NCBI GenBank assembly: GCA_028753945.1
Contig: JAPNXP010000007.1
Coordinates: 4,712,001 to 4,776,000, forward strand
Length of the DNA stretch: 64,000 nt
From: Hexactinellida sp. DTS-2022
Taxonomy: Eukaryota > Porifera > Hexactinellida
Reading direction: 5' to 3'
The translations under genes were made by a program, and so were the position numbers. Within the stretch, counting starts at the first letter, position 1. Each line of letters starts with the position of its first letter. Shown here one piece after another: positions 1 to 64,000 of this stretch. The notes beneath the pieces are model-generated. The model did no database searches and was not told the origin of the DNA. It was given only the letters and a program-made list of their open reading frames with translations.

Positions 1-99
1 TATACGACAATAATACATTTCCTGTGTCTAGCATTAGCGGATTACGGGATATCAATAAGTAACAATACTGTTTTAGGCCTACGCTAATTTTACCGTAAA

Positions 100-470
100 A
101 CGAAGTTTACAGTCCCTATATTAAAGAAGTCCCTGGGTTGACATAAATCAACTTAATCTCTTTGGAAATGACTCACAATCAGTAATTTTGTCCAAACTAA
201 AAATCCCTGTACAAATGTACGAAATCCCTGCAGGCCTGTACAGAACAGAAAAATAGTTAAAATCCCTGTTCAGTCGGAAATTATTAATGATAATAATGAT
301 ACCTTAATGATACCTAGAACTAGAAGTAGTTCGAAATACGGCCCAGGGTTTTATTGGCCGGGAGGCCCGAAGAGCCAACCTTGATTTACGTTGCCAATTG
401 AGACGGCCTGTTTTTCAGTGTCCGGGCGGGCCGAAGGTCCATCCCTCGTATTACGTCGCCTATGAATATG
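100..470. repeat. Dispersed repeat, copy 1 of a family also at 15065-15385
   Basis: The stretch starting near TTGACATAAATCAA and ending in CGCCTATG recurs at about 15065-15385 with the same order of blocks: the TTGACATAAATCAA start, CAATCAGTAATTTTGTCC, AAATCCCTG motifs, TTTTATTGGCCGGGAGG, then GTCCGGGCGGGCCGAAGG. The first half also recurs inside the hAT-like element at 44542-45399. The right end CGTCGCCTATG matches the terminus of the CATAGGCGTCGTAA MITEs at 15908 and 37608, so this is probably a longer member of that family. No coding potential seen. Confidence 0.7.
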
Positions 471-523
471 GTAAGTAATGTGGGACCTATTCTAAGTGGC
501 CGTTAAAGACAGGTTCTACAATA

Positions 524-1087
524 TTATTTAATGTTATCGTCAATAAATAAGTCTAGAAACTCATTTACTTCTGGTTCCAATTTTGTGTTTCTTCCCAGCA
601 CGGAATCATCAGTTGCGTTGCCTTTCACGCAAAACACTTGAGATGGTTGAGTTACTTTATCAGTCGCTTCTGGGGACATGCCGTTGCAGGTCGCGTTTCC
701 ATTATCTGGGCTCACCATGATAGGGATTGTATTGCCTGAATAGCCTCTAGCAACGGTCCCCACAATGTTCGATGTACCTTGCTTTTGAGCGATTTCGACT
801 GAATAAGAAGAAGAATTAGTCAGAAGAGTGCAATAGGTAGGATACAGTATTGAGTGATCCGATGAAGTGGTTACTGTCCCATGGTTCGACAGTAGGTTTC
901 TCATGCCGTCATATTTATAAAATTGTCCGTTGTCACATAGGTTAGAGTAAAAGAGGTTGCTAACGAAGATGGAAAAGCCAGCTAGTTTATAATGCAATGT
1001 CTGTTGTTGTTGATTGATGGTAAATTGTTTGTCGATGTCAGATATTAAAATACTTGTTTGCTTTGTGGTAGAATGTGTCCAATTTCA
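524..1087 (-). CDS. Unrecognised open frame, possible extracellular exon
   Basis: An open frame of about 188 codons runs on the minus strand, from after a stop at about 1088 down to a stop at 524. It has no ATG near its start, so if real it is an exon or a gene fragment. The protein is Ser/Thr/Asn-rich, has several N-glycosylation sequons (such as NATC and NATD) and a few cysteines, which would fit a secreted or surface protein. I do not recognise a family. Codon use is not clearly different from the surroundings, and chance openness cannot be excluded. Confidence 0.27.
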
Positions 1088-1128
1088 ATTGTTAGCAGTA
1101 TAGAAATGGTTTGAAAATGCCCAGATAA

Positions 1129-1290
1129 CAGGGTTGCCGAGGGTATGGGAATCCCATAGGAATTCCCATATGGGATGCGAATGGGAAATTCTTTTATCCT
1201 ATGGGAGTTCCAACATGTGGGAATCCTGTGGGAATGCTATGGGAATTCCCATTGGATTATCAATAGAATTTCCACAAATTCATATAGATC
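1129..1290. repeat. GGGAATCCCATAGG-rich element end (CAGGGTTGCCG terminus)
   Basis: It begins CAGGGTTGCCG and is made of short imperfect palindromes of GGGAATTCCCAT type. A matching opposite end, finishing CGGCAACCCTG, lies at about 4185-4282, next to the hammerhead repeat. CAGGGTTGCCG termini suggest a hAT-type MITE family. Both copies look like partial ends. Confidence 0.5.
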
Positions 1291-1454
1291 ATTATATTAC
1301 AATAAAGCATACTGCAGGGACGTCGTACGGCTCTGAAAAGTCTCCGGCCCAACAGTTAAAGTGGTCCGGCCAAAGTCGGATCCCTCCTATATAATATAGT
1401 ACAAGAAAAGAAAAGTGGTCCGGTCAAAGCCGGACCTGCCGGACCGCGTGCTAC

Positions 1455-2879
1455 CAGTGCCGGATTTAGGGTGTTATGGGCCTATTTTATATCCTTCATT
1501 TTTCCAATGATAGTCTACTTTACATATTTAAGCAGAAACATTGAAATAACACTTTTTCTTCCATAATAAATATTAATATAAACCAGTTCTTAGGAATATG
1601 TCGCATCGTGTCCTTATTTCGTTCATGTAGACTGCAAAACACAATTAACGGACGCTTCGCGACCTTACCAACCTCAAAAAATCACTCATAATAAATATGT
1701 TAAGTATGTGAATTGTAAATTACACGTACTTAATTTAATACAGATTAGTTTGTCGCAATTTGGGAGTCAATGTAATTCAACTTAATAACTGAAATGCTAT
1801 TCAATCCAAGATATTCCTGCTGACAATAAATTGTTGGATCAATATGTCATTTACAATGCACAAGATATAGGCGGGTAAATCGTTGAATATCTTTGATTGT
1901 ATATCATTCATGATTATGTGATTGACGTGAGCAAAAATAAATCAGCAATAGAACTAGACTGATGAAAGCCTAACTGGATAAATCAAATAATGCAATCTTC
2001 GAAAAATGTAGGTGAAGATTGAATATCCAAAACACAATTTAATCAATGAGGAAGCAGTTTGAGGTACGTTTTTGATAATTGCTGACGCAGATTAAAAGTG
2101 AAATTGTTAAATTTACAATACAATATATAGCATAATGTCAAAATTTTGTGTCGATAGAATCAAGATTCTATGATTAATCCAAATTAGTTCCCACGTGAGG
2201 CTATAATCCCATAAATCGTAAGAGTGCTTCATTTTATGCTGCCTTGTAATCGAAAATTGTAGCCGATTCGGACTTTAACTAATGAGTTATTCCAAAATAC
2301 ACTCAAACCTCCCATATCCGGGCACTTTAACGAAGGGTGCCCGTACTGGGAATTTCCCCGGATCTCAGAAAGTTTATTGTCCATATTTTTATCATTAAAG
2401 GTGATCATTAGTAAATGAGTACATATTTAGTTTTACAATACATCAACAAGGGTGACGTTTGGAAGGTTGAGGTTATGCGCTTTTATGACTCAGAATGCCG
2501 ATATTTCGTTTAGAAGACGTAAATACAATTCATCTTTGTGAACGTGTAAAATTACACCTGCATGCCAATTTGGATATTTCTAGTGCATATTTTCTTCCCA
2601 AATAATTCTAGACTTGCACACACAAAATTAGACAAAAATGTGCTTTTAATTTATGGATAGACAAATTTATTGAGAAAAATGTCACGAAATACTTATGTAT
2701 CTGGTGTTGCTAACATTTATGGAAACTTCGGGTTTAGCTGAAGCAAACTATATACAGAGGAAACTAGTTTCTACTCCCAAATCAATCCGATTTCCAGGGC
2801 AAGTTGACCTAAACTGGGCCTAAGAATGAAGTGGGCCTAGGGCTTTAGCCCGAGCAGCCCTATGGTAAATCCGCTACTG
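1455..2879. mobile_element. Non-autonomous hAT-like element with 8-bp target duplication
   Basis: The ends are CAGTGCCGGATTTAGGG and, on the right, TGGTAAATCCGCTACTG, an imperfect inverted repeat. The element is flanked on both sides by CGTGCTAC (1447-1454 and 2880-2887), an exact 8-bp duplication typical of hAT transposition. The 1.4-kb interior has no recognisable transposase. It includes a piece of another repeat at 1620-1690 (GGACGCTTCGCG) and long AT-rich stretches without features. Confidence 0.8.
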
Positions 2880-3430
2880 CGTGCTACGCCTGTGCATAGT
2901 GTTCATTATGGTTGTAGACAAGTACGGTATATAAATATATATATGGTAGTTATTAATTAACCGATTAAAATACTATAGATAATATAAATCTTGGGAAAAT
3001 TTCCAAATATACTCAACTAATTTGTATATATTATACCTTATTTTTCGAAATATACTCAAGTTTTATTGGATTATTCCAAATACATATTCTCAAGTTTTAG
3101 TGGATTATTGCAGAAATACTCAAGTTTAATTAGATTATTGAAACTAGTATGGTGCTCCAACCACAAATATTTATTAGTACAACCTGCTCGTCTCCTCTAC
3201 GCAAGTCCTTACAACTTGTGCTCGGGCCTGCGGCCCTCGCTTGTATTTCAAGCATGTTCCTTTTCAAATTAAATATCGTTCTTGATGAGTGACCCCTAGC
3301 TGTCTATTTATATCCGTGGCTCTTAGCTATAGGTTTATATAAGGACAGAGTAAACAATTTGTATATTTATGCTAATTCGAACAGATAATTTTCTAGATAT
3401 TAAAGCTTGTCCGTGTATAATCTACCAACT
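2880..3430. other. AT-rich intergenic, nothing recognised
   Basis: The interval is AT-rich with short repeats of the type CAAATATACTCAAGTTTT (3000-3130), which recur at 9340-9510. Short open frames here have no recognisable domains. No gene or RNA feature could be supported. Confidence 0.5.
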
Positions 3431-3812
3431 CCAAATATAAAATTAAATATCACTAAGAAACTGTACCAGTGGACCCTTAACTTTGGGATGTGGAGAAGTT
3501 ATTGTATTAATTGATAATAATTTGATATCAAATAACACAATGGAATGTTAGAAATGTATGGCTAGAGCCGCTAGACAGACGGAACACAAATAACTGATTA
3601 GATGCCTGAACTTCCTCTCGAGTCTCGACCAATTAGAGTACTATCTCAATATTCTATAATGCACACTTAACATTTGACAGACACCAAAGCATTCAATTAT
3701 ACTAATTGAATGCTAGCGCTAATCCATACCGGAACAACCCTCGAATTTAATTGACTAAAGGTTTTGAAACCTTTTGTGATGGAAGATGTGAATATTTTTT
3801 TAGATATTGAAA
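3430..3812 (+). repeat. Dispersed repeat, inverted copy at 9905-10250
   Basis: The segment from TGTACCAGTGGACCC through TTTGTGATGGAAGATGTG to AATATTTTTTTAGATATTG is found in reverse complement at about 9905-10250 with high identity. It contains a hairpin around AGCATTCAATTATACTAATTGAATGCT. It has no open frame and is an unclassified interspersed repeat. Confidence 0.75.
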
Positions 3813-3942
3813 AATTGGATTTTTCCCTAAATAAATATGATATCCATATTACTTGTCTACTTATTTATTCATCCAATGTTATCTAGAAAAACTTCTTATG
3901 GAAATATAATTTTTCTATGGGTCTATGTTTTATAGTGCAAAT

Positions 3943-4177
3943 GTGATGACGGGCTGACAGGAGTGCACTAGAGGGATCCTAGTGTAGGTGGGTTATGCTT
4001 AGTACCTGTGGTAGGAGAACGGCATGGCTCACTGGTAACTAGAACTGGAGTAGGCCAGTTGTAGTGTGGTCGAGGGTTACCCTCCTGATGAGTCCTTGTG
4101 ATAGGACGAAACCACTTCCACCACATGTAGTATCCTGGTGGGTGTGAGATACATTTACGGTGTCTCATGCTCACCAC
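3943..4177 (+). mobile_element. Hammerhead-ribozyme repeat, unit A
   Basis: This is a 235-bp unit running from GTGATGACGGGCTGACAGG to GCTCACCAC. The same sequence occurs at 26476-26698 (deleted) and 26699-28021 (interrupted). Its termini form a short imperfect inverted repeat (GTGATGA and TCACCAC). Internally it has a tRNA-like box A candidate (TGGCTCACTGG at about 4025), a complete hammerhead ribozyme (4066-4115), and a hairpin near the 3' end (GAGATAC pairing with GTGTCTC). It has no open reading frame. It abuts the CGGCAACCCTG element end on its right. No clear target duplication is visible around this copy. It may be a ribozyme-bearing SINE or a retrozyme monomer. Confidence 0.75.
4066..4115 (+). 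ncRNA. Hammerhead ribozyme (type III topology)
   Basis: All conserved core parts are present in order: helix III 5' strand GTGG (4066-4069), the U and cleavage C at 4070-4071, helix I hairpin GAGGG-TTA-CCCTC (4072-4084), CTGATGA (4085-4091), helix II GTCCT-TGTGAT-AGGAC (4092-4107), GAAA (4108-4111), and helix III 3' strand CCAC (4112-4115). All helices pair without mismatches and the cleavage triplet is GUC. Predicted self-cleavage lies between 4071 and 4072. Helix III is the open helix, hence type III by topology. Activity is inferred from the consensus, not shown. Confidence 0.87.
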
Positions 4178-4315
4178 ATTTTGGAATTTTATTCCCACAT
4201 GTGGGAATCCTATGGGAATTCACACAGAAATCCTTTGGAAATGGGATGGGAATTAAAATTCCCTTCCCACGGCAACCCTGCTAGATAACCTCTCACATAA
4301 TCCATCAGTTGATCC

Positions 4316-4528
4316 CAGGCTTTCATCCAGGAAAAAATTACCCCGCTCCTAAATTTAGTTTGAGCTCGTTCAGTTTTCATTTTGTACGCCTAGATTAGTC
4401 ATCTTGTATTAAGTCTATGGGAGCAACTCTCGATATTGTAGGCCTAGACTCGATTTTGTACGCCTAGATAAAAATTCTGCCAAATTACGCTCCTTTAGGC
4501 GCGCCCAGCACGCCTGGATAACACCCTG
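4316..4528. mobile_element. hAT-type MITE (CAGGCTTTCATCC family), copy 1
   Basis: The ends are CAGGCTTTCATCCAGG and CCTGGATAACACCCTG. The flanks are exact 8-bp duplications GTTGATCC (4308-4315 and 4529-4536). The interior is rich in the motif CGCCTAGA. Related copies sit at 9669-9880 and 35148-35332. It has no coding capacity. Confidence 0.85.
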
Positions 4529-4907
4529 GTTGATCCACAGGACTTACATTTATTGGAATTAGTTTTCGGTGTATAGAAGACTCCAGATTAGTGAATACGC
4601 TGCCAATATTTACTATCATAGTCGTGGTGTTAAAGATGTTGGTGCAGTGGTGGTAATGTACCTGTCGTTGCAATGATATTCTGCTCTTAGGAATTGAATG
4701 ATGCTGCCTTCTGATCCAAAAAATTGTATGATTGCATCAAACCAGTTGAATCATATTGAATTTCCAGCCCGTTGTTTGGCAATATTACCTCGAAGTTCTT
4801 CGAATTTATACTAGCAGCCAGTTTGAACAGATGGTAGAATTTGGTGTCAGCCCGATTAAGTTACGTAATAGTTAGGCAATTTTAACTCAAAACCTTGAAA
4901 AAAATTG

Positions 4908-5162
4908 TTACCAAACAATTTCTACACTAGAGTCTTCTTCTGGACCCAAATAAACATAGAAAAAAGTTGCAAGCCCAAACCCGTGAGGAAAAATTTTTAC
5001 ACGTGTTGCAGTTTCTGATTTTCCATAGTAAATCGCCGACATTTCTGGAGCTAACTTTCTAAAATCAGCTCCAATCAACTTATTATCACCATATTGGTAC
5101 TCTGCGTTAAATTTCCAGCAATTTGATATATCACATGTCCATATTTGGAAGAATTTTTCCAT
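4908..5162 (-). CDS. Unrecognised short ORF, possible gene relic
   Basis: An 84-codon ATG-initiated frame is followed downstream on the minus strand (4860-4740) by more protein-like but broken frames. The mix of aromatic, acidic and Gly residues looks protein-like, but I recognise no family. A weak donor-like GTAACA lies just before the stop, so an exon is possible. Confidence is low. Confidence 0.2.
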   Translation of the reverse strand: MEKFFQIWTCDISNCWKFNAEYQYGDNKLIGADFRKLAPEMSAIYYGKSETATRVKIFPHGFGLATFFYVYLGPEEDSSVEIVW

Positions 5163-5624
5163 AGCAACGCTGGAATGTCTTAGGAATGTGTATAAATTCC
5201 ATTATCAAATTGTGTTCCCACTTAACCCCCCCTCATTCGACTCCATTCAGCTACCTGCGCAAAATTATACACATACCGACACTCTAAAACGTGATTTTAT
5301 AAAATTATTCGAGATTTTCGAGATTTTCGAGATTAACTGTAAATCTCGAATAATTTTAATACATAGTATTTTCTGATTTGTATTGGATCGTTACAGGGAT
5401 GGCTATTGCGATATTCGTTTGTTCCAATTAGCGGTAGTGATGGCGATCGATTCTTTGGTCGTAAAATCAAGTTCAGTCGATGGATGGTGATTGTATAGTG
5501 ATTTAGTGATGTTAGCGATTCAGCTTTGATGCGAGCGTTTATGTAGTGGGGTTAGATCGGTACGGTTGTTAAGGGCTGTTAATACTTGTGGTTTTATGGT
5601 GGTTAGTGTAGCATCAATACTTAC

Positions 5625-5698
5625 TTCTGTTCCTCGTTGTTCAGGGATTTCATAGATTTCTTGAGTTGCTCCTAAAGTCAGGGTCCTCTCAAATGGTT
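5625..5698 (-). CDS. Candidate 74-nt exon downstream of FLYWCH gene
   Basis: On the minus strand an acceptor (TTGAATTAATTTAG) is followed by 74 nt of open frame and a strong donor (GTAAGTAT). The encoded 24 residues are acidic and hydrophilic with no recognisable domain. It may be an exon of a gene overlapping the FLYWCH locus, or chance. No partner exons were identified. Confidence 0.25.
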
Positions 5699-5828
5699 CT
5701 AAATTAATTCAAATAAAGTGTGTTTAAAATTATACGATTAAACTAGTTCGAATAGTATGTAGAAATATCATTACCGTGCTTTTTAATAACGCATTTTTAA
5801 TACAATAGCAGTAAACAATCGAAAATAG

Positions 5829-6480
5829 TCACCAATTGCATGCGAAATAGAAAATCCGGTTGGTGGATGTCGGGTGTTTGATTTTTCGTTGGTGTAACCT
5901 AAAATGTAATGGAATGAGTCATTAGTTTAGGGTAAACAATCAACCAAAGTTAACTTACCGGTTGTTTGCGTGAGTAATATTTTCGGAGTAGAAGATAACA
6001 GCAGTGTCGGTACCACATGTCACTGAACCTTGGTAGTATTTTCCTAAACGAGCTGTAAGTAGCATTTCGCAAAATTCAACAGCATCTGGGAATCTTCGGT
6101 TGTAACATTCTCCTGGCACGATACATAGCCGATTCGCATTCGGGAAATGTAACTTCAAAAGCACTGGGATCACTTCTTGTTGTATCATCGAGAACGTGCC
6201 GAAGATTTGTTTGGCTATGCATTGCAGTTTTCTTGCATTTCGTTTTCAAATCGAAAACATCCGATCTGTATTCTTCAGTGTTATGATTGTGCGGTGATAA
6301 AGGAGTTATAAGATCTGTCAAACGATTGAGTCTACCAGTACCTTTGCAGCCAGTAGGGAAAATTGCACATTTTAGATAAAAATACTTTTCGCTGATTTTG
6401 GAATTGATAAATTTGTGTCCATCACAAGTAGTATAAACTTTTCCAACAAGTCGTCTGTAAGAGCTCAAAGTGTAATCCAT
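5829..6480 (-). pseudogene. FLYWCH zinc-finger gene with one frameshift
   Basis: The first exon runs from ATG at 6480 down to 5959. It encodes a FLYWCH-type zinc finger in its first 75 residues: a Phe and Tyr around GHKF...YFYLKC, then a second Cys (GCKG) and a terminal HNH. A second conserved block follows (CESAMYRARR, then QPKIP). A one-base frameshift near 6088 breaks the frame; the next frame continues the same protein through EFCEMLL. A donor GTAAGT at 5958 and an acceptor at 5899 define a 60-nt intron. The 23-codon second exon ends with a stop at 5829. FLYWCH fingers often occur in or derive from MULE-type transposons, so this may be a transposon relic rather than a host gene. The frameshift could also be a sequencing error. 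Confidence 0.6.
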
Positions 6481-6842
6481 ATTGATTTAGCATCATAAAT
6501 TCAATTCATTACAATTTATACCAGTCGACAAAAAAGGAAAACGAAGCCAATGTGTTTTAAAACAAAACAACTACCACATGATTGTATTTAAAGAATTGCT
6601 GAAAGGTGTTATTTGAACTCCGTATTTCTAATACAGTAAACAACTACATTCACTAGTTAAATCAAGAAAATCGTGTGAAGTCAAAACAAAAAGCAAAATT
6701 CCGACGATCTTCATCAGCAAATATTTATTCAGAGAACTAATCATTTTCAATTTATTATCAAATTTATTATTTTAATTTTACACGATATTTTTTGTTGTAT
6801 AAAAATGATGCATTGAAAAATGTTCAAACTGAATGTAAAATT

Positions 6843-7090
6843 ATTCTCCCAAATCAGAGCACAATAAAATCCATTCTGACAAAGTCAAAACTCGATAAAA
6901 TCTATTCTGACAAATTCAGAACTCGATAAAAATCCATTCTGACAAAGTCAGAACTCGCTAAAATCCATTCTGACAAAGTCAGAACTCGATAAAAATCTAT
7001 TCTGACAAAGTCAGAACTCGATAAAAACCCATTCTGACAAAGTCAGAACTCAAGATTCTGACAAATGACAACTTCAAAATTCTGACAAAT
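6843..7090. repeat. 31-32 bp minisatellite, about 7 units
   Basis: Units of the form ATTCTGACAAAGTCAGAACT followed by CGATAAAAATCC repeat in tandem with a few substitutions and variable A-run length. The last units are truncated (ATTCTGACAAATGCAGC). It has no coding potential. Confidence 0.9.
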
Positions 7091-7145
7091 GCAGCGTTCC
7101 CCGGAAATTAGTATTAACCATGTTCGTAATAACGAGTTCTACTGT

Positions 7146-7323
7146 ATACAGTATATTACGAACACCAACGGACGGTAAAATTTATTCGCTTTATCCGGAG
7201 TTCGGATTAACCGGAGTAATACCCATTAAATAGCCCTTGTAGGGACCTGATTTTTCGGAACTGTTTGTTCATCTTATCCTGAAATTCGTATTTACCGTGT
7301 TCGTACTAACGAGGTTATACTGT
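7146..7323. mobile_element. pogo/Tigger-like MITE, GTTCGTACTAACGAGG family
   Basis: Related ends (ATATTACGAACACCAACGG on the left, GTTCGTACTAACGAGG on the right) and a core CTTTATCCGGAGTTCG recur at 12468-12634, 30704-31004 and, as an end fragment, near 41950-42010. TACAGTA-type termini and TA flanks fit a Tc1/mariner-pogo derived MITE. Another end fragment of the family immediately precedes it at 7110-7145. Confidence 0.6.
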
Positions 7324-7342
7324 ACTCCTATTTATCGTTATA

Positions 7343-7534
7343 CAGTGGATACCGGATATAAGAACATCGTCGGGAACTGCATATAGTGTCTTTATAACCG
7401 ACATGTTCTTATAACCGGCATAAATAATACTGGGTATATGGAAATCGTTTTTCCAATATAATATTCTTATATCCTGTATGTTCTTACATCCGGTATGTTA
7501 TTATAACCGGTGTTCTTATATCCGGTATGTACTG
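7343..7534. mobile_element. MITE with ATACCGGATATAAGAAC termini
   Basis: The ends CAGTGGATACCGGATATAAG and CTTATATCCGGTATGTACTG are inverted copies flanked by TA. Internal sub-repeats of TATAACCGG type are present. The layout is typical of pogo/Tigger-derived MITEs. Confidence 0.7.
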
Positions 7535-7549
7535 TACTCCTATTTATAG

Positions 7550-7752
7550 CTTTCTCCGAACAAGAATACGTACTTTCTGAAGCTACATGCTAGCGATGCT
7601 GTGCTACACAAATTCGCAGAGTTAATGGCTATTCTAGTGCCTATTGACATACAGAGCTCAGAGTCTGTATCCTTATTCGACAAGCTATTCTCTGTACTAA
7701 AAATAGATAAACTAACCTCACTCTTCAAACCTAAATCACTGAAAAGTTTGAG
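7550..7752 (+). CDS. Candidate internal exon of an unidentified gene
   Basis: An acceptor (CCTATTTATAG) is followed by a 203-nt open frame (67 codons plus 2 nt) and a near-consensus donor GAG|GTAAGT at 7753. The predicted peptide has amphipathic helix-like stretches (KFAELMAIL, FDKLFSVLK) and no stop in this frame. The exon would start in phase 0 and end in phase 2. A TTTG microsatellite lies at the start of the putative downstream intron. I do not recognise the family, and neighbouring exons were not found, so this may be the relic of a gene. Confidence 0.35.
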
Positions 7753-7760
7753 GTAAGTTG

Positions 7761-7853
7761 CTTGTTTGTTTGTTTGTTTGTTTGTTTGTTTGTTTGTTTG
7801 TTTATTTGTTTGTTTGTTTGTTTGTTTGTTTGTTTGTTTGTTTGTTTGTTTGT
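7761..7853. repeat. (TTTG)n microsatellite
   Basis: An almost perfect run of TTTG units, interrupted once by TTTA, directly follows the splice-donor-like GTAAGT at 7753. Confidence 0.97.
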
Positions 7854-8378
7854 TAATTTGTTAGTAGTTGTTATCATAAAGTGTGTCTAAAGCAATGGGA
7901 AAATTTTGGGACCGAGAAAAGTGTTCATATTTTGGAGTTGTTCATTTCTTGAAGGAATCACTTTTGGATGTTTTACTGTACAATTATTTATCCTATAGAG
8001 ATAGGAGAATTGTACACATCTCAATTTTCAAAAGCGAGACATAACAAATTCCTTCACAATGCCTATATTCTTGCAACAGAAGATGTCGTGCTTGGGAATT
8101 CCTCACAGCCCAGGGGGTCTATTTTCTGACTCCCAGAGGAGTATGGTTATGCACCACGTGCTTTCAATAGCCACTTTCACAGACCCCGATAGCAAGAAAA
8201 GGAGGGGTGAGGTGTACGAGCATAGAAGTCGTAAATACGCGTGAATACTAGGGTTGGCTCTTCGGGGCCCCGGTAAATTAAAAACTCACAGGCTAGCATT
8301 GTCACAACTTTCTACTTAACCATACCTCTATTATTATTATCTACTGATAATTATGCAGAACATACGATATATTGTTTA

Positions 8379-8526
8379 CAGGGGCGTAGCCAGGGTGGTC
8401 ACTAGGGGGGTTTCCAAACAGCTTACTAGTACAGTCGACTCTGTACACTTAGACTACTGTTACGTATATCTAAGAGGTTTAGGGGGGTTTCCGGGCAACG
8501 GGAAACCCCCCCTGCCTACGCCCCTG
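8379..8526. mobile_element. MITE, CAGGGGCGTAGCC termini
   Basis: The ends CAGGGGCGTAGCCAGG and CCTGCCTACGCCCCTG are inverted, with the flanks sharing GTTTA on both sides. The interior is G/C-run rich (AGGGGGGTTTCC and its complement), so the element can fold on itself. It is related to the element at 22738-22869. Confidence 0.75.
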
Positions 8527-9660
8527 GTTTAGATCAAGTTGAAGTGAGAAATAAACCAGAAGAAGTTAGTGTTTAGGTTAACAAGTGTATAGCCTACTCT
8601 TGGTTCAGCATCAACTTGCTGGATTTGAAATAGGAACAATCTCTTTATGATAATGATAAAAAGAAAACTTTATGAAAATACCTGGAGATGAGCGTAGTAA
8701 TTCCCACAAATAATTATAGCTACTTGAAAGTTGAAATGGCGTGAACTTCAAATACGTTTAGAGAATAATAGGACTATTGATGATCAGATCATCGAACAAC
8801 TCAGGTTCAATACACAACGGTTAAAAAATTGCTTCCTAGGGGAAAGGGGACTTCCTTAGCGAGGATAGTCACAATTGTTTTGAGATGTACATAACGGAAA
8901 CTTTCTCGGTATCCTGGAACTTGTTTGACATTATGATCCAATATTACAAGAACACCTAAGGAAAGTTCATGAGTCACAATAATAAGGAAACTATGGCAGC
9001 TCATTATTTTTTCATTTCAATAATAGAATGAATTCGTCGGGGCTTGTGGAGATTTATTTCTTGTTAATGTTTTCGAGAAACGTCAACTTTTTTACTATTG
9101 CACTAGAATAGTAGCATAGGCGATTCTTCGCCATATTTGGACCAAAAAATTTATGAATAAGCCTGTACTGGATAATTTGTCCCCAAAATATTGGTCCGGA
9201 GGACCAAAATTCCATTGAATATTGGTCCTAAGACCATTTTCCATGGAATTTTCGTCCCCCGGACCAATATTTTCGGGGACCAATTTTCCAGTGACAGTAA
9301 TACAGATAAGGCGAAATTTCGGTTTTAATGTTAAGTGAAAATACTCAAGTTAAAAAGAGATTCCAAATATACTCAACTTTTTACTGACACTCAAATATAA
9401 AACTAGATATTTCCGAACTACTCAAGTTTTTTAAAATAATTCCAATTCTGCTCAAGTTTTCTCAATAAATTCCAAATCTACTCAACTTTTGAGTAAATTC
9501 ACAGATCTACTCAAGTTTAGAAAGGCTATATTTGGTCTATTTTATATATGAAATCACAATGTTTTGTGTTTGTTCAGAATTGATTGAGGGGGGTAGCAGG
9601 TAGGGAATTGGGAATTATATGGAATTGTACTGGGGATTATAGGGAATTATAGAGAATTGT
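8527..9660. other. Intergenic, no gene recognised
   Basis: The interval is mostly AT-rich. It holds a small block rich in GGACCAAAA/TTTTGGTCC motifs (9130-9290) that resembles the ends of the element at 28582-29091, and CAAATATACTCAAG repeats (9340-9510). Short open frames show no domains. Confidence 0.5.
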
Positions 9661-9668
9661 ACTGAATG

Positions 9669-9880
9669 CAGGCTTTCATCCAGGAAAAATTTACCGCGCT
9701 CCTAGATTTTGTTAGAGGTCGTTCAGTTTTCATTTTGTATGCCTAGATTAGTCATCTTGTAATAAGTCTATGGGAGTAACTCTCAATATTGAGGCCTAGA
9801 ATCGATTTTGTACCCCTAGATAAAAATCCTGCCAAATTACGCTACTTTAGGCGCGCCTAACACGCCTGGATAACATCCTG
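9669..9880. mobile_element. hAT-type MITE (CAGGCTTTCATCC family), copy 2
   Basis: Terminal and internal sequence match the copy at 4316-4528. The flanks ACTGAATG and ACTGTATG form an 8-bp target duplication with one mismatch, implying an older insertion. Confidence 0.8.
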
Positions 9881-9904
9881 ACTGTATGAACAAACAAGTT
9901 CAAT

Positions 9905-10250
9905 ATCTAAAAAAATATTCACATCTTCCATCACAAAAGGTGTTAAAACCTTTAGCCAATTAAATTCGAGGGTTGTTCCAGTATGGATTAGCAGCTAGCA
10001 TTCAATTAGTTTAATTGAATGCTTTAGTGTCTGTCAAATGTTAAGTGTGCTTTATGGAATACTGAGACAGTAATATAATTGGTCGATAGGAAGTTCAGGC
10101 ATCTAATCAGTTATTTGTGTTCCGTCTGTCTAGCGGCTCTAGCCATACATTTCTAACATTCCATTGTGTTATTTGATATCAAATTATTATCAATCAATTC
10201 AATAACTTCTCCACATCCCAAAGTTAGGGTTATACTGGTACAGTTTCCGT
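9905..10250 (-). repeat. Inverted copy of the 3430-3812 repeat
   Basis: It is a reverse-complement match to 3430-3812 over about 340 bp, including the AGCATTCAATTAGTTTAATT hairpin. In both places it lies near a CAGGCTTTCATCC MITE. Confidence 0.75.
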
Positions 10251-10254
10251 GATA

Positions 10255-11060
10255 TTTAATATTATACGAGCCCTTCGGTCTCGGTCGCTTACGACGAATC
10301 GGTGCTACGCACCTCAAGTTAACGGCCGCTATGCGGCCTTACTCTTCACCCTTTCCACCATGGAAATGGTGGAAAGGGACATCGTCACATCCCTTTATAA
10401 GATTTCCATGTTTAACTTGTTTTACATATTTTAAATTTATATAAATGCGAAATTCGTGTTCAGCATACTTGTTTAACTATAATCCCCGTTGAGAGCAAAC
10501 TTCTAGGTTGGTTTTGAATTTCATTAATTTGTTTACCTATTTTGTGTCAACAACAAATATTCATATTATAAATTTTTAAATGCGAAATTCGAAATCAGCA
10601 TACTTGTTACCTATAATCCTCGTTGAAAGCTAACTTCTAGGTTGATTTTGAATTTCATTAATTTGTTTACCTATTTTGTGTCAACAACACAATAAATATT
10701 CACGTTAGATATTTATAAATGCGAAATTCGAAATAATCATACTTGTTTACCTTTATAACATTTGTTTACCAATTATAACATTTGACAGTTAGTATATGTA
10801 TATTATATTAATGCGGTTTCTTTTCCCCCATCACTTTAATACAATCCGGACAAACACACAACAATCGAGATTTAATAATACGAGCCCTTCGGTCTCGGTC
10901 GCTTCGCGACGGATCACTCTCTTACAAAAGTCGCGACTTTTGTTCGTTCGTGTTAGATACTACGCAACACAATTAATTAACGGCCGCTTCGCGGCCTTAC
11001 TCTCCTCAAATATCACTCATATTAAATAAGTTAAACCTGTGACTTGTAAATTACACGTAC
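10255..11060 (+). mobile_element. Composite retroelement-like repeat with internal tandem units
   Basis: The order is: GAGCCCTTCGGTCTCGGTCG head, GGCCGCTATGCGGCC hairpin, then about 2.4 tandem copies of a roughly 135-bp unit (TGCGAAATTCG ... TTTGTTTACCTATTTTGTG), then ATGCGGTTTC ... TTTAATACAATCCGGAC and an AATCGAGATTTAATAATA tail. The same layout is found at 34665-35400. Here the tail is followed at once by another head (10884 onward), a head-to-tail junction. Head fragments also occur at 1620-1690 and 30300-30390. The low-complexity tail suggests a non-LTR or SINE-like retroelement. No ORF was found. Confidence 0.6.
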
Positions 11061-12460
11061 TCAATTCAGTATGCTGCTATTTGGGACCCCAGTATGTCAA
11101 TATATTAATTCATTCATTCATTCATGTTATTTACTAACCAGGATTTACTGCATAGTAAATTGTTTGTTATTATTAATTCGCTGCATCATCAATGTCTTTT
11201 ATTATGCAGAAGATATAGGTATAGTAAATACCGTATTTCCTTGAATAGTAGCCCCCCCTCGAATAATCGCCCCCCTTGAATAATCGCCCCCAAAAATTGG
11301 CAAATAACATTTACTACCGCTGCCCGGAGTAAATATATTTATTGAATTTTAATGGCAATACGATTATCAACCGACTAATACTAAATAATTTGTATCAACA
11401 TGTGATATTCTCGAAAAGTCACAAAAATTATTGGTCAGAAAATAGCCTAAAAAACAATAATCGCCCCGGCTTTATCACATCTCAAAAATGTGACTAGATA
11501 TTCTCCCTCGTTGCGATTATGTGTTTCAAAACTATTTAATTCTATCCTAATTATTACTATTTTTTTAAATAATTTGAATTTGAACTTTGTATAGACCTTA
11601 GTTGGACAATTTAATCCTTTAGTAAATACATGCTAGGCTTAAGTTAATAGTTATATCATGTTCTTATGGTGACTAATTAGTGGTTGGAAATTAATAAGTA
11701 ATTAGACACTAAATCGATACAACAATTTTATTCATATAAGGAGTTTGATTACTTTGATACACAGTCTAGATACTTGTGTGGTTCTAAAGTTATAGTGGAA
11801 TATGCCTAAGTATACTTTTCTCATAATTAGTCACATACTGTATCTATCTATATATTAAACTGACTTAATGGTTCAATACAATTCTACTCAACTAATACTA
11901 TTCTCATATAAAAAGTATTCCATTGAAGCTAATCTGTAAACTCTGAAATCTAACTAATATCTGGAAATTCATTTATCCGATTCATCAGGTTTGTATTTCT
12001 GAAATATATTTGACAATTTAAATATAGTGTTATTAATTATTTTATTGAAATTTTTAATCCAAATATCTGATCCCAGGTTACATACAGGAATTAACATTAT
12101 ATCCAAAACCAATCGATTACAAACTGAGATTCTTCTCACACTGAAATACAGTGAGTTGTGTAACTAGATATAGAACCATATATTTGTTGTTTATTTGTAT
12201 TTACCTGTTTAGATCATAACACGATTACAAACCTAACAACATAATTAATCATTTGGCACTCAGACACCAAGTGAGTTATTTTCTGAATATTATGTGTATT
12301 AAAGACTCCATATTATACTATATTAACCTGTGTTTGTACTGATTTGCTGTAAAGTCTCGCTAATCAGAAAATAATGAAAAATATCAATTTTAAGTATCCA
12401 GTTTTACAAAGCATCATGCCTAAGCAATTATTAATATACTAGTATACCATGGGGATATCT
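11060..12460. other. AT-rich intergenic with MITE fragments
   Basis: At 11228 there is one end of the TACCGTATTTCCTTGAATAG family (full copy at 32265-32529), with the G-run TCGAATAATCGCCCCCC. A segment at 11473-11560 is an inverted match to 21845-21925. The remainder is AT-rich without a gene I can support. Confidence 0.5.
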
Positions 12461-12467
12461 CGTTATA

Positions 12468-12634
12468 CGGTAGAACGTCGTTAAAACGAACACCAACGGA
12501 AGGTAAATTGTTCGCTTTATCCGGAGTTCGTATTAACTGGAGTAATAATAACAATTGAATAACCATTGTAGGGACCTGATTTTTTGGAACTGTTCATCCG
12601 TATTAACCGTGTTCGTACCAACGAGATTCTACTG
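12468..12634. mobile_element. pogo/Tigger-like MITE
   Basis: Ends CGGTAGAACGTCGTTA and ACGAGATTCTACTG are inverted and TA-flanked. The core CTTTATCCGGAGTTCG matches the family at 7146 and 30704. Confidence 0.65.
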
Positions 12635-13247
12635 TAGTTTGCATTTTTAAGTATGTCATAGGAAATTAATTTAAGCCTTATGGTTGCATAAATGCAGTCA
12701 CTTCTGTCGAATATCCAATTTAATTCATTGGTTAAATTAATTTCTTGCACAGAATATGTGGCTACATCAATGAGACTATCTGTTTTGAGGTAACATAATC
12801 CATCCACGTGTAAGAAATGTAGCTTGGTTTATTCATTGTTATAATAACGACTTGAGACAAAACAAATTCCAAGGTTCATGAGATTCTACAGAACTTATAT
12901 TGTCATAATACCATTTATGGAGTGTAACAATTTAATCTACAATCTAATGTAAATATATTCATTTTCTATCATATAATTATGGAACTGATACATAGTAATA
13001 CTGTGACGTAAAGAGTTAACTAATACAGTTTATTTTGTAAGTACAGTAATCTCTAGTTATTAAAAAAATGCTTGGGACCTGTAAATTCCTTCGTTATATC
13101 CGGATAATATTTGTTTTAAGCGGATAATAATTAATGCATTTAGTACTCTGAGGAAATTTCCATCTCGTTATATTTTAAGCGAATCAGACTTCGTTATAAA
13201 GGAAGTTCACCTTTAACAAATAACTATGGCAAAACTCTAACACTATA

Positions 13248-13338
13248 CAGGGCCGGCGGAAGCAGTTATAAAGTGGCCGACCTAACTAGTGACGTAAGAA
13301 TGACCAGGCTATTGGGCTGACCGCTTCCACCGGCCCTC
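13248..13338. mobile_element. Short MITE, CAGGGCCGGCGGAAGC termini
   Basis: Ends CAGGGCCGGCGGAAGC and GCTTCCACCGGCCCT are inverted over about 15 bp. The interior (ATAAAGTGGCC ... AACTAGTGACGTA) matches the element at 30811-30938. No clean target duplication is visible. Confidence 0.7.
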
Positions 13339-13589
13339 CTACACATTGTAGCTAGTTGCTGTAGTCAAACTAAGATAGTACTAGTGATGTGAGTTCTCGT
13401 TTCATAAAGTGTATCTTCGTTCCTCTGCTGGCTGTCCATACGGCAGACTCGGATCTGCTCAACAGGTGTTGGCAACTCAATCCCTTCTTGACCGTTTGTA
13501 CTTGCGTAGTACCTGCAAACTGATGGTTATTATGTATTGTTCGCATCCGACTCGGGGTATCTTGTCTGCTTGCTCCGTCTGACATTGGA

Positions 13590-14362
13590 ACTGGGTGTCC
13601 CCCGGAATGTGGTCCTAGGATAAGATGTCCCCGGACTTGTGGCCCTAGGATAAGATGTCCCCGGACTTGTGGTCTTAGGATAAGATGTCCCCGGACTTGT
13701 GGTCCTAGGATAAGATGTCCCCGGACTTGTGGCCCTAGGATAAGATGTCCCCGGACTTGTGGTCCTAGGATAAGATGTCTCCGACTCCCCGGACTTGTGG
13801 CCCTAGGATAAGATGTCCCCGGACTCGTGGCCCTAGGATAAGATGTCCCCGGACTCGTGGCCCTAGGATAAGAAGTCCCCGGACTCGTGGCCCTAGGATA
13901 AAATGTCCCCCGGACTTGTGGCCCTAAGATAAGAAGTCCCCGGACTTGTGGATCTAGGATAAGATGTCCCCTGGACTTGTGGCCCTAGGATAAGATGTCC
14001 CCTGGACTTGTGGCCCTAGGATAAGATGTCCCCCGGAATGTGACCCTAGGGTAAGATGTCCCCCGGAATGTGGCCCTAGGATAAGAAGTCCCCGGACTCG
14101 TGGCCCTAGGATAAAATGTCCCCCGGACTTGTGGCCCTAAGATAAGAAGTCCCCGGACTTGTGGATCTAGGATAAGATGTCCCCTGGACTTGTGGCCCTA
14201 GGATAAGATGTCCCCTGGACTTGTGGCCCTAGGGTAAGATGTCCCCCGGACTTGTGGCCCTAGGGTAAGATGTCCCCCGGACTTGTGGCCCTAAGATAAG
14301 ATGTCTCCCGGACTTGTGGCCCTAGGATAAGATGTCCCCCGGACTTGTGGCCCTAGGATAAG
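13590..14362. repeat. 30-31 bp GC-rich minisatellite, about 25 units, higher-order structure
   Basis: The consensus unit is GATAAGATGTCCCC plus GGACTTGTGGCCCTAG. Units vary by CCCC/CCCCC/CCCCT, ACTT/ACTC/AATG and GCCC/GTCC/GATC. A run of variants starting with GATAAGAAGTCCCCGGACTC occurs twice about 213 bp apart (around 13870 and 14085), showing a block duplication of about seven units. It is much more GC-rich than its neighbours. Confidence 0.95.
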
Positions 14363-14639
14363 TAGGATCAGACATTGATATTATAAAATTTAAACACATT
14401 AGTTGATCCCTGGACTCGAGTGTAATTTCATTGGTTTTGGCAACTTCAGTATGTATACTGTCGGTGAGAACCATTAAACCGACTTAATTGTTATTACCTG
14501 GATTTTTCAACAAAATTTCATGATAAATTTGGCTCTCGAAGCATTACTGTAGTTTATATTTCAAAATTTGACACATTAATTAAGGACTAATTTTTTTATT
14601 TTGTCATTGTGTAAGCTGTGTAATTTTATAATTAATTAT

Positions 14640-15400
14640 TCACCAGTTTATTAACTATTTAATTATTTAATTTGCAGGGTTGCCAACCCTCCCGCTTTTT
14701 TGCCTTTTTTTCTCCCATCCTCCCGACCTCCCGCCAAACCTTTAAATCTCCCAATTTTTGGAAATTGTTTATTTATTTAGATTTTATGATAATTAAGTAA
14801 AATAACGGGACATGTCCGGGCGTCCCAGAGGAGCTACCCGGAGTTATTCGGAGTCCGGGTAAACTCCGGGTAAAATTCTTACCTGCCAACCTATTTTAGT
14901 TGGCAAAATCAATGGGCAACCAAAAGAGTTTTTCTCGCTCGCTACGCTCGGTCGTCTTGGGAATCTCTTTACACCTATACTAAGAGGAATTACGCTAAGA
15001 TCATGCATTCATGTTGTCAATGCAGCAAGCATGGCAAGAAATACATTAATGCTATTGTGTATTTATTAAGGTTGACATAAATCAAATTAATCTCCTTGGA
15101 AATGACTCACAATCAGTAATTTTGTCCAAACTTAAAACACCTTTACAAATGTACTAAATCCCTGCACTCATTTATAGAACTGCAAAAATAGTTAAAATCC
15201 CTGTACATTAGGCAATTATTAATGATAATACACTTACCTAGAAGTTGTTCGAACTAAGGCCCAGGATTTTATTGGCCGGGAGGTCCGTAGAGCCAACTTT
15301 CATTTACGTCGCCAATGGGGATGGCCCTATATTTCAGTGTCCGGGCGGGCCGAAGGTCCATCCCTCGTATTTACGACGCCTATGTCGAGAAACCAAATAA
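14640..15400. repeat. Interspersed repeats including copy 2 of the 100-470 family
   Basis: Position 15065 onward matches 100-470 (see there). Upstream, 14880-15060 (CCTGCCAACCTATTTTAG ... CTCGCTACGCTCG) matches 44750-44990 inside the hAT-like element, so the two segments travel together. CAGGGTTGCCAACCCTCCC at 14675 starts another short repeat. Confidence 0.65.
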
Positions 15401-15907
15401 AATTATAGTAACTGATAGTGTTACATAAATATACTTAGAATTGCAAACTTAAGTATACCGGCCAACACCGTTTATAATGTAATTCTCATAGCAGGTCAAA
15501 TTTAAAACATCAAAAATTCATTTTTCGATGCAGGATTATTTATTGAAAGGTATTTGGCGATACATCAGGGAACCCAATATTTCAATGAATAGTTAGATAT
15601 GTAATTCAGATAACAATGGCATAGTTTGGTAGAGTTGAAACTTAATTAAAGAATAATAGGACATTTTATATCGTTTGATCGAGACTTGTTAAATACATCA
15701 AGCGTTGAGACGTTAAATATACTGTTTGTCATAAATTATTTATAATTTAATTGCCTACAGTAGACAGAATCAAATGTAGACTCTCGTTAGTATGAGGGTA
15801 TTGCTTATATTATTGTTCACATTGATCAGGAAACTAAATTATACATTGGTCGGAGTCGGACATAAGAAGTGTCAGTTTAATTCTATTGGCTTTAAAAACA
15901 GTGTGAG

Positions 15908-16285
15908 CATAGGCGTCGTAAAGGTCAGTCCTTCGCGCCGCCCGGAAATTCCGCTCAGGGGCGGCACACCCGGTACGGCTGGTGCGGCGAGCACCGTACC
16001 ACTTCAGGATGGCCAGCTTTGCTGTACCACCTCTATCTGTTCAAAATTAAACAATTAATTGACAACTTATCCAATTAATGATTTTATGATTGTTGGACCA
16101 CACTCAAATACCTGGTGTTGAACCGCCGGACCACATTAGAATACTGTAAAATTCTCCGCCGTACCACTTTTCGAAAGGACGTGCCGCCCCTGCGGGTAAT
16201 GTCCGGGTAAACTCCGGGTATAGTATGTATTAGTGGCATAGGGGAACCCCTCTTCCGGGAACCCGAGCGGGTTACGACGCCTATG
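15908..16285. mobile_element. MITE (CATAGGCGTCGTAA family) with nested MITE
   Basis: The outer element has termini CATAGGCGTCGTAA and TTACGACGCCTATG and near-identical 8-bp flanks AGTGTGAG and AGTGTGAT. A second element (15956-16192; ends CAGGGGCGGCAC and GTGCCGCCCCTG) is inserted in it. Comparison with the uninterrupted copy at 37608-37734 shows the insertion point. Confidence 0.8.
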
Positions 16286-16444
16286 AGTGTGATTATATAT
16301 ATTAAATAAACTTCCGATCTATTGATCAACCCGTTTCTAATTGTGCATATAAAACTTGGTGAATGATGCACAGTAAAACCTGCCTAATCTGAAACTCGTT
16401 GGAACAGGAAAAATCTGTTGGAATAAGGATATTCCCAATCAGAG

Positions 16445-16960
16445 TGGACCCTGGGTCAACATTGGTGACCCATGACCCATCTGACCCATCCCATTTCTGA
16501 CCCATGACCCATTGACCCATTGACCCATAACCCATCGAGTGACCCATTGACCATCACACAATTTTAAATATCTAAATACTATAGTGTAACATTAACAGAA
16601 TAACAGAATAACCGTTTAAATTACCTCAACAAACCTACTTGTTGGAATGTCGAATACGTTTAGTATTTCAATGCACATCAATGTTATAATAATATTGATG
16701 ATGATGAGTGAAACGTATTTTAACTGAAGATTACATTGAAATTCCACATGGGTCATGGGTCATGGGTCACGGAGCCGTGACCCATGACCCATCTGACCCA
16801 TCGATTTAGGTGACCCATCTGACCCATCGATTTAGGTGACCCATCTGACCCATCGATTTAGGTGACCCATCTGACCCATCGATTTAGGTGACCCATCTGA
16901 CCCATCGATTTAGGTGACCCATCTGACCCATGACCCATGACCCATCGACCCATGGTCCAC
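16445..16960. repeat. TGACCCAT tandem arrays flanking a unique spacer
   Basis: At 16445-16555 irregular CCCATTGACCCAT repeats occur. At 16790-16930 a regular 26-bp unit (TGACCCATCTGACCCATCG plus ATTTAGG) repeats about five times. At 16747-16775 the motif appears on the other strand (ATGGGTCATGGGTCACGG) just before the forward copies, giving a foldback. A roughly 190-bp spacer separates the two arrays. Confidence 0.9.
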
Positions 16961-17220
16961 TCTGTTCCCAATGTATAGTGTAAAATTATACGACGCTCAT
17001 TGGGACTTGTAATTCTTATCGGAATAAGGCGAATCCCATTTATATGGTGGGCAAGTCCTACTATTCATATAATGGAAAATGAAAAACACATAGAATGAAA
17101 TATCTAAAATGAAATGAGCGCACACTGTGATGAACAGTTAAAAACTTAGTTAAGGTTCTAGTACTTTAATTAATTGCTGTCCTGAAATTTATTATTGCGT
17201 ATCACTAGGTCGTACCGATC

Positions 17221-20200
17221 ATGTCTGAATTCGCAGAATTAAGCGCGCTAATGGAATTATCCGAACAGCTAACCACTGATGAGATAATACAAATTCAAAC
17301 CGTTATCAAAATGCCAGAAGCATTATGCAAAGACGCGACCAAAGGAACTGATTTCCTAGCCGCAATCAAAAAATGGAAGCAGCACGATCCATACCTGTTG
17401 TATGTAGCACTAGAAGGCCTAAGACCTGATCTGACAGTAGTAGCCTGTGAGTTAACCTGGCTTTGTGTGTCGACACCAAACGAGTTCGAATTTGAAGAAA
17501 AGGAACTGAATATCAAGACACTAATTGATTTGTTAAAGTCTGAAATACCGCGTGATAAATGGGAGATGATATACATGGCGATTGCTCATGAGGCAATGGA
17601 GCAAGTGAACTTCGAAGTGACACTAAATAAAATGGTAGAAAAGGAGTACATACACAAAGACCTCACTCAGTTGTGTCAAATAATGAAAGTAATAAAAAGA
17701 GAGGACATTGTTGAGAAAATGAAGCCGTATCAGAAAGAATTCTCGGGAATGGAAGGCGGAGAGTTTGAAGCGAAATTCGCAAGAGAAGTTGGAATCCAAG
17801 GCAAAGAAATGAAACAATGGGAAGAGAAACTGAGAGACTTTTCCAAAAGTCAACATAGACAAGTAAAGCAAATGTTGGGCGATGACGAGTCAGTTAGTCT
17901 AGCGCATGTATATGTGGACCTTACAATCCTCAAACAAAAACCAAAGGAAATCGACATGGCTGATGAGACTACATACAACGAAATTGCGTACCTCAGGAAA
18001 ATCGCTAACAAAGAAGTGGAAATTGAACCAATTGATTTTAAAGAGGAATTAAACGCATATGAACAAAAGGAACCGGAAATTTGGTGCATCATAGGCAACC
18101 CAGGGTGTGGGAAAACATTTTTGATGAAGCGAACAGCTCTGAGATTTAGCAGCAGTGAATTAATCGGAATTAAATACTCCATCTCAATTCCTTGTCGGGA
18201 CACTGATTGGCATGTCATGGAGGCCACACGGTACGAAAACAAAATAGAAATTGAAAAGGAGTGCATCAGTAAGTGGCTGTGCCTGGGTTTACCAAAGGGA
18301 GCAAACTGGTCGAGTGATCTCGCTAAGCACCTCGCAGGCTCTGATGGAGAGGGACTCTTGATGATAATAGATGGACTGGACGAGTTTACTCGAAAGGTCC
18401 CATTTGAGAAAACGTTCCTCTGCTCATTACTAGCTCGTCAAACTCTAACAAAATCCACAATAATAATCACAAGTCGTCCCGGCGCATGGACAAGCATCTC
18501 TTCGCAAAATGACCTGAAAATTGACCGTTTTTATCATGTGCTTGGATTTTCGCCACAGAATCGAGATATCTATTTCCAAAAACAAATCACAAACATATCT
18601 AAACTGAAAGCGTGCATGGCTTTAATGGAGCGACATGACGAGATAAAGCAATTGGCCCTGATACCTGTAAACGCATCGCTCTTTGCCGCTCTGATGAAAG
18701 GAGAAGCTTCTGCCTCCATTAACACGATAACCAAGCTCTACTACGAACTGACACTGTACATGATCCGAAGGGAATTGACGAGAATGGGGCTGCAGCGGTT
18801 CTCCAGAGTCTCACAGATCTCAAACCTCCATCCCGACATACTGGCCTGCCTGCATAAGATAGGATTCATAGCATTGGTTGGTGTCGCCAACAGGGATCTA
18901 GTCTCGGAAGAGGATGTCACTCTCGTGTTGGAACAAGAAGAATATCCGTGTCAGTGCCTCGGTCTCGCACACGAGCACTACCGAAAGGAGTCCGTCGGCC
19001 TATTGAAAACAGTCTGGACATTTGTTCACCTGACAATGCAGGAATTCGTATCTGCCCTCTATTTAGAGCACACTAAATGGACTGAGCAGTGTTACAGTGC
19101 TAGATATATTTCCCACTCCATGGCTAACTTGTTCCTGTTCCGAATGGTGCTCAGGTTCCTCTGTGGACTCTTGTGTGATGAAGCAGCTGCTATTCTGTCC
19201 ATCTGTTACAGATACCTGACTCCTAAGCCCATCCAACTCATCGATATGCCTATGAGCTATCAACTCAAATACGAACCGTTATATCACCATGCAGCCTGGA
19301 ATGAATTAACGGAGATTTACATTCAATTATGTACAATTATTTATGAAACTACTTCCCTTTCAATTCCAACTTGGTTTGCCTATTTCCAAAGATTTTTTCC
19401 TAATCCGATTTACTTGTATGTACTACAAACCGTGTCTCCAAATGAGTGGATTTGCTTTGTACAGTCTCTCAAACATGCTGCTCAAATTCAACTGATTTAT
19501 ATCGACACTGATTTCATCAACCCCACTCAATTCAGCTCTTTAATACAGGAAATTAGGATTTGTTCGGTTAATTTATTTGCATTGAGCTTTTATCACAAAG
19601 ATTGTGCCACAGTCCTATCCTATACAGATATAATTATAGAGAAACGCATTACGTTTTATACCAAAATTAGTATTGAACTAAAATACTGTAATTTCCCTTT
19701 TGAGACAGCTGTTAATCTCTTCCCTACCACAGCCAATCAGATTATAACCTGCATGAGTCTAACCTCTAATCAATATTCATCTGAATTTCTTCAGGAATTA
19801 ACCAATCAGCTCTCTACTATCCAATGCTTATATGTTTGGGAATTTGGAACTATTTACGAGGCTCTCGAACCAGCCCTGTGTCAGGCGACACAATTAAGAG
19901 TATTACACCTCTATAAGATTCCTGCTAAACACATTCCTGCCCTAACAGCTGTGCTACCTCAGTTCTCCAAGCTACAAGAGATTGGATTCTATCAGGCCTC
20001 CCTGCTACCTGTAATATGTAACCTGTTAAACCTAACTTATATACGGATACAAGATTCTACTACAGAAGACACAACTCTCTATTCTTATCTCTTACATATT
20101 GTTAAACAGAACAGACACTCATTAAGAGGAATGCGGTTATTGTATTTGCATAGAATGGGTTTTATTAATTGGAGTTTACTTCTCAATAGTTTGGAACTTT

Positions 20201-20565
20201 GTACTAAGTTAGTTCATCTAAATCTATGGCGCATTACTCTACCAACTAATGACGTCACTCACTGGAGTAGAGCTGTTAACAAAATGGAGTCATTAGTTGA
20301 ATTGGATTTCTCTGAAGTCTCCCTCTATGACACAGGATTGTTATCTCTGTGCGAGGGTCTCATCTACCATCCTGCTATTAGGAGTCTACAGCTAATCTAC
20401 TGCGAGCTAACTTATCTATCCTGCGAGCCTCTGGCTAACCTAATCCCTACTGTCTCACAGCTGGAGACACTGGGAGTCGATGGACTATCTGAACCAGATG
20501 GAGATCTCATCTTGTTACTCAAGGAAACAGCTGATGAGTTCGCTATTGAGCTTTATTTGGATTAA
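17221..20565 (+). CDS. NLR-type protein: death-fold, NACHT and LRR regions
   Basis: A single 1114-codon exon starts at ATG 17221; no upstream in-frame alternative was seen. The N-terminal 280 residues are helical. Residues about 8-80 resemble a death-effector-like fold (pattern FLAAIKKWKQHDPYLL...LRPDL), and 105-172 resemble a second one (KEYIHKDLTQL...KREDIVEK). The NACHT NTPase follows, with Walker A GNPGCGKT (292-299), Walker B LLMIIDGLDEF (379-389) and the sensor-like STIIITSRP (412-420). The motif FVHLTMQEFVSALYL near residue 600 is typical of the helical region after NACHT in NLRs. Residues about 750-1100 contain divergent leucine-rich repeats. Such proteins act as cytosolic innate immune or death-signalling sensors that oligomerise on ligand binding. 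The lack of introns over 3.3 kb is notable. The death-fold subtype (DED, Death or CARD) is uncertain. Confidence 0.93.
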   Translation: MSEFAELSALMELSEQLTTDEIIQIQTVIKMPEALCKDATKGTDFLAAIKKWKQHDPYLLYVALEGLRPDLTVVACELTWLCVSTPNEFEFEEKELNIKTLIDLLKSEIPRDKWEMIYMAIAHEAMEQVNFEVTLNKMVEKEYIHKDLTQLCQIMKVIKREDIVEKMKPYQKEFSGMEGGEFEAKFAREVGIQGKEMKQWEEKLRDFSKSQHRQVKQMLGDDESVSLAHVYVDLTILKQKPKEIDMADETTYNEIAYLRKIANKEVEIEPIDFKEELNAYEQKEPEIWCIIGNPGCGKTFLMKRTALRFSSSELIGIKYSISIPCRDTDWHVMEATRYENKIEIEKECISKWLCLGLPKGANWSSDLAKHLAGSDGEGLLMIIDGLDEFTRKVPFEKTFLCSLLARQTLTKSTIIITSRPGAWTSISSQNDLKIDRFYHVLGFSPQNRDIYFQKQITNISKLKACMALMERHDEIKQLALIPVNASLFAALMKGEASASINTITKLYYELTLYMIRRELTRMGLQRFSRVSQISNLHPDILACLHKIGFIALVGVANRDLVSEEDVTLVLEQEEYPCQCLGLAHEHYRKESVGLLKTVWTFVHLTMQEFVSALYLEHTKWTEQCYSARYISHSMANLFLFRMVLRFLCGLLCDEAAAILSICYRYLTPKPIQLIDMPMSYQLKYEPLYHHAAWNELTEIYIQLCTIIYETTSLSIPTWFAYFQRFFPNPIYLYVLQTVSPNEWICFVQSLKHAAQIQLIYIDTDFINPTQFSSLIQEIRICSVNLFALSFYHKDCATVLSYTDIIIEKRITFYTKISIELKYCNFPFETAVNLFPTTANQIITCMSLTSNQYSSEFLQELTNQLSTIQCLYVWEFGTIYEALEPALCQATQLRVLHLYKIPAKHIPALTAVLPQFSKLQEIGFYQASLLPVICNLLNLTYIRIQDSTTEDTTLYSYLLHIVKQNRHSLRGMRLLYLHRMGFINWSLLLNSLELCTKLVHLNLWRITLPTNDVTHWSRAVNKMESLVELDFSEVSLYDTGLLSLCEGLIYHPAIRSLQLIYCELTYLSCEPLANLIPTVSQLETLGVDGLSEPDGDLILLLKETADEFAIELYLD

Positions 20566-20703
20566 CTTCGCATCTCTATTAGTCAGGTATGTATTCAATA
20601 TATTTATTAACAGTCAATATTAGTTTGCATATACAGTAATACATCTGATTTAGTTTGTTGTTGTTTACACCTGATACCATACCTCCATTGTGGATACTAA
20701 ATA
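20566..20703. other. 3' flank of NLR gene
   Basis: The stop codon is followed by AT-rich sequence without a clear AATAAA. The 3' UTR end could not be placed. Confidence 0.4.
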
Positions 20704-20876
20704 CAGTCGACTCCGCTAAATAGGGTCACTTTGGTCCGAGGATAATTTACCATTTAAATCTAATAACGCAATTTTTTTATCTCAAACAGCATTTCCGTCC
20801 TATAAATCCTGTGAAATTTCACCCCATTAAGTGGAGAAATCTATTAACTGGTGGCTCTATTAAGCGGAGTATACTG
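20704..20876. mobile_element. pogo/Tigger-like MITE, CAGTCGACTCCGC termini
   Basis: Ends CAGTCGACTCCGCTAAATAG and CTATTAAGCGGAGTATACTG are inverted and flanked by TA. Related ends occur at 22523 and 35845-35905. Confidence 0.75.
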
Positions 20877-22520
20877 TATATGTATAATATTTACAGTCTC
20901 CCTCTATACAATTAGCTCTCACTAACAGTTCCTATAGACTCATTATCCACTTGAGTAGGCACTGCTCTGTTGATACCTCTCTGTCTTCTCTAGACTACAC
21001 TCTCAGCTGACTCCTCTCCTGTTTCCTCTCATTCATGTATTCTGAACTAACCAAGTGTTTTATTTGTTTGTTAATTGCCTTGAATTAAACTTATTTATCA
21101 TTGTCCCTATAACTTTATTTATCATCCAGAGTAAAGTAATTCTGCAACTGTAACAATACGTAACTCAATTGGTGGGAAATTGACCTTAGAAACAAGGAAT
21201 TACTTATTTTGGGTAACACCTTTTTTCAGAAAATTTCAGGCACTGGAAAAAAATCAAAATTCCTCTGCGATCTTGAGTTTTCATATTGAAAAGCTGTTTC
21301 CGATATTTAAGTAAGCACTAGAAACAGTTGAAATGTTTTGTACTATTCAGTACAAAAGGGCGTTAATAATTCCCACGGTGTCTAGTGTCTACTAATTGAC
21401 CTGTTACCATAGGCGTCACGAATAGTTTGGAATACACACAGGTTATGAGGAGTCCAGTGGTAATTAACAACAAGTTTATAATCATAATAGTGGATAGGAT
21501 ATGCTGGTAGATACACACTGGGAACGACATTAATATATTGTTCATTAGGAATAATGTTTCCTCACAAACTTTAATTCTTACATCCCACTTCGATTTGTTT
21601 ATAATCAATTTTTAAAAATACAGATATATATACGTAGGTTGTTTTCACTGAATTGTTAGATCAATTCCATGCAAATGACGGAATAGAAACGCATTCAAAA
21701 ATCTAAAATTACAGCTGTGCCAACAGCATATCTTTTGAGGGACTACATTTTTGTCATTGGTAAACAACCTAGCCTTTTAATATAGTTGAACGAGCTATCC
21801 TACAGCTTTAATAACTATTAATTAACTGATAATTAATAACAAATTAAGGATAGAATTAAATAGTTTTGAAACACATAATCGCAACGAGGGAGAATATCTA
21901 GTCACATTTTTGAGATGTGATAAAGTATGCGCAATAGGATTGCTAAGGGAACCAAAGGCCAGGCCCCTGTGGTCAGAGGCCCCTGGGCACAGGCCCCATA
22001 GGCCCGTCCGATAATCCGGCCCTGGCTAAGTGGGTTGTCCTGGGCTCAACTTACGATGCCCTAGGAATTTCCGGAAAATGTAGCATCCTCCAAGCTTGAG
22101 AAAGTATCAGGAAATACATTAACTAAAGGAATTAACTAAACTAAATTCATAATTGCATTATTCAGTCTATTTATTTGCTTTTTTATTGAAGAGTATCTGT
22201 CTTTCTTCAGGTAGGAATTGATTTGTCAAACACAAAGCATATGTCAATCTACTAAAGCAATATATATTCATCACGTAAATTTACTCTAGATATTGGAATT
22301 GTTTATTGGAACAAAATTGGAATTTCTTACCAATTTAGAATGAATAGATATTACTTTTGATAGATTTATTTAGAGAATGATTTAGTGAATAAATTTCAAA
22401 TTTACACTAAGAGAGATCCGCCACTATTCTTCTCAATTTAGCGCTCGTTTTCTGCTTTCCTGTTTTTGTTTTGAAAACATTTAAAGTTGAAAATTAAATT
22501 GGTGATGACGATTAAGTATA
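20877..22520. other. Intergenic AT-rich sequence with repeats
   Basis: Position 21760-21850 (CTTTTAATATAGTTGAACG) recurs at 30065-30150. Positions 21845-21925 are an inverted match to 11473-11560. A fragment of GGCCC-rich element (21950-22025) ends in ATAATCCGGCCCTG, the hAT-type terminus seen at 32934. No gene supported. Confidence 0.5.
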
Positions 22521-22737
22521 TACAGTCGAGTCCGCTTAATAGAGTCACCGGTTAATAGATTTCTCCGCTTAATGGGTAAAAATTTCACAGAATTTATAGG
22601 TCGGAATGACAGTTTGGCTTAAAATATTTTCGGTTAATAGATTTCTCTGCTTAATAGCCTCGTCAATTGAGGACTGGTCTCTACTTTCAAACAATTCCCT
22701 ATTCTGAGTAATCAGATTAAGATGAGTAGCATACATA

Positions 22738-22869
22738 CAGGGGCGTAGCTAGGGGGGGCGGGGGGGGGCGGACCGCCCCAAGCGGCACTATTAAGGGCGG
22801 CATAAAGCGGCATTAAATGTATCCGCCCCGGGCGGCATAGGTGCAAGCTAGGTGCAAGCTACGCCTCTG
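22738..22869. mobile_element. hAT-type MITE with 8-bp target duplication
   Basis: Ends CAGGGGCGTAGCTAGG and AGCTACGCCTCTG are inverted. The flanks CATACATA are exact on both sides (22730-22737, 22870-22877). The interior is rich in G-runs and GCGGCAT motifs. Confidence 0.88.
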
Positions 22870-22949
22870 CATACATAGACTTATAATTGATATTATCAGT
22901 ATCACTAGAGTCAATTCTCCATGCTACAAACTGCATTAACTGTTCTCTA

Positions 22950-23745
22950 TAAAAGTCAACTTCATCCTGAAAATATTACACCTTCTAAATCGGATAATTT
23001 TAGCTTTACGACGAAGTCTCATAAATCCTGTATCTCTGAGGAAATAGTACCGGATTATCGACCAGGAAATCTGCCTCGTCTTCCGTGTTGTCCTCATCAC
23101 AGTCGGGATTAGTTTTACACATTCGCTTACTAGATTGGAATTCATACCAAGCAGCAAGAAATGTTTCCTCTAATTCATCACGTCGTTGCATGTAGTGCTC
23201 AATTAAACCTTACAGAAGTATATCTACAGAATCCTGCTCCATACCCATTAGAACGGGTTTGGACTTGAGTATCCTAACCCGTTTATTAGCAGGATTGGTG
23301 TTAATGTAGACATTAGCTCTACTGCACTTAGAGAGAGGGAGACTGAGGAGATGATAAGAAACCTCCTGAGCTGATACCTCGCTACAGCTCTGAAACTTGT
23401 ATGCAATTCCCCTCAGTCTCTCTTTGATAGTGGCATTGCCTGCTTTCAGATGCATTAAGGCATCTCTCAACAACTTAGACATCCCACGCTGGGACTTTCG
23501 GATATACGAAATAACGTAAACAGCACAAGCACAAGCGTATGGATCCAATATGTATTGGAGATCCATATTAGCTTTCCAGAGAGATGAAGATAGTTCTTAT
23601 TATGAGCATTGATTCGTACCTCATTCAGATTTCGTTTCAGAAATATAGTTGGTCTATTATACAAGATCTCAATGCAGTTATGTATTGCTCTTCGGAATTT
23701 GACCCGACCCGACCGGCCGGTCGACCGATCATTCATAGCTAGCAA
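22950..23745 (-). pseudogene. Helitron replicase-helicase fragment
   Basis: Minus-strand frames match the region before the helicase of Helitron proteins. The NEVRIN...YN block (near 23620) leads to LDPYACA, YVISYIRKSQRGMSKLL and then SCSEVSAQEVSYHLLSLPLS with SR..VYINT (23566 down to 23210). A following acidic frame (23191-23006) may continue the protein. The frame is broken near 23570 and again near 23200. The block DPYACACAVY carries two extra residues compared with the usual DPYACAVY pattern. Neither the HUH motif nor the Walker motifs of the helicase are present, so only a fragment survives. Confidence 0.75.
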
Positions 23746-25946
23746 TAATTTATAAATAATAGAATAAGAATCTACTGTAGTGTCATGTCATATATTTAGG
23801 AATAAATATTATGGCCATAGACCATTTAAGGAAGCCTCCTTTAAGACTAAGCTCTCAAGGGCTATTGGAGTCAGATTCAATCAAAACAAATTATGATATT
23901 ATGAAATCGAATAGATCATATAGAGATCTCGACCGGCCGGTCAAGGTTCCGACCGGTACCCGACCCGACCCGACGGTTCCGTCTCTGATCAAAGAACACC
24001 ACATCTCTTGGTCTGGAAGTTAGGTTTATGGGAACCAACTCTTCTTTTGTTTTAATCCAGCTTTAATTCTTCAAACATGTCAGACAACAGCTGCAAAACC
24101 TTTCGACGTCTGCTTTCATGCCTCTCCAATAAAATTTGTCTCGCTGGAGAAGAGTGATTTTTCGACACCAAAATGTCCTTCGTTGTGCACTTCACGTAAT
24201 ATTTCTTGTCTCATCGCTGAAGGAACAATTATCTTGCGTCCCATATACAGTAGTCCATGTTCAATAGATATGCCAAAGCATTTTTTAAACTGGCTTTCCG
24301 AGATTGTTCCTGTTTCTCTAAGTTGTTTCATCCCCCCAAGCTATAAACGTGTCTCTCGAAATATTCTGTTTCATTCTTTATATCTTCGTCGATTTCTGAG
24401 TGGATCCTTGAGAGGCAGTCCGCGGCAAACATTATTCTTTCCTCTGACGAGTCGACCCTATAATTAAAAGTTTATAATTCCTGTACCCAACGCATAAATT
24501 TTCCCCGAGTATCTCTCTGCTTTCTTAACCATAATTTAAGGGTTGTAGTCAGATAGGAATGTTACACCTGGAGCTGCCTGTAGATACTTCTGGAACTTCC
24601 TCCTGGAAGCGACAAGTGCCCAAACTCTAATTCTCCAGCCGAATAGCTCTTTTGAGCTGGGGTGAGGTCGAAAGAAAAATACGAAATGGGCTTGAGGTTT
24701 CCTCATTTTTTTTCTGAGATAAAACGGTACCAACTGCAACGGATGAAGCATCTGTCTGTACTCTTTTCCAGTTAGGGTATGCTAAAACAACAGGGCTCTC
24801 AGTATGGTTTTTCTTCAGCGATTGATACGCTTTATCAGCTATGTTATCTCATTCCCATAATTGATCTTTTTGTATCAGGCTGTAGAGAGGCTCGGCCATT
24901 CGCGCATAAGTTATATAAGTTATATAAGTTATATAATATATATATATATATGATATATCCCGCACATGATCCCTGTAAAATTTACACAGTCCCAAAAATC
25001 TTTGTAATTCCTTTTTCCCATTAGGTGGTTGAGCATTGCGAACCTTCTCAAGAAGGTGCGGTGTTGGACAATGCACTCTGTTTGATATTATGCGCCTAGG
25101 AATTCTACTTTCTGATAACCAAAGTTACACTGTTCTAACCGAAGTTGGATGTTCGCCTTTTCTAAAGCCTGAAACACTGATTCTACATCTTCAAGGTGCT
25201 GTTAGAATGTAGCAGAATGAATGCAAATATCGTCTATGTAGGGATCGACGCGGTTGGCATCCTTAAAGGTGGTATCCATGAGACATTGATAACTAGACTG
25301 ACTATACACAAGGACAAATGGCATTCTATTCATTTCAAACAGCCCTTTGGAGCAAACGAAGGCCGTTTTGTGTCGACAAGTCTAATGTGGTGAAATATTC
25401 AGCTCCGCTTAGCCGATCCAAAATGTCTCCATGGTTGGGCATTGGGTAACTATCAGTCTGAGTCTCTCTATTCAAAGGACGGTAATCAACGACGAATCTT
25501 TTCGAGCCATCCCGTTTGCTGACTAACAGAACCCTACTCGCCCAGGGCGAGTCTGATGGCAGACAAATTCCATAACGGAGAATCTGCTCTATTTGTTCGT
25601 CGATTTCCTTCTCGATTTCTGGGCTTACAGGATATGGTATCTGTTTAATTGGTTGTGCATCTTTGGTAACGATCCGGTGTTTCATTCCAACGGCTGGACT
25701 GGGTTTCTTGGGATTGATAGCGAAGGTTTTTAGGTATTTGTTCAGCAGTACTTCCGTTAATAATCGCTCTTGTTGGGACAATTTCACATCAATGTTGAAG
25801 TGCGGGTGGGAATCCGGGATCGATTGATCTGAGTCTGAGTTTTATAAGGTAGCTACACTTGCTCGTGATAGTGGTTTGCCTCCTTCAACAATCACATGTG
25901 GAGTCTTCCAAACTTGACCCAGACGTACTTGATTCTTGAACCAACA

Positions 25947-26344
25947 TACTTGCCAACCTATAGTAAATATTTGGCGGGACGGAGGAATTAATTTTGGCGG
26001 GACATAAGGAAGTTTGGCGGGACAAAGAACATTAGTACATAAATAAGTGAAGTAGTGTTACTATTTGTACGGATGTCCTAGTAATTGTAATAATTTTATT
26101 ATCTCAACGGAAGGAACCTTGCTCCAATTGCATAAAACGAGACGTCCCGTCAAAAAAACGGGACGCTAGTCAATTATACAGATTTATTACCTAATTGGAA
26201 GAAGCAATGCTCAGATCTTTATATTTTATTGTTATTGTCACAAAAATGAAATACAGGGTACAAAAAGCGGGACAAACGTGTCTAAAAGCGGGACGCGGGA
26301 CAATTCACAAAATCTTTGCCAAAAATCGGGACTGTTGGCAAGTA
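25947..26344. mobile_element. TIR element inside gypsy remnant (TACTTGCCAACC ends)
   Basis: Ends TACTTGCCAACCTATAG and CTGTTGGCAAGTA are inverted. The interior carries many GGCGGGAC/AAAGCGGGAC motifs in both halves. It interrupts the gypsy protease-RT interval. No target duplication beyond TA is evident. Confidence 0.65.
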
Positions 26345-26540
26345 TGGACCAATTGAACTCAGTCGTGCCAAATTTCTTCAGGAAATTTCGTCCTAATATG
26401 CAGGTGGGCTCGGTTTCGGAAAGAACTTCGAAGGTGTGTTCTATCACTTGATCGTCGCCTAAGTCGACTACTAGTGTGATGACGGGCTGACAGGAGTGCA
26501 CTAGAGGGATCCTAGTGTAGGTGGGTTGTGCTTAGTACCT

Positions 26541-26558
26541 GTGATAGGACGAAACCAC
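26541..26558 (+). ncRNA. Hammerhead remnant in unit B (deleted core)
   Basis: Only the 3' strand of helix II, GAAA and CCAC remain (ATAGGACGAAACCAC). The CTGATGA, helix I and cleavage site are gone. The junction lies where GTGGTAGG and GTGATAGG resemble each other in the full unit, suggesting deletion by microhomology. Confidence 0.8.
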
Positions 26559-26821
26559 TTCCACTAAGTAAGAGATCCCAAACCTTATGATGTGGTGGTA
26601 AGACCTTGCAGGCTTTGAGGGCTTGAGGCAGGTGCTGCAAGCATTGCAGGCTTGGCACCGAAGTGGTCAGCCCAGGTACCTATGGAAGGGAACCTGATGT
26701 GATGACGGGCTGACAGGAGTGCACTAGAGGGATCCTAGTGTAGGTGGGTTGTGCTTAGTACCTGTGGTAGGAGAACGGCATGGCTCACTGGTAACTAGAA
26801 CTGGAGTAGACCAGTTGTAGT

Positions 26822-26871
26822 GTGGTCGAGGATTACCCTCCTGATGAGTCCTTGTGATAGGACGAAACCAC
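26822..26871 (+). ncRNA. Hammerhead ribozyme in unit C
   Basis: The core is as in unit A: GTGG, U, cleavage C at 26827, CTGATGA (26841-26847), helix II GTCCT-TGTGAT-AGGAC, GAAA and CCAC. Helix I is GAGGA-TTA-CCCTC, with one A-C mismatch next to the triloop compared with unit A. Conserved core residues are otherwise intact. Confidence 0.85.
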
Positions 26872-26904
26872 TTCCACCACATGTCGTATCCCGGTGGGTG
26901 TGAG

Positions 26905-27985
26905 CATGGCCTACTTAATATACGGCTATATATGTCGCCGAGAAGGCCATAAAATAAAGAGGCCAGTTTCTAATTTTTAAAATGGAGAATTGATCTTTAT
27001 TCGAATAATTAGCAATGATATAGCTGAAAAGTGTATTATAACTATATAGGAATATGGTATCCAGGTATACATAGCACCCTCCAGAATTGTGATATGTCAT
27101 CATCTGATGACGTTATGGTTATTTTGGTTGCGAATTATCTTGTTTTTCTAGCATACTTTTAACATAGTTAAACGCGTTATAAATGTTCAAAATTGGAACA
27201 TGGTTATACCCAGAAGTAGTAGAATAAAATATATCGAAATTATAAATGGAATGTTGACACATTCCTCGGTTGCCATGGAAAATGTATATTTCCTAAAATG
27301 TGCCATAACTCAAAAACTATGAATGTTATGTAAACTAGGCTAGTACTGATCTGTCCGGAATAGGTAACTTACTATTCATCGATAATACATTTTCTATGCC
27401 TAACTTCAATAATCTTTGAGATAGTGAGTCATTACCTAATAATGAATTAAGTGTTAATTATCTCATTATCTCAAAAATTAGTGAAGTTAGATATATAAAA
27501 TGTATTATCGATGAATAGGAAGTTACCTATTCCGGACAGATCAGTACCAGACTAGTTTACACAACATTCATAGTTTTTGAGTTATGGCACATTTTAGGAA
27601 ATATACATTTTCCATGGCAACCGAGGAATGTGTCAACATTCCATTTATAATTTCGATATATTTTATTCTACTACTTCTGGGTATAAACATGTTCCAATTT
27701 TGAACATTTATAACGCGTTTAACTATGTTAAAAGTATGCTAGAAAAACAAGATAATTCGCAACCAAACTAACCATAACGTCATCAGATGATGACATATCA
27801 CAATTCTGGAGGGTGCTATGTATACCTGGATACCATATTCCTATATAGTTATAATACACTTTTCAGCTCTATCATTGCTAATTAATCGAATAAAGATCAA
27901 TTCTCCATTTTGAAAATTAGAAACTGGCCTCTTTGTTTTATGGCCTTCTCGGCGACATATATAGCCGTATATTAAGTAGGCCATG
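26905..27985. mobile_element. Near-perfect 1.08-kb palindromic (foldback) element
   Basis: The left arm from CATGGCCTACTTAATATACG and the right arm ending CGTATATTAAGTAGGCCATG are reverse complements over roughly 500 bp each with few mismatches, around a short loop near 27440. The element is flanked by GTGTGAG on both sides (26898-26904, 27986-27992), a 7-bp duplication of ribozyme-repeat sequence. The terminal sequence is shared with the element at 42754-43535. It has no coding capacity. Confidence 0.9.
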
Positions 27986-28189
27986 GTGTGAGATACATTT
28001 ACGGTGTCTCATGCTCACCACACTAGTTTAAGGCTACCTATCAACTTTTACTGGTTCGTGAGACAGGGCATAGAGTTCGATTTCTCCGACTTCCATATAT
28101 TGATCAAATCTCATATCGCGTAATTTTCCTACATCAATAACAGAAGGTCCAGCACTGTAAACCTCTTAACTTCTATGATGCATTGTTTA

Positions 28190-28575
28190 TTTATTACACT
28201 TATATTGGCTTCCTATAATATGAGTAAAAGCCCCTCACAGACGGGATGGGAGTGTGCTCCTTCTGATTGCAGAATTTGCACTTCCCCAATGTTTAATTTA
28301 ACTAGAATTTCAATATTCAAATTACATTTCATCTTAGTGTAGTTTAATTTAATTAATGTTTGAATTGTGAAGACTTCAAATGTTTAAATTAATTAAAGAT
28401 TAATTATTACAAATAGAAATTCGGAATACGTGTAAAGTATTTACGTGACTATTTTTAATAATAGAATTGACATCATCATCATCAACTTGTAAAATGTTCC
28501 AACTTCCAAGTGTTTTCATTGTATAAAACACATATTCACTTACAAACCAATCAATAACAGTCATTATCTAGCAAG
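28190..28575. other. AT-rich intergenic, nothing recognised
   Basis: Between the gypsy remnant and the next TIR element no domain, RNA or repeat unit could be identified. Confidence 0.4.
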
Positions 28576-28581
28576 ATAGTA

Positions 28582-29091
28582 GGCTTGTCACGAAAAAATT
28601 GGTCCGGGCCTGCCATAAATGGTCCTAGCTTGCTAAAATAAGTCCGGCCTAAACTTTTGTTAGATCGCATTGTTAGATCGCACTAAAGTTGCTATAACAG
28701 ACCTCTCACTAGTGCGAAATTGTATAGGATAATCAATTATTAAATTGAAAATGTATCTTTTTCTAATTGTCTACTATGGTTTAGGGGGAAAAGGAGTCCC
28801 TTGTAAGTATGAAGGCATGAATAATAGTGAAAAGAATTGGTTTTGTAATTGTGTATTATTGATTATTGTGAAAACATTTGCATCTCTATGTATTCTTGTG
28901 TTGATAAATGATAAAAAGCTCTATAATTATTGTCTTGGAATGGCTGCCAAAACTGGCCCGGCGGAGACCACCTTTGGCCAATGGGGACCGCCTTTGGCGA
29001 CCAAAACTAGTCCGACCGGACCATTTATGGCCAGCCAAAATTGGTCCGGCAGGACCACTTTTGACCCGGACCAATTTTGGCGTGACAGGCT
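28582..29091. mobile_element. TIR element with GGTCCGG-rich arms
   Basis: Ends GGCTTGTCACGAAAAAATTGG and CCAATTTTGGCGTGACAGGC are inverted. Sub-terminal regions contain repeated GGTCCGG/CCGGACC and TGGCCA motifs. The 117-codon frame across it has no domain and is explained by the repeats. Unclassified DNA element. Confidence 0.65.
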
Positions 29092-29884
29092 TATGTAATA
29101 TGTTCTATAGTATTCAGTATACTATAGAGTAATTACAATATGGAGAAGATGCTGATTTACTTAAAAAAACGTTAATAAAACGTAGAAATGATTAGCGACC
29201 TAATAATTTTAATTTATATATAGAAAGAACATCCTTAGGAGAATACAACCTCTATATTTTCAATAACTAATTCGAATTATTAAAGAGTCACTGGATCAGA
29301 ATATAAATTTCGATATAACTGACGAACAAAAGCGAAATTGAGAAATCAGGGCTTCGAGGTGATCATCTTCAGGAAATTCTATACCTCCTGTCCAAATTTT
29401 AAATCTCTATCACCAATGGTTTAGTCAGACCATCGCGTACGGCCGGCCAGCCGGCCGGCCGGAAGTCCGACAGAGGTAAATTCAATAGTGTGCACTTATA
29501 GTATAAAACTATAGTAGGACCCTACTATAACGTTTTTACTAGAAGAAGCACACTAACAATGGAATTACGTATGTAATTTCTAACCTAGGATTTCTACTAG
29601 AAAATATTTTTGAAATTAAGTAATAGTATAAGATTTTGGTTCTGCCTAACGATGAGATTTATTGGTCCGTAGATCCTCCACAGAACAGAGTTTTATTAAC
29701 TAATAACTGAAATTTCAGGATAGGTGTCTCATGAGTTATGTTCCTTATTTGCTATCAATTAAATTAAATAATTCACTAATCCACAGCGCCTGCAGAATGA
29801 ATTGTTTATGGTGAGATGCATAAAATATAAAATGTTTATTATTACTATCAATTAAAAAAATATTTTGGAAGCCTGGTTGTAATC

Positions 29885-29965
29885 TCTGCATAATAATGGT
29901 TTAATGGTGAGATAAGACCGCGAAGCTGACTTATTCTCACCATTAAACTATTATTATGCAGGAAT
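29885..29965. repeat. Imperfect hairpin
   Basis: CTGCATAATAATGGTTTAATGG and its inverted counterpart ending TTATTATGCAG enclose a short GACCGCGAAGC loop. It could form a stem of about 30 bp. Probably a tiny MITE. Confidence 0.6.
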
Positions 29966-30064
29966 TAAATCCAGAGTTAGTAAATTACTTTGCAATACAA
30001 TTAACTGCAATATAAATTGCGTATAATTTACCAATCGCAGGTTTCAATTTATTTGAGCTAACAA

Positions 30065-30400
30065 CTTAACCTTTTAATATAGTTGAACGAGCTATCCTAC
30101 AGCTTTAATAACTATTAATTAACTGATAATTAATAGCAAATTAATAATGAGAATAACTTACATAACATAATTTCCCAAACAAATTACATTAACTATTCAT
30201 AACCCAGAATGAATTTAGGTGCGTTTTAAGTAATAATGTGTAATTATATATCCATACTTATATATTATTAATAATTTAATATTATTGTTTTTTGATGAGG
30301 GAAAGGCCACGAAGCGCCCGTTAATTCTGTCGAATAGTGCACAACACGAACGAACAAAAGTCGCGAAGCGACCGAGACCGGAGGGCTCGTTATACGTATA
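30065..30400. repeat. Dispersed repeat fragments
   Basis: Positions 30065-30150 repeat 21775-21850. Positions 30295-30390 are an inverted head of the 10255 family (GCGACCGAGACCGGAGGGC). No gene. Confidence 0.6.
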
Positions 30401-30703
30401 TACGTATACAGCCTTGTATTTAATAATGGACTAATTTGAAATATGATACAATATATTAGACATCAATCCTACAAATTAGTAGGTATTAGTAGGTATTAGT
30501 AGGTATATACACAAATCAAATGAATATATTTGAAGTGTATCACAAAAGTTAACTATTATTGTGTAAATGATTGTAAAGGGTATTCTCTATTTACTAGGAC
30601 TAGGACTCTTCTGCTTAATTCAGAAAAGCATTTCTAATGGTTGGTTCTTTAAATTCCAAGTTATAATCAAATATGTACATATCTTAAACACACTAGATAC
30701 ATA

Positions 30704-31004
30704 CAGTAGTCTAGACCTCGTTAATACGACCACCAATGGGCGGTAAAATTTGCTCGCTTTTTCCGGAGTTCGTATTAATCGGAGTAATACCCATTGAATA
30801 GTCATTGTATCAGGGACGGCGGAAGCAATTATAAAGTGGTCAGGCCATGCCTTGACCGGCCTAACTAGTGACGTAGAGTGGTCAGGCTATCGGCCTGGCC
30901 ACTTGATAAAAGTGGCCTGACCGCTTCCGCCGCCCCTGGTAGGGAGCTGATTTTGTGGAACTGTTCGTTCGTATTACCGTGTTCGTACTAATGTGGTTCT
31001 ACTG
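30704..31004. mobile_element. pogo/Tigger-like MITE carrying a nested MITE
   Basis: The outer ends CAGTAGTCTAGACCTCGTTA and AATGTGGTTCTACTG are TA-flanked and match the 7146/12468 family. At 30811-30938 a second element (CAGGGACGGCGGAAGC ... GCTTCCGCCGCCCCTG) interrupts the conserved ATTGTAGGGACCTG stretch of the outer element. The inner one is a relative of 13248-13338. Confidence 0.75.
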
Positions 31005-32264
31005 TATACACTAAACCCCTGAATAAACTGTCCGGCGCTTATTATTTTCGTTTATGAGAAAACCCTGACGTGCCCTAAATTTGAGAAATAGGACACATTT
31101 GACTAATAACTTTCGTTAATTAAGTGCCTAAAATTGATAATTTTCACAAAAGTGTTCCATGATGTATTGTCTATTTTCATATAAAGTTATATAATCGAGT
31201 CAAATTTGAAAAAGTTATTAAGGAAAAGCTTACCGTTTGATGTTATACTCACAATATTCCAAATTTAAGCTTTTCTAGGTAGTATGGACTTTTCAATCAA
31301 TTACGGACAAACATCCAAACACACAACAATTGTGCTTTTAATATATAGATAGATAGATTCCGCTTTTTATTTCATTGCTGCTAGTTTTTTCCTCATCCCA
31401 ACCATGAATATGTATTTTCTTTTTCCAACAATTGCATAATATTGCGTTAATATGTTTGTAATCACCTCTCTTAACATTGTAAGTTATTACTTTCTCCCAC
31501 TTTCTTCTGTTATCAACTTATCATTGTAATTCCGTCTTCTGCCAGCATGTGCCCCTACCTGATCAGTCTAAATGGAAGTTGATATATCTTATGATTGGAA
31601 GAATTGTAAATATTTGACCTGCTATTTCAATGTTTTGACCCACCCTATGTTCGAATGAAAGAGGATTAATAAAAATTGACCAAATTATGAAAATCGAAAG
31701 TGGAAAAAAAAGTGGGGTTTCCTGCTCTTAGTAATATTTTATTTGTTTACTTTAAACATAATCATCCTAGTAGGTTTGTATTTTGGTAATACAAGTATAA
31801 ATAAATGTTATGGGCAATATGAGAAATTGGGCATTTTGCATAATGCCCAGGCAATATGCATAATGCTGGTTTTGTAGCAATTTGCAAACTCTTTAGGCAT
31901 TTGCAAGATGTCTCCTTCGTTGGGCAATTTGCATAATGCCATCATACCAACCAGACAATTTGCATAATGTCCAGCAATATGCATTATGTCCAAGCAATTT
32001 ACATAATGTCCAGCAATATGCATAATTCTGTCACACCAAATTGGCAATATGCAATTGATACTTGTTACATTCTGACACAATGACAAAACTTTGCATATTG
32101 CTGGCAGCTGGTCATTTTGAAAATTGTCTGGACATTATGCATATGGCTGTACATTATGCAAATTGTCTGGACATTATGCATATTGCTGGCAGGGCCGAAT
32201 TAAGGTCTTCGTAGGCCCTAGGCACTTTGAGGATACCAGGTAGCAATAAAGCCCAAAATTTAAG

Positions 32265-32529
32265 TACCGTATTGCCTTGAATAGTAGCCGGGGCGATTAT
32301 TGATTTCAAGCCCCATTTAGGCCCAAGAAAATGTTATGATTTTCGAGAATGGCGAATATTTGTGGAATATAATCATTTGAGAGAGTCAATAATTGTAGGG
32401 AGGCGATTATTTGATATCAACGGTTATTCTAGGCGGTGTCAAAAAATAATTAGGACCTATTTTGGGGGGGCGATTATTCAAGGGGGGCGATTATTCGAGG
32501 GGGGGGCTACTATTCAAGGAAATACGGTA
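32265..32529. mobile_element. TA-flanked MITE, TACCGTATTGCCTTG termini
   Basis: Ends TACCGTATTGCCTTGAATAG and CTATTCAAGGAAATACGGTA are inverted. The internal arms carry GGGGCGATTATT motifs in both halves. A partial relative lies at 11228-11300. The open frames across it are by-products of the repeat. Confidence 0.8.
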
Positions 32530-32716
32530 TGCCCAAAAATTTTCGTTCGTTATTCCCAAATTCCCCAAATTTGTTATTGGTAACACCAATTTGTTAACCG
32601 AAACAATAAGAATTTATAATATATCGGCTATTATGTCAGGTTATCTCCGAGCAGTAAACCGTCAACATTATTTCATCTAATATTGATTTTCTTTTTAGTT
32701 TGTTAATCCTGTTAGT

Positions 32717-32864
32717 AGAACTCGGATAAGACGTACACTCGGTTAATACCTACTATTTCTTTCAAAGCAAAAATTTATTCTCATAAGTAGGATAGTACAT
32801 AGGATAGTACATACGAACTTTTGTTTCCCGAAGTGGTACGTCTTATCCGAGTTCCACAGTATAT
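32717..32864. mobile_element. Small TIR element, ACTCGGATAAGACGTAC
   Basis: GAACTCGGATAAGACGTAC and GTACGTCTTATCCGAGTTC are near-perfect inverted repeats about 110 bp apart. It lies in the right half of the hAT-like element. Confidence 0.7.
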
Positions 32865-33223
32865 ATTTTAGGCTCCCAACTTTCGTAGGCCTGGGGCACA
32901 GTGCCTCTAGTGCCCTATGGATAATCCGGCCCTGATTGCTGGACATTATGCAACTTTCTGGACATTATGCATTTTGCTGAACATTATGCAAATTGTCTGG
33001 TTGGTATGATGGCATTATGCAAATTGCTACAAAAAACAGCATTTTGCTATTGCCTGGGAAATATGCAAAATGCCCAATTTCGCATATTTTCCATAACATA
33101 ATACTAGCTTAATCTAGATTATACGTAGACACATTGTTTCTAGACTTAACTTCTCAATCTACGTCCAAAATCTTTACTGGTGCAAATAGTAAATCCCAAT
33201 TAAATTAAGTTTATGTTTTTCAG

Positions 33224-33583
33224 GTCAATTCGGAATAAAGACTGGTACTTATACTACTCGGGATTTGCAAAACTTTGCAATATTGACACAGAGTACAACT
33301 CTCTTCTGTTCACCTAGCAGTTCCTCAGTAATAAGTGTTACGTGGAGTTTTTCACCCTACGGCCAGCTAGAAGAAGAAGAAGATTTATCTTCATTAGCTT
33401 CTGTCGTTTCTATTTCTAGAAGTCAATCTTACGGATCATACCGTTACTACTATAATAGATACTCTTACACATATGCAAGTACATTACCTATCAGTATTTC
33501 AAAGTTAGGATATTACTCTTGTAATACACAGTCAGGCTCAAAGAGGTATACGATTCGGCTAACTAAATCAGCTTCGGAAGAAG
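33224..33583 (+). CDS. Ig-like domain exon of a modular receptor or secreted protein
   Basis: The 360-nt exon follows an acceptor (TTTATGTTTTTCAG) and ends at a donor (AAG|GTAGAT). Both ends are phase 1, so the exon encodes a self-contained 120-residue unit. The domain has the Ig pattern: first Cys in TTLFCSP, Trp in VTWSF, and YYSC before the last strands. Open frame beyond 33583 is intron. It is the first exon of the gene I can recognise; a signal-peptide exon must lie upstream. The downstream lectin and EGF/FN3 exons have compatible phase-1 ends, so joining them is likely but inferred. Confidence 0.72.
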
Positions 33584-34664
33584 GTAGATTATATATATAT
33601 CATGCGCGGCGCCAGGTTTTCGAACTGGGGGGGGAACTAATTTTTCAGGGGGGAAAGTTTTCCATCTGTCAGAATTTATCTGAAAACAATGGAGCTACGA
33701 TGAACTTGTCATACTTACAAACTATCCGGGAATATAGGGATTTCATCGAATATCCAGAGATTTTTTTGAAATTATAATGCTTATATACCTGTTACTAAAT
33801 AAGTATTGTCTGTACAAATAATTTTATTCTTCGAAGGAAATAATTATCACAAGTAGTTCCAGAATAACTATAGAACCTACATTTCCAGGTGGTATTTAGC
33901 AATGAAAATCCAGGGAATCCAGGGAATCTCCGTTATCCCCTTATCCAAAATAAAATAACTTGGAATTCTTAAGAAGCAGAAAAAACTGGTTAGATACGGT
34001 TCATAGAAACGTTGAATATCTGAAAGTTTGCATGTAAACGGTAAATGGTGTAAACGGTAATGATACGTGTGTACAAAGTCACATACAAATTATTCCTGCC
34101 AACGCCAGGAGATTTTACCCATGGTCCACCCGTTCAGATACGTATTTTCTCAAATGGACTCCACAAACTCAGTATATCACTTCTGACAGTGACTATGATC
34201 TGTATTTAGTAATATAATGTATTTCGAAAGTATTTGTTGTTTTCGCCATTTTGGGACCAAAACATTTTATGAGTTTTCGACAATACATACTACATGTTAC
34301 AATTATATTCTTAAAGTCGGTTGATAATCGTGTTAAGGCTTATATTCGAAAAAGATGTTTACTCTGGGCAGTGGTAATAAATTTGTATTTGCTACTTTGG
34401 GTGGGGATATAATATATACATATGTTCTCGATGAAAATCGAGCGAGCGTAGCTAGCGATCTAAAGTTTTTAGACATTAAAGCCTCTAGAAATGTGTCCAG
34501 GGAAATGAATCAATTTCCAGGGAATTCTTGGCATGAGTCCAGAGATTAGCCTGGGTGAAGTTATCACATATGATTTTAACTTGAGAATACCCTAAAATCG
34601 TAACAACCCTGCGGGGGGTCAGAATTTAAACTAAGGTGGGGCCGTGGGGTGTGGCTGAATTATA

Positions 34665-35400
34665 TATACGAGCCCTTCGGTCTCGGTCGCTTTGCAACAG
34701 ATCGGTGCTACGCACCTCAAGTTAACGGCCGCTGTGCGGCCTTACTCTCACACTTTCTACCATGGAAATTGGTAGAAAGGGACGTTATGATTTTGAATTT
34801 TCATTAATTTTTGTTTACCTATTTGTGTAAACAACAACAACAAATATTCACATTAGAATTTTATAAACGCGAAATTCGTATTCAGCATACTTGTTTATCA
34901 ATAATACCCGTTGAAAGCTAACTTCTAGGTTTATTTTGAATTCTCATTAATTTGTTTACCTATTTTGTGTAAACAACAACAATAAATATTAATATTAGAA
35001 ATTTATAAGTGCGAAATTCGAAATCAGCATACTTGTTTACCAATTATAAGTTATCATTTGTTTACCAATTGTAACATTTGAAAGATAGTTTATACCTCAT
35101 ATATAAATGCGGTTTCTATTCCCCCATCACTTTAATACAATCCGGACCAGGCTTTCATCCAGGCAAGATTTTCGACGCGCCTAGATTAAGTTTGAGCTCG
35201 CTCATACGCGCCTAAAATACTCAATTTGTATTACGTCTATGGGCGTATCTCTCGATTTTCGCGCGCCTAGAAAAATTTCCTTCCAAAATTACGCGCCTGG
35301 AGGCGCTACGCGTACGCCTAGATGAAACCATGATCCGGACAGACAAACAAACAAACAAACAAACACACAACAATCGAGATTTAATAATATAGATTATGTT
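34665..35400 (+). mobile_element. Second copy of the 10255-type composite repeat
   Basis: The layout is the same as at 10255: CGAGCCCTTCGGTCTCGG head, GGCCGCTGTGCGGCC hairpin, about two copies of the roughly 140-bp TGCGAAATTCG unit, then TTTAATACAATCCGGAC and the AATCGAGATTTAATAATA tail. A hAT MITE (35148-35332) is inserted exactly at ATCCGGAC. A CAAA microsatellite precedes the tail. The element lies in the intron before the first lectin exon. Confidence 0.65.
35148..35332. mobile_element. hAT-type MITE (CAGGCTTTCATCC family), copy 3
   Basis: Ends CAGGCTTTCATCCAGG and CCTAGATGAAACCATG; exact 8-bp target duplication ATCCGGAC (35140-35147, 35333-35340). The empty site is visible in the paralogous repeat at about 10845-10852, confirming the insertion boundaries. 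Confidence 0.92.
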
Positions 35401-35432
35401 ACAAAATATTTATGATTAAATTTATTATCTAG

Positions 35433-35819
35433 GCTGTAAAGGAGGTTATTGCTTTGGAGTTTTCTTACCAGACAGAGCAATTAATTGGGCTACTGCTCAG
35501 TCCAATTGTAAATCATGGGGAGGAGATTTAGCTTCAATTAGGTCAATAGGAGAAAAGGATTTTATTTTGAGTTTGGGAGACTCAAGCTTTGTGTCTTGTT
35601 GGATAGGACATCATGATAGATATAATGAAGCTAATACCAACTCTACTCTATTCGTATCAGTTGGAGAAGGCTTGAGTTTGTATAGAAACTTTGTTGATAA
35701 TCAACCTGATAACCGAAATGGGAATGAGGATTGTGTTATGCTAGGAGACTGGAGAGAAGGAGGGTGGAGTGATACTTCTTGTTCCTCAACACTAAGTTGC
35801 TACGTATGTGGTAAACAAA
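35433..35819 (+). CDS. C-type lectin-like domain exon 1
   Basis: The 387-nt exon lies between an acceptor (TTATTATCTAG) and donor (AAA|GTAAGT), phase 1 at both ends, 129 residues. CTLD hallmarks: CKGGYCFGVF start, INWATAQSNC, a WIG motif (CWIGHHDR), QPDN then NEDCVML, and WSDTSC...CYVC. The QPD triplet (about 35702-35710) is the calcium/galactose-type sugar motif; the usual WND is WSD here, so calcium-dependent binding is possible but unproven. Probably extracellular recognition. Confidence 0.85.
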
Positions 35820-36022
35820 GTAAGTAGTATTAAGAAATACAGACGACCCGATTAAGCGGAGAAATCTACTAACCGGTGAATCTATTAAGCGGAGTCGACT
35901 GTAGTATAATCAGTTTAATCATTGATGGAGCTAGTGTAAGGGTGTCAAATTTTCTGGAATTTACGTTATTTAACTTTCGAACGGCTCCTATATTAGAAAT
36001 CATTTAATCGATCTTTCCATAG

Positions 36023-36397
36023 ACTGCAAAAGTGGATCTTGCTTTGAAGTGTTCACTCCAAACTCAGGTATTAACTGGGAATCTGCTCAGTCACAGTGTG
36101 AGTTGAAAGGAGGCTCTCTCGCTTCAATCAGATCAGAACCAGAGGAAAAGTTTCTACTCAATTTAATGACAGATATCAACAGTCCTTGCTTGATCGGTTT
36201 AAATGATCGTAATAGAGAAGCTGGTGCCGATCCTAATCGGTATGTCTGGGAAGATGGTAGTCGATCAGTCTATAGACATTTTCGTAATCAAGTAGTAACA
36301 CAGGATAGAGATTGTGTAGCTCTATCTTTGGAATATGGTTCATGGATTAATGCAGATTGCAGTGATTTCTACACGTGTTATATTTGCAGAGGGACTG
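36023..36397 (+). CDS. C-type lectin-like domain exon 2
   Basis: The 375-nt exon between TTTCCATAG and CTG|GTAAGT is phase 1 at both ends, 125 residues. It aligns with the previous exon (INWESAQSQC, LASIRS, CLIGLNDR, DRDCVAL, CYIC), pointing to a tandem duplication. The sugar-binding QPD/EPN position is NQVVTQ, so this copy probably lost classical calcium-dependent sugar binding. The frame extends past the donor by chance. Confidence 0.85.
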
Positions 36398-36814
36398 GTA
36401 AGTCTTGCATTCATAAATATAATTTACTATCTAAGACAAATTTTTAAACTAAACTGTGAATCAACTTTCTAATGATGACAAACTATATTTTGCTTACATT
36501 CAATAATAAGCATACATCAATGGTGTTCCATGACTGTATGATCAATTGACTTAAATGATTACTAACCCTAAGTTTGAATCCCTAATGAGCACCTATAGTG
36601 AACTCCCATTATAAAGAAGTCAGATTTAACGAAATAACCGCTTATAACGAAATGGAAATTATTCCCCAGAACACTAAATGTATTAATTATTAGAGCTGAA
36701 CCGGATATTTATACAGATAACAATTGTGGTTGAAAGCAGATTTGATATTAGTAAGATGAAAATAGTTATTATATTTAACTAAGAATATGATCTTAGTAAT
36801 AGGGCACTAAGAAT

Positions 36815-37970
36815 TTAGTTAGGAATTTAGTACTGTTGTATGACAGTTTTACTACCATGACAGACTTACTACCTCTATTACTAGTACCATGGATGTTCTC
36901 TATCCATGACAGATTTACTACCTTATATGACAGAATTACTACCCTTTGATCATGACTTGAGTATTACTATGCACTTTTAATGGCTTCTTTCTTTCTTCTA
37001 CTTGACTAAATACAAACAGCATGTATTCAATATAGGAAATATTTACTTGTATCTTTTAAAAAAATTATTGAATTTGACTTGCTCAATTATCTATATAATT
37101 GACATTTCCACATCCGCCTTCCCCGTATTCATTATTCACTAGGTAAATTATTATGTATAGCATTGTGAACGGTATAGCAAATAGATAATTATTCTAACAT
37201 CGGAGATAGGAACTATTAATGGATTTAACAATACATAACCTATGGGAAATCTGAGAATATATTAGCTGTCAAAAACCGTATCGCTCTACTCAATAATAAT
37301 TGCATCACTGAAGCTGTCTGCGTAAAAAGTTGTAGTACGACTATGTATCATGTCAATAACTTCACCAAGTTGATAGCCTGAGGCACGCATTTTAAAATTT
37401 CGTCTCGCGAATTTTGTTGAGTTCAATAAATCGCTCGGCAAAATAACATGGGAAAGAAAATTCACAAGCTTTGAATATTCAGAGATATTGATTATTGTAT
37501 GTTATTTCTTGAATCAAGACTATAATTTGTGTACTTTCTTAAATCGATGAGTAGAATAGATAATATAAATGAATTATCATTTCCTAATATTTTGAATACC
37601 TGCTGTTCATAGGCGTCGTAAATGCAAAGGTCAATCCTTCGGGCCGCCCGGAAATTCCGGGTAAAGTCCGGGTATAGCATTAGTAGCATAGGGGCAACCC
37701 TTCCGGGCCGCCCGGGCGGGTTACGACGCCTATGCTGCTGTTTGTATTTAGTCAAGTAGAAGAAAGAAAGAAGCCAATAAAAGTGCATAGTAATAGTCAA
37801 GTAGAACTAAGAGTTGCGTGATGAGAACTCAAGTCAAGATCAAAGGGTAGTAATTCTGTCATATAAGGTAGTAAATCTGTCATGGATAGAGAACATCCAT
37901 GGTACTAGTAATAGAGGTAGTAAGTCTGTCATGGTAGTAAAACTGTCATACAACAGTGTACTAACTAATA
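36815..37970. mobile_element. TIR element in the receptor intron, with nested hAT MITE
   Basis: About 200-bp arms (left from TACTGTTGTATGACAG to ACTAAATACAAACAGCA; right 37734-37955 inverted) share near-identical sequence with many TACTACC/GACAG motifs. The roughly 580-bp spacer is AT-rich. A second MITE (37608-37734) sits at the inner edge of the right arm. Confidence 0.8.
37608..37734. mobile_element. hAT-type MITE (CATAGGCGTCGTAA family)
   Basis: Ends CATAGGCGTCGTAA and TTACGACGCCTATG; exact 8-bp duplication CTGCTGTT (37600-37607, 37735-37742). The interior is rich in CCGGG motifs. This copy is uninterrupted, unlike the one at 15908. Confidence 0.92.
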
Positions 37971-39057
37971 TTTGTAATTAGATAATGAGAGATTCTTCTG
38001 ATAAATTACATTTAGATCGATTTAGTATGCGGGATCAGATTCATACTGGGTCTGGTTGATTCAAAAACATTGGATAATTGTTGTAAAGTTGTTTTGGCTA
38101 TAGTCAACAAAGCTGATGGGAAGAGCTGATTTTAATTAGTTTTAGTATTTTTAACAATTTCCGGATGTGAATTTTTCATTTCATTCGACAGTGGAGAAGC
38201 ACTGTATGTTTGGGATTCTTCCCACTTGAGATATTGGCATCACACTTGCATAGTGCTCTCGAAGAATCGTGCTTAGAAATTGAGAAGAATGACCAAATTT
38301 CGTTCATGCAGAATATGGAAATAAATAGGATGAAAGTTTATCCCAAATATATGTCAGCTAGACATTGAAATGTGCATACTATTACATATCAATACAGTAT
38401 AGCACATTAATAATCTATTGTTCCATAAACCTTAAAGATAGCAATGAAGAAGTCGATCGTACTGATAATCTAATTTATAATCTCTAGCCTGATAACCGGA
38501 TAATTGGTGACCGGATAACCGGATTCGGCCGGAGCAGAGATTATCTAATCCTGTACAGCTCTATAACTAATACCCGCTTATAACGAATATCCGGATATAA
38601 CGAAGGAATTTACAGTCCAAAGCACTTCGTTATAACGAGAGTTGACTATATTTCATTTTTTGATAACTCTTCATCGAGTTATTACGTTATCATACTAACT
38701 GTACAAAATTTATAATTACTATTTCAAAATTAAATTTAAAAAATATTTTCTCCTCTATGAGGCACGAAGTACCGAGGTTACGCAAACAACATCAGCGAAG
38801 AGTTTGTTGTGTCAACTTGTGTGTATATAAGCTTCGGAAGCCACCAAGCAAACGAAGCCCGCTTGTAATGGTAATGTGGCGTGACCACCATGTTAGTATC
38901 ATTAATTTATACGTATAAATTTTAATCTCGTAGAGGGTGCGAAAGCTGAGGATTAAAAATCTACTGTATACATTTATACATAAATACATACATAGGCAAC
39001 ATAGGGAACATTTGAGCAATTGTAAGATCGAGTATTTATAAGAACTTTTATCTGTAG
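37970..39057. other. Intron sequence before the EGF/FN3 exon
   Basis: The sequence is AT-rich. A degraded pogo-like fragment lies at 38570-38650 (CGCTTATAACGAATATCC). No exon could be supported here, although a small one could be missed. Confidence 0.4.
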
Positions 39058-41336
39058 AGGTTTGCCCAGTCGGATACTACTTCCACACAACTGAGTATGA
39101 CTGTTTGGACATTGATGAATGTTCTTTATCAAACGACTGTGAACATTTCTGTACTAACACAGTGGGAAGTTACATTTGTTCGTGTAGAGATGGATACTAC
39201 CTTTTTAATTTCACTGCATGTGATCTAATATACTTGAATATTGCATTGAATGGCACTAGCAACGCTAGTGATTCAATTAACCTTACTTGGGATACTATAT
39301 ATCGTCCAATTTCCAGGTTAAATAAAATAAACTATAGCGTTTGGATACGAGAAGTTACTTTTGAAACAAACGGACAGTTTGTATTAAAAGATAATACAAC
39401 TAATGTTGAACAGAAATTAGATGGGCTTTTCCCTTACAGAATCTATGAGATATACATAGAAGGGAAAGACAATGAAACTCGGAAATTATCTAATGTAGTT
39501 ACAGTTCGAACATTAACAGATATACCAAGCTCCGCTCCTACACATCTAACTGCATCTGCGACAAATCCTATAACAGTCAGATTGAACTGGACTCCACCTA
39601 GAAGAGAAACACACAATGGAGTGCTGACACAGTATAGCATTCTCTTTTCAAGAATAGATATGAAATTAGAACAAGAAGTATCCGTATCTGCTAGTCTACA
39701 ATCGTACGACGTTACTAATCTAGCTGAGTACACGAACTTTACATTCCGAGTAGCAGCTGTTAACTCTGCTGGTAGAGGGGGATACAGTGAGTATGTGAGT
39801 GCTCGTACTTTGGAGAGTATTCCCACAGCCAGCCCAGTCATTGTCTTCATAGCAAAGTCTCCTACCTCGATCTCACTACAAATGAGACCTCCAAACAACC
39901 TAGAAAATATTAATGGTATTATCACATTCTACCAACTCACATACAACGGGAATAATGTTGACAATAAAGTGAGGAGTTTGAAATGCAGACCAGAATCAGT
40001 TGAGTACTACCTAAATCCAGTCAATGCTAATTTAACAAGACTTGAAGAGGGAGTTGAGTACAACATAAAAGCTAGAGTCTATACATCAGTGGGTGGAGGT
40101 CCATACTCCTCATTTGTAGTAGTTTCAACAACAGAAACTGCTCCCACAGGTCCGCCCTTACAGTTCGCTATTCTCATTCTCTTATCCACAAGCTTAACTA
40201 TCAGTTGGAGTCCACCCGTGTTAAACCTACAGAACGGTATCATCATAGGATATGTTATACACTACCATGGTCTTATTGTAGATATTCAAGAGCGTAACTT
40301 CACTCTAAGATCTTCTCTAACCGATCTAACCAGGTTGGAAGAAGGAGAATTATACGTGATAACAATATGTGCATTAACCAGAGCAGGTGTAGGACCTTGT
40401 TTGGAAGTAGTGAATCGAACTAAAGAGATTCTTCCCAGTCAGCCTCCACAGAATGTAGAGGTAGAAGTGAGTGGATCCACTTCTCTCCTCGTCACTTGGG
40501 AACCTCTCTCGCTAACTGAAAAGAACGGTGTTATTCTCAGATATAGCATTTTTGTAGTGGGACGAGGTCATGACGCAGCAAAGTATGAACTGAATGCCAA
40601 CTCTACTGCTACCTACTTTACTGTTGAGAATTTAGAAGAAGCCAATATGTACAGTGTTAGTGTATCTGCGGTGAATAGTGCTGGTACTGGGCCTTATTCT
40701 GATATTATAACAGCAGTTACTAATGAGGATATTCCTTCAGCTGCTCCAGATGGAGTGTTTGGTGTTGGCACTGAAACGTTAATTTTGCTAATTTGGGATC
40801 CTCCTGTTGCAATTGATCGAAATGGAGAGATTACTAAGTATGAAGTCATGTATTTTGGTACAACTGTTGATAGGAAACGGCGAATCATGTTAACTACAAA
40901 ATTGAGAGCTGTTATTGGTAATCTTAACTCTGGAGATATTTATCAGATTAAAATTCGTGCTTATACATCCCAAGGACCAGGTCCATTCTCAGTGATTGTT
41001 CCTGTTAAAACCTACGAAAGAACCCCAACAGCTCCGCCTACTAATATAACGTTAATCTATGTGTCTTCAACACAAATTCGCGTTACTTGGCAAGACATAC
41101 CATTAACACATAAGAATGGAGCTATTCTTGGCTGTGATATTTGTATTTCTACTGTTAATGAAACCAATAGTGAAGAGATCATTGCTATAAGAGAGGAAGT
41201 AAGAACTTATACTATAAAGAATCTTGTGCCTAACACCAATTATTCAATTAAAATTAGAGCAAGAACTCTACCTGGGCCAGGTCCATACTCTCAGGTCATT
41301 AGTGCTACTACACTGAAGAGTTTGTCTGCTTTGTAA
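39058..41336 (+). CDS. Calcium-binding EGF plus seven FN3 repeats, terminal exon
   Basis: The exon starts after TTTATCTGTAG in phase 1 and runs open to a stop at 41334-41336 (about 759 codons). The first 50 residues form a calcium-binding EGF (DIDEC, then CxxxxGSYxCxC). Then come seven fibronectin type III domains of about 100 residues, linked by (I/T)PxxxP-type joints and showing the typical W (NLTW, NWTPP, SWSPP, TWEP, IWDPP) and (S/T)xxGxGPYS motifs. Many N-glycosylation sequons fit an extracellular protein. No membrane segment follows the last FN3, so either the protein is secreted or another exon is used. Phase matches the Ig and lectin exons upstream on the same strand, supporting one gene: Ig-CTLD-CTLD-EGF-FN3x7. 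Seven FN3 in a single exon is unusual beside one-exon-per-domain upstream. Confidence 0.9.
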
Positions 41337-42750
41337 CCTAAAGTATTTTTGTTAATAATAAGTATTACTATATACTATTACTGAAACTGAATTTTCTTAG
41401 TAAGTGTTCGTTCCCAAGCTGTAGTTTCATTGATAAACTTTAGTGTATATTGTTTTTATATATATGCAAATACTTTTATGTATATTTAATGGCTCCGGAA
41501 ATAGTTTGGGGTCTGGACACTTGAATACTTACCCGGTACAGATTACAAATATACTTGCACACTTATTAACAGGGCCTGATTTATATATGTGGAGCCCAAT
41601 AAATTTCGTTATCAAATTGTTCTTTGTATAGCATAGTTTTCAACAATCTATAAATCAATAGAATAAGTGAACAACATCTGAATACTTTGTTAACGTTTGT
41701 AAGTTTGTACAAATTGTTAATTAATTGATGGTCATTTTTTTGATTGGGTTAGGTGTGTGGGGCTCCGGATGCATTGCCTTAAATCCGGCCTTGTTTATTA
41801 ATGTATTTAAAGTAGTTAGATATTTGTTTAATTCATTTAAGAATGGCGTAAACTCTAGATAGGGCTATAGGGATTGGTAGGGTTTGATCCGGAACTCCTA
41901 ATTAACTAATATCATTTGCATTGAAAAGGCTTAAAAGGGGAGTAAAATAGTGTTCGTGTTAACTGAGATATCGTATTAACTGTCTTCGTACTAACGAGGT
42001 TCTACTGTAAGTCATCTGGAGTTGTTCTATTACGCATTATTTATAAAGTTTAATCGATCACCAAAAATTATTTCCAATCTCGATATTTAATATCGAAACC
42101 AATCGACGATCCGAATGCTAAATCTAGTTCGTTTTGCGATCTTATTACTACGTACGTATGTTGATAATATTATACGTAATAGAAATAATTACTAAATTGA
42201 ATTTGTCCTGAAACAGGAGAATTCATCATGCAAGTATTTTAGTTCGTTAGGAAACGTGAATCTACATACCGATATTAGTATATAGTTTTTCATAGTAGAT
42301 ATACATATTGCTATATTTAACTCAAATAAACTAGTAATGAAACCAATATTGGTGCTTGATAATTTGAAGTGGTGTGAAAACATGCAGATATTAGTAGAGC
42401 CCTTCGGTATCGGGCGCTTTGTGAAGAGTGTGAAGTTAGCAGCGAGTTCCAGCAGCGAAATATGAGCACAACATAACACTTAATAAATCAGGGCCCGTAT
42501 TCACTAAGAAGTTAAGTACATACTTAAGTACATACTTAAGTACGTACTTAGCACTTAAGTACTAAGTAAGTACTTAAGTCATATTCACTAAGATTGGTAT
42601 TCACTATTTAAGTGTGTACTTAAGTACAAAACTTAAGTAACCTACTAAGTTGACTTAAATTCTAAGAATTTTGTTTTATTGACTCTTTAGACGTTGGTGT
42701 TTAATTAGAACATTGTATTAGATTTCTAGTAGTAGCTTTACTTTAGGGGA
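41337..42750. other. 3' flank and repeats
   Basis: Possible 3' UTR, then AT-rich sequence. A pogo-like end fragment lies at 41950-42010 (CTAACGAGGTTCTACTG). At 42425-42480 GTGTGAAGTTAGCAGCGA recurs at 58687. At 42490-42660 many ACTTAAGTAC palindromes follow a GGGCCCGTATTCAC end, a MITE-like cluster. No gene recognised. Confidence 0.5.
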
Positions 42751-42753
42751 AGC

Positions 42754-43535
42754 GTGGCCTACTTAATATACGGCCGTGTATGTCATCGAGAAGGTCAAAC
42801 AAATAGAAGGCCAGTTTATAAATTTCATTCTAGGATAAACTATGCCTCCTATTGTTATTATTTGGGTTGTGTATGGGGTAATCAACCATTGCGAGCCCAA
42901 TGGAACCACTTTTGAGAATCTCAAATTTGTGGTTAAGCTGTTTAGGCGCCATTTAATGATGACGGTAACAATTTATGGCAAAATGAAAAAAAATTCAAAT
43001 ATCATAAATTTCATTTTCTTCCTACTTTCTAATAATTTTATAACAGGAATACTAAATAGGAATATCTTTCATACTCCAAAGGCTATTAAATCACAAAATG
43101 GCGACATTTTAAAAAATTCTAAAAATTCTAAAACAACCACATGCTAAAATACAAGTAGCATCCGATTTACAACTTACTAATTTCGTCCATAAAACGTATA
43201 TTGCTGGTTTATTTATATTCATTCTCATTATATATTCTGAAAATGTATACTAAGTATATTAGCTAATTATCTTCATTTTCTCGTAGTTCTTTAGACTCGA
43301 ATTGTATATTTTGTAAATTTGTGGTGTCATCATTAAATGGCGCCTAAACAGCTTAACCACAAATCTGAGATTCTCAAAAGTGGTTCCATTGGACTCGCAA
43401 TAGTTGATTACCCCATATACAACCCAAATAATAACAATAAGGGGCATAGTTTATCCTATAATTAAATTTATAAACTGGCCTTCTATTTTTTTGGCCTTCT
43501 CGGTGACATACACGGCCGTATATTAAGTAGGCCAT
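42754..43535. mobile_element. Foldback element related to the 26905 palindrome
   Basis: Ends GTGGCCTACTTAATATACGG and CCGTATATTAAGTAGGCCAT share the termini of 26905-27985. Arms of about 220 bp are inverted copies (ATGGCGCC, CCCCATACAC blocks); the interior differs from that element. Open frames in both arms are mirror products. Confidence 0.8.
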
Positions 43536-44039
43536 GCATTATCTCATTATTTGATGACGACATAGTTAATAATTATCTGAGCAAATATTCTAATTTGTGA
43601 GTGCTTATTGATAAAATATGCAATCGTTGGGTAATAATGCTTGTTATAGGTTCTGATTTTGTTACTAGCTAATTATGGCTATTTTAGAGTGTGTCCTACA
43701 ATAAAATTGGCAACGAACAGTGGCCTTACTTGAAATGTAGGTGTAATAATGGAAATAATGACAATATTCGTTCGGGAGTGAAATCTGACGAGGGCGGTGG
43801 AGCTGAAACAAGATTCCAACGAACAGTGGCCTAAACCATGATGACTATAATATTTGCATTTATTCATATGAATTATTATAGCACTTTAATATTTTTTTCA
43901 GGAAGCCATATTCATGCTGCGTTTCATTATTTTGCTGCTTTAATTGGCTTCATATGTCTAAACACTAGTTATTTCCTCTTTTCTTTATGCTTCTCATTTC
44001 ATTATATTAGAAAGATATGAGTTATGGTACTCATTACAA

Positions 44040-46435
44040 ACTTATTTACTGATCGATTTGTTAAACTGGATTGACCTAGAACCAGAAGATGGAATGAATG
44101 TGACAGTGAATTTCCAAACTAAAGGTTCAATTTATAATCTACATTATAACAAAGAAACATTGTTTAGTCGACACCTATCTGGAGAATTAAGAGAACAAGT
44201 TAAGATAAGAATGTCAAATTCTTCTCCGGCTAATTTACACTATGAACAATTCAGTAATTCACACAGTTTTTCTGTTGCAAATGGTGGAAATTTCAACGAT
44301 CTACATTCACAAGCCGTTCTTCGGAAGATAAAAACCGAAAATGATCGAAAGATCGATTAAGTTCTGATACGTGGTTAGATATTGTTAGTACAAAAAAAAT
44401 TACGATGTTTCGATTAACGGAAATACTCTTGATGGCTATATTAAAACCATGTTGAGACAACCCGTTGTTATACATATGTATCCGAAGACCAAATACTTAT
44501 TTTAAAACATCTCAATTGGGATAATATTACCTTACATCTAGCAGGGCCGGACTTGAGGCAGGGAAAACGGGGCATTTGCCCCGGGGCCCCCACATACTTA
44601 AGGAGTAAGGACAATCAACAATAGGGTGTTGGAAGGGGGACCTCGCGACAAAGTTGCCAGGGGGCGCACAGTTATTGTATGAATGATATGGCTACAATGT
44701 TTAATTCAAAATATCTATTTTGTCTATTTTTCCGTTTACTGTTTGCATACCTGCCAACCTATTTGAGTAATATCCCTGTACGGGGCTCCATTTTCCCCTT
44801 TACATTGGCCAAAATCATTGGACACACAAAACTTTTTCTCCCTCGCAACGCTCGCTCGTCTAAGAAATCCCTATACACTTATTCTAAGAGGAATTATACT
44901 AACCAAGACATTGCATTATGTGGTCAATGCAGAATGCATGATAAGAGATACTTTCATGTTATTTATATTTATTAAGGTTGACATAAATCAAATTAATCAC
45001 TTTGGAAAGGGGAAAACTTTGTATTATATAGACTGTACTGTCTGTACAGGGAATCCCTGTACGCTTGAATAGGAAATGTTGATTTACACAAAACAGAATG
45101 CTACATTTTAGGTAATATTAGACTCCCAATCAGTAATATTGTCCCACCAAAAAACCCTGTACAAATGCAAGAAATCCCTGTTGCCTGTACAGAACAGGAA
45201 AAATGGTTAAAATCCCTGAGGTTTATAGGTATGTGTTTGGGATAATTAGACATACCTTCCACCGTACAGTAAGTGTTGCAGGAGAATGTTAATAGAAAAA
45301 AGTGCTACTGATATATTCAAAGTTTCGAACAATTACGAAATTTCTGGGCCCCCACAGATTGATTGCCCTGGGGCCCCCACAATTATAAATCCGGCCCTGA
45401 CATCTAGATGCAACAGGTTCGGTGGCTCGGAAAATCGATAAAGAACAGAAGGTATTTCTTTACTATGCACTAACTATCAAACATCCAGAGGCTAAAATAT
45501 GTCCTATTCCACTTGCAGAAATGTTAAGCAGCGATTATTCAAATGTGGACATATCGTACTTCTTGAATAAGTGGTTATATACTGTAAAAAAAGTGCTCAA
45601 TAAAGAATTTATTCCCACTCACATAGTTGGGCCATGTTGCATAGCATATGTCAGAGTTTTAACTAAGAAAACCTTGAAAATACCTTGATAGTTGTTGGAA
45701 AATAAGTACAACTGAAGATCCTAATAGATATCCTAGAAAAATAATACATTTATAATTATATAATACAGTATATCACGAAAAGAAACTAAAGATGCTACTT
45801 TTCGTAATGGCTCGGACTAATGATTGTAACTCATTTGAAGAAATATCTCAAATTTTTAAAGCCATTTGAATTTCTTGTCTTGCGAGGAAAATTTATCCGG
45901 AAGTGAAAGATTATATCTTGAAGCTTGAAAGCAATAATTTATTGATTACCAGAAAGAGCAAAAAAGATATTGATTTCGATTACCTTGAAGATTTAGACCA
46001 GGAACTTTCTAACGATTTGGGAGATAGTTCTAATTTCAAGAGTAAATCCCCCTTTAGAAAGCATTTCGAGAATGCACTAAATAGATTTCAGATTTTTATT
46101 ACTTAAATAAAAAATAAATACGCGAAATCAATTCGTTTCGAAGAAGATACCATGTTTTTTATCCCAAATTACCAGAGTTTCTAACTACTTATTATATGCC
46201 AATTTGTCCCTTATGGACAGGGTGTACTCACCAGAATATTTCCATCATGTAAAATAAATTGTAGATCTCAAATGAAATTGTCGAAAAGTGGATGAGGATC
46301 ATGAAAAAGAATATATTGTCTAGCGAAGTGAAATTGAGACAAGCAGACTTCATAAAGAAACTTCGCCAAGGAATTAACGGAAGGCAAGAGCATTCGAATT
46401 TGCATTCAGCCAATTAGTTCGAAGATATTTAAGCG
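44040..46435 (+). pseudogene. Old copy of MULE-like transposase (broken)
   Basis: Fragments align with the protein encoded at 60693-62844. At 44058-44360 LHSQAVLRKIK matches LHSTHVLRKIK. At 45404-45690 LHLDATGSVARK is followed by PIPLAEMLSS. At 45780-46106 DYLEDLDQELSNDLGD matches the acidic block of the younger copy. At 46230-46410 IVEKWMRI carries the third acidic residue. The second catalytic Asp and the CxxH region are missing or scrambled. Stops, frameshifts and a hAT-like insertion (44542-45399) break the frame. It is clearly older than the right-hand copy. Confidence 0.82.
44542..45399. mobile_element. Non-autonomous hAT-like element inserted in old transposase
   Basis: Ends CAGGGCCGGACTTGAGG and TATAAATCCGGCCCTG; exact 8-bp duplication ACATCTAG (44534-44541, 45400-45407). 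The transposase frame resumes directly after it (ATGCAACAGG). It carries a segment of the 100-470/14880 repeat family (CCTGCCAACCTATTTGAG). Confidence 0.92.
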
Positions 46436-46669
46436 GACAAGACGTACATGAAATAAGATGATAATGACTTAAAGAAGAAGTGGTTTAGAAGAAAATAAAC
46501 CAAAATATGTTATTTTAACACATATCAAATATCGAAAAATATTGTTGCCAGTGGAAAGAAAAAAGGAACCATGAAAATATTTTCAAAGCAAGTTTCGTTA
46601 AATAAATTCTTACTAAAGAAGGATTCAGTGTAAAAGTTTAAAGAAAGAATATTATATTCAAAACAGAGT

Positions 46670-47165
46670 ATGTGTGACAATACTCAATTTCCAAGTGAAG
46701 AGAGTAACGAATCTATACTTATTTGTAATGTAGTCACTGTTTATCATCAAGGAGAATTTTCTCCAATTGATACAAAATCTATCCTCCGGGAAGAAAGAAG
46801 ACCTTCGCTAGCTGGCACCGTCAAAAGAGAAAAGAAATTCACCCGACGGGAATTGTCTTTTCAGATCGTTATCATATATTATTACAGGTACTGACCACTT
46901 TCATAAAGAAATCAGAGAGATACTATTAGAAAATATGAGGGGCGCATATCGAGGGAAATGTACTAACTATTGCAGTTCACACTACGAATTGCTTCCAGAA
47001 CACCGCTGTCTTTCAATAGACGACTATATAATTCAGAGTATAATTGAGAGTATTGTTCATGGGGAACAGATGTAGAACTTTTTCTAGATAGCACAAGTCC
47101 TAACAACAGATATTTTTGTTAACAGAGACTGTCTACAAAATTGGTGTAAATTCTCAGGTTATATA
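46670..47165 (+). pseudogene. OTU-type cysteine protease relic
   Basis: After an N-terminal stretch (46670-46840) a frameshift leads to DGNCLFRSLSYIITGT (about 46845-46895), the catalytic Asp-Gly-Asn-Cys motif of OTU proteases, followed by HKEIREILLENM. A later frame gives GTDVELF and then TTDIFVNR, also typical of OTU folds. At least three frame changes and stops are visible. OTU domains are often carried by MULE and other DNA transposons; it lies just after the old MULE-like transposase, but the younger copy of that transposon has none, so ownership is uncertain. Confidence 0.68.
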
Positions 47166-47199
47166 ACTTATTAATAAGGCTTTAATGACAAAAATACCT

Positions 47200-47420
47200 C
47201 CCTGCTGCCGGGCATTAAGGAATACCTGGAGAGAGAGAGCTGTCGCTTCTGCTCCCGTTTGGCACAGCCCCCAGCTACGCCCTGCTCCCCCACAGGAAGC
47301 ACCTGGCCTGGCAGGGCTCCTCTGTGCTCTCCTCAATGTCTAGATTCGGAGTGCAGACTTACAACAGCGAGGAATACGATGAGTCGGGTCCTGGCATTGT
47401 CCATTGCAAGGTCTACTAAT
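47200..47420. other. GC-rich stretch upstream of the VWA gene
   Basis: The base composition differs sharply from the AT-rich surroundings. It contains a 27-codon ATG frame (47336-47419) and a longer open frame (47203-47468), neither with a recognised domain. It could be a gene fragment, a regulatory CpG-rich region or an insertion. Confidence 0.4.
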
Positions 47421-47592
47421 AACAGATCTGTACCTTGTACTCTTGTAATTATACTCACTATTAGGTAGTATATTACGATTATATTATAATGCACTGACGA
47501 ATTTCCAGGAAGAATTATACCAGTAAGCTAATGTTATCCGATTGATATCTGAGTACACAGTAAGCATGCTGAATAATACTGGAATGGTGTGC

Positions 47593-47599
47593 TATAAAA
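47593..47599 (+). promoter_or_regulatory. TATA box of the VWA gene
   Basis: TATAAAA lies 40 bp before the first in-frame ATG (47633). Transcription would be expected to start about 30 bp downstream, around 47622-47626, leaving a very short 5' UTR. Confidence 0.65.
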
Positions 47600-47632
47600 C
47601 AGGAGCGTGTGCATACTCACATAACATTGGAT

Positions 47633-49225
47633 ATGGCGGAACGAATGCAACAGGATAGTCTGCACAGTGCAATCACGCTCCGCACAATAACCGACTTCAA
47701 CTGCTACGCCCTGGTCCCCTGCTCTTGCTGCATCGACGTTAAGCTCACGGGGCCGACATACGGGGACATAAGGGCTCCTATCGACTTGGTGGCTGTCATT
47801 GATCGCAGCGGGTCAATGAAAGGACAGAAGTTGAAATTGGTACTTAAAGTATTGCATTTCGTCCTAACCCATTTACAGTCCAGAGACAGGTTTGCAATCG
47901 TGGCGTACGACGGGCACGTCAAGGAGGTCGTGTCGCTCTCGTATGTGGAGCCAGCCAGCTGCGTGACGTCAGCAGCCAAAATAGACAAGATACGAGCTGG
48001 CAACTCCACCAACCTGAGCGGGGGTCTCATAAAGGGAATGAATATCATGAGTGAGAGGGACTTGAAGAAAGCAGACGTTGCATCCATCCTTCTATTCACG
48101 GACGGGATTGCTAACTCCGGCATTACCGACACACGCGGCATAGTCACTGCCATGGAGAACATATATGCCGGGAAAAAGAGCTTCTCTGTCAACACCTTTG
48201 GATTCGGTAGCGACCACAATGTGCATATGTTGAAGGAAATTAGCCGAGTTGGAAACGGACTTTATTACTTCATTGAGAACATCGAACAGATCCCGGAGAT
48301 CTTCATGAACTGTCTCGGAGGACTGCTCTCCACTATCGGCCAGAACATCTCCATTTCGATCGAGACTTCAAACGGGGCAACTGTCAATGAATTTATTTGC
48401 AAAGACAAGCCACAGCTGACGAGTGGCAACACGAAGGGAGAGGTTTGTATCGGGGACATTCAGTCGGAGGAGGAGCGAGACGTTCTCATAGAACTCAGTC
48501 TGTCCAGATTGGACAGGCCGTCCCAATCGAGCAGCTACGGGCTTATCACACTCAAGTATTTTAACGTTATTAAGAAGGATATCGACCAAGAGCAGGCTCA
48601 GCTGTTCCTAGATAGGCGCTCCGATTTACGCGCGCAGGTGCCTAGCTTGGAGGTTGACGAGCAGAAGAGTAGAATCAATACGATAGCTTCCCTGGCCGAG
48701 GCGGCTGCCATGGCTGAGAAGGGGAGACTGCAGGAGGCCACCAGGATAATCTCTTCCCAGCAGGCATACATCAGTGCATCCAGGTCACAAACCTCTACGC
48801 GCGTTATGTCCCTCACAGCAGACCTTAAGATAGCAAGTGCTACTTTCAAGGATGTGAATATATACCAATCTCGCGGCTTTTCGATCCTAACGAACCTAAC
48901 TGACTGCCACATCTCGCAGCGATCCACTGGCCACTCGTCCTACACCACGCCAGGAAGAGAATCCGCGTATTCTGCCTATATCAATTGCCCCACTACTTTT
49001 CCCATACTCATTCGTTCGTCACAGCCTATAATGCGCAGGGGGGAAGTCATACAGCCTCCCGCTCTAGCTATTCTGCCTCCGAAGGGGAAGAAACGAACTG
49101 ATTTAGAGACTACTCATTCTGAGCCACCGCAGCTACCAAGGAGGTTATCTCAAACTAATTTCTCTCCCACCCCCACCCCAGCTCTTGAACGTGGGAAAGG
49201 TCCACCCTTCATCAGCGAGATATAG
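47633..49225 (+). CDS. Intronless VWA-domain protein (VWA plus Vwaint-like region)
   Basis: 530 codons from the first ATG at 47633; the frame is open a little further upstream without another ATG. Residues about 50-215 form a von Willebrand A domain with an intact MIDAS: DRSGS (57-61), a Thr in NSTNLSGGL, and FTDG. The C-terminal half continues as in VWA proteins of the WAV3/Vwaint type (ICIGD, SEEERDVLIEL, then the helix SLAEAAAMAEKGRLQEA). The last 80 residues are Pro/Ser-rich. It lacks a signal peptide and membrane segment, so it is probably cytosolic. Base composition is visibly more GC-rich than all neighbours. With a TATA box and AATAAA close by, it looks like a compact active gene, perhaps a retrocopy or horizontally acquired. 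Function unknown; metal-dependent protein binding is likely. Confidence 0.88.
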   Translation: MAERMQQDSLHSAITLRTITDFNCYALVPCSCCIDVKLTGPTYGDIRAPIDLVAVIDRSGSMKGQKLKLVLKVLHFVLTHLQSRDRFAIVAYDGHVKEVVSLSYVEPASCVTSAAKIDKIRAGNSTNLSGGLIKGMNIMSERDLKKADVASILLFTDGIANSGITDTRGIVTAMENIYAGKKSFSVNTFGFGSDHNVHMLKEISRVGNGLYYFIENIEQIPEIFMNCLGGLLSTIGQNISISIETSNGATVNEFICKDKPQLTSGNTKGEVCIGDIQSEEERDVLIELSLSRLDRPSQSSSYGLITLKYFNVIKKDIDQEQAQLFLDRRSDLRAQVPSLEVDEQKSRINTIASLAEAAAMAEKGRLQEATRIISSQQAYISASRSQTSTRVMSLTADLKIASATFKDVNIYQSRGFSILTNLTDCHISQRSTGHSSYTTPGRESAYSAYINCPTTFPILIRSSQPIMRRGEVIQPPALAILPPKGKKRTDLETTHSEPPQLPRRLSQTNFSPTPTPALERGKGPPFISEI

Positions 49226-49233
49226 CGCAGATG

Positions 49234-49239
49234 AATAAA
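49234..49239 (+). other. Poly(A) signal of the VWA gene
   Basis: AATAAA occurs 9 nt after the stop codon, implying a very short 3' UTR. Confidence 0.65.
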
Positions 49240-49259
49240 ATGTGATAAATGCCGCAATA

Positions 49260-50350
49260 TTGAATTATATACAAATTATATTTATATATTATGACTAACA
49301 AATTTACGGTGCAGTAAAAATTATGTTTCCATTATAAAGGGCAGGCCAAGAAAATCATAGATAATTCCCTGATAGAAACCGCATTTCTATTTGAGAACGA
49401 AACTAAATTACAAATGTTAAAATAAGTAAACAAGTAGACTGATTATGAATTTCGCATTTCTAGTTTCTAATATGAATATTTATTAATGTTGTTTACAAAA
49501 ATATGTAAACGAAGTATTAAAATAGAAAATGAACATAGTGCTAGCTCAGGGGAATCAATCAACAGGGTACTAACCCATAGGTGAATTCATGTAAATACAT
49601 TTTTTAGGGCATACCCCGACACCCCCTAGCTAAGTACCAAGTACTTCCCGAATTTCTTGCTTTTGGACCCCTACACCCATACGGTATTTGCCACAATGAC
49701 ACTCTGAAGTTGATTAGCACGAAGGAAATTACATCTAGTTTCCGAAGTCCTCCTTCGAGTATTTTACCCCAAAAATGCTTTCAATTTTTTTACATTTTTT
49801 AATTAGTCAGCAATTCTCACTTTTTAGGAGTGTGATAGAATGTAAAAAAATTACCTTTAGTGTAAATTCTTGATAATTAGCTGCAAAATTCCGCAATAAT
49901 ATTGATTCGTCCCTCCATGAAAATACCAGGTACTTCATGGGTGTACTTTTCAAAATGGGACCCACTATGGGTCAAGTATTTGCCGATTGACCCCGTATAA
50001 TAGGTAAACAAGTACAGTATGTTGAATTCGAATTTCACATTTAAATTCAGCAAATTTTATATTATTTAAATTAATACTTAAGCATCTTCAGTAATTGAGG
50101 TAACTTTGACAAATTTTGGTGGGTTGGGGGGCTTAGCCCCCATGGCCCACCCTGGCCTCGCCTCTGGAGCCTCGTCTTGATGAATTTCGAATATGAAGCA
50201 CTTTTGCTTCGAATTTATGTATTGCTTACTATCCTTAGACGTGACCTTTGTCCACAGCAGGGCATCTTTTTTCTGGAGAATATCTCCAGAAATGATCCTT
50301 TCCGAACGTATCGAAATTATTATGTCTCCTCACGTACTCTGTTTATTTAT
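49260..50350. other. Intergenic AT-rich sequence
   Basis: 49370-49510 holds an inverted relative of the TGCGAAATTCG/GTTTACC unit of the 10255 family. No gene could be supported. Confidence 0.45.
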
Positions 50351-50359
50351 TTGGTAGTA

Positions 50360-53136
50360 TAATGGATCATGCTATTAACTACTACTCGTCTACTTATTTA
50401 TCAACACTATTTAGATGAACAAGTAGAAAATCCGGACATCTCCGAAACGATTATATTATCCGAACTCACATTGGAAACTTCCAAACTTGATAAGTATGTT
50501 AATATTCTAGCAGTTCAGAAGAAAGCCTGGAGTTTGTTGGATTATCCCCTCGTGTTGATGTCAGATAATGAATTTAGTAATGGTAATGATTCTAAATACT
50601 TGCAAACATTATTTATACGTTACAATAGTTACTCGAATACTATATTTTAGGTCAACTCAAACTCACAAAGAAGAAGATTATTATTCTCACAGAAACTGAG
50701 AAATGTTATTCTTGTTCTCATAAGTCTTGCATTCATTATCAAGCATTTCAACAATGTTCGGAGTTCCAGTGTCTTGTAATGGCTGAGTCCAAACTTCTTG
50801 GTAACATTCCGTACTTCACACTAGACCTCAAAACTATTTTTCTAATTAATGATGGTTATCATTGTTTCCACTTAAAAGAAAGAAAATGGTACTGCGACAA
50901 CTGTTGTGGGATCTGCAAACAAAAATCAATTATACAAGATATCTTATTACAAGACCGATTAAATCAGCAAACACCTGTAAAGGACCTCGATTACTCGACA
51001 GTATCAACCCTACCAATTTCATACATTTTCTCCTCGGTTTCTGCTAAAACGTACAATACACAGCTTACTCAGGGTTTAATATTACCACCTGATCTGTTCC
51101 CAAATATCTCTTACTGCCAACAGGGTTATAAACATAGTATAGGAAATCCAGTTCTAGAAAAGAATGGGATTATAGTTTACACAGAAAATGGTGTTTTAGA
51201 ACTCAAGGAACATAAAAGTAAATTAAGTTGATAAATATTTCACAACCATGTTTATTAATAATAAATGTAGTATATAGTTTGACGTGTGAAGGAGGTTGTA
51301 ATTGACAAAGCGTATTTCAAGGAGCTGATTATCTCTTATTTAATATTAATAATCATTATATTCATTATGGAGTATTATTCGAGTATAGCGAGTTTATGAC
51401 ACAGTCAAAGAATACTCTATATGGATACTTGAGGTACAGTGTATGCTTATGATTTTTAGTAGAAATAATGTAACATATTAATATACCGTCTCATTACTCA
51501 AATATTCTTAGTCCTCATCTAATTTTATTCGTCAACTAGTTGAGCCTAGAATTTTATTAATATGAAAACTGCATTTTTAATTCCCAGAGAGGACATATGG
51601 GACTGAGAAATTCCAAGGAGAGAAGTAAAGCAGCAGGAGTGCAAACCCAACTTAGTATAGGCCTCCTCCCAATTTGATTCTTCAATGATTTGATAAATTG
51701 TATTTCCTTAGAGCCAAAAATAACAAATTCCAGAGGATGGGTAGAGAATTGAAATTCAATTACCACATATTGCAACATGGATGGAATGCCTATTTAAGAA
51801 CGCTAGATGCAGACTACGTGTGCAATTTTACTTGTCCCATTTGTAAGGATAGCCCAGAAACTTTGGTATTGGATGGGGTTACAATGGGCACAGTCAAGGA
51901 GCTTCCAGAATCAAGCCATGACTGTTACGAGAACCAAAAGTACACATTAGTGCCTCCAGTAAGAGGGTATTATTTCGAAACTAAAAACTCGAAAATCTCT
52001 CAAAAATTATTGTGCATATGGAATTTTGGAAGGAATGTTTAATTTCTTGATTTGTTCTATCGAATTAAAAGAGTTTGCAGATTACATCATTCATTCAAAT
52101 CATCAGGGAAGGTTTGTGCAATAAATAGTCATTATCCAAATGCAAAATTAATCATACAACTATTAGCACGCTCTGAGCCGATAACAGGATTATTTCAAAT
52201 ATCTCTCCTAACTAACGACGAACTAGCTGCCCTCATTCGGATTTCTCACGGAATTTTAATTAATGATCTCTTGTTGCAAAAGATATGTGACAAAATTATT
52301 GCCCTAAAGATTCTTTTCAAATCATTTTTACATGAAGAAAATTCAAATTTCACACAGCCACCTAGTAATGACCCTATAATAACTGGTCTGCTTAGAGCAA
52401 TTCTGATTAAAATTGACGAACTTAACAATAACGAACCTTCGAGAACCTTGGTGGAGGCAGACGCAGGTGCATACAACAAATTTATGAATTACTTTCCTGC
52501 TATAAAAACGCGCTACAAGTAAGGATATTATCTTAGATCTTTATTTAATAGCTAAAATTAATTGTTATTAATCATAGATTACCGATTTACGATGAAGAAT
52601 CTGAATGCAAGAACAAAGTATGTACCAAGATATACCCCAAACACCAGATGTTATCCCCGGGATTGTTGGTATTGGTTTGCAAACACAAAATCTGCTATGG
52701 ATTTTGAGATTCTTAAGACTAAGGAATCTACGGTCAATGTCTTCAATTTGTTGATTACCCTATTTAAAGAGCCACCTCGTACAATTATATATGATAATGC
52801 TTGCAATTTGCATAACACATGCATGATCAGGTAAATATAAATGCAGTTGATTTAATATTTAGAATCTGTAACGCTGTCATGTTACTTCTAAATTACATTT
52901 TTAGGGAACCGAAACTATTCAAGAATACAACATTTTTGGTAGATCGATTCCACTGGAGAAATCATTGCTGCAGTAAATCATACTCTCTCACATCTATTAG
53001 ATGTGAAGAATACCTGAGAATTAATTCTCAAGTATGTGAGCAGCTTTTCTCGACACTAAGAAGAATTTCTACACAAGTGGCTTTTATGCGTATTGAGAAT
53101 GTTTTTTATAACGTCCATACTTTTTATTCTGTTTAA
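50360..53136 (+). pseudogene. KDZ-type transposase, multi-exon, frame damaged
   Basis: Successive plus-strand frames match KDZ (Kyakuja-Dileera-Zisupton) transposases. An exon from about 50651 has paired cysteines (CYSCSHKSC, WYCDNCCGIC). The exon at 51712-52040 has FTCPICKDSP followed by VLDG, a likely catalytic Asp. The exon ending at 52518 is followed by a 59-nt intron (52519-52577), then LSPGIVGIG. After a frameshift near 52700 come IIYDNACNLHNTC (second Asp), a 74-nt intron (52831-52904) and FLVDRFHWRNHC, INSQVCEQLFSTLRRI (likely Glu). The two introns restore the expected protein across CMIR|EP and RYK|LP. It is inactivated by the frameshift and probably more. Parts between 51230 and 51700 are not accounted for. 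Confidence 0.85.
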
Positions 53137-53220
53137 ACAAACAAATAATAATAAGTTATAGATATAGCATTATTTATTTTCTTATCTATGTCACTTCTTA
53201 ATTCTTATAAATAATAATCA

Positions 53221-55282
53221 CTATAAGGTTCTTCTACTTGATTTTCTTATTTTCCCAAATTCTACATGTAAATGCTGGAACTGTTTGAGCAATATCGGGA
53301 AGGCTAACACATGGTTTGTGAAACCACAGTTTACACGTCTCACACATAACCATATACTGTACTTAAATGCGTATTCCGGTAGTCGACAAACGCACCACAG
53401 CTTGATAGTAAACTCATTTGAAGCCTTTGCTGTTAAGACTTTACGCTGGAATGACGGTAGCGGGGTTATCTTCTCGGATAAAATACAATTTCGGAGGTGA
53501 TTCCTCATACCTTCTTGACGCCATCTCAATGCACTCGCTTCTTGTCCATTGGCTAAGGTTATGCAAACGGCTATGGAAAAACTCCACAGTCTGATATCCC
53601 TTTCTGTTGTTGTAGAGGTTGTACGGTTACGGTTAGATCTTCAGTCTCCTTGCGATAAAGAAGAGCAAGCTGAATATCCAACTGTTCACTCGTGTGATCA
53701 TGAAATAATGAATCATAAAGATACATGTCCAAGGTCGTCAATCCGGGAACATACCCAGTGTAGATTTCCATCATAGTGGATTTGAAAGCTGCCAACGGGA
53801 GCTCTAACAAAATGGCGATTCTATAGGATAATCAGGTTTATGAATGTTGATCTATAGAATACACAGTAACTACCATATTCGTTAATCACCTGAGAAAGGA
53901 TGGTGTCTTGGAGTCCAATGAGGTCAGTATAATTGTTTTTCAACAGAACCTAAAGAAACCAATTACAGTGGAGCCTCCCATAACGGACACTCCAAATAGC
54001 GGACAACCTCTAAATAACGGACAACCCTCGTGGCACGGATTTATTTATTTAGCATATGTCTAATAGAAAAGCAACCTCTAAATAGCGGACAACCTCTAAA
54101 TAACGGACAACGGTTCCGGTCCCAAGGTGTCCGTTGTTCAGAGGCTCTACTGTAATATTAAATTCGGTAATCTTATGTAACTATGATCTGGCTATAATTA
54201 ACTTACGGCAAAGGCGTTAATTGAGATGTCACTCAGAAATGTGTTTGCATTTGACAACTCGATTAGACATTGTCTACGCACATTTTCGTCTAAAATTGTT
54301 ACAGGGATAATTTTTAGGGGAGATATAGGAACAACTCCAGATAGGATAGCAAGAGAAGTGCATTCGGGTTGCTGACTGGGTGAATCATAAATTACGACAT
54401 CACTAGAGGAGGAAACATCTTCATCATTATCCCTTGAATTGGGTTCTTTTGTGAGAGAGTGTGTTGGAGACCGATCACGCAAAGTTGGTGAATTATATTC
54501 ATCCTTTTTATAATAAAACTTTTTGTAGGACTCAAGAATCGAAATCAATGCCTTCCTCTTTAATTGTCTTGAAATCTTCACAAAAGGGATATCGCTAGGC
54601 CACCATAGAGGCGTGAATTCTGGTTTGCCCCAAAAGTTTCTGGCTTTACCTAAAAATTAATTATATGTAAATTCATAACCATAGGGATTTAATTAAACAT
54701 TTAATAAGATTAGGCATGTGAATTTTATATCACAATATTACAATGGTATTGATAGCGTAATTAGCTAACATCTCTCAAGATGCTATTGTTAATAATATGG
54801 AAAATTCAACTTCCGATTCTATAATTGTAACACACATATTAACAGTCTATACATCAAAATTAAGTTACTAGAATGGTGTTAATTTTCCAAATTAGTTTTC
54901 CTAAACATGCAATTAATATATCCGCATCAAATTTCAAAATTAATTATTTAATACTTACCAAGTGTCCTTTGTGTAGCCCATGATGCCATTCTTCTAAGAA
55001 TGTACACATTATGATTGGGAATATTCTCTAGTAAAGCTAGCATCTCAAATTCTCTTTCTGCTATTGTTAACGGTTCTTTCGTCCTATTTACGAATGCAAG
55101 ATTTTACCAAATTTCATCTTTATTGTCAGTAATATAGGTCCTGAATTTATCATTTCCTAATGAGGAAACTCCTCCTCTCCAAGAATAGACTACTCCAACA
55201 GATTCATTTGTAACTGTTTGGAATCGTTCAATCGTCTTACAGAGCATCGAACGCGCATTTTCGTTGGTCATTAGTGGCATTT
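53221..55282 (-). pseudogene. Ulp1-like (C48) protease of the KDZ transposon, broken
   Basis: Minus-strand exons start with ATG at 55282 (MPLMTNENARS), donor GTAAAA at about 55110; then 55080-54965, donor GTAAGT; then from 54650, with FTPLWWPSDIPFVKI, down to a Ser-rich linker (54198). After a Tigger-like insertion (53966-54152), the protease core continues: NLHW (catalytic His) near 53770, then LYDSLFHDH, then QQQKGISDCGVF (catalytic Gln and Cys) ending at 53571, then IRNH-type tail frames down to 53221 with LWCVCRLPE. Frameshifts occur after the HW motif and after CGVF. Ulp1-like proteases accompany KDZ transposases in several lineages. It converges with the transposase tail at 53136. Confidence 0.75.
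53966..54152. mobile_element. pogo/Tigger-like MITE in the Ulp1 gene
   Basis: Ends CAGTGGAGCCTCCCATAACG and GTTCAGAGGCTCTACTG with TA flanks. Internal repeats of AACGGACAACCTCTAAATA are present. It lies between two protease segments, probably in an intron. Confidence 0.85.
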
Positions 55283-55377
55283 AGGAGATAAATGACAAAA
55301 TAGTTCGCCAGAATATCCAACAAATACCAAAGTTACGAAATTTGTAGTTTACATTAAAGGCCTATTAATTAAGCATG

Positions 55378-55452
55378 CGTGATACCTCAGCGCATGCACT
55401 ATGTACCTATCGCGCATGCACTATGTACCTATCGCGCATGCACTATGTACTT
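55378..55452. repeat. Short tandem repeat (GCGCATGCACTATGTACCTA) x3
   Basis: Three copies of GCGCATGCACTATGTACCT spaced about 24 bp apart occur just outside the start of the Ulp1-like gene. They may mark the edge of the KDZ transposon, which is not proven. Confidence 0.8.
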
Positions 55453-55825
55453 TTTATTATATGCCTTTTGGAGTATGATTTAGGAAAAATAATTAGGAGC
55501 GAAAAATTGGAATCTTCTTCTATACCGTAACATTAATTTGTGATTTAAGAGTATGTATTTACAAATGGCTTGTATAATACACTGCCAAATACCAACACTG
55601 ATAATACTCGGTTACGTTAACCGAATACGAATACCGAATAGTAATATCAGGTTGGCAACTAAATATCAACTATTCGGCAAGTAATATTCGGTTCAACCTA
55701 ATATATCAGTATTCGGTTTCAACCTTGAAACCCATTGTAGTAGTTTGTGTTTTGGTGAATATTCATTATTCATTGTATTTCATGAATAATATTTTTATAA
55801 GCAATCTATTTCTGTCAATTTTCAG

Positions 55826-56062
55826 ATGGAATTGCTAGCTGCCGAACGCAAGGCTTCCAAACTAGACACTGAACAAATAACGAGTCATATATACGGGGGA
55901 AGTGAGATAGTGAAAAGGAAGAGGGAAATAGAGAATGCAATAGCAACAGATCCTAACTTCGATGTAGCTAACTACCATTACGAGAGTTTTAGGAAGCTGC
56001 TAGAAGCCTGCTGTTCATGTTTTGAGCCGCTGTGGGTGAAGCTCGCCTTTGGGGATTTTTAG
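55826..56062 (+). pseudogene. Orphan acyl-CoA oxidase N-terminal exon
   Basis: A strong acceptor (CTGTCAATTTTCAG) directly precedes ATG 55826. The first 60 residues resemble the start of peroxisomal acyl-CoA oxidases: LLAAERKASKLDTEQIT, an IYGG block, KRKREIENAI, and TDPNF. The similarity ends at about 56005 and the frame then continues with unrelated residues into the DIRS-like remnant. No other ACOX exons were seen in the remaining 8 kb. It may be the first coding exon of a gene continuing outside the window, or a gene fragment cut off by the retroelement insertion. Confidence 0.5.
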
Positions 56063-56339
56063 GATCCCTGGGACTGAGGCAGAGTAGAGGGTGAGCTACT
56101 AACTGGTTCAAAAGTGTCGGTCACGATAGTTGACTTGGCCAGAGAGGTACAATTATTAGACTCTCACCACTAGATCCTGGGCTATTTTATTCAATGTTCT
56201 GCCGATCACAATAATAAGAAACGTAAGGGCACTGTATCTTTGCCCAGTTCAGAGTGAATGCATTCACCGTATCACCGTGATTACAGTGGAATCCTTCCTC
56301 CAGCTCACATATATTTGTAACTGATGTGTTAATCGGCTG

Positions 56340-58265
56340 GCAAGGATATTTATACTGGGAGTAGTTGGCGAATCACACTCTGAAATATACGGGATAGAGC
56401 ATCGGCCATGGTATTGTCCTTCCCCTGGAATTGTTCGGTGTCACTAATATTTGTTTCTGGAAACACCAGTTCCAAAGTTGAAAATGCCCACTGACGCAGC
56501 TCCCTTTCTTGTTCGCGTAGGCCACTGCTGATTTGTAGTACATTCTGATAAGTACGTGTGCTTAGAGTGTAAACAGTTGAAGGCATAATAAAGACGCCCT
56601 TACTCCAGAAGATTTATGCAAGTTTGTTTTCGTCTGCATTCCATGCACCTGAGGCATTCTCCTGGTCGGTGGTCACAACCTAACCTGTCAAGCTGGCATG
56701 GGTGGCAATCTCCTGTGAGATTGGAGGGACTGTTACCGATGCCCCCATCTTACTTAAGGGGGTGTTCGACCCACAAAGTCAGATATTGTATATCTTGGGC
56801 CTCTAGGCGGATAACTGGATTGCAATTTACTGGAACCTGGCGAACTTGGGTCGCATCAGTCATTTGCAAGGCTCCGTGGTATAGCGGATCTCTTTGTTAG
56901 TGTAAAAGAGCTGAGAAACGCCAGTAGAGCTCGGAATGTTCAAGATCCCTTTACCTTTAGCTTTGGGGCTTGTTTCCTCTTGTTGGCTATGAAGTCCTGG
57001 TCAGTAGCTCATGATCAGTGAGGCCTGTGAGCACAATTCTTCTATGTGATTAGCAAAACCCAATAATATATAAATACAAAAGCGGTGCGTGAGATTTCCG
57101 TATGGGGAGGCTATTATCACCATACAGTATATGAGAATACATTTGTTCAGAGCCCTTCAGTTAGAGGCCAATAGGATTACATTTTGGAGAGGCTTAGCCT
57201 CTCCAATCCTGGAAGATTTGGGAAGGTTTTCGACTTCCACGTAAACTGGAGGCACCGAGACGCCTCTTATCTCACTGCTACGGCTAGGTATGCATCCTTG
57301 AGGTCTATACCCCTAGGCCCCTATCAAGAAATCGATTATTTGTAGACAGCCCAGACCTTCCATTTTTGAATGTGGTGTAGAAACGAAACTGCTCAGGGTG
57401 CCTAGGTTCAGAATTAGTATGTACTATCCCGATGTTTTTCGGGATTGACAAGATTAAATTTCCACTAGGGTCTCCATTACTGCTCCCTCGTGTATCAAGG
57501 AGGTAATCTCCCGATGTGCTATTTCATTCACCTCTGGTTTTATTTGAGGACTGGGGACCACATATATCTGTGGAAGGTGTAGATGAAATTGAATGAGCAC
57601 ACCTCTCATCAAGCTCAGTAGTACCACTTGGTCGCAAATGATCTTTTCTAAATTTAGAAAGAAGTGTGGGAGCCGAGCTGAGGATCGAACTTCCCGGAAA
57701 TAAGGAGGGAAAGATAGGTGAGAGGTGCATGTTTACGAATACTTCGATTTGTTTGGATTGTTTCGTAGGGGCGCGATACTGTTTATAAGCCTTTGGGGAC
57801 ATTCTCGCCCCAACTGGAGCTCTCTCCTCCAGTAGGCACCCCGAAATAAACTACTTGGATCGCCCAGGTGTGTATTGCCACTATTGGCTATTTTGGGAGC
57901 GAAAGCGTTTAGTTTGGGGTGTATATTTGTGAAGCCTATATTGGGGTTTGGATAAGTCTCCAAGTCGATTGGATATGTGCGGACCAAGCAAAAGTGTTGA
58001 ACCAGGTTCAGGCGTGAAGTATTAGCTCGGAAGCTAGACCTCGGTCAATTGAATAAAGCGTTTGAGCGCCTCTTCTCCATAATCGTAGCATTTGCTGAAC
58101 CGAAAGCACAAGGGATGCTTGGATGGTACTAATTATTTCAAAGTCATCTCCTTACTGGAGCGCCCTCATATTTTTGGTCAGCGGTCCAACTGCATAGAGT
58201 AGAACGCGTTGAAAACCAGTTAAGACCTCGTCATTTGTTTGATAAGCCGGACAACTTTGTTTAAA
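56340..58265 (-). pseudogene. DIRS-like (tyrosine-recombinase type) retroelement remnant
   Basis: Minus-strand frames recall DIRS-family elements. A gag-like part (about 58265-57990) has GFQRVLLYAVGPLTKNMRAL and LRLWRRGAQTLYSIDRGL. An RT-like stretch (about 57520-57200) has ILNLGTLSSFV and KMEGLGCLQ. RNase H-like sequence (56640-56350) has INLLE and FQGKDNTMADALSRI. Many stops and frameshifts. The tyrosine recombinase itself was not recognised. Ty3/gypsy cannot be fully excluded because the ADALSR motif is shared. Confidence 0.55.
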
Positions 58266-58884
58266 TTATTGAATCCACCTTAGGGACATTCATAATTCAT
58301 ATGTCTGGGCGTGGGAATTTGCAATTTCCCTTCCTGACCAAGTGGTTTAGAGGTTAAGTATTCGGAAATTTTTGGTGTCAAATTGAAATTGAAGTATTTC
58401 CTCTCAATATTCAACAAGGGAAGCCGGGTCGAAAGCGTTTGATATATTTGCTTGCCCGGATATTGGGAGAGGGCTAATCAGATGAGTCCTCAATGGTTTG
58501 TTGGAAACTAGTATTAATAATTAGAAATTGAGAAAAAATTCTCATTTTGTTGGATTGGTAGGCCAGTGCCTGTACTTCCGCCCTGACTAATAGGGTTGAT
58601 CAGAAATTGGAAGTTGTACTGTTCAGAAATCAATGTCCGAACAAGTACGCGTACAACTATAGTATTGTACCGGAATATTATGACGAGTGTGAAGTTAGCA
58701 GCGAAATCAGCAGCGAAATCCGAGCACACTTATGTAGCTAATAAAATGGAAACTAGAACAAATATCAATTAGTCCTTCAAGATTAATGGAGCCTACATGT
58801 GGTACATTGGCCCATTAAATTTTCAAAACATTTGGAGATTGGGTCACCCCATGATGAGTTTGCAAAAAGGGTCATTTTTTTCGA

Positions 58885-59625
58885 ATTTTGGCATGTAATT
58901 CTATACTGAGCACACTTTTTAACGTTATACAATGCAAACCAAGTCACTTATATAGTTCTCCTTTGGCACACTTTGAGGCTAGTAGCGGTATATTAGCTCA
59001 GGAAATTTTCAAACTTATCCGAGACCTGTTTATGCCAAGATGACTTTGCATAAAATTTGTATATTCATAAAATTTTTGCATTTAAGTTCTATACTGAGCA
59101 CACTTGTTAACGTTATACAATGCAAACCAAGTCACTTATATAGTTCTCCTTTGGCACACTTTGAGGCTAGTAGCGGTATATAAGCTCAGGAAATTTTCAA
59201 ACTTATCCGAGATCTGTTTATGCCAAGATGACTTTGCATAAAATTTGTATATTCATAAAATTTTTGCATTTAAGTTCTATACTGAGCACACTTGTTAACG
59301 TTATACAATGCAAACCAAGTCACTTATATAGTTCTCCTTTGGCACACTTTGAGGCTAGTAGCGGTATATTAGCTCAGAAAATTTTCAAACTTATCCGAGA
59401 TCTGTTTATGCCAAGATGACTTTGCATAAAATTTGTATATTCATAAAAATTTGGCATTTAAGTTCTATACTGAGCACACTTGTTAACGTTATACAATGCA
59501 AACCAAGTCACTTATATAGTTCTCCTTTGGCACACTTTGAGGCTAGTAGCGGTATATTAGCTCAGGAAATTTTCAAACTTATCCGAGATCTGCTTATGCC
59601 ATGATGACTTTGCTGACACATGTCT
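58885..59625 (+). repeat. 188-bp satellite, about four units
   Basis: The motif CTATACTGAGCACAC occurs at 58901, 59089, 59277 and 59465, an exact 188-bp period. Units differ by a few bases. The 62-codon frames in two units are repeats of each other without domains. The first unit joins sequence shared with 42425-42480 (GTGTGAAGTTAGCAGCGA). Confidence 0.95.
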
Positions 59626-60489
59626 GATTCCCTCTTCCAAACATACATTTGTTTATTAATATTCTAATACTACAGAAATGCTAATTATAAAAGTTTCTAA
59701 TATACTTCTTTATAAAACTAAACTGTGTTCTATTCTATTCAACTGTTGCTCCATTTAAAAACGCGGTCATCATGTTTCATATTGACAACCTTAATTAGAT
59801 ATTCTTTCTTTTATATGTGATTTTTATTATTTTTATTTTTATTATTTCTTCGTACAGGTGCCCTGGCCATACCTGTATACATTATGGGCTGAAACTTGGC
59901 ATGTAGGTGCGGAGTGATCGTATAATTTGCACCTGGGGTTACGATTTTTGATTATCACATTTTGGACACAGTTTTGACACCTTTCAAAATTTGTCTGGTC
60001 CATAACTCAAAAAATGTTTTACTAAACCCCAAATTTTTATTACACCATTGAATTCACCATAAAATTCTGCGTCTGATGGGAGAAGACAAATTTTCACAAT
60101 GGATTTAATTCATGCCACAAATGGGGTTTGAAATTTCTTTGTTTACTCACACTTCAGTTCGATTGAAAGTGTTTAATATAATTTATTGTTTCAACTTGTA
60201 ATATGTATATTGATTCACTTGTTAATTCGAGGTGGCTTCTATTCAATCGCAGAAATACTATACAATAGATAGAAACAAATTAATTATTCTGTCTAGTCAT
60301 ATGCATATTTTGACACTAAGTTATTCGATTGTCATAATTTAGATTAGGCCCTTCATAATTTTTCCACAAATTTGCATCTTGAGTGCTGCATTTCGAATTA
60401 TTTATAAGACCAGAATTATGTACTAATCAATAAAGTGCTTCTGTAATATTTGTTATTTTATTTATAATTGCGTCCCTTTGCCCGAGATC

Positions 60490-62372
60490 ATGGGCGGTCT
60501 GAGAAATTCGAGCATGCAATCTCAAGATTGGATTTACCATGGTCTGAAATCCGACCCAAACTCAGTTATTGTAATTGGCGCGATTCTTTCTCAATTTGGG
60601 GTATGTTATCTAAAATAATATTTAATAGGAATCGAACAACTATGAGGAAAAAGCTAATGCATTTTTGGCATAACAACAATTGTAATATTCAGGACAAAGT
60701 AAATGCGAACTACGATTCTATGGATTTAGATCAGGATAAAATTCAATTAATTGTTAGTTTTGACCGATCAAACTTGGGTAGTATTTTTCCTTCGACAATC
60801 CAACAATCAAATGACTCAATTCTGATCTCTACAAGTCCACAAAATAGTCCTCCATCACCGGTTATTAATGAAAAAGGATCTGGTATCATTGAAGCTGATG
60901 ATAATTTATTTTCTTTCAATTCTGAAACTCAACAACCTAACCGATTTATACTCACTCCTCAAGAATGGATCTCTATTAAGCCAAAAATTGGATGCAACAA
61001 ATTACTTTCAAATTGGACCTATATTTTCAACCAGAAGCTCAGCGTTTTTTTCCCCTATTGTGTAATCAAATTTATATACCACAGAATTAATGTGAATTCG
61101 AGTTTTCGCGAATGTCGTTTTATTGTAGCTCAAGCCGTTTGCAAATTTGCTGAATGTGTTAAATTTTCACTTTGGATTGATGAAGCGCCTCAATTTGAAT
61201 TGGATTATGTGACAGTTAATTTTTTTGCAGAAGGTGTTCTTTCAAATGAACACTTTGATAATAGAACTGCATACAGTCGAAAAATATCAGGGCAACAGCG
61301 AGAATCAATAGGCGAAAATATGTTAAGCATTTCAGCTATTAATTATCATTATGACCTTTTCAAGAACTCAGATGCTTTAGAAACTGCCAAGCATGGAAAT
61401 ATGAACCAGTTGCATTCAACGCATGTGCTACGAAAAATTAAGTCTCAACATTTTTCAAAACGTCGGTTCGATGATGATATGTGGGAGGATATTATTATTA
61501 CAAAGAAAACATATGACAGTGCAATAAAAGGGAAAGTTATTGATGGGTACCTACAAAAGATATCAAGATATCCTATTGTCATACACATGTATAGTGAGGA
61601 ACAATTACTTATCTTAAAGTCAATTGACAAGACTAAATTATCTCTACATTTGGATGCCACAGGTTCTGTTGTTAGAAAGATAGATAGAGACCAAAAAAAT
61701 TTTCTATACTATGCTCTAACATTAAAGCACCCAATAATGAAAATGAGCCCTATACCCCTTGCTGAGATGCTGAGTAGCAGCCATACTAATGTAGAAATTA
61801 CACACTTTTTACACAAATGGAGCTATGATGTGAAGTTGGTATTGAACCATGAAATCTGCCCCGCTCACATCGAAGTGGATTTTAGTTGGGTAATGCTGCA
61901 TAGTATCTGCAGGATTTTTAATAAAGAACAACTTGAAGATTATCTTGATGCTTGTTGGGATTTTATTCACAATTCACCACAGAAATTTGAGAAGAATAGA
62001 AGTGTACTACATATATGCTCAGCTCATTTGATGCACCGCATCAGCTATAAACTAGAACGTAGTATGAGAACTAGTAAAGTTGTCAAAAGATGCATTATGT
62101 TTGTAATGGCTAGGCTAGTATCGTCAACAAAATTTGAAAAATTTGAACAACTTTTCATTGCTCTATGTATGCTGTGTTTGTCGAGAAGAAAATTTCCAGA
62201 AATCAACCTTCATGTGAATACAATTGAAAATGCACTGAGATTTCGAGAGGAAGAAGTTACTAATGAATTTGATTATTTAGATGAAATAGATGAAGAACTT
62301 CCCAATGACTTTGGAGATGGTAAAAGTTACAAAGATAGATCTCCATTTGGTGATATTTTGATACTCTACTAA
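60490..62372 (+). CDS. MULE-like DDE transposase, main part (proposed spliced start)
   Basis: The proposed model is ATG 60490, a 37-codon first exon to 60600, a 92-nt intron (donor GTATGT at 60601, acceptor TATTCAG at 60692, phase 0), then the exon from 60693 to a stop at 62372. The unspliced frame is also open but has no ATG before 60603. Catalytic features: LHLDATG (first Asp at 61653), IEVDFSW (second Asp at 61878) and CSAHLMH (CxxH at 62016), as in Mutator-like transposases. Residues around 100-150 are Ser/Pro-rich. A one-base loss in the T-run near 62352 shifts the frame so that the rest (62373-62844) is cut off. The 44.0-46.4 kb copy is an older relative. Confidence 0.75.
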
Positions 62373-62844
62373 GAAAATGTCAAGAACGAATTAATGAATT
62401 AGAAATTAGATATAAGACCACATATTTTGAGGAAAACAAGAACTATTATCTACCAGCGTTACCTGAATTTTTAGTCATACATTATATGCCAATATGTCCT
62501 ATTTGGAGTAGTCTGATTTTAGGTCCAGTTATGTCACCAGGTGAAATCAATGTAAGGCATAGTAATGCAATCGTAGAAAATTGGATGCGAATTCTTAAAT
62601 CGAATATTCTTAACAACGAGAATAAACTTAGACCAGGTGATTTCTAAAGAAAATTGCGAGGAGGTCTAGAAGGGAGAATAAATGCTTTCAAATTTGGATT
62701 TGAGCCTATAAGTGACAAAGTTTTTAAGAGAACAAAGGATTTTTCTACATTTCAAGATACTACATTAGTAGAAGAGATCTGGCAAAAGCGAAAGAAAAAA
62801 AAGAGTACATATTTTGATAAAAGTATCCCCAAAACATTAGCTTG
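62373..62844 (+). pseudogene. C-terminal part of the MULE-like transposase, out of frame
   Basis: The continuation in another frame contains HYMPICPIWSSLILG and IVENWMRILK, with the third acidic residue at 62575. A TAA at 62647 interrupts it where the older copy reads Asp-Phe-Ile; it then runs to the stop at 62842. Thus one frameshift and one nonsense change separate this protein from an intact one. Confidence 0.75.
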
Positions 62845-63814
62845 AATTTTCTACACAAATCCGATGGTGTTAAAACTATCAGTGACAAGAGAAACTATAA
62901 ACAGACTTTTGAATGTAAAAAAAGTCATCTAAATTCTAAAATAAAGAACAAGCCTAATAGCAAAAAATCCAAAATTGCAGCCTGTGCCGACGCATATTCC
63001 TTTTGTGGCACTATATTTTGGTGGTGGTTTATTGATAGTGCCTCCAATGGAACATGCTGTCGGCACAGCTGCAATTTTGGATTTTTTTTCGCCAAGTCAT
63101 CAACGCCCAAGGTGTGAAGAACCATTTGTTAATTGGTCGGAGTCACAAGGAACGATTGTTGAATTTGAAGTATATTTCTATCATAAACCATCTAGAGTTT
63201 AATGCCATTCATTCATTTTGTATTGATAATATAATATATTATTAGTAATTTATTTTAGCAATGTTATCCAAGGTTGGTTGAATTGAGTCAACAAATTCCT
63301 TATATAATATTATTTTATTTAATCCATTGTATAGTAATACTACAATTAAATAGAAGCCAGCTGGAATTTATAAGTTGAATCAATATATTTATCGCAAGTT
63401 GAAACAGTAGAGTAAGATTTAACAAGTTAAATCAATATAATTATTACAAGTTGAAACAATAGAATTAGATTTAACAGTTTTACTGAAATTGAAGTGTGAG
63501 TAAACAAAGAAATTTCAACCCCCATTTATGGCAGAAATAAAACTCTTTATTCAAAGTTTTCTTCTCCCATCAGACGCAGAATTTTATGGTGAATCCAAAT
63601 GTGAAATAAAATTTGGGGGTTTAGTAAAATATTTTTTGAATTATGGACCAGACAAATTTTGAAAGGTGTTAAAGATGTGTCAAAAATTTGTCAAGAAAAA
63701 ATTGTAACCCCAGGTGCAAATTAGACGTCGACTCCGAACCAACATTCCAAGTTTCAGCCCTCTATGTATATAGGTGTGGCCAGGGCACCTGCTACGGAGA
63801 AATAAAAATAATAA

Positions 63815-64000
63815 AAATAAAGGCAGTAAGATTAGAACTGGGCCACTATACTATAGTATAGTCGGCACAGTAAAAATAAAAATAATAATAAAGGCAGTGA
63901 TTCCAATACTGGGCCACTATACTATAGTATAGTCGGCACAGTAAAAATAAAAATAATAATAAAGGCAGTGATTCCAATACTGGGCCACTATACTATAGTA
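63815..64000. repeat. 71-bp tandem repeat with perfect 18-bp palindrome
   Basis: GGCCACTATACTATAGTATAG occurs at 63841, 63912 and 63983, a 71-bp period. Each unit carries the palindrome ACTATACTATAGTATAGT, a GTCGGCACAG block and AAAATAATAATAAAGGCAG. The array abuts the right end of the MULE-like element and runs off the window. Confidence 0.9.

Follow-up and report, generated by a model that had tools for sequence, protein, structure and literature searches.

The window (the whole stretch of DNA that was analysed, 64,000 nucleotides) carries on its forward strand a solo LTR with a hammerhead motif and, further downstream, a second and larger element with another hammerhead in its 3′ LTR. The features referred to in the text are the following:

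3942..4178 (+): family-A solo LTR of 237 bp, TG...CA, TGTGATGACG...CTCACCACA, with the hammerhead; copies elsewhere in the genome
4064..4117 (+): type III hammerhead (Rfam score, MFE fold, covariation in helices II and III)
4066-4070/4111-4115 (+): helix III, the open helix
4071 (+): C17; predicted cleavage at 4071/4072
4072-4076/4080-4084 (+; 4072..4084): helix I, 5 bp, with triloop UUA (Rfam match, fold)
4085-4091 and 4108-4110 (+): hammerhead core
4092-4096/4103-4107 (+; 4092..4107): helix II, 5 bp, with a 6-nt loop (covariation alignment)
4136..4176 (+): predicted 17-bp hairpin on the U5 side, where the LTR has its 3′ end; z -3.0 for the fold of the whole LTR
26475..28022 (+): second putative retrozyme, LTR-body-LTR, with CTAG / CTAG flanks, interrupted by a transposon-like insert at 26905-27984
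26475..26564 (+): 5′ LTR of the second element, internally deleted, its first 75 bp being directly followed by the 3′ portion of the hammerhead
26565..26697 (+): body of the second element, 133 bp; the polypurine stretch GGAAGGGAACCTGA (26684-26697) abuts the 3′ LTR
26698..26904 (+): initial part of the second element's 3′ LTR, with the hammerhead at 26820-26873
27985..28022 (+): remainder of the second element's 3′ LTR, shifted away from the initial part by the insert

The motif at 4064-4117 (+) matched the Rfam covariance model of the type III hammerhead (RF00008) with 58.3 bits and E 2.2e-10, the gathering score of this model being 48.5 bits; a second match above that score, of 52.7 bits, was obtained in the window at 26820-26873 (+). 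The first-pass annotation had described a complete hammerhead at 4066..4115, with its three helices, core and GUC triplet, an open helix III in the type III arrangement and a cleavage position between 4071 and 4072. All of this holds: the score is over the gathering threshold, the core is conserved, helix III is open, and C17 is at 4071. When the 54 nt of 4064-4117 were folded in isolation, the MFE and centroid structures were both the hammerhead, with an energy only modestly below that of shuffled sequences (z -1.7; 9 of 200 shuffles equal or lower); in the fold of the whole LTR RNA, other pairings win over the hammerhead. The type I model (RF00163) gave no matches, in a search whose controls also gave none, and an exact 21-base piece of the motif gave no matches in viral contigs. 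By sequence and predicted fold, 4064-4117 is confirmed as a genuine, complete type III hammerhead, which would be expected to cleave itself.

The motif is abundant in the genome. The pattern GTC-N10-20-CTGATGAGTCC-N8-GGACGAAAC was found at 172 places of the 112.4-Mb genome, and a version that did not require GTC and allowed a looser loop at 192, the reversed pattern giving 0 in each case. A genome scan with RF00008 scored 68 places, 64 of them over the cut-off, out of 12,319 first-look candidates, so that the size of the family is at least this. C1:12.9-13.9 Mb contains ten hammerheads of a single type, nine of which share one strand and most of which are separated by tens of kb; a large duplicated segment that includes one copy may account for them.

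Concerning conservation, the 13 core bases tested were all intact in 31 of the 34 family-A LTR copies spanning the motif (33 of them taken from the LTR-similarity list, on which 9 other motif-spanning places were left out), so that damage to the core in most genomic copies, which the first-pass annotation had named as an argument against a ribozyme, is not the case. The ribozyme is conserved over its surroundings: in 33 copies compared with the window copy (excluding L042, of another family, which matches over the ribozyme only), 15 of 1650 positions differed inside it against 253 of 5775 outside, and in the 7 copies of less than 95% identity the differences were 5/350 inside and 141/1061 outside. 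The p-values of this comparison are just a guide, because the copies share ancestry and are not independent.

Covariation was analysed on 40 distinct ribozymes, from the set of 81 copies less 7 whose spacing or triplet was unusual. Paired cells made up 91.0% of this alignment; in controls in which the partner column was shifted by 1 to 3 positions, pairing fell to 44-66%. Two-sided changes were found at 7 pairs, a number reached by 2 of 500 shuffles, and the covariation score was 0.142 against 0.086 for the shuffles, none of the 500 reaching it. These changes were located in helices II and III; the fifth pair of helix II was C-G in 23 copies, U-A in 16 and U-G in 1, and the two outermost pairs of helix III were unpaired in 31/40 and 21/40 copies. 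Helix I had 98.0% of its cells paired and zero two-sided changes among the same 40 copies. Clustering on the sequence upstream of the ribozyme divided the 81 copies into 20 clusters, and among 19 cluster representatives the agreement was 0.91 in helix I, a value fixed in part by how the copies were gathered, versus 0.27 and 0.34 in the flanks. Core conservation in the cluster and covariation sets is by construction, since the copies were partly gathered by the core pattern.

The repeat that carries the motif has many copies, as the first-pass annotation held in calling it interspersed; its class, which had gone unrecognised, is that of an LTR, with TG...CA ends and 4-bp duplications. Family-A copies elsewhere in the genome are 99.6 to 85% identical to 3942-4178. 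The LTR of family B is 325 bp long (TGTGACGAGT...CATCTCATAACA), and a DNA search with it gave at least 50 matches, with 40 of 392 candidates scored. Target duplications were studied in 46 units obtained from 81 core copies, the remaining 35 having been dropped where the end motifs missed one or both ends. Exact 4-bp duplications flanked 20 of the 46 (12/26 among family-A-type units), compared to a mean of 0.71 and a maximum of 6 in 5000 partner shuffles; 5-bp matches were found in 0/46 and 3-bp matches in 2/46, one of these a poly-T unit that also matched at 4 bp. The other 26 units had no exact 4-bp duplication, some of them because they are located inside composites, and the window copy 3942-4178 has none, its flanks being caaa / tttt. 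The GC content of the LTR elements is 51-52%, versus 37% for the window. As the repeat is an LTR, the arrangement is that of an LTR retrozyme and not of a SINE, a PLE or a tandem repeat. Solo LTRs such as 3942-4178 would be left by LTR-LTR recombination or by the insertion of a single LTR.

Complete elements showed the layout of LTR retrozymes, with direct LTRs that contain the type III hammerhead placed around a body of 131-161 bp, and with a polypurine tract; judged from that length alone, the bodies are without coding capacity. In L052 a 161-bp body lies between two 325-bp LTRs that differ from each other at 1 base, with a hammerhead-to-hammerhead distance of 486 nt; L056 and L084 have hammerhead units of 385 nt, and L063, of family A, has a 311-nt unit with one hammerhead core, that of the 5′ LTR, mutated. 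Two hammerheads over threshold were found within a single element in L052 and L084; L056 has one over threshold and another with an exact core, and in the window element 26475-28022 the core is deleted in the 5′ LTR. The U5 part is missing from the 5′ LTR in four of the five LTR-body-LTR elements (L063, L056, L084 and the window copy). A 5′ LTR that ends soon after the hammerhead was observed in L056, L084, L063, L061 and the window copy at 26475, the last three having an identical junction, and suggests either a derived subfamily or a template-switch product. Counting ten named composites, with pairs such as L018/L023, L036 and L085 left out, exact 4-bp duplications were present in 7/9 plus the window element (8/10), and absent from L059 and L012. 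L046 is a tandem dimer. The 1,080-bp insert at 26905-27984, within the 3′ LTR of the second element, has terminal inverted repeats (CATGGCCTACTTAATATACGGC...) and is flanked by the 8-bp duplication GGTGTGAG (26897-26904, 27985-27992); it looks like a DNA transposon.

The polypurine tract and the 5′ end of the LTR resemble those of host Ty3/gypsy elements, as in known LTR retrozymes. The pattern of both in L052 occurs at 10 genome places (reversed control, 0), 3 of which are L052 itself. Six of the other seven (L075, L077-L081; not L076) directly follow gypsy-like pol frames recognised by eye, and Pfam found the integrase core domain in 2 of 3 submitted translations (L075 and L080), with no match for that of L077. 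The LTR pieces of eight gypsy loci contained no hammerhead, even at E 0.5. One gypsy family (L079, L080, L082, L083) has a primer site, TAAATACTAATAGTTTTG, that is complementary to CAAAACTTATTAGTATTT of its own LTR, a complementarity attained by shuffles in 0/1000 cases for L080 and 1/1000 for L079; complementarity to the own 5′ LTR had p 0.005 in L082 and p 0.035 in L083. When up to 3 mismatches were allowed, the site pattern of TAAATACTAATAGTTTTG gave 6 places, including 2 exact ones, and its reversed control gave 0. This host family appears to be self-primed, in the manner of LTR retrotransposons of the Tf1/Tj1 type, described as having a primer site that complements their own LTR (PMC4600332). 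Broken Ty3/gypsy-like remains also occupy ~23200-26530 (-) of the window, with the second element at their edge; an RT-like frame at 25335-25841 (-), without Pfam match, and a protease-like frame at 26238-26531 (-) were recognised there by eye.

The hammerhead elements differ in this respect. Inspection of three families after the LTR showed no tRNA-Met primer site, the sequence starting with TAATAAC, TCATAAC or TTATAAC, not with TGG. The post-LTR region was not complementary to the own LTR in family B (p 0.64) or in family A (p 0.40), unlike in Tf1/Tj1 (PMC4600332), and at that place there is instead a local hairpin. It lies directly 3′ of the LTR, with z -7.6 in L052, where it includes the LTR end, and z -3.6 in L064. 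The inverted double copies L026, L052 and L061 have a hairpin at or near their centre, and L085 has the same hairpin centre; no hairpin was found at the junction of L059. Among five inverted pairs tested, 4-bp duplications flanked the same three (L026, L052 and L061) and not L059 or L012. We infer self-priming from the fact that these central hairpins are such as fold-back synthesis would give. This suggests that the retrozyme is primed by the post-LTR hairpin and not by a tRNA, though there are other routes to fold-back DNA.

With a probability of about 0.83, the motif can be interpreted as the ribozyme of an LTR retrozyme, that is, of a miniature non-coding LTR retrotransposon moved in trans by the Ty3/gypsy elements of its host. 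The motif, its covariation, the LTR anatomy, the duplications and the box shared with gypsy are direct observations on which the following sequence of events would build. An LTR-body-LTR copy would be transcribed, and its two hammerheads would cut the RNA, freeing a unit of ~311 to 486 nt, the lengths observed, with 5′-OH and cyclic phosphate ends. A tRNA ligase would probably close the circle, as the literature on plant and animal retrozymes leads one to expect. The gypsy reverse transcriptase may then copy this circle by way of the shared polypurine tract and LTR start, for which the sequence match is observed, and the gypsy integrase would presumably insert the resulting TG...CA-ended DNA with the 4-bp duplications seen in the genome; mobilisation is, in all likelihood, due to gypsy elements. 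The least certain step is priming, which could occur from the hairpin just after the LTR instead of from a tRNA. That the copies form an animal LTR-retrozyme lineage whose circular RNA is hairpin-self-primed, and in which an unremoved primer would lead to fold-back and thus to inverted double insertions, is offered tentatively, being rather doubtful as a whole.

It could be argued that the ribozyme is only a passenger of a non-autonomous, TRIM-like gypsy LTR, the hammerhead being dispensable or trimming readthrough transcripts. Many copies are indeed solo LTRs and the gypsy pieces examined have no ribozyme; nevertheless, the ribozyme is common to LTR families with unlike flanks (20 flank clusters, 81 copies), its helix I agrees far better than those flanks do (partly, as said, through copy gathering), and 31/34 cores are intact, so that we regard a passenger as unlikely. 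Somewhat less probable still is a MITE, i.e. a cut-and-paste DNA transposon with short inverted ends TGTGRTGA that carries the hammerhead by chance. The two ends of the LTR do form short inverted repeats, and the 4-bp duplications at 3/5 inverted double copies (L026, L052, L061) would be accommodated, since inverted dimers would move as units if a transposase saw two outer ends. Against a MITE speak the direct-repeat LTR-body-LTR elements with polypurine tracts, the tandem dimer L046 and the box common to retrozymes and gypsy pol ends, as well as the consideration that a ribozyme matters only if a transcript is made.

It is very improbable that the repeat is a SINE, a Penelope-linked repeat or one of the usual non-LTR retrozymes of metazoans, mobilised by a LINE or PLE. 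The short units (237 to 325 bp), sometimes in tandem (L046), and the animal host would suit such an element, but the hammerhead is type III and not type I, the duplications are of 4 bp and not longer, the ends are TG...CA, LTRs, a polypurine tract and the gypsy box are present, and GC exceeds 50%. Two narrower candidates were also considered and dropped: a SINE with a pol III box, on account of an A-box-like stretch near 4026, was rejected on the TG...CA ends and 4-bp duplications, and Penelope pseudo-LTRs, suggested by the inverted pairs, on the duplications of exactly 4 bp and the gypsy-like polypurine box. ARAGORN found no tRNA genes in the window.

The LTR retrozyme favoured here belongs to an animal genome, as judged from protein domain matches. 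A SMAD MH2 domain (1.9e-66) and a TGF-beta domain (4.8e-27), which we take to be animal-specific, were found in the genome, and the window has reading frames in which Pfam recognised NACHT, FN3 and VWA domains; a Wnt search gave no matches, nor did its controls. As the element has matches on all 18 contigs, contamination by plant DNA is unlikely. The window also contains a long NACHT-domain, NLR-like reading frame (17221-20565) and tandem arrays at 13596-14362 (30-bp unit x 25), 16785-16931 (26-bp unit x 5.7, 100%) and 58884-59613 (188-bp unit x 3.9, 97%).

On this evidence, the presence in an animal of LTR retrozymes with type III hammerheads, a form known from plants, would be new; no report of an animal LTR retrozyme was found in the open-access literature, and paywalled or unpublished reports may exist. 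According to the accessible text of a 2024 review, metazoan retrozymes are non-LTR with type I, LTR plus type III being the plant form (PMC11722881), and a 2011 survey considered that repeat propagation in eukaryotes possibly needs type I (PMC3088659). The genome studied here breaks that split. It makes testable the idea that ribozyme type tracks the mobilising machinery (type III with LTR/gypsy, type I with LINE or PLE) and not the host kingdom, and it offers an animal system where self-priming, the gypsy reverse transcriptase and viroid-like circles could be studied side by side. Transposons with a self-cleaving circular RNA may be commoner across organisms than assumed and, if the self-primed animal lineage were true, type III plus Ty3/gypsy would be a recurrent or ancient cross-kingdom partnership, plants included.

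Concerning other hammerhead systems, the first-pass view that type III would be unusual in an animal repeat agrees with the sources as far as available, according to which the hammerheads of animal repeats are mostly of type I (PMC7229834, PMC11722881, PMC3088659). Type III is not unprecedented in animals, isolated or atypical motifs having been reported: isolated extended ones in termites, flies and delta-like agents (PMC7936874), and the atypical mammalian Clec2 motif (PMC6155905). The insect and delta-like motifs share with ours the type III form in animals or their agents, but, as described, they have long helices and a loop pseudoknot in place of a short triloop form, and those of termites are isolated, not part of an abundant LTR (PMC7936874). 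Metazoan non-LTR retrozymes resemble the present elements in their animal host, in units of a few hundred nt and in the circular RNA, known for them and presumed here; as described, they differ in being tandem repeats with hammerheads of type I, a GC content under 50% and longer duplications, without LTR, primer site or polypurine tract (PMC7229834).

The comparison with plant LTR retrozymes (PMC4918200, PMC11722881) includes several differences. The host here is an animal, the LTR measures 237-325 bp versus 300-400, the hammerhead-to-hammerhead unit 311-486 nt versus 400-1000, and GC is 51-52% versus >55% (PMC7229834); the plant elements have a tRNA-Met primer site, whereas none was seen here, where the LTR is followed by a hairpin. 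No mention of inverted double insertions, which are present here, was met in the accessible text of those two sources. In other respects the elements are alike: both have a type III hammerhead in LTRs around a short enzyme-free body, isolated hammerheads in copies roughly as long as an LTR, duplications of 4 bp, and a polypurine tract and LTR start that resemble those of the host Ty3/gypsy elements (PMC4918200, PMC11722881).
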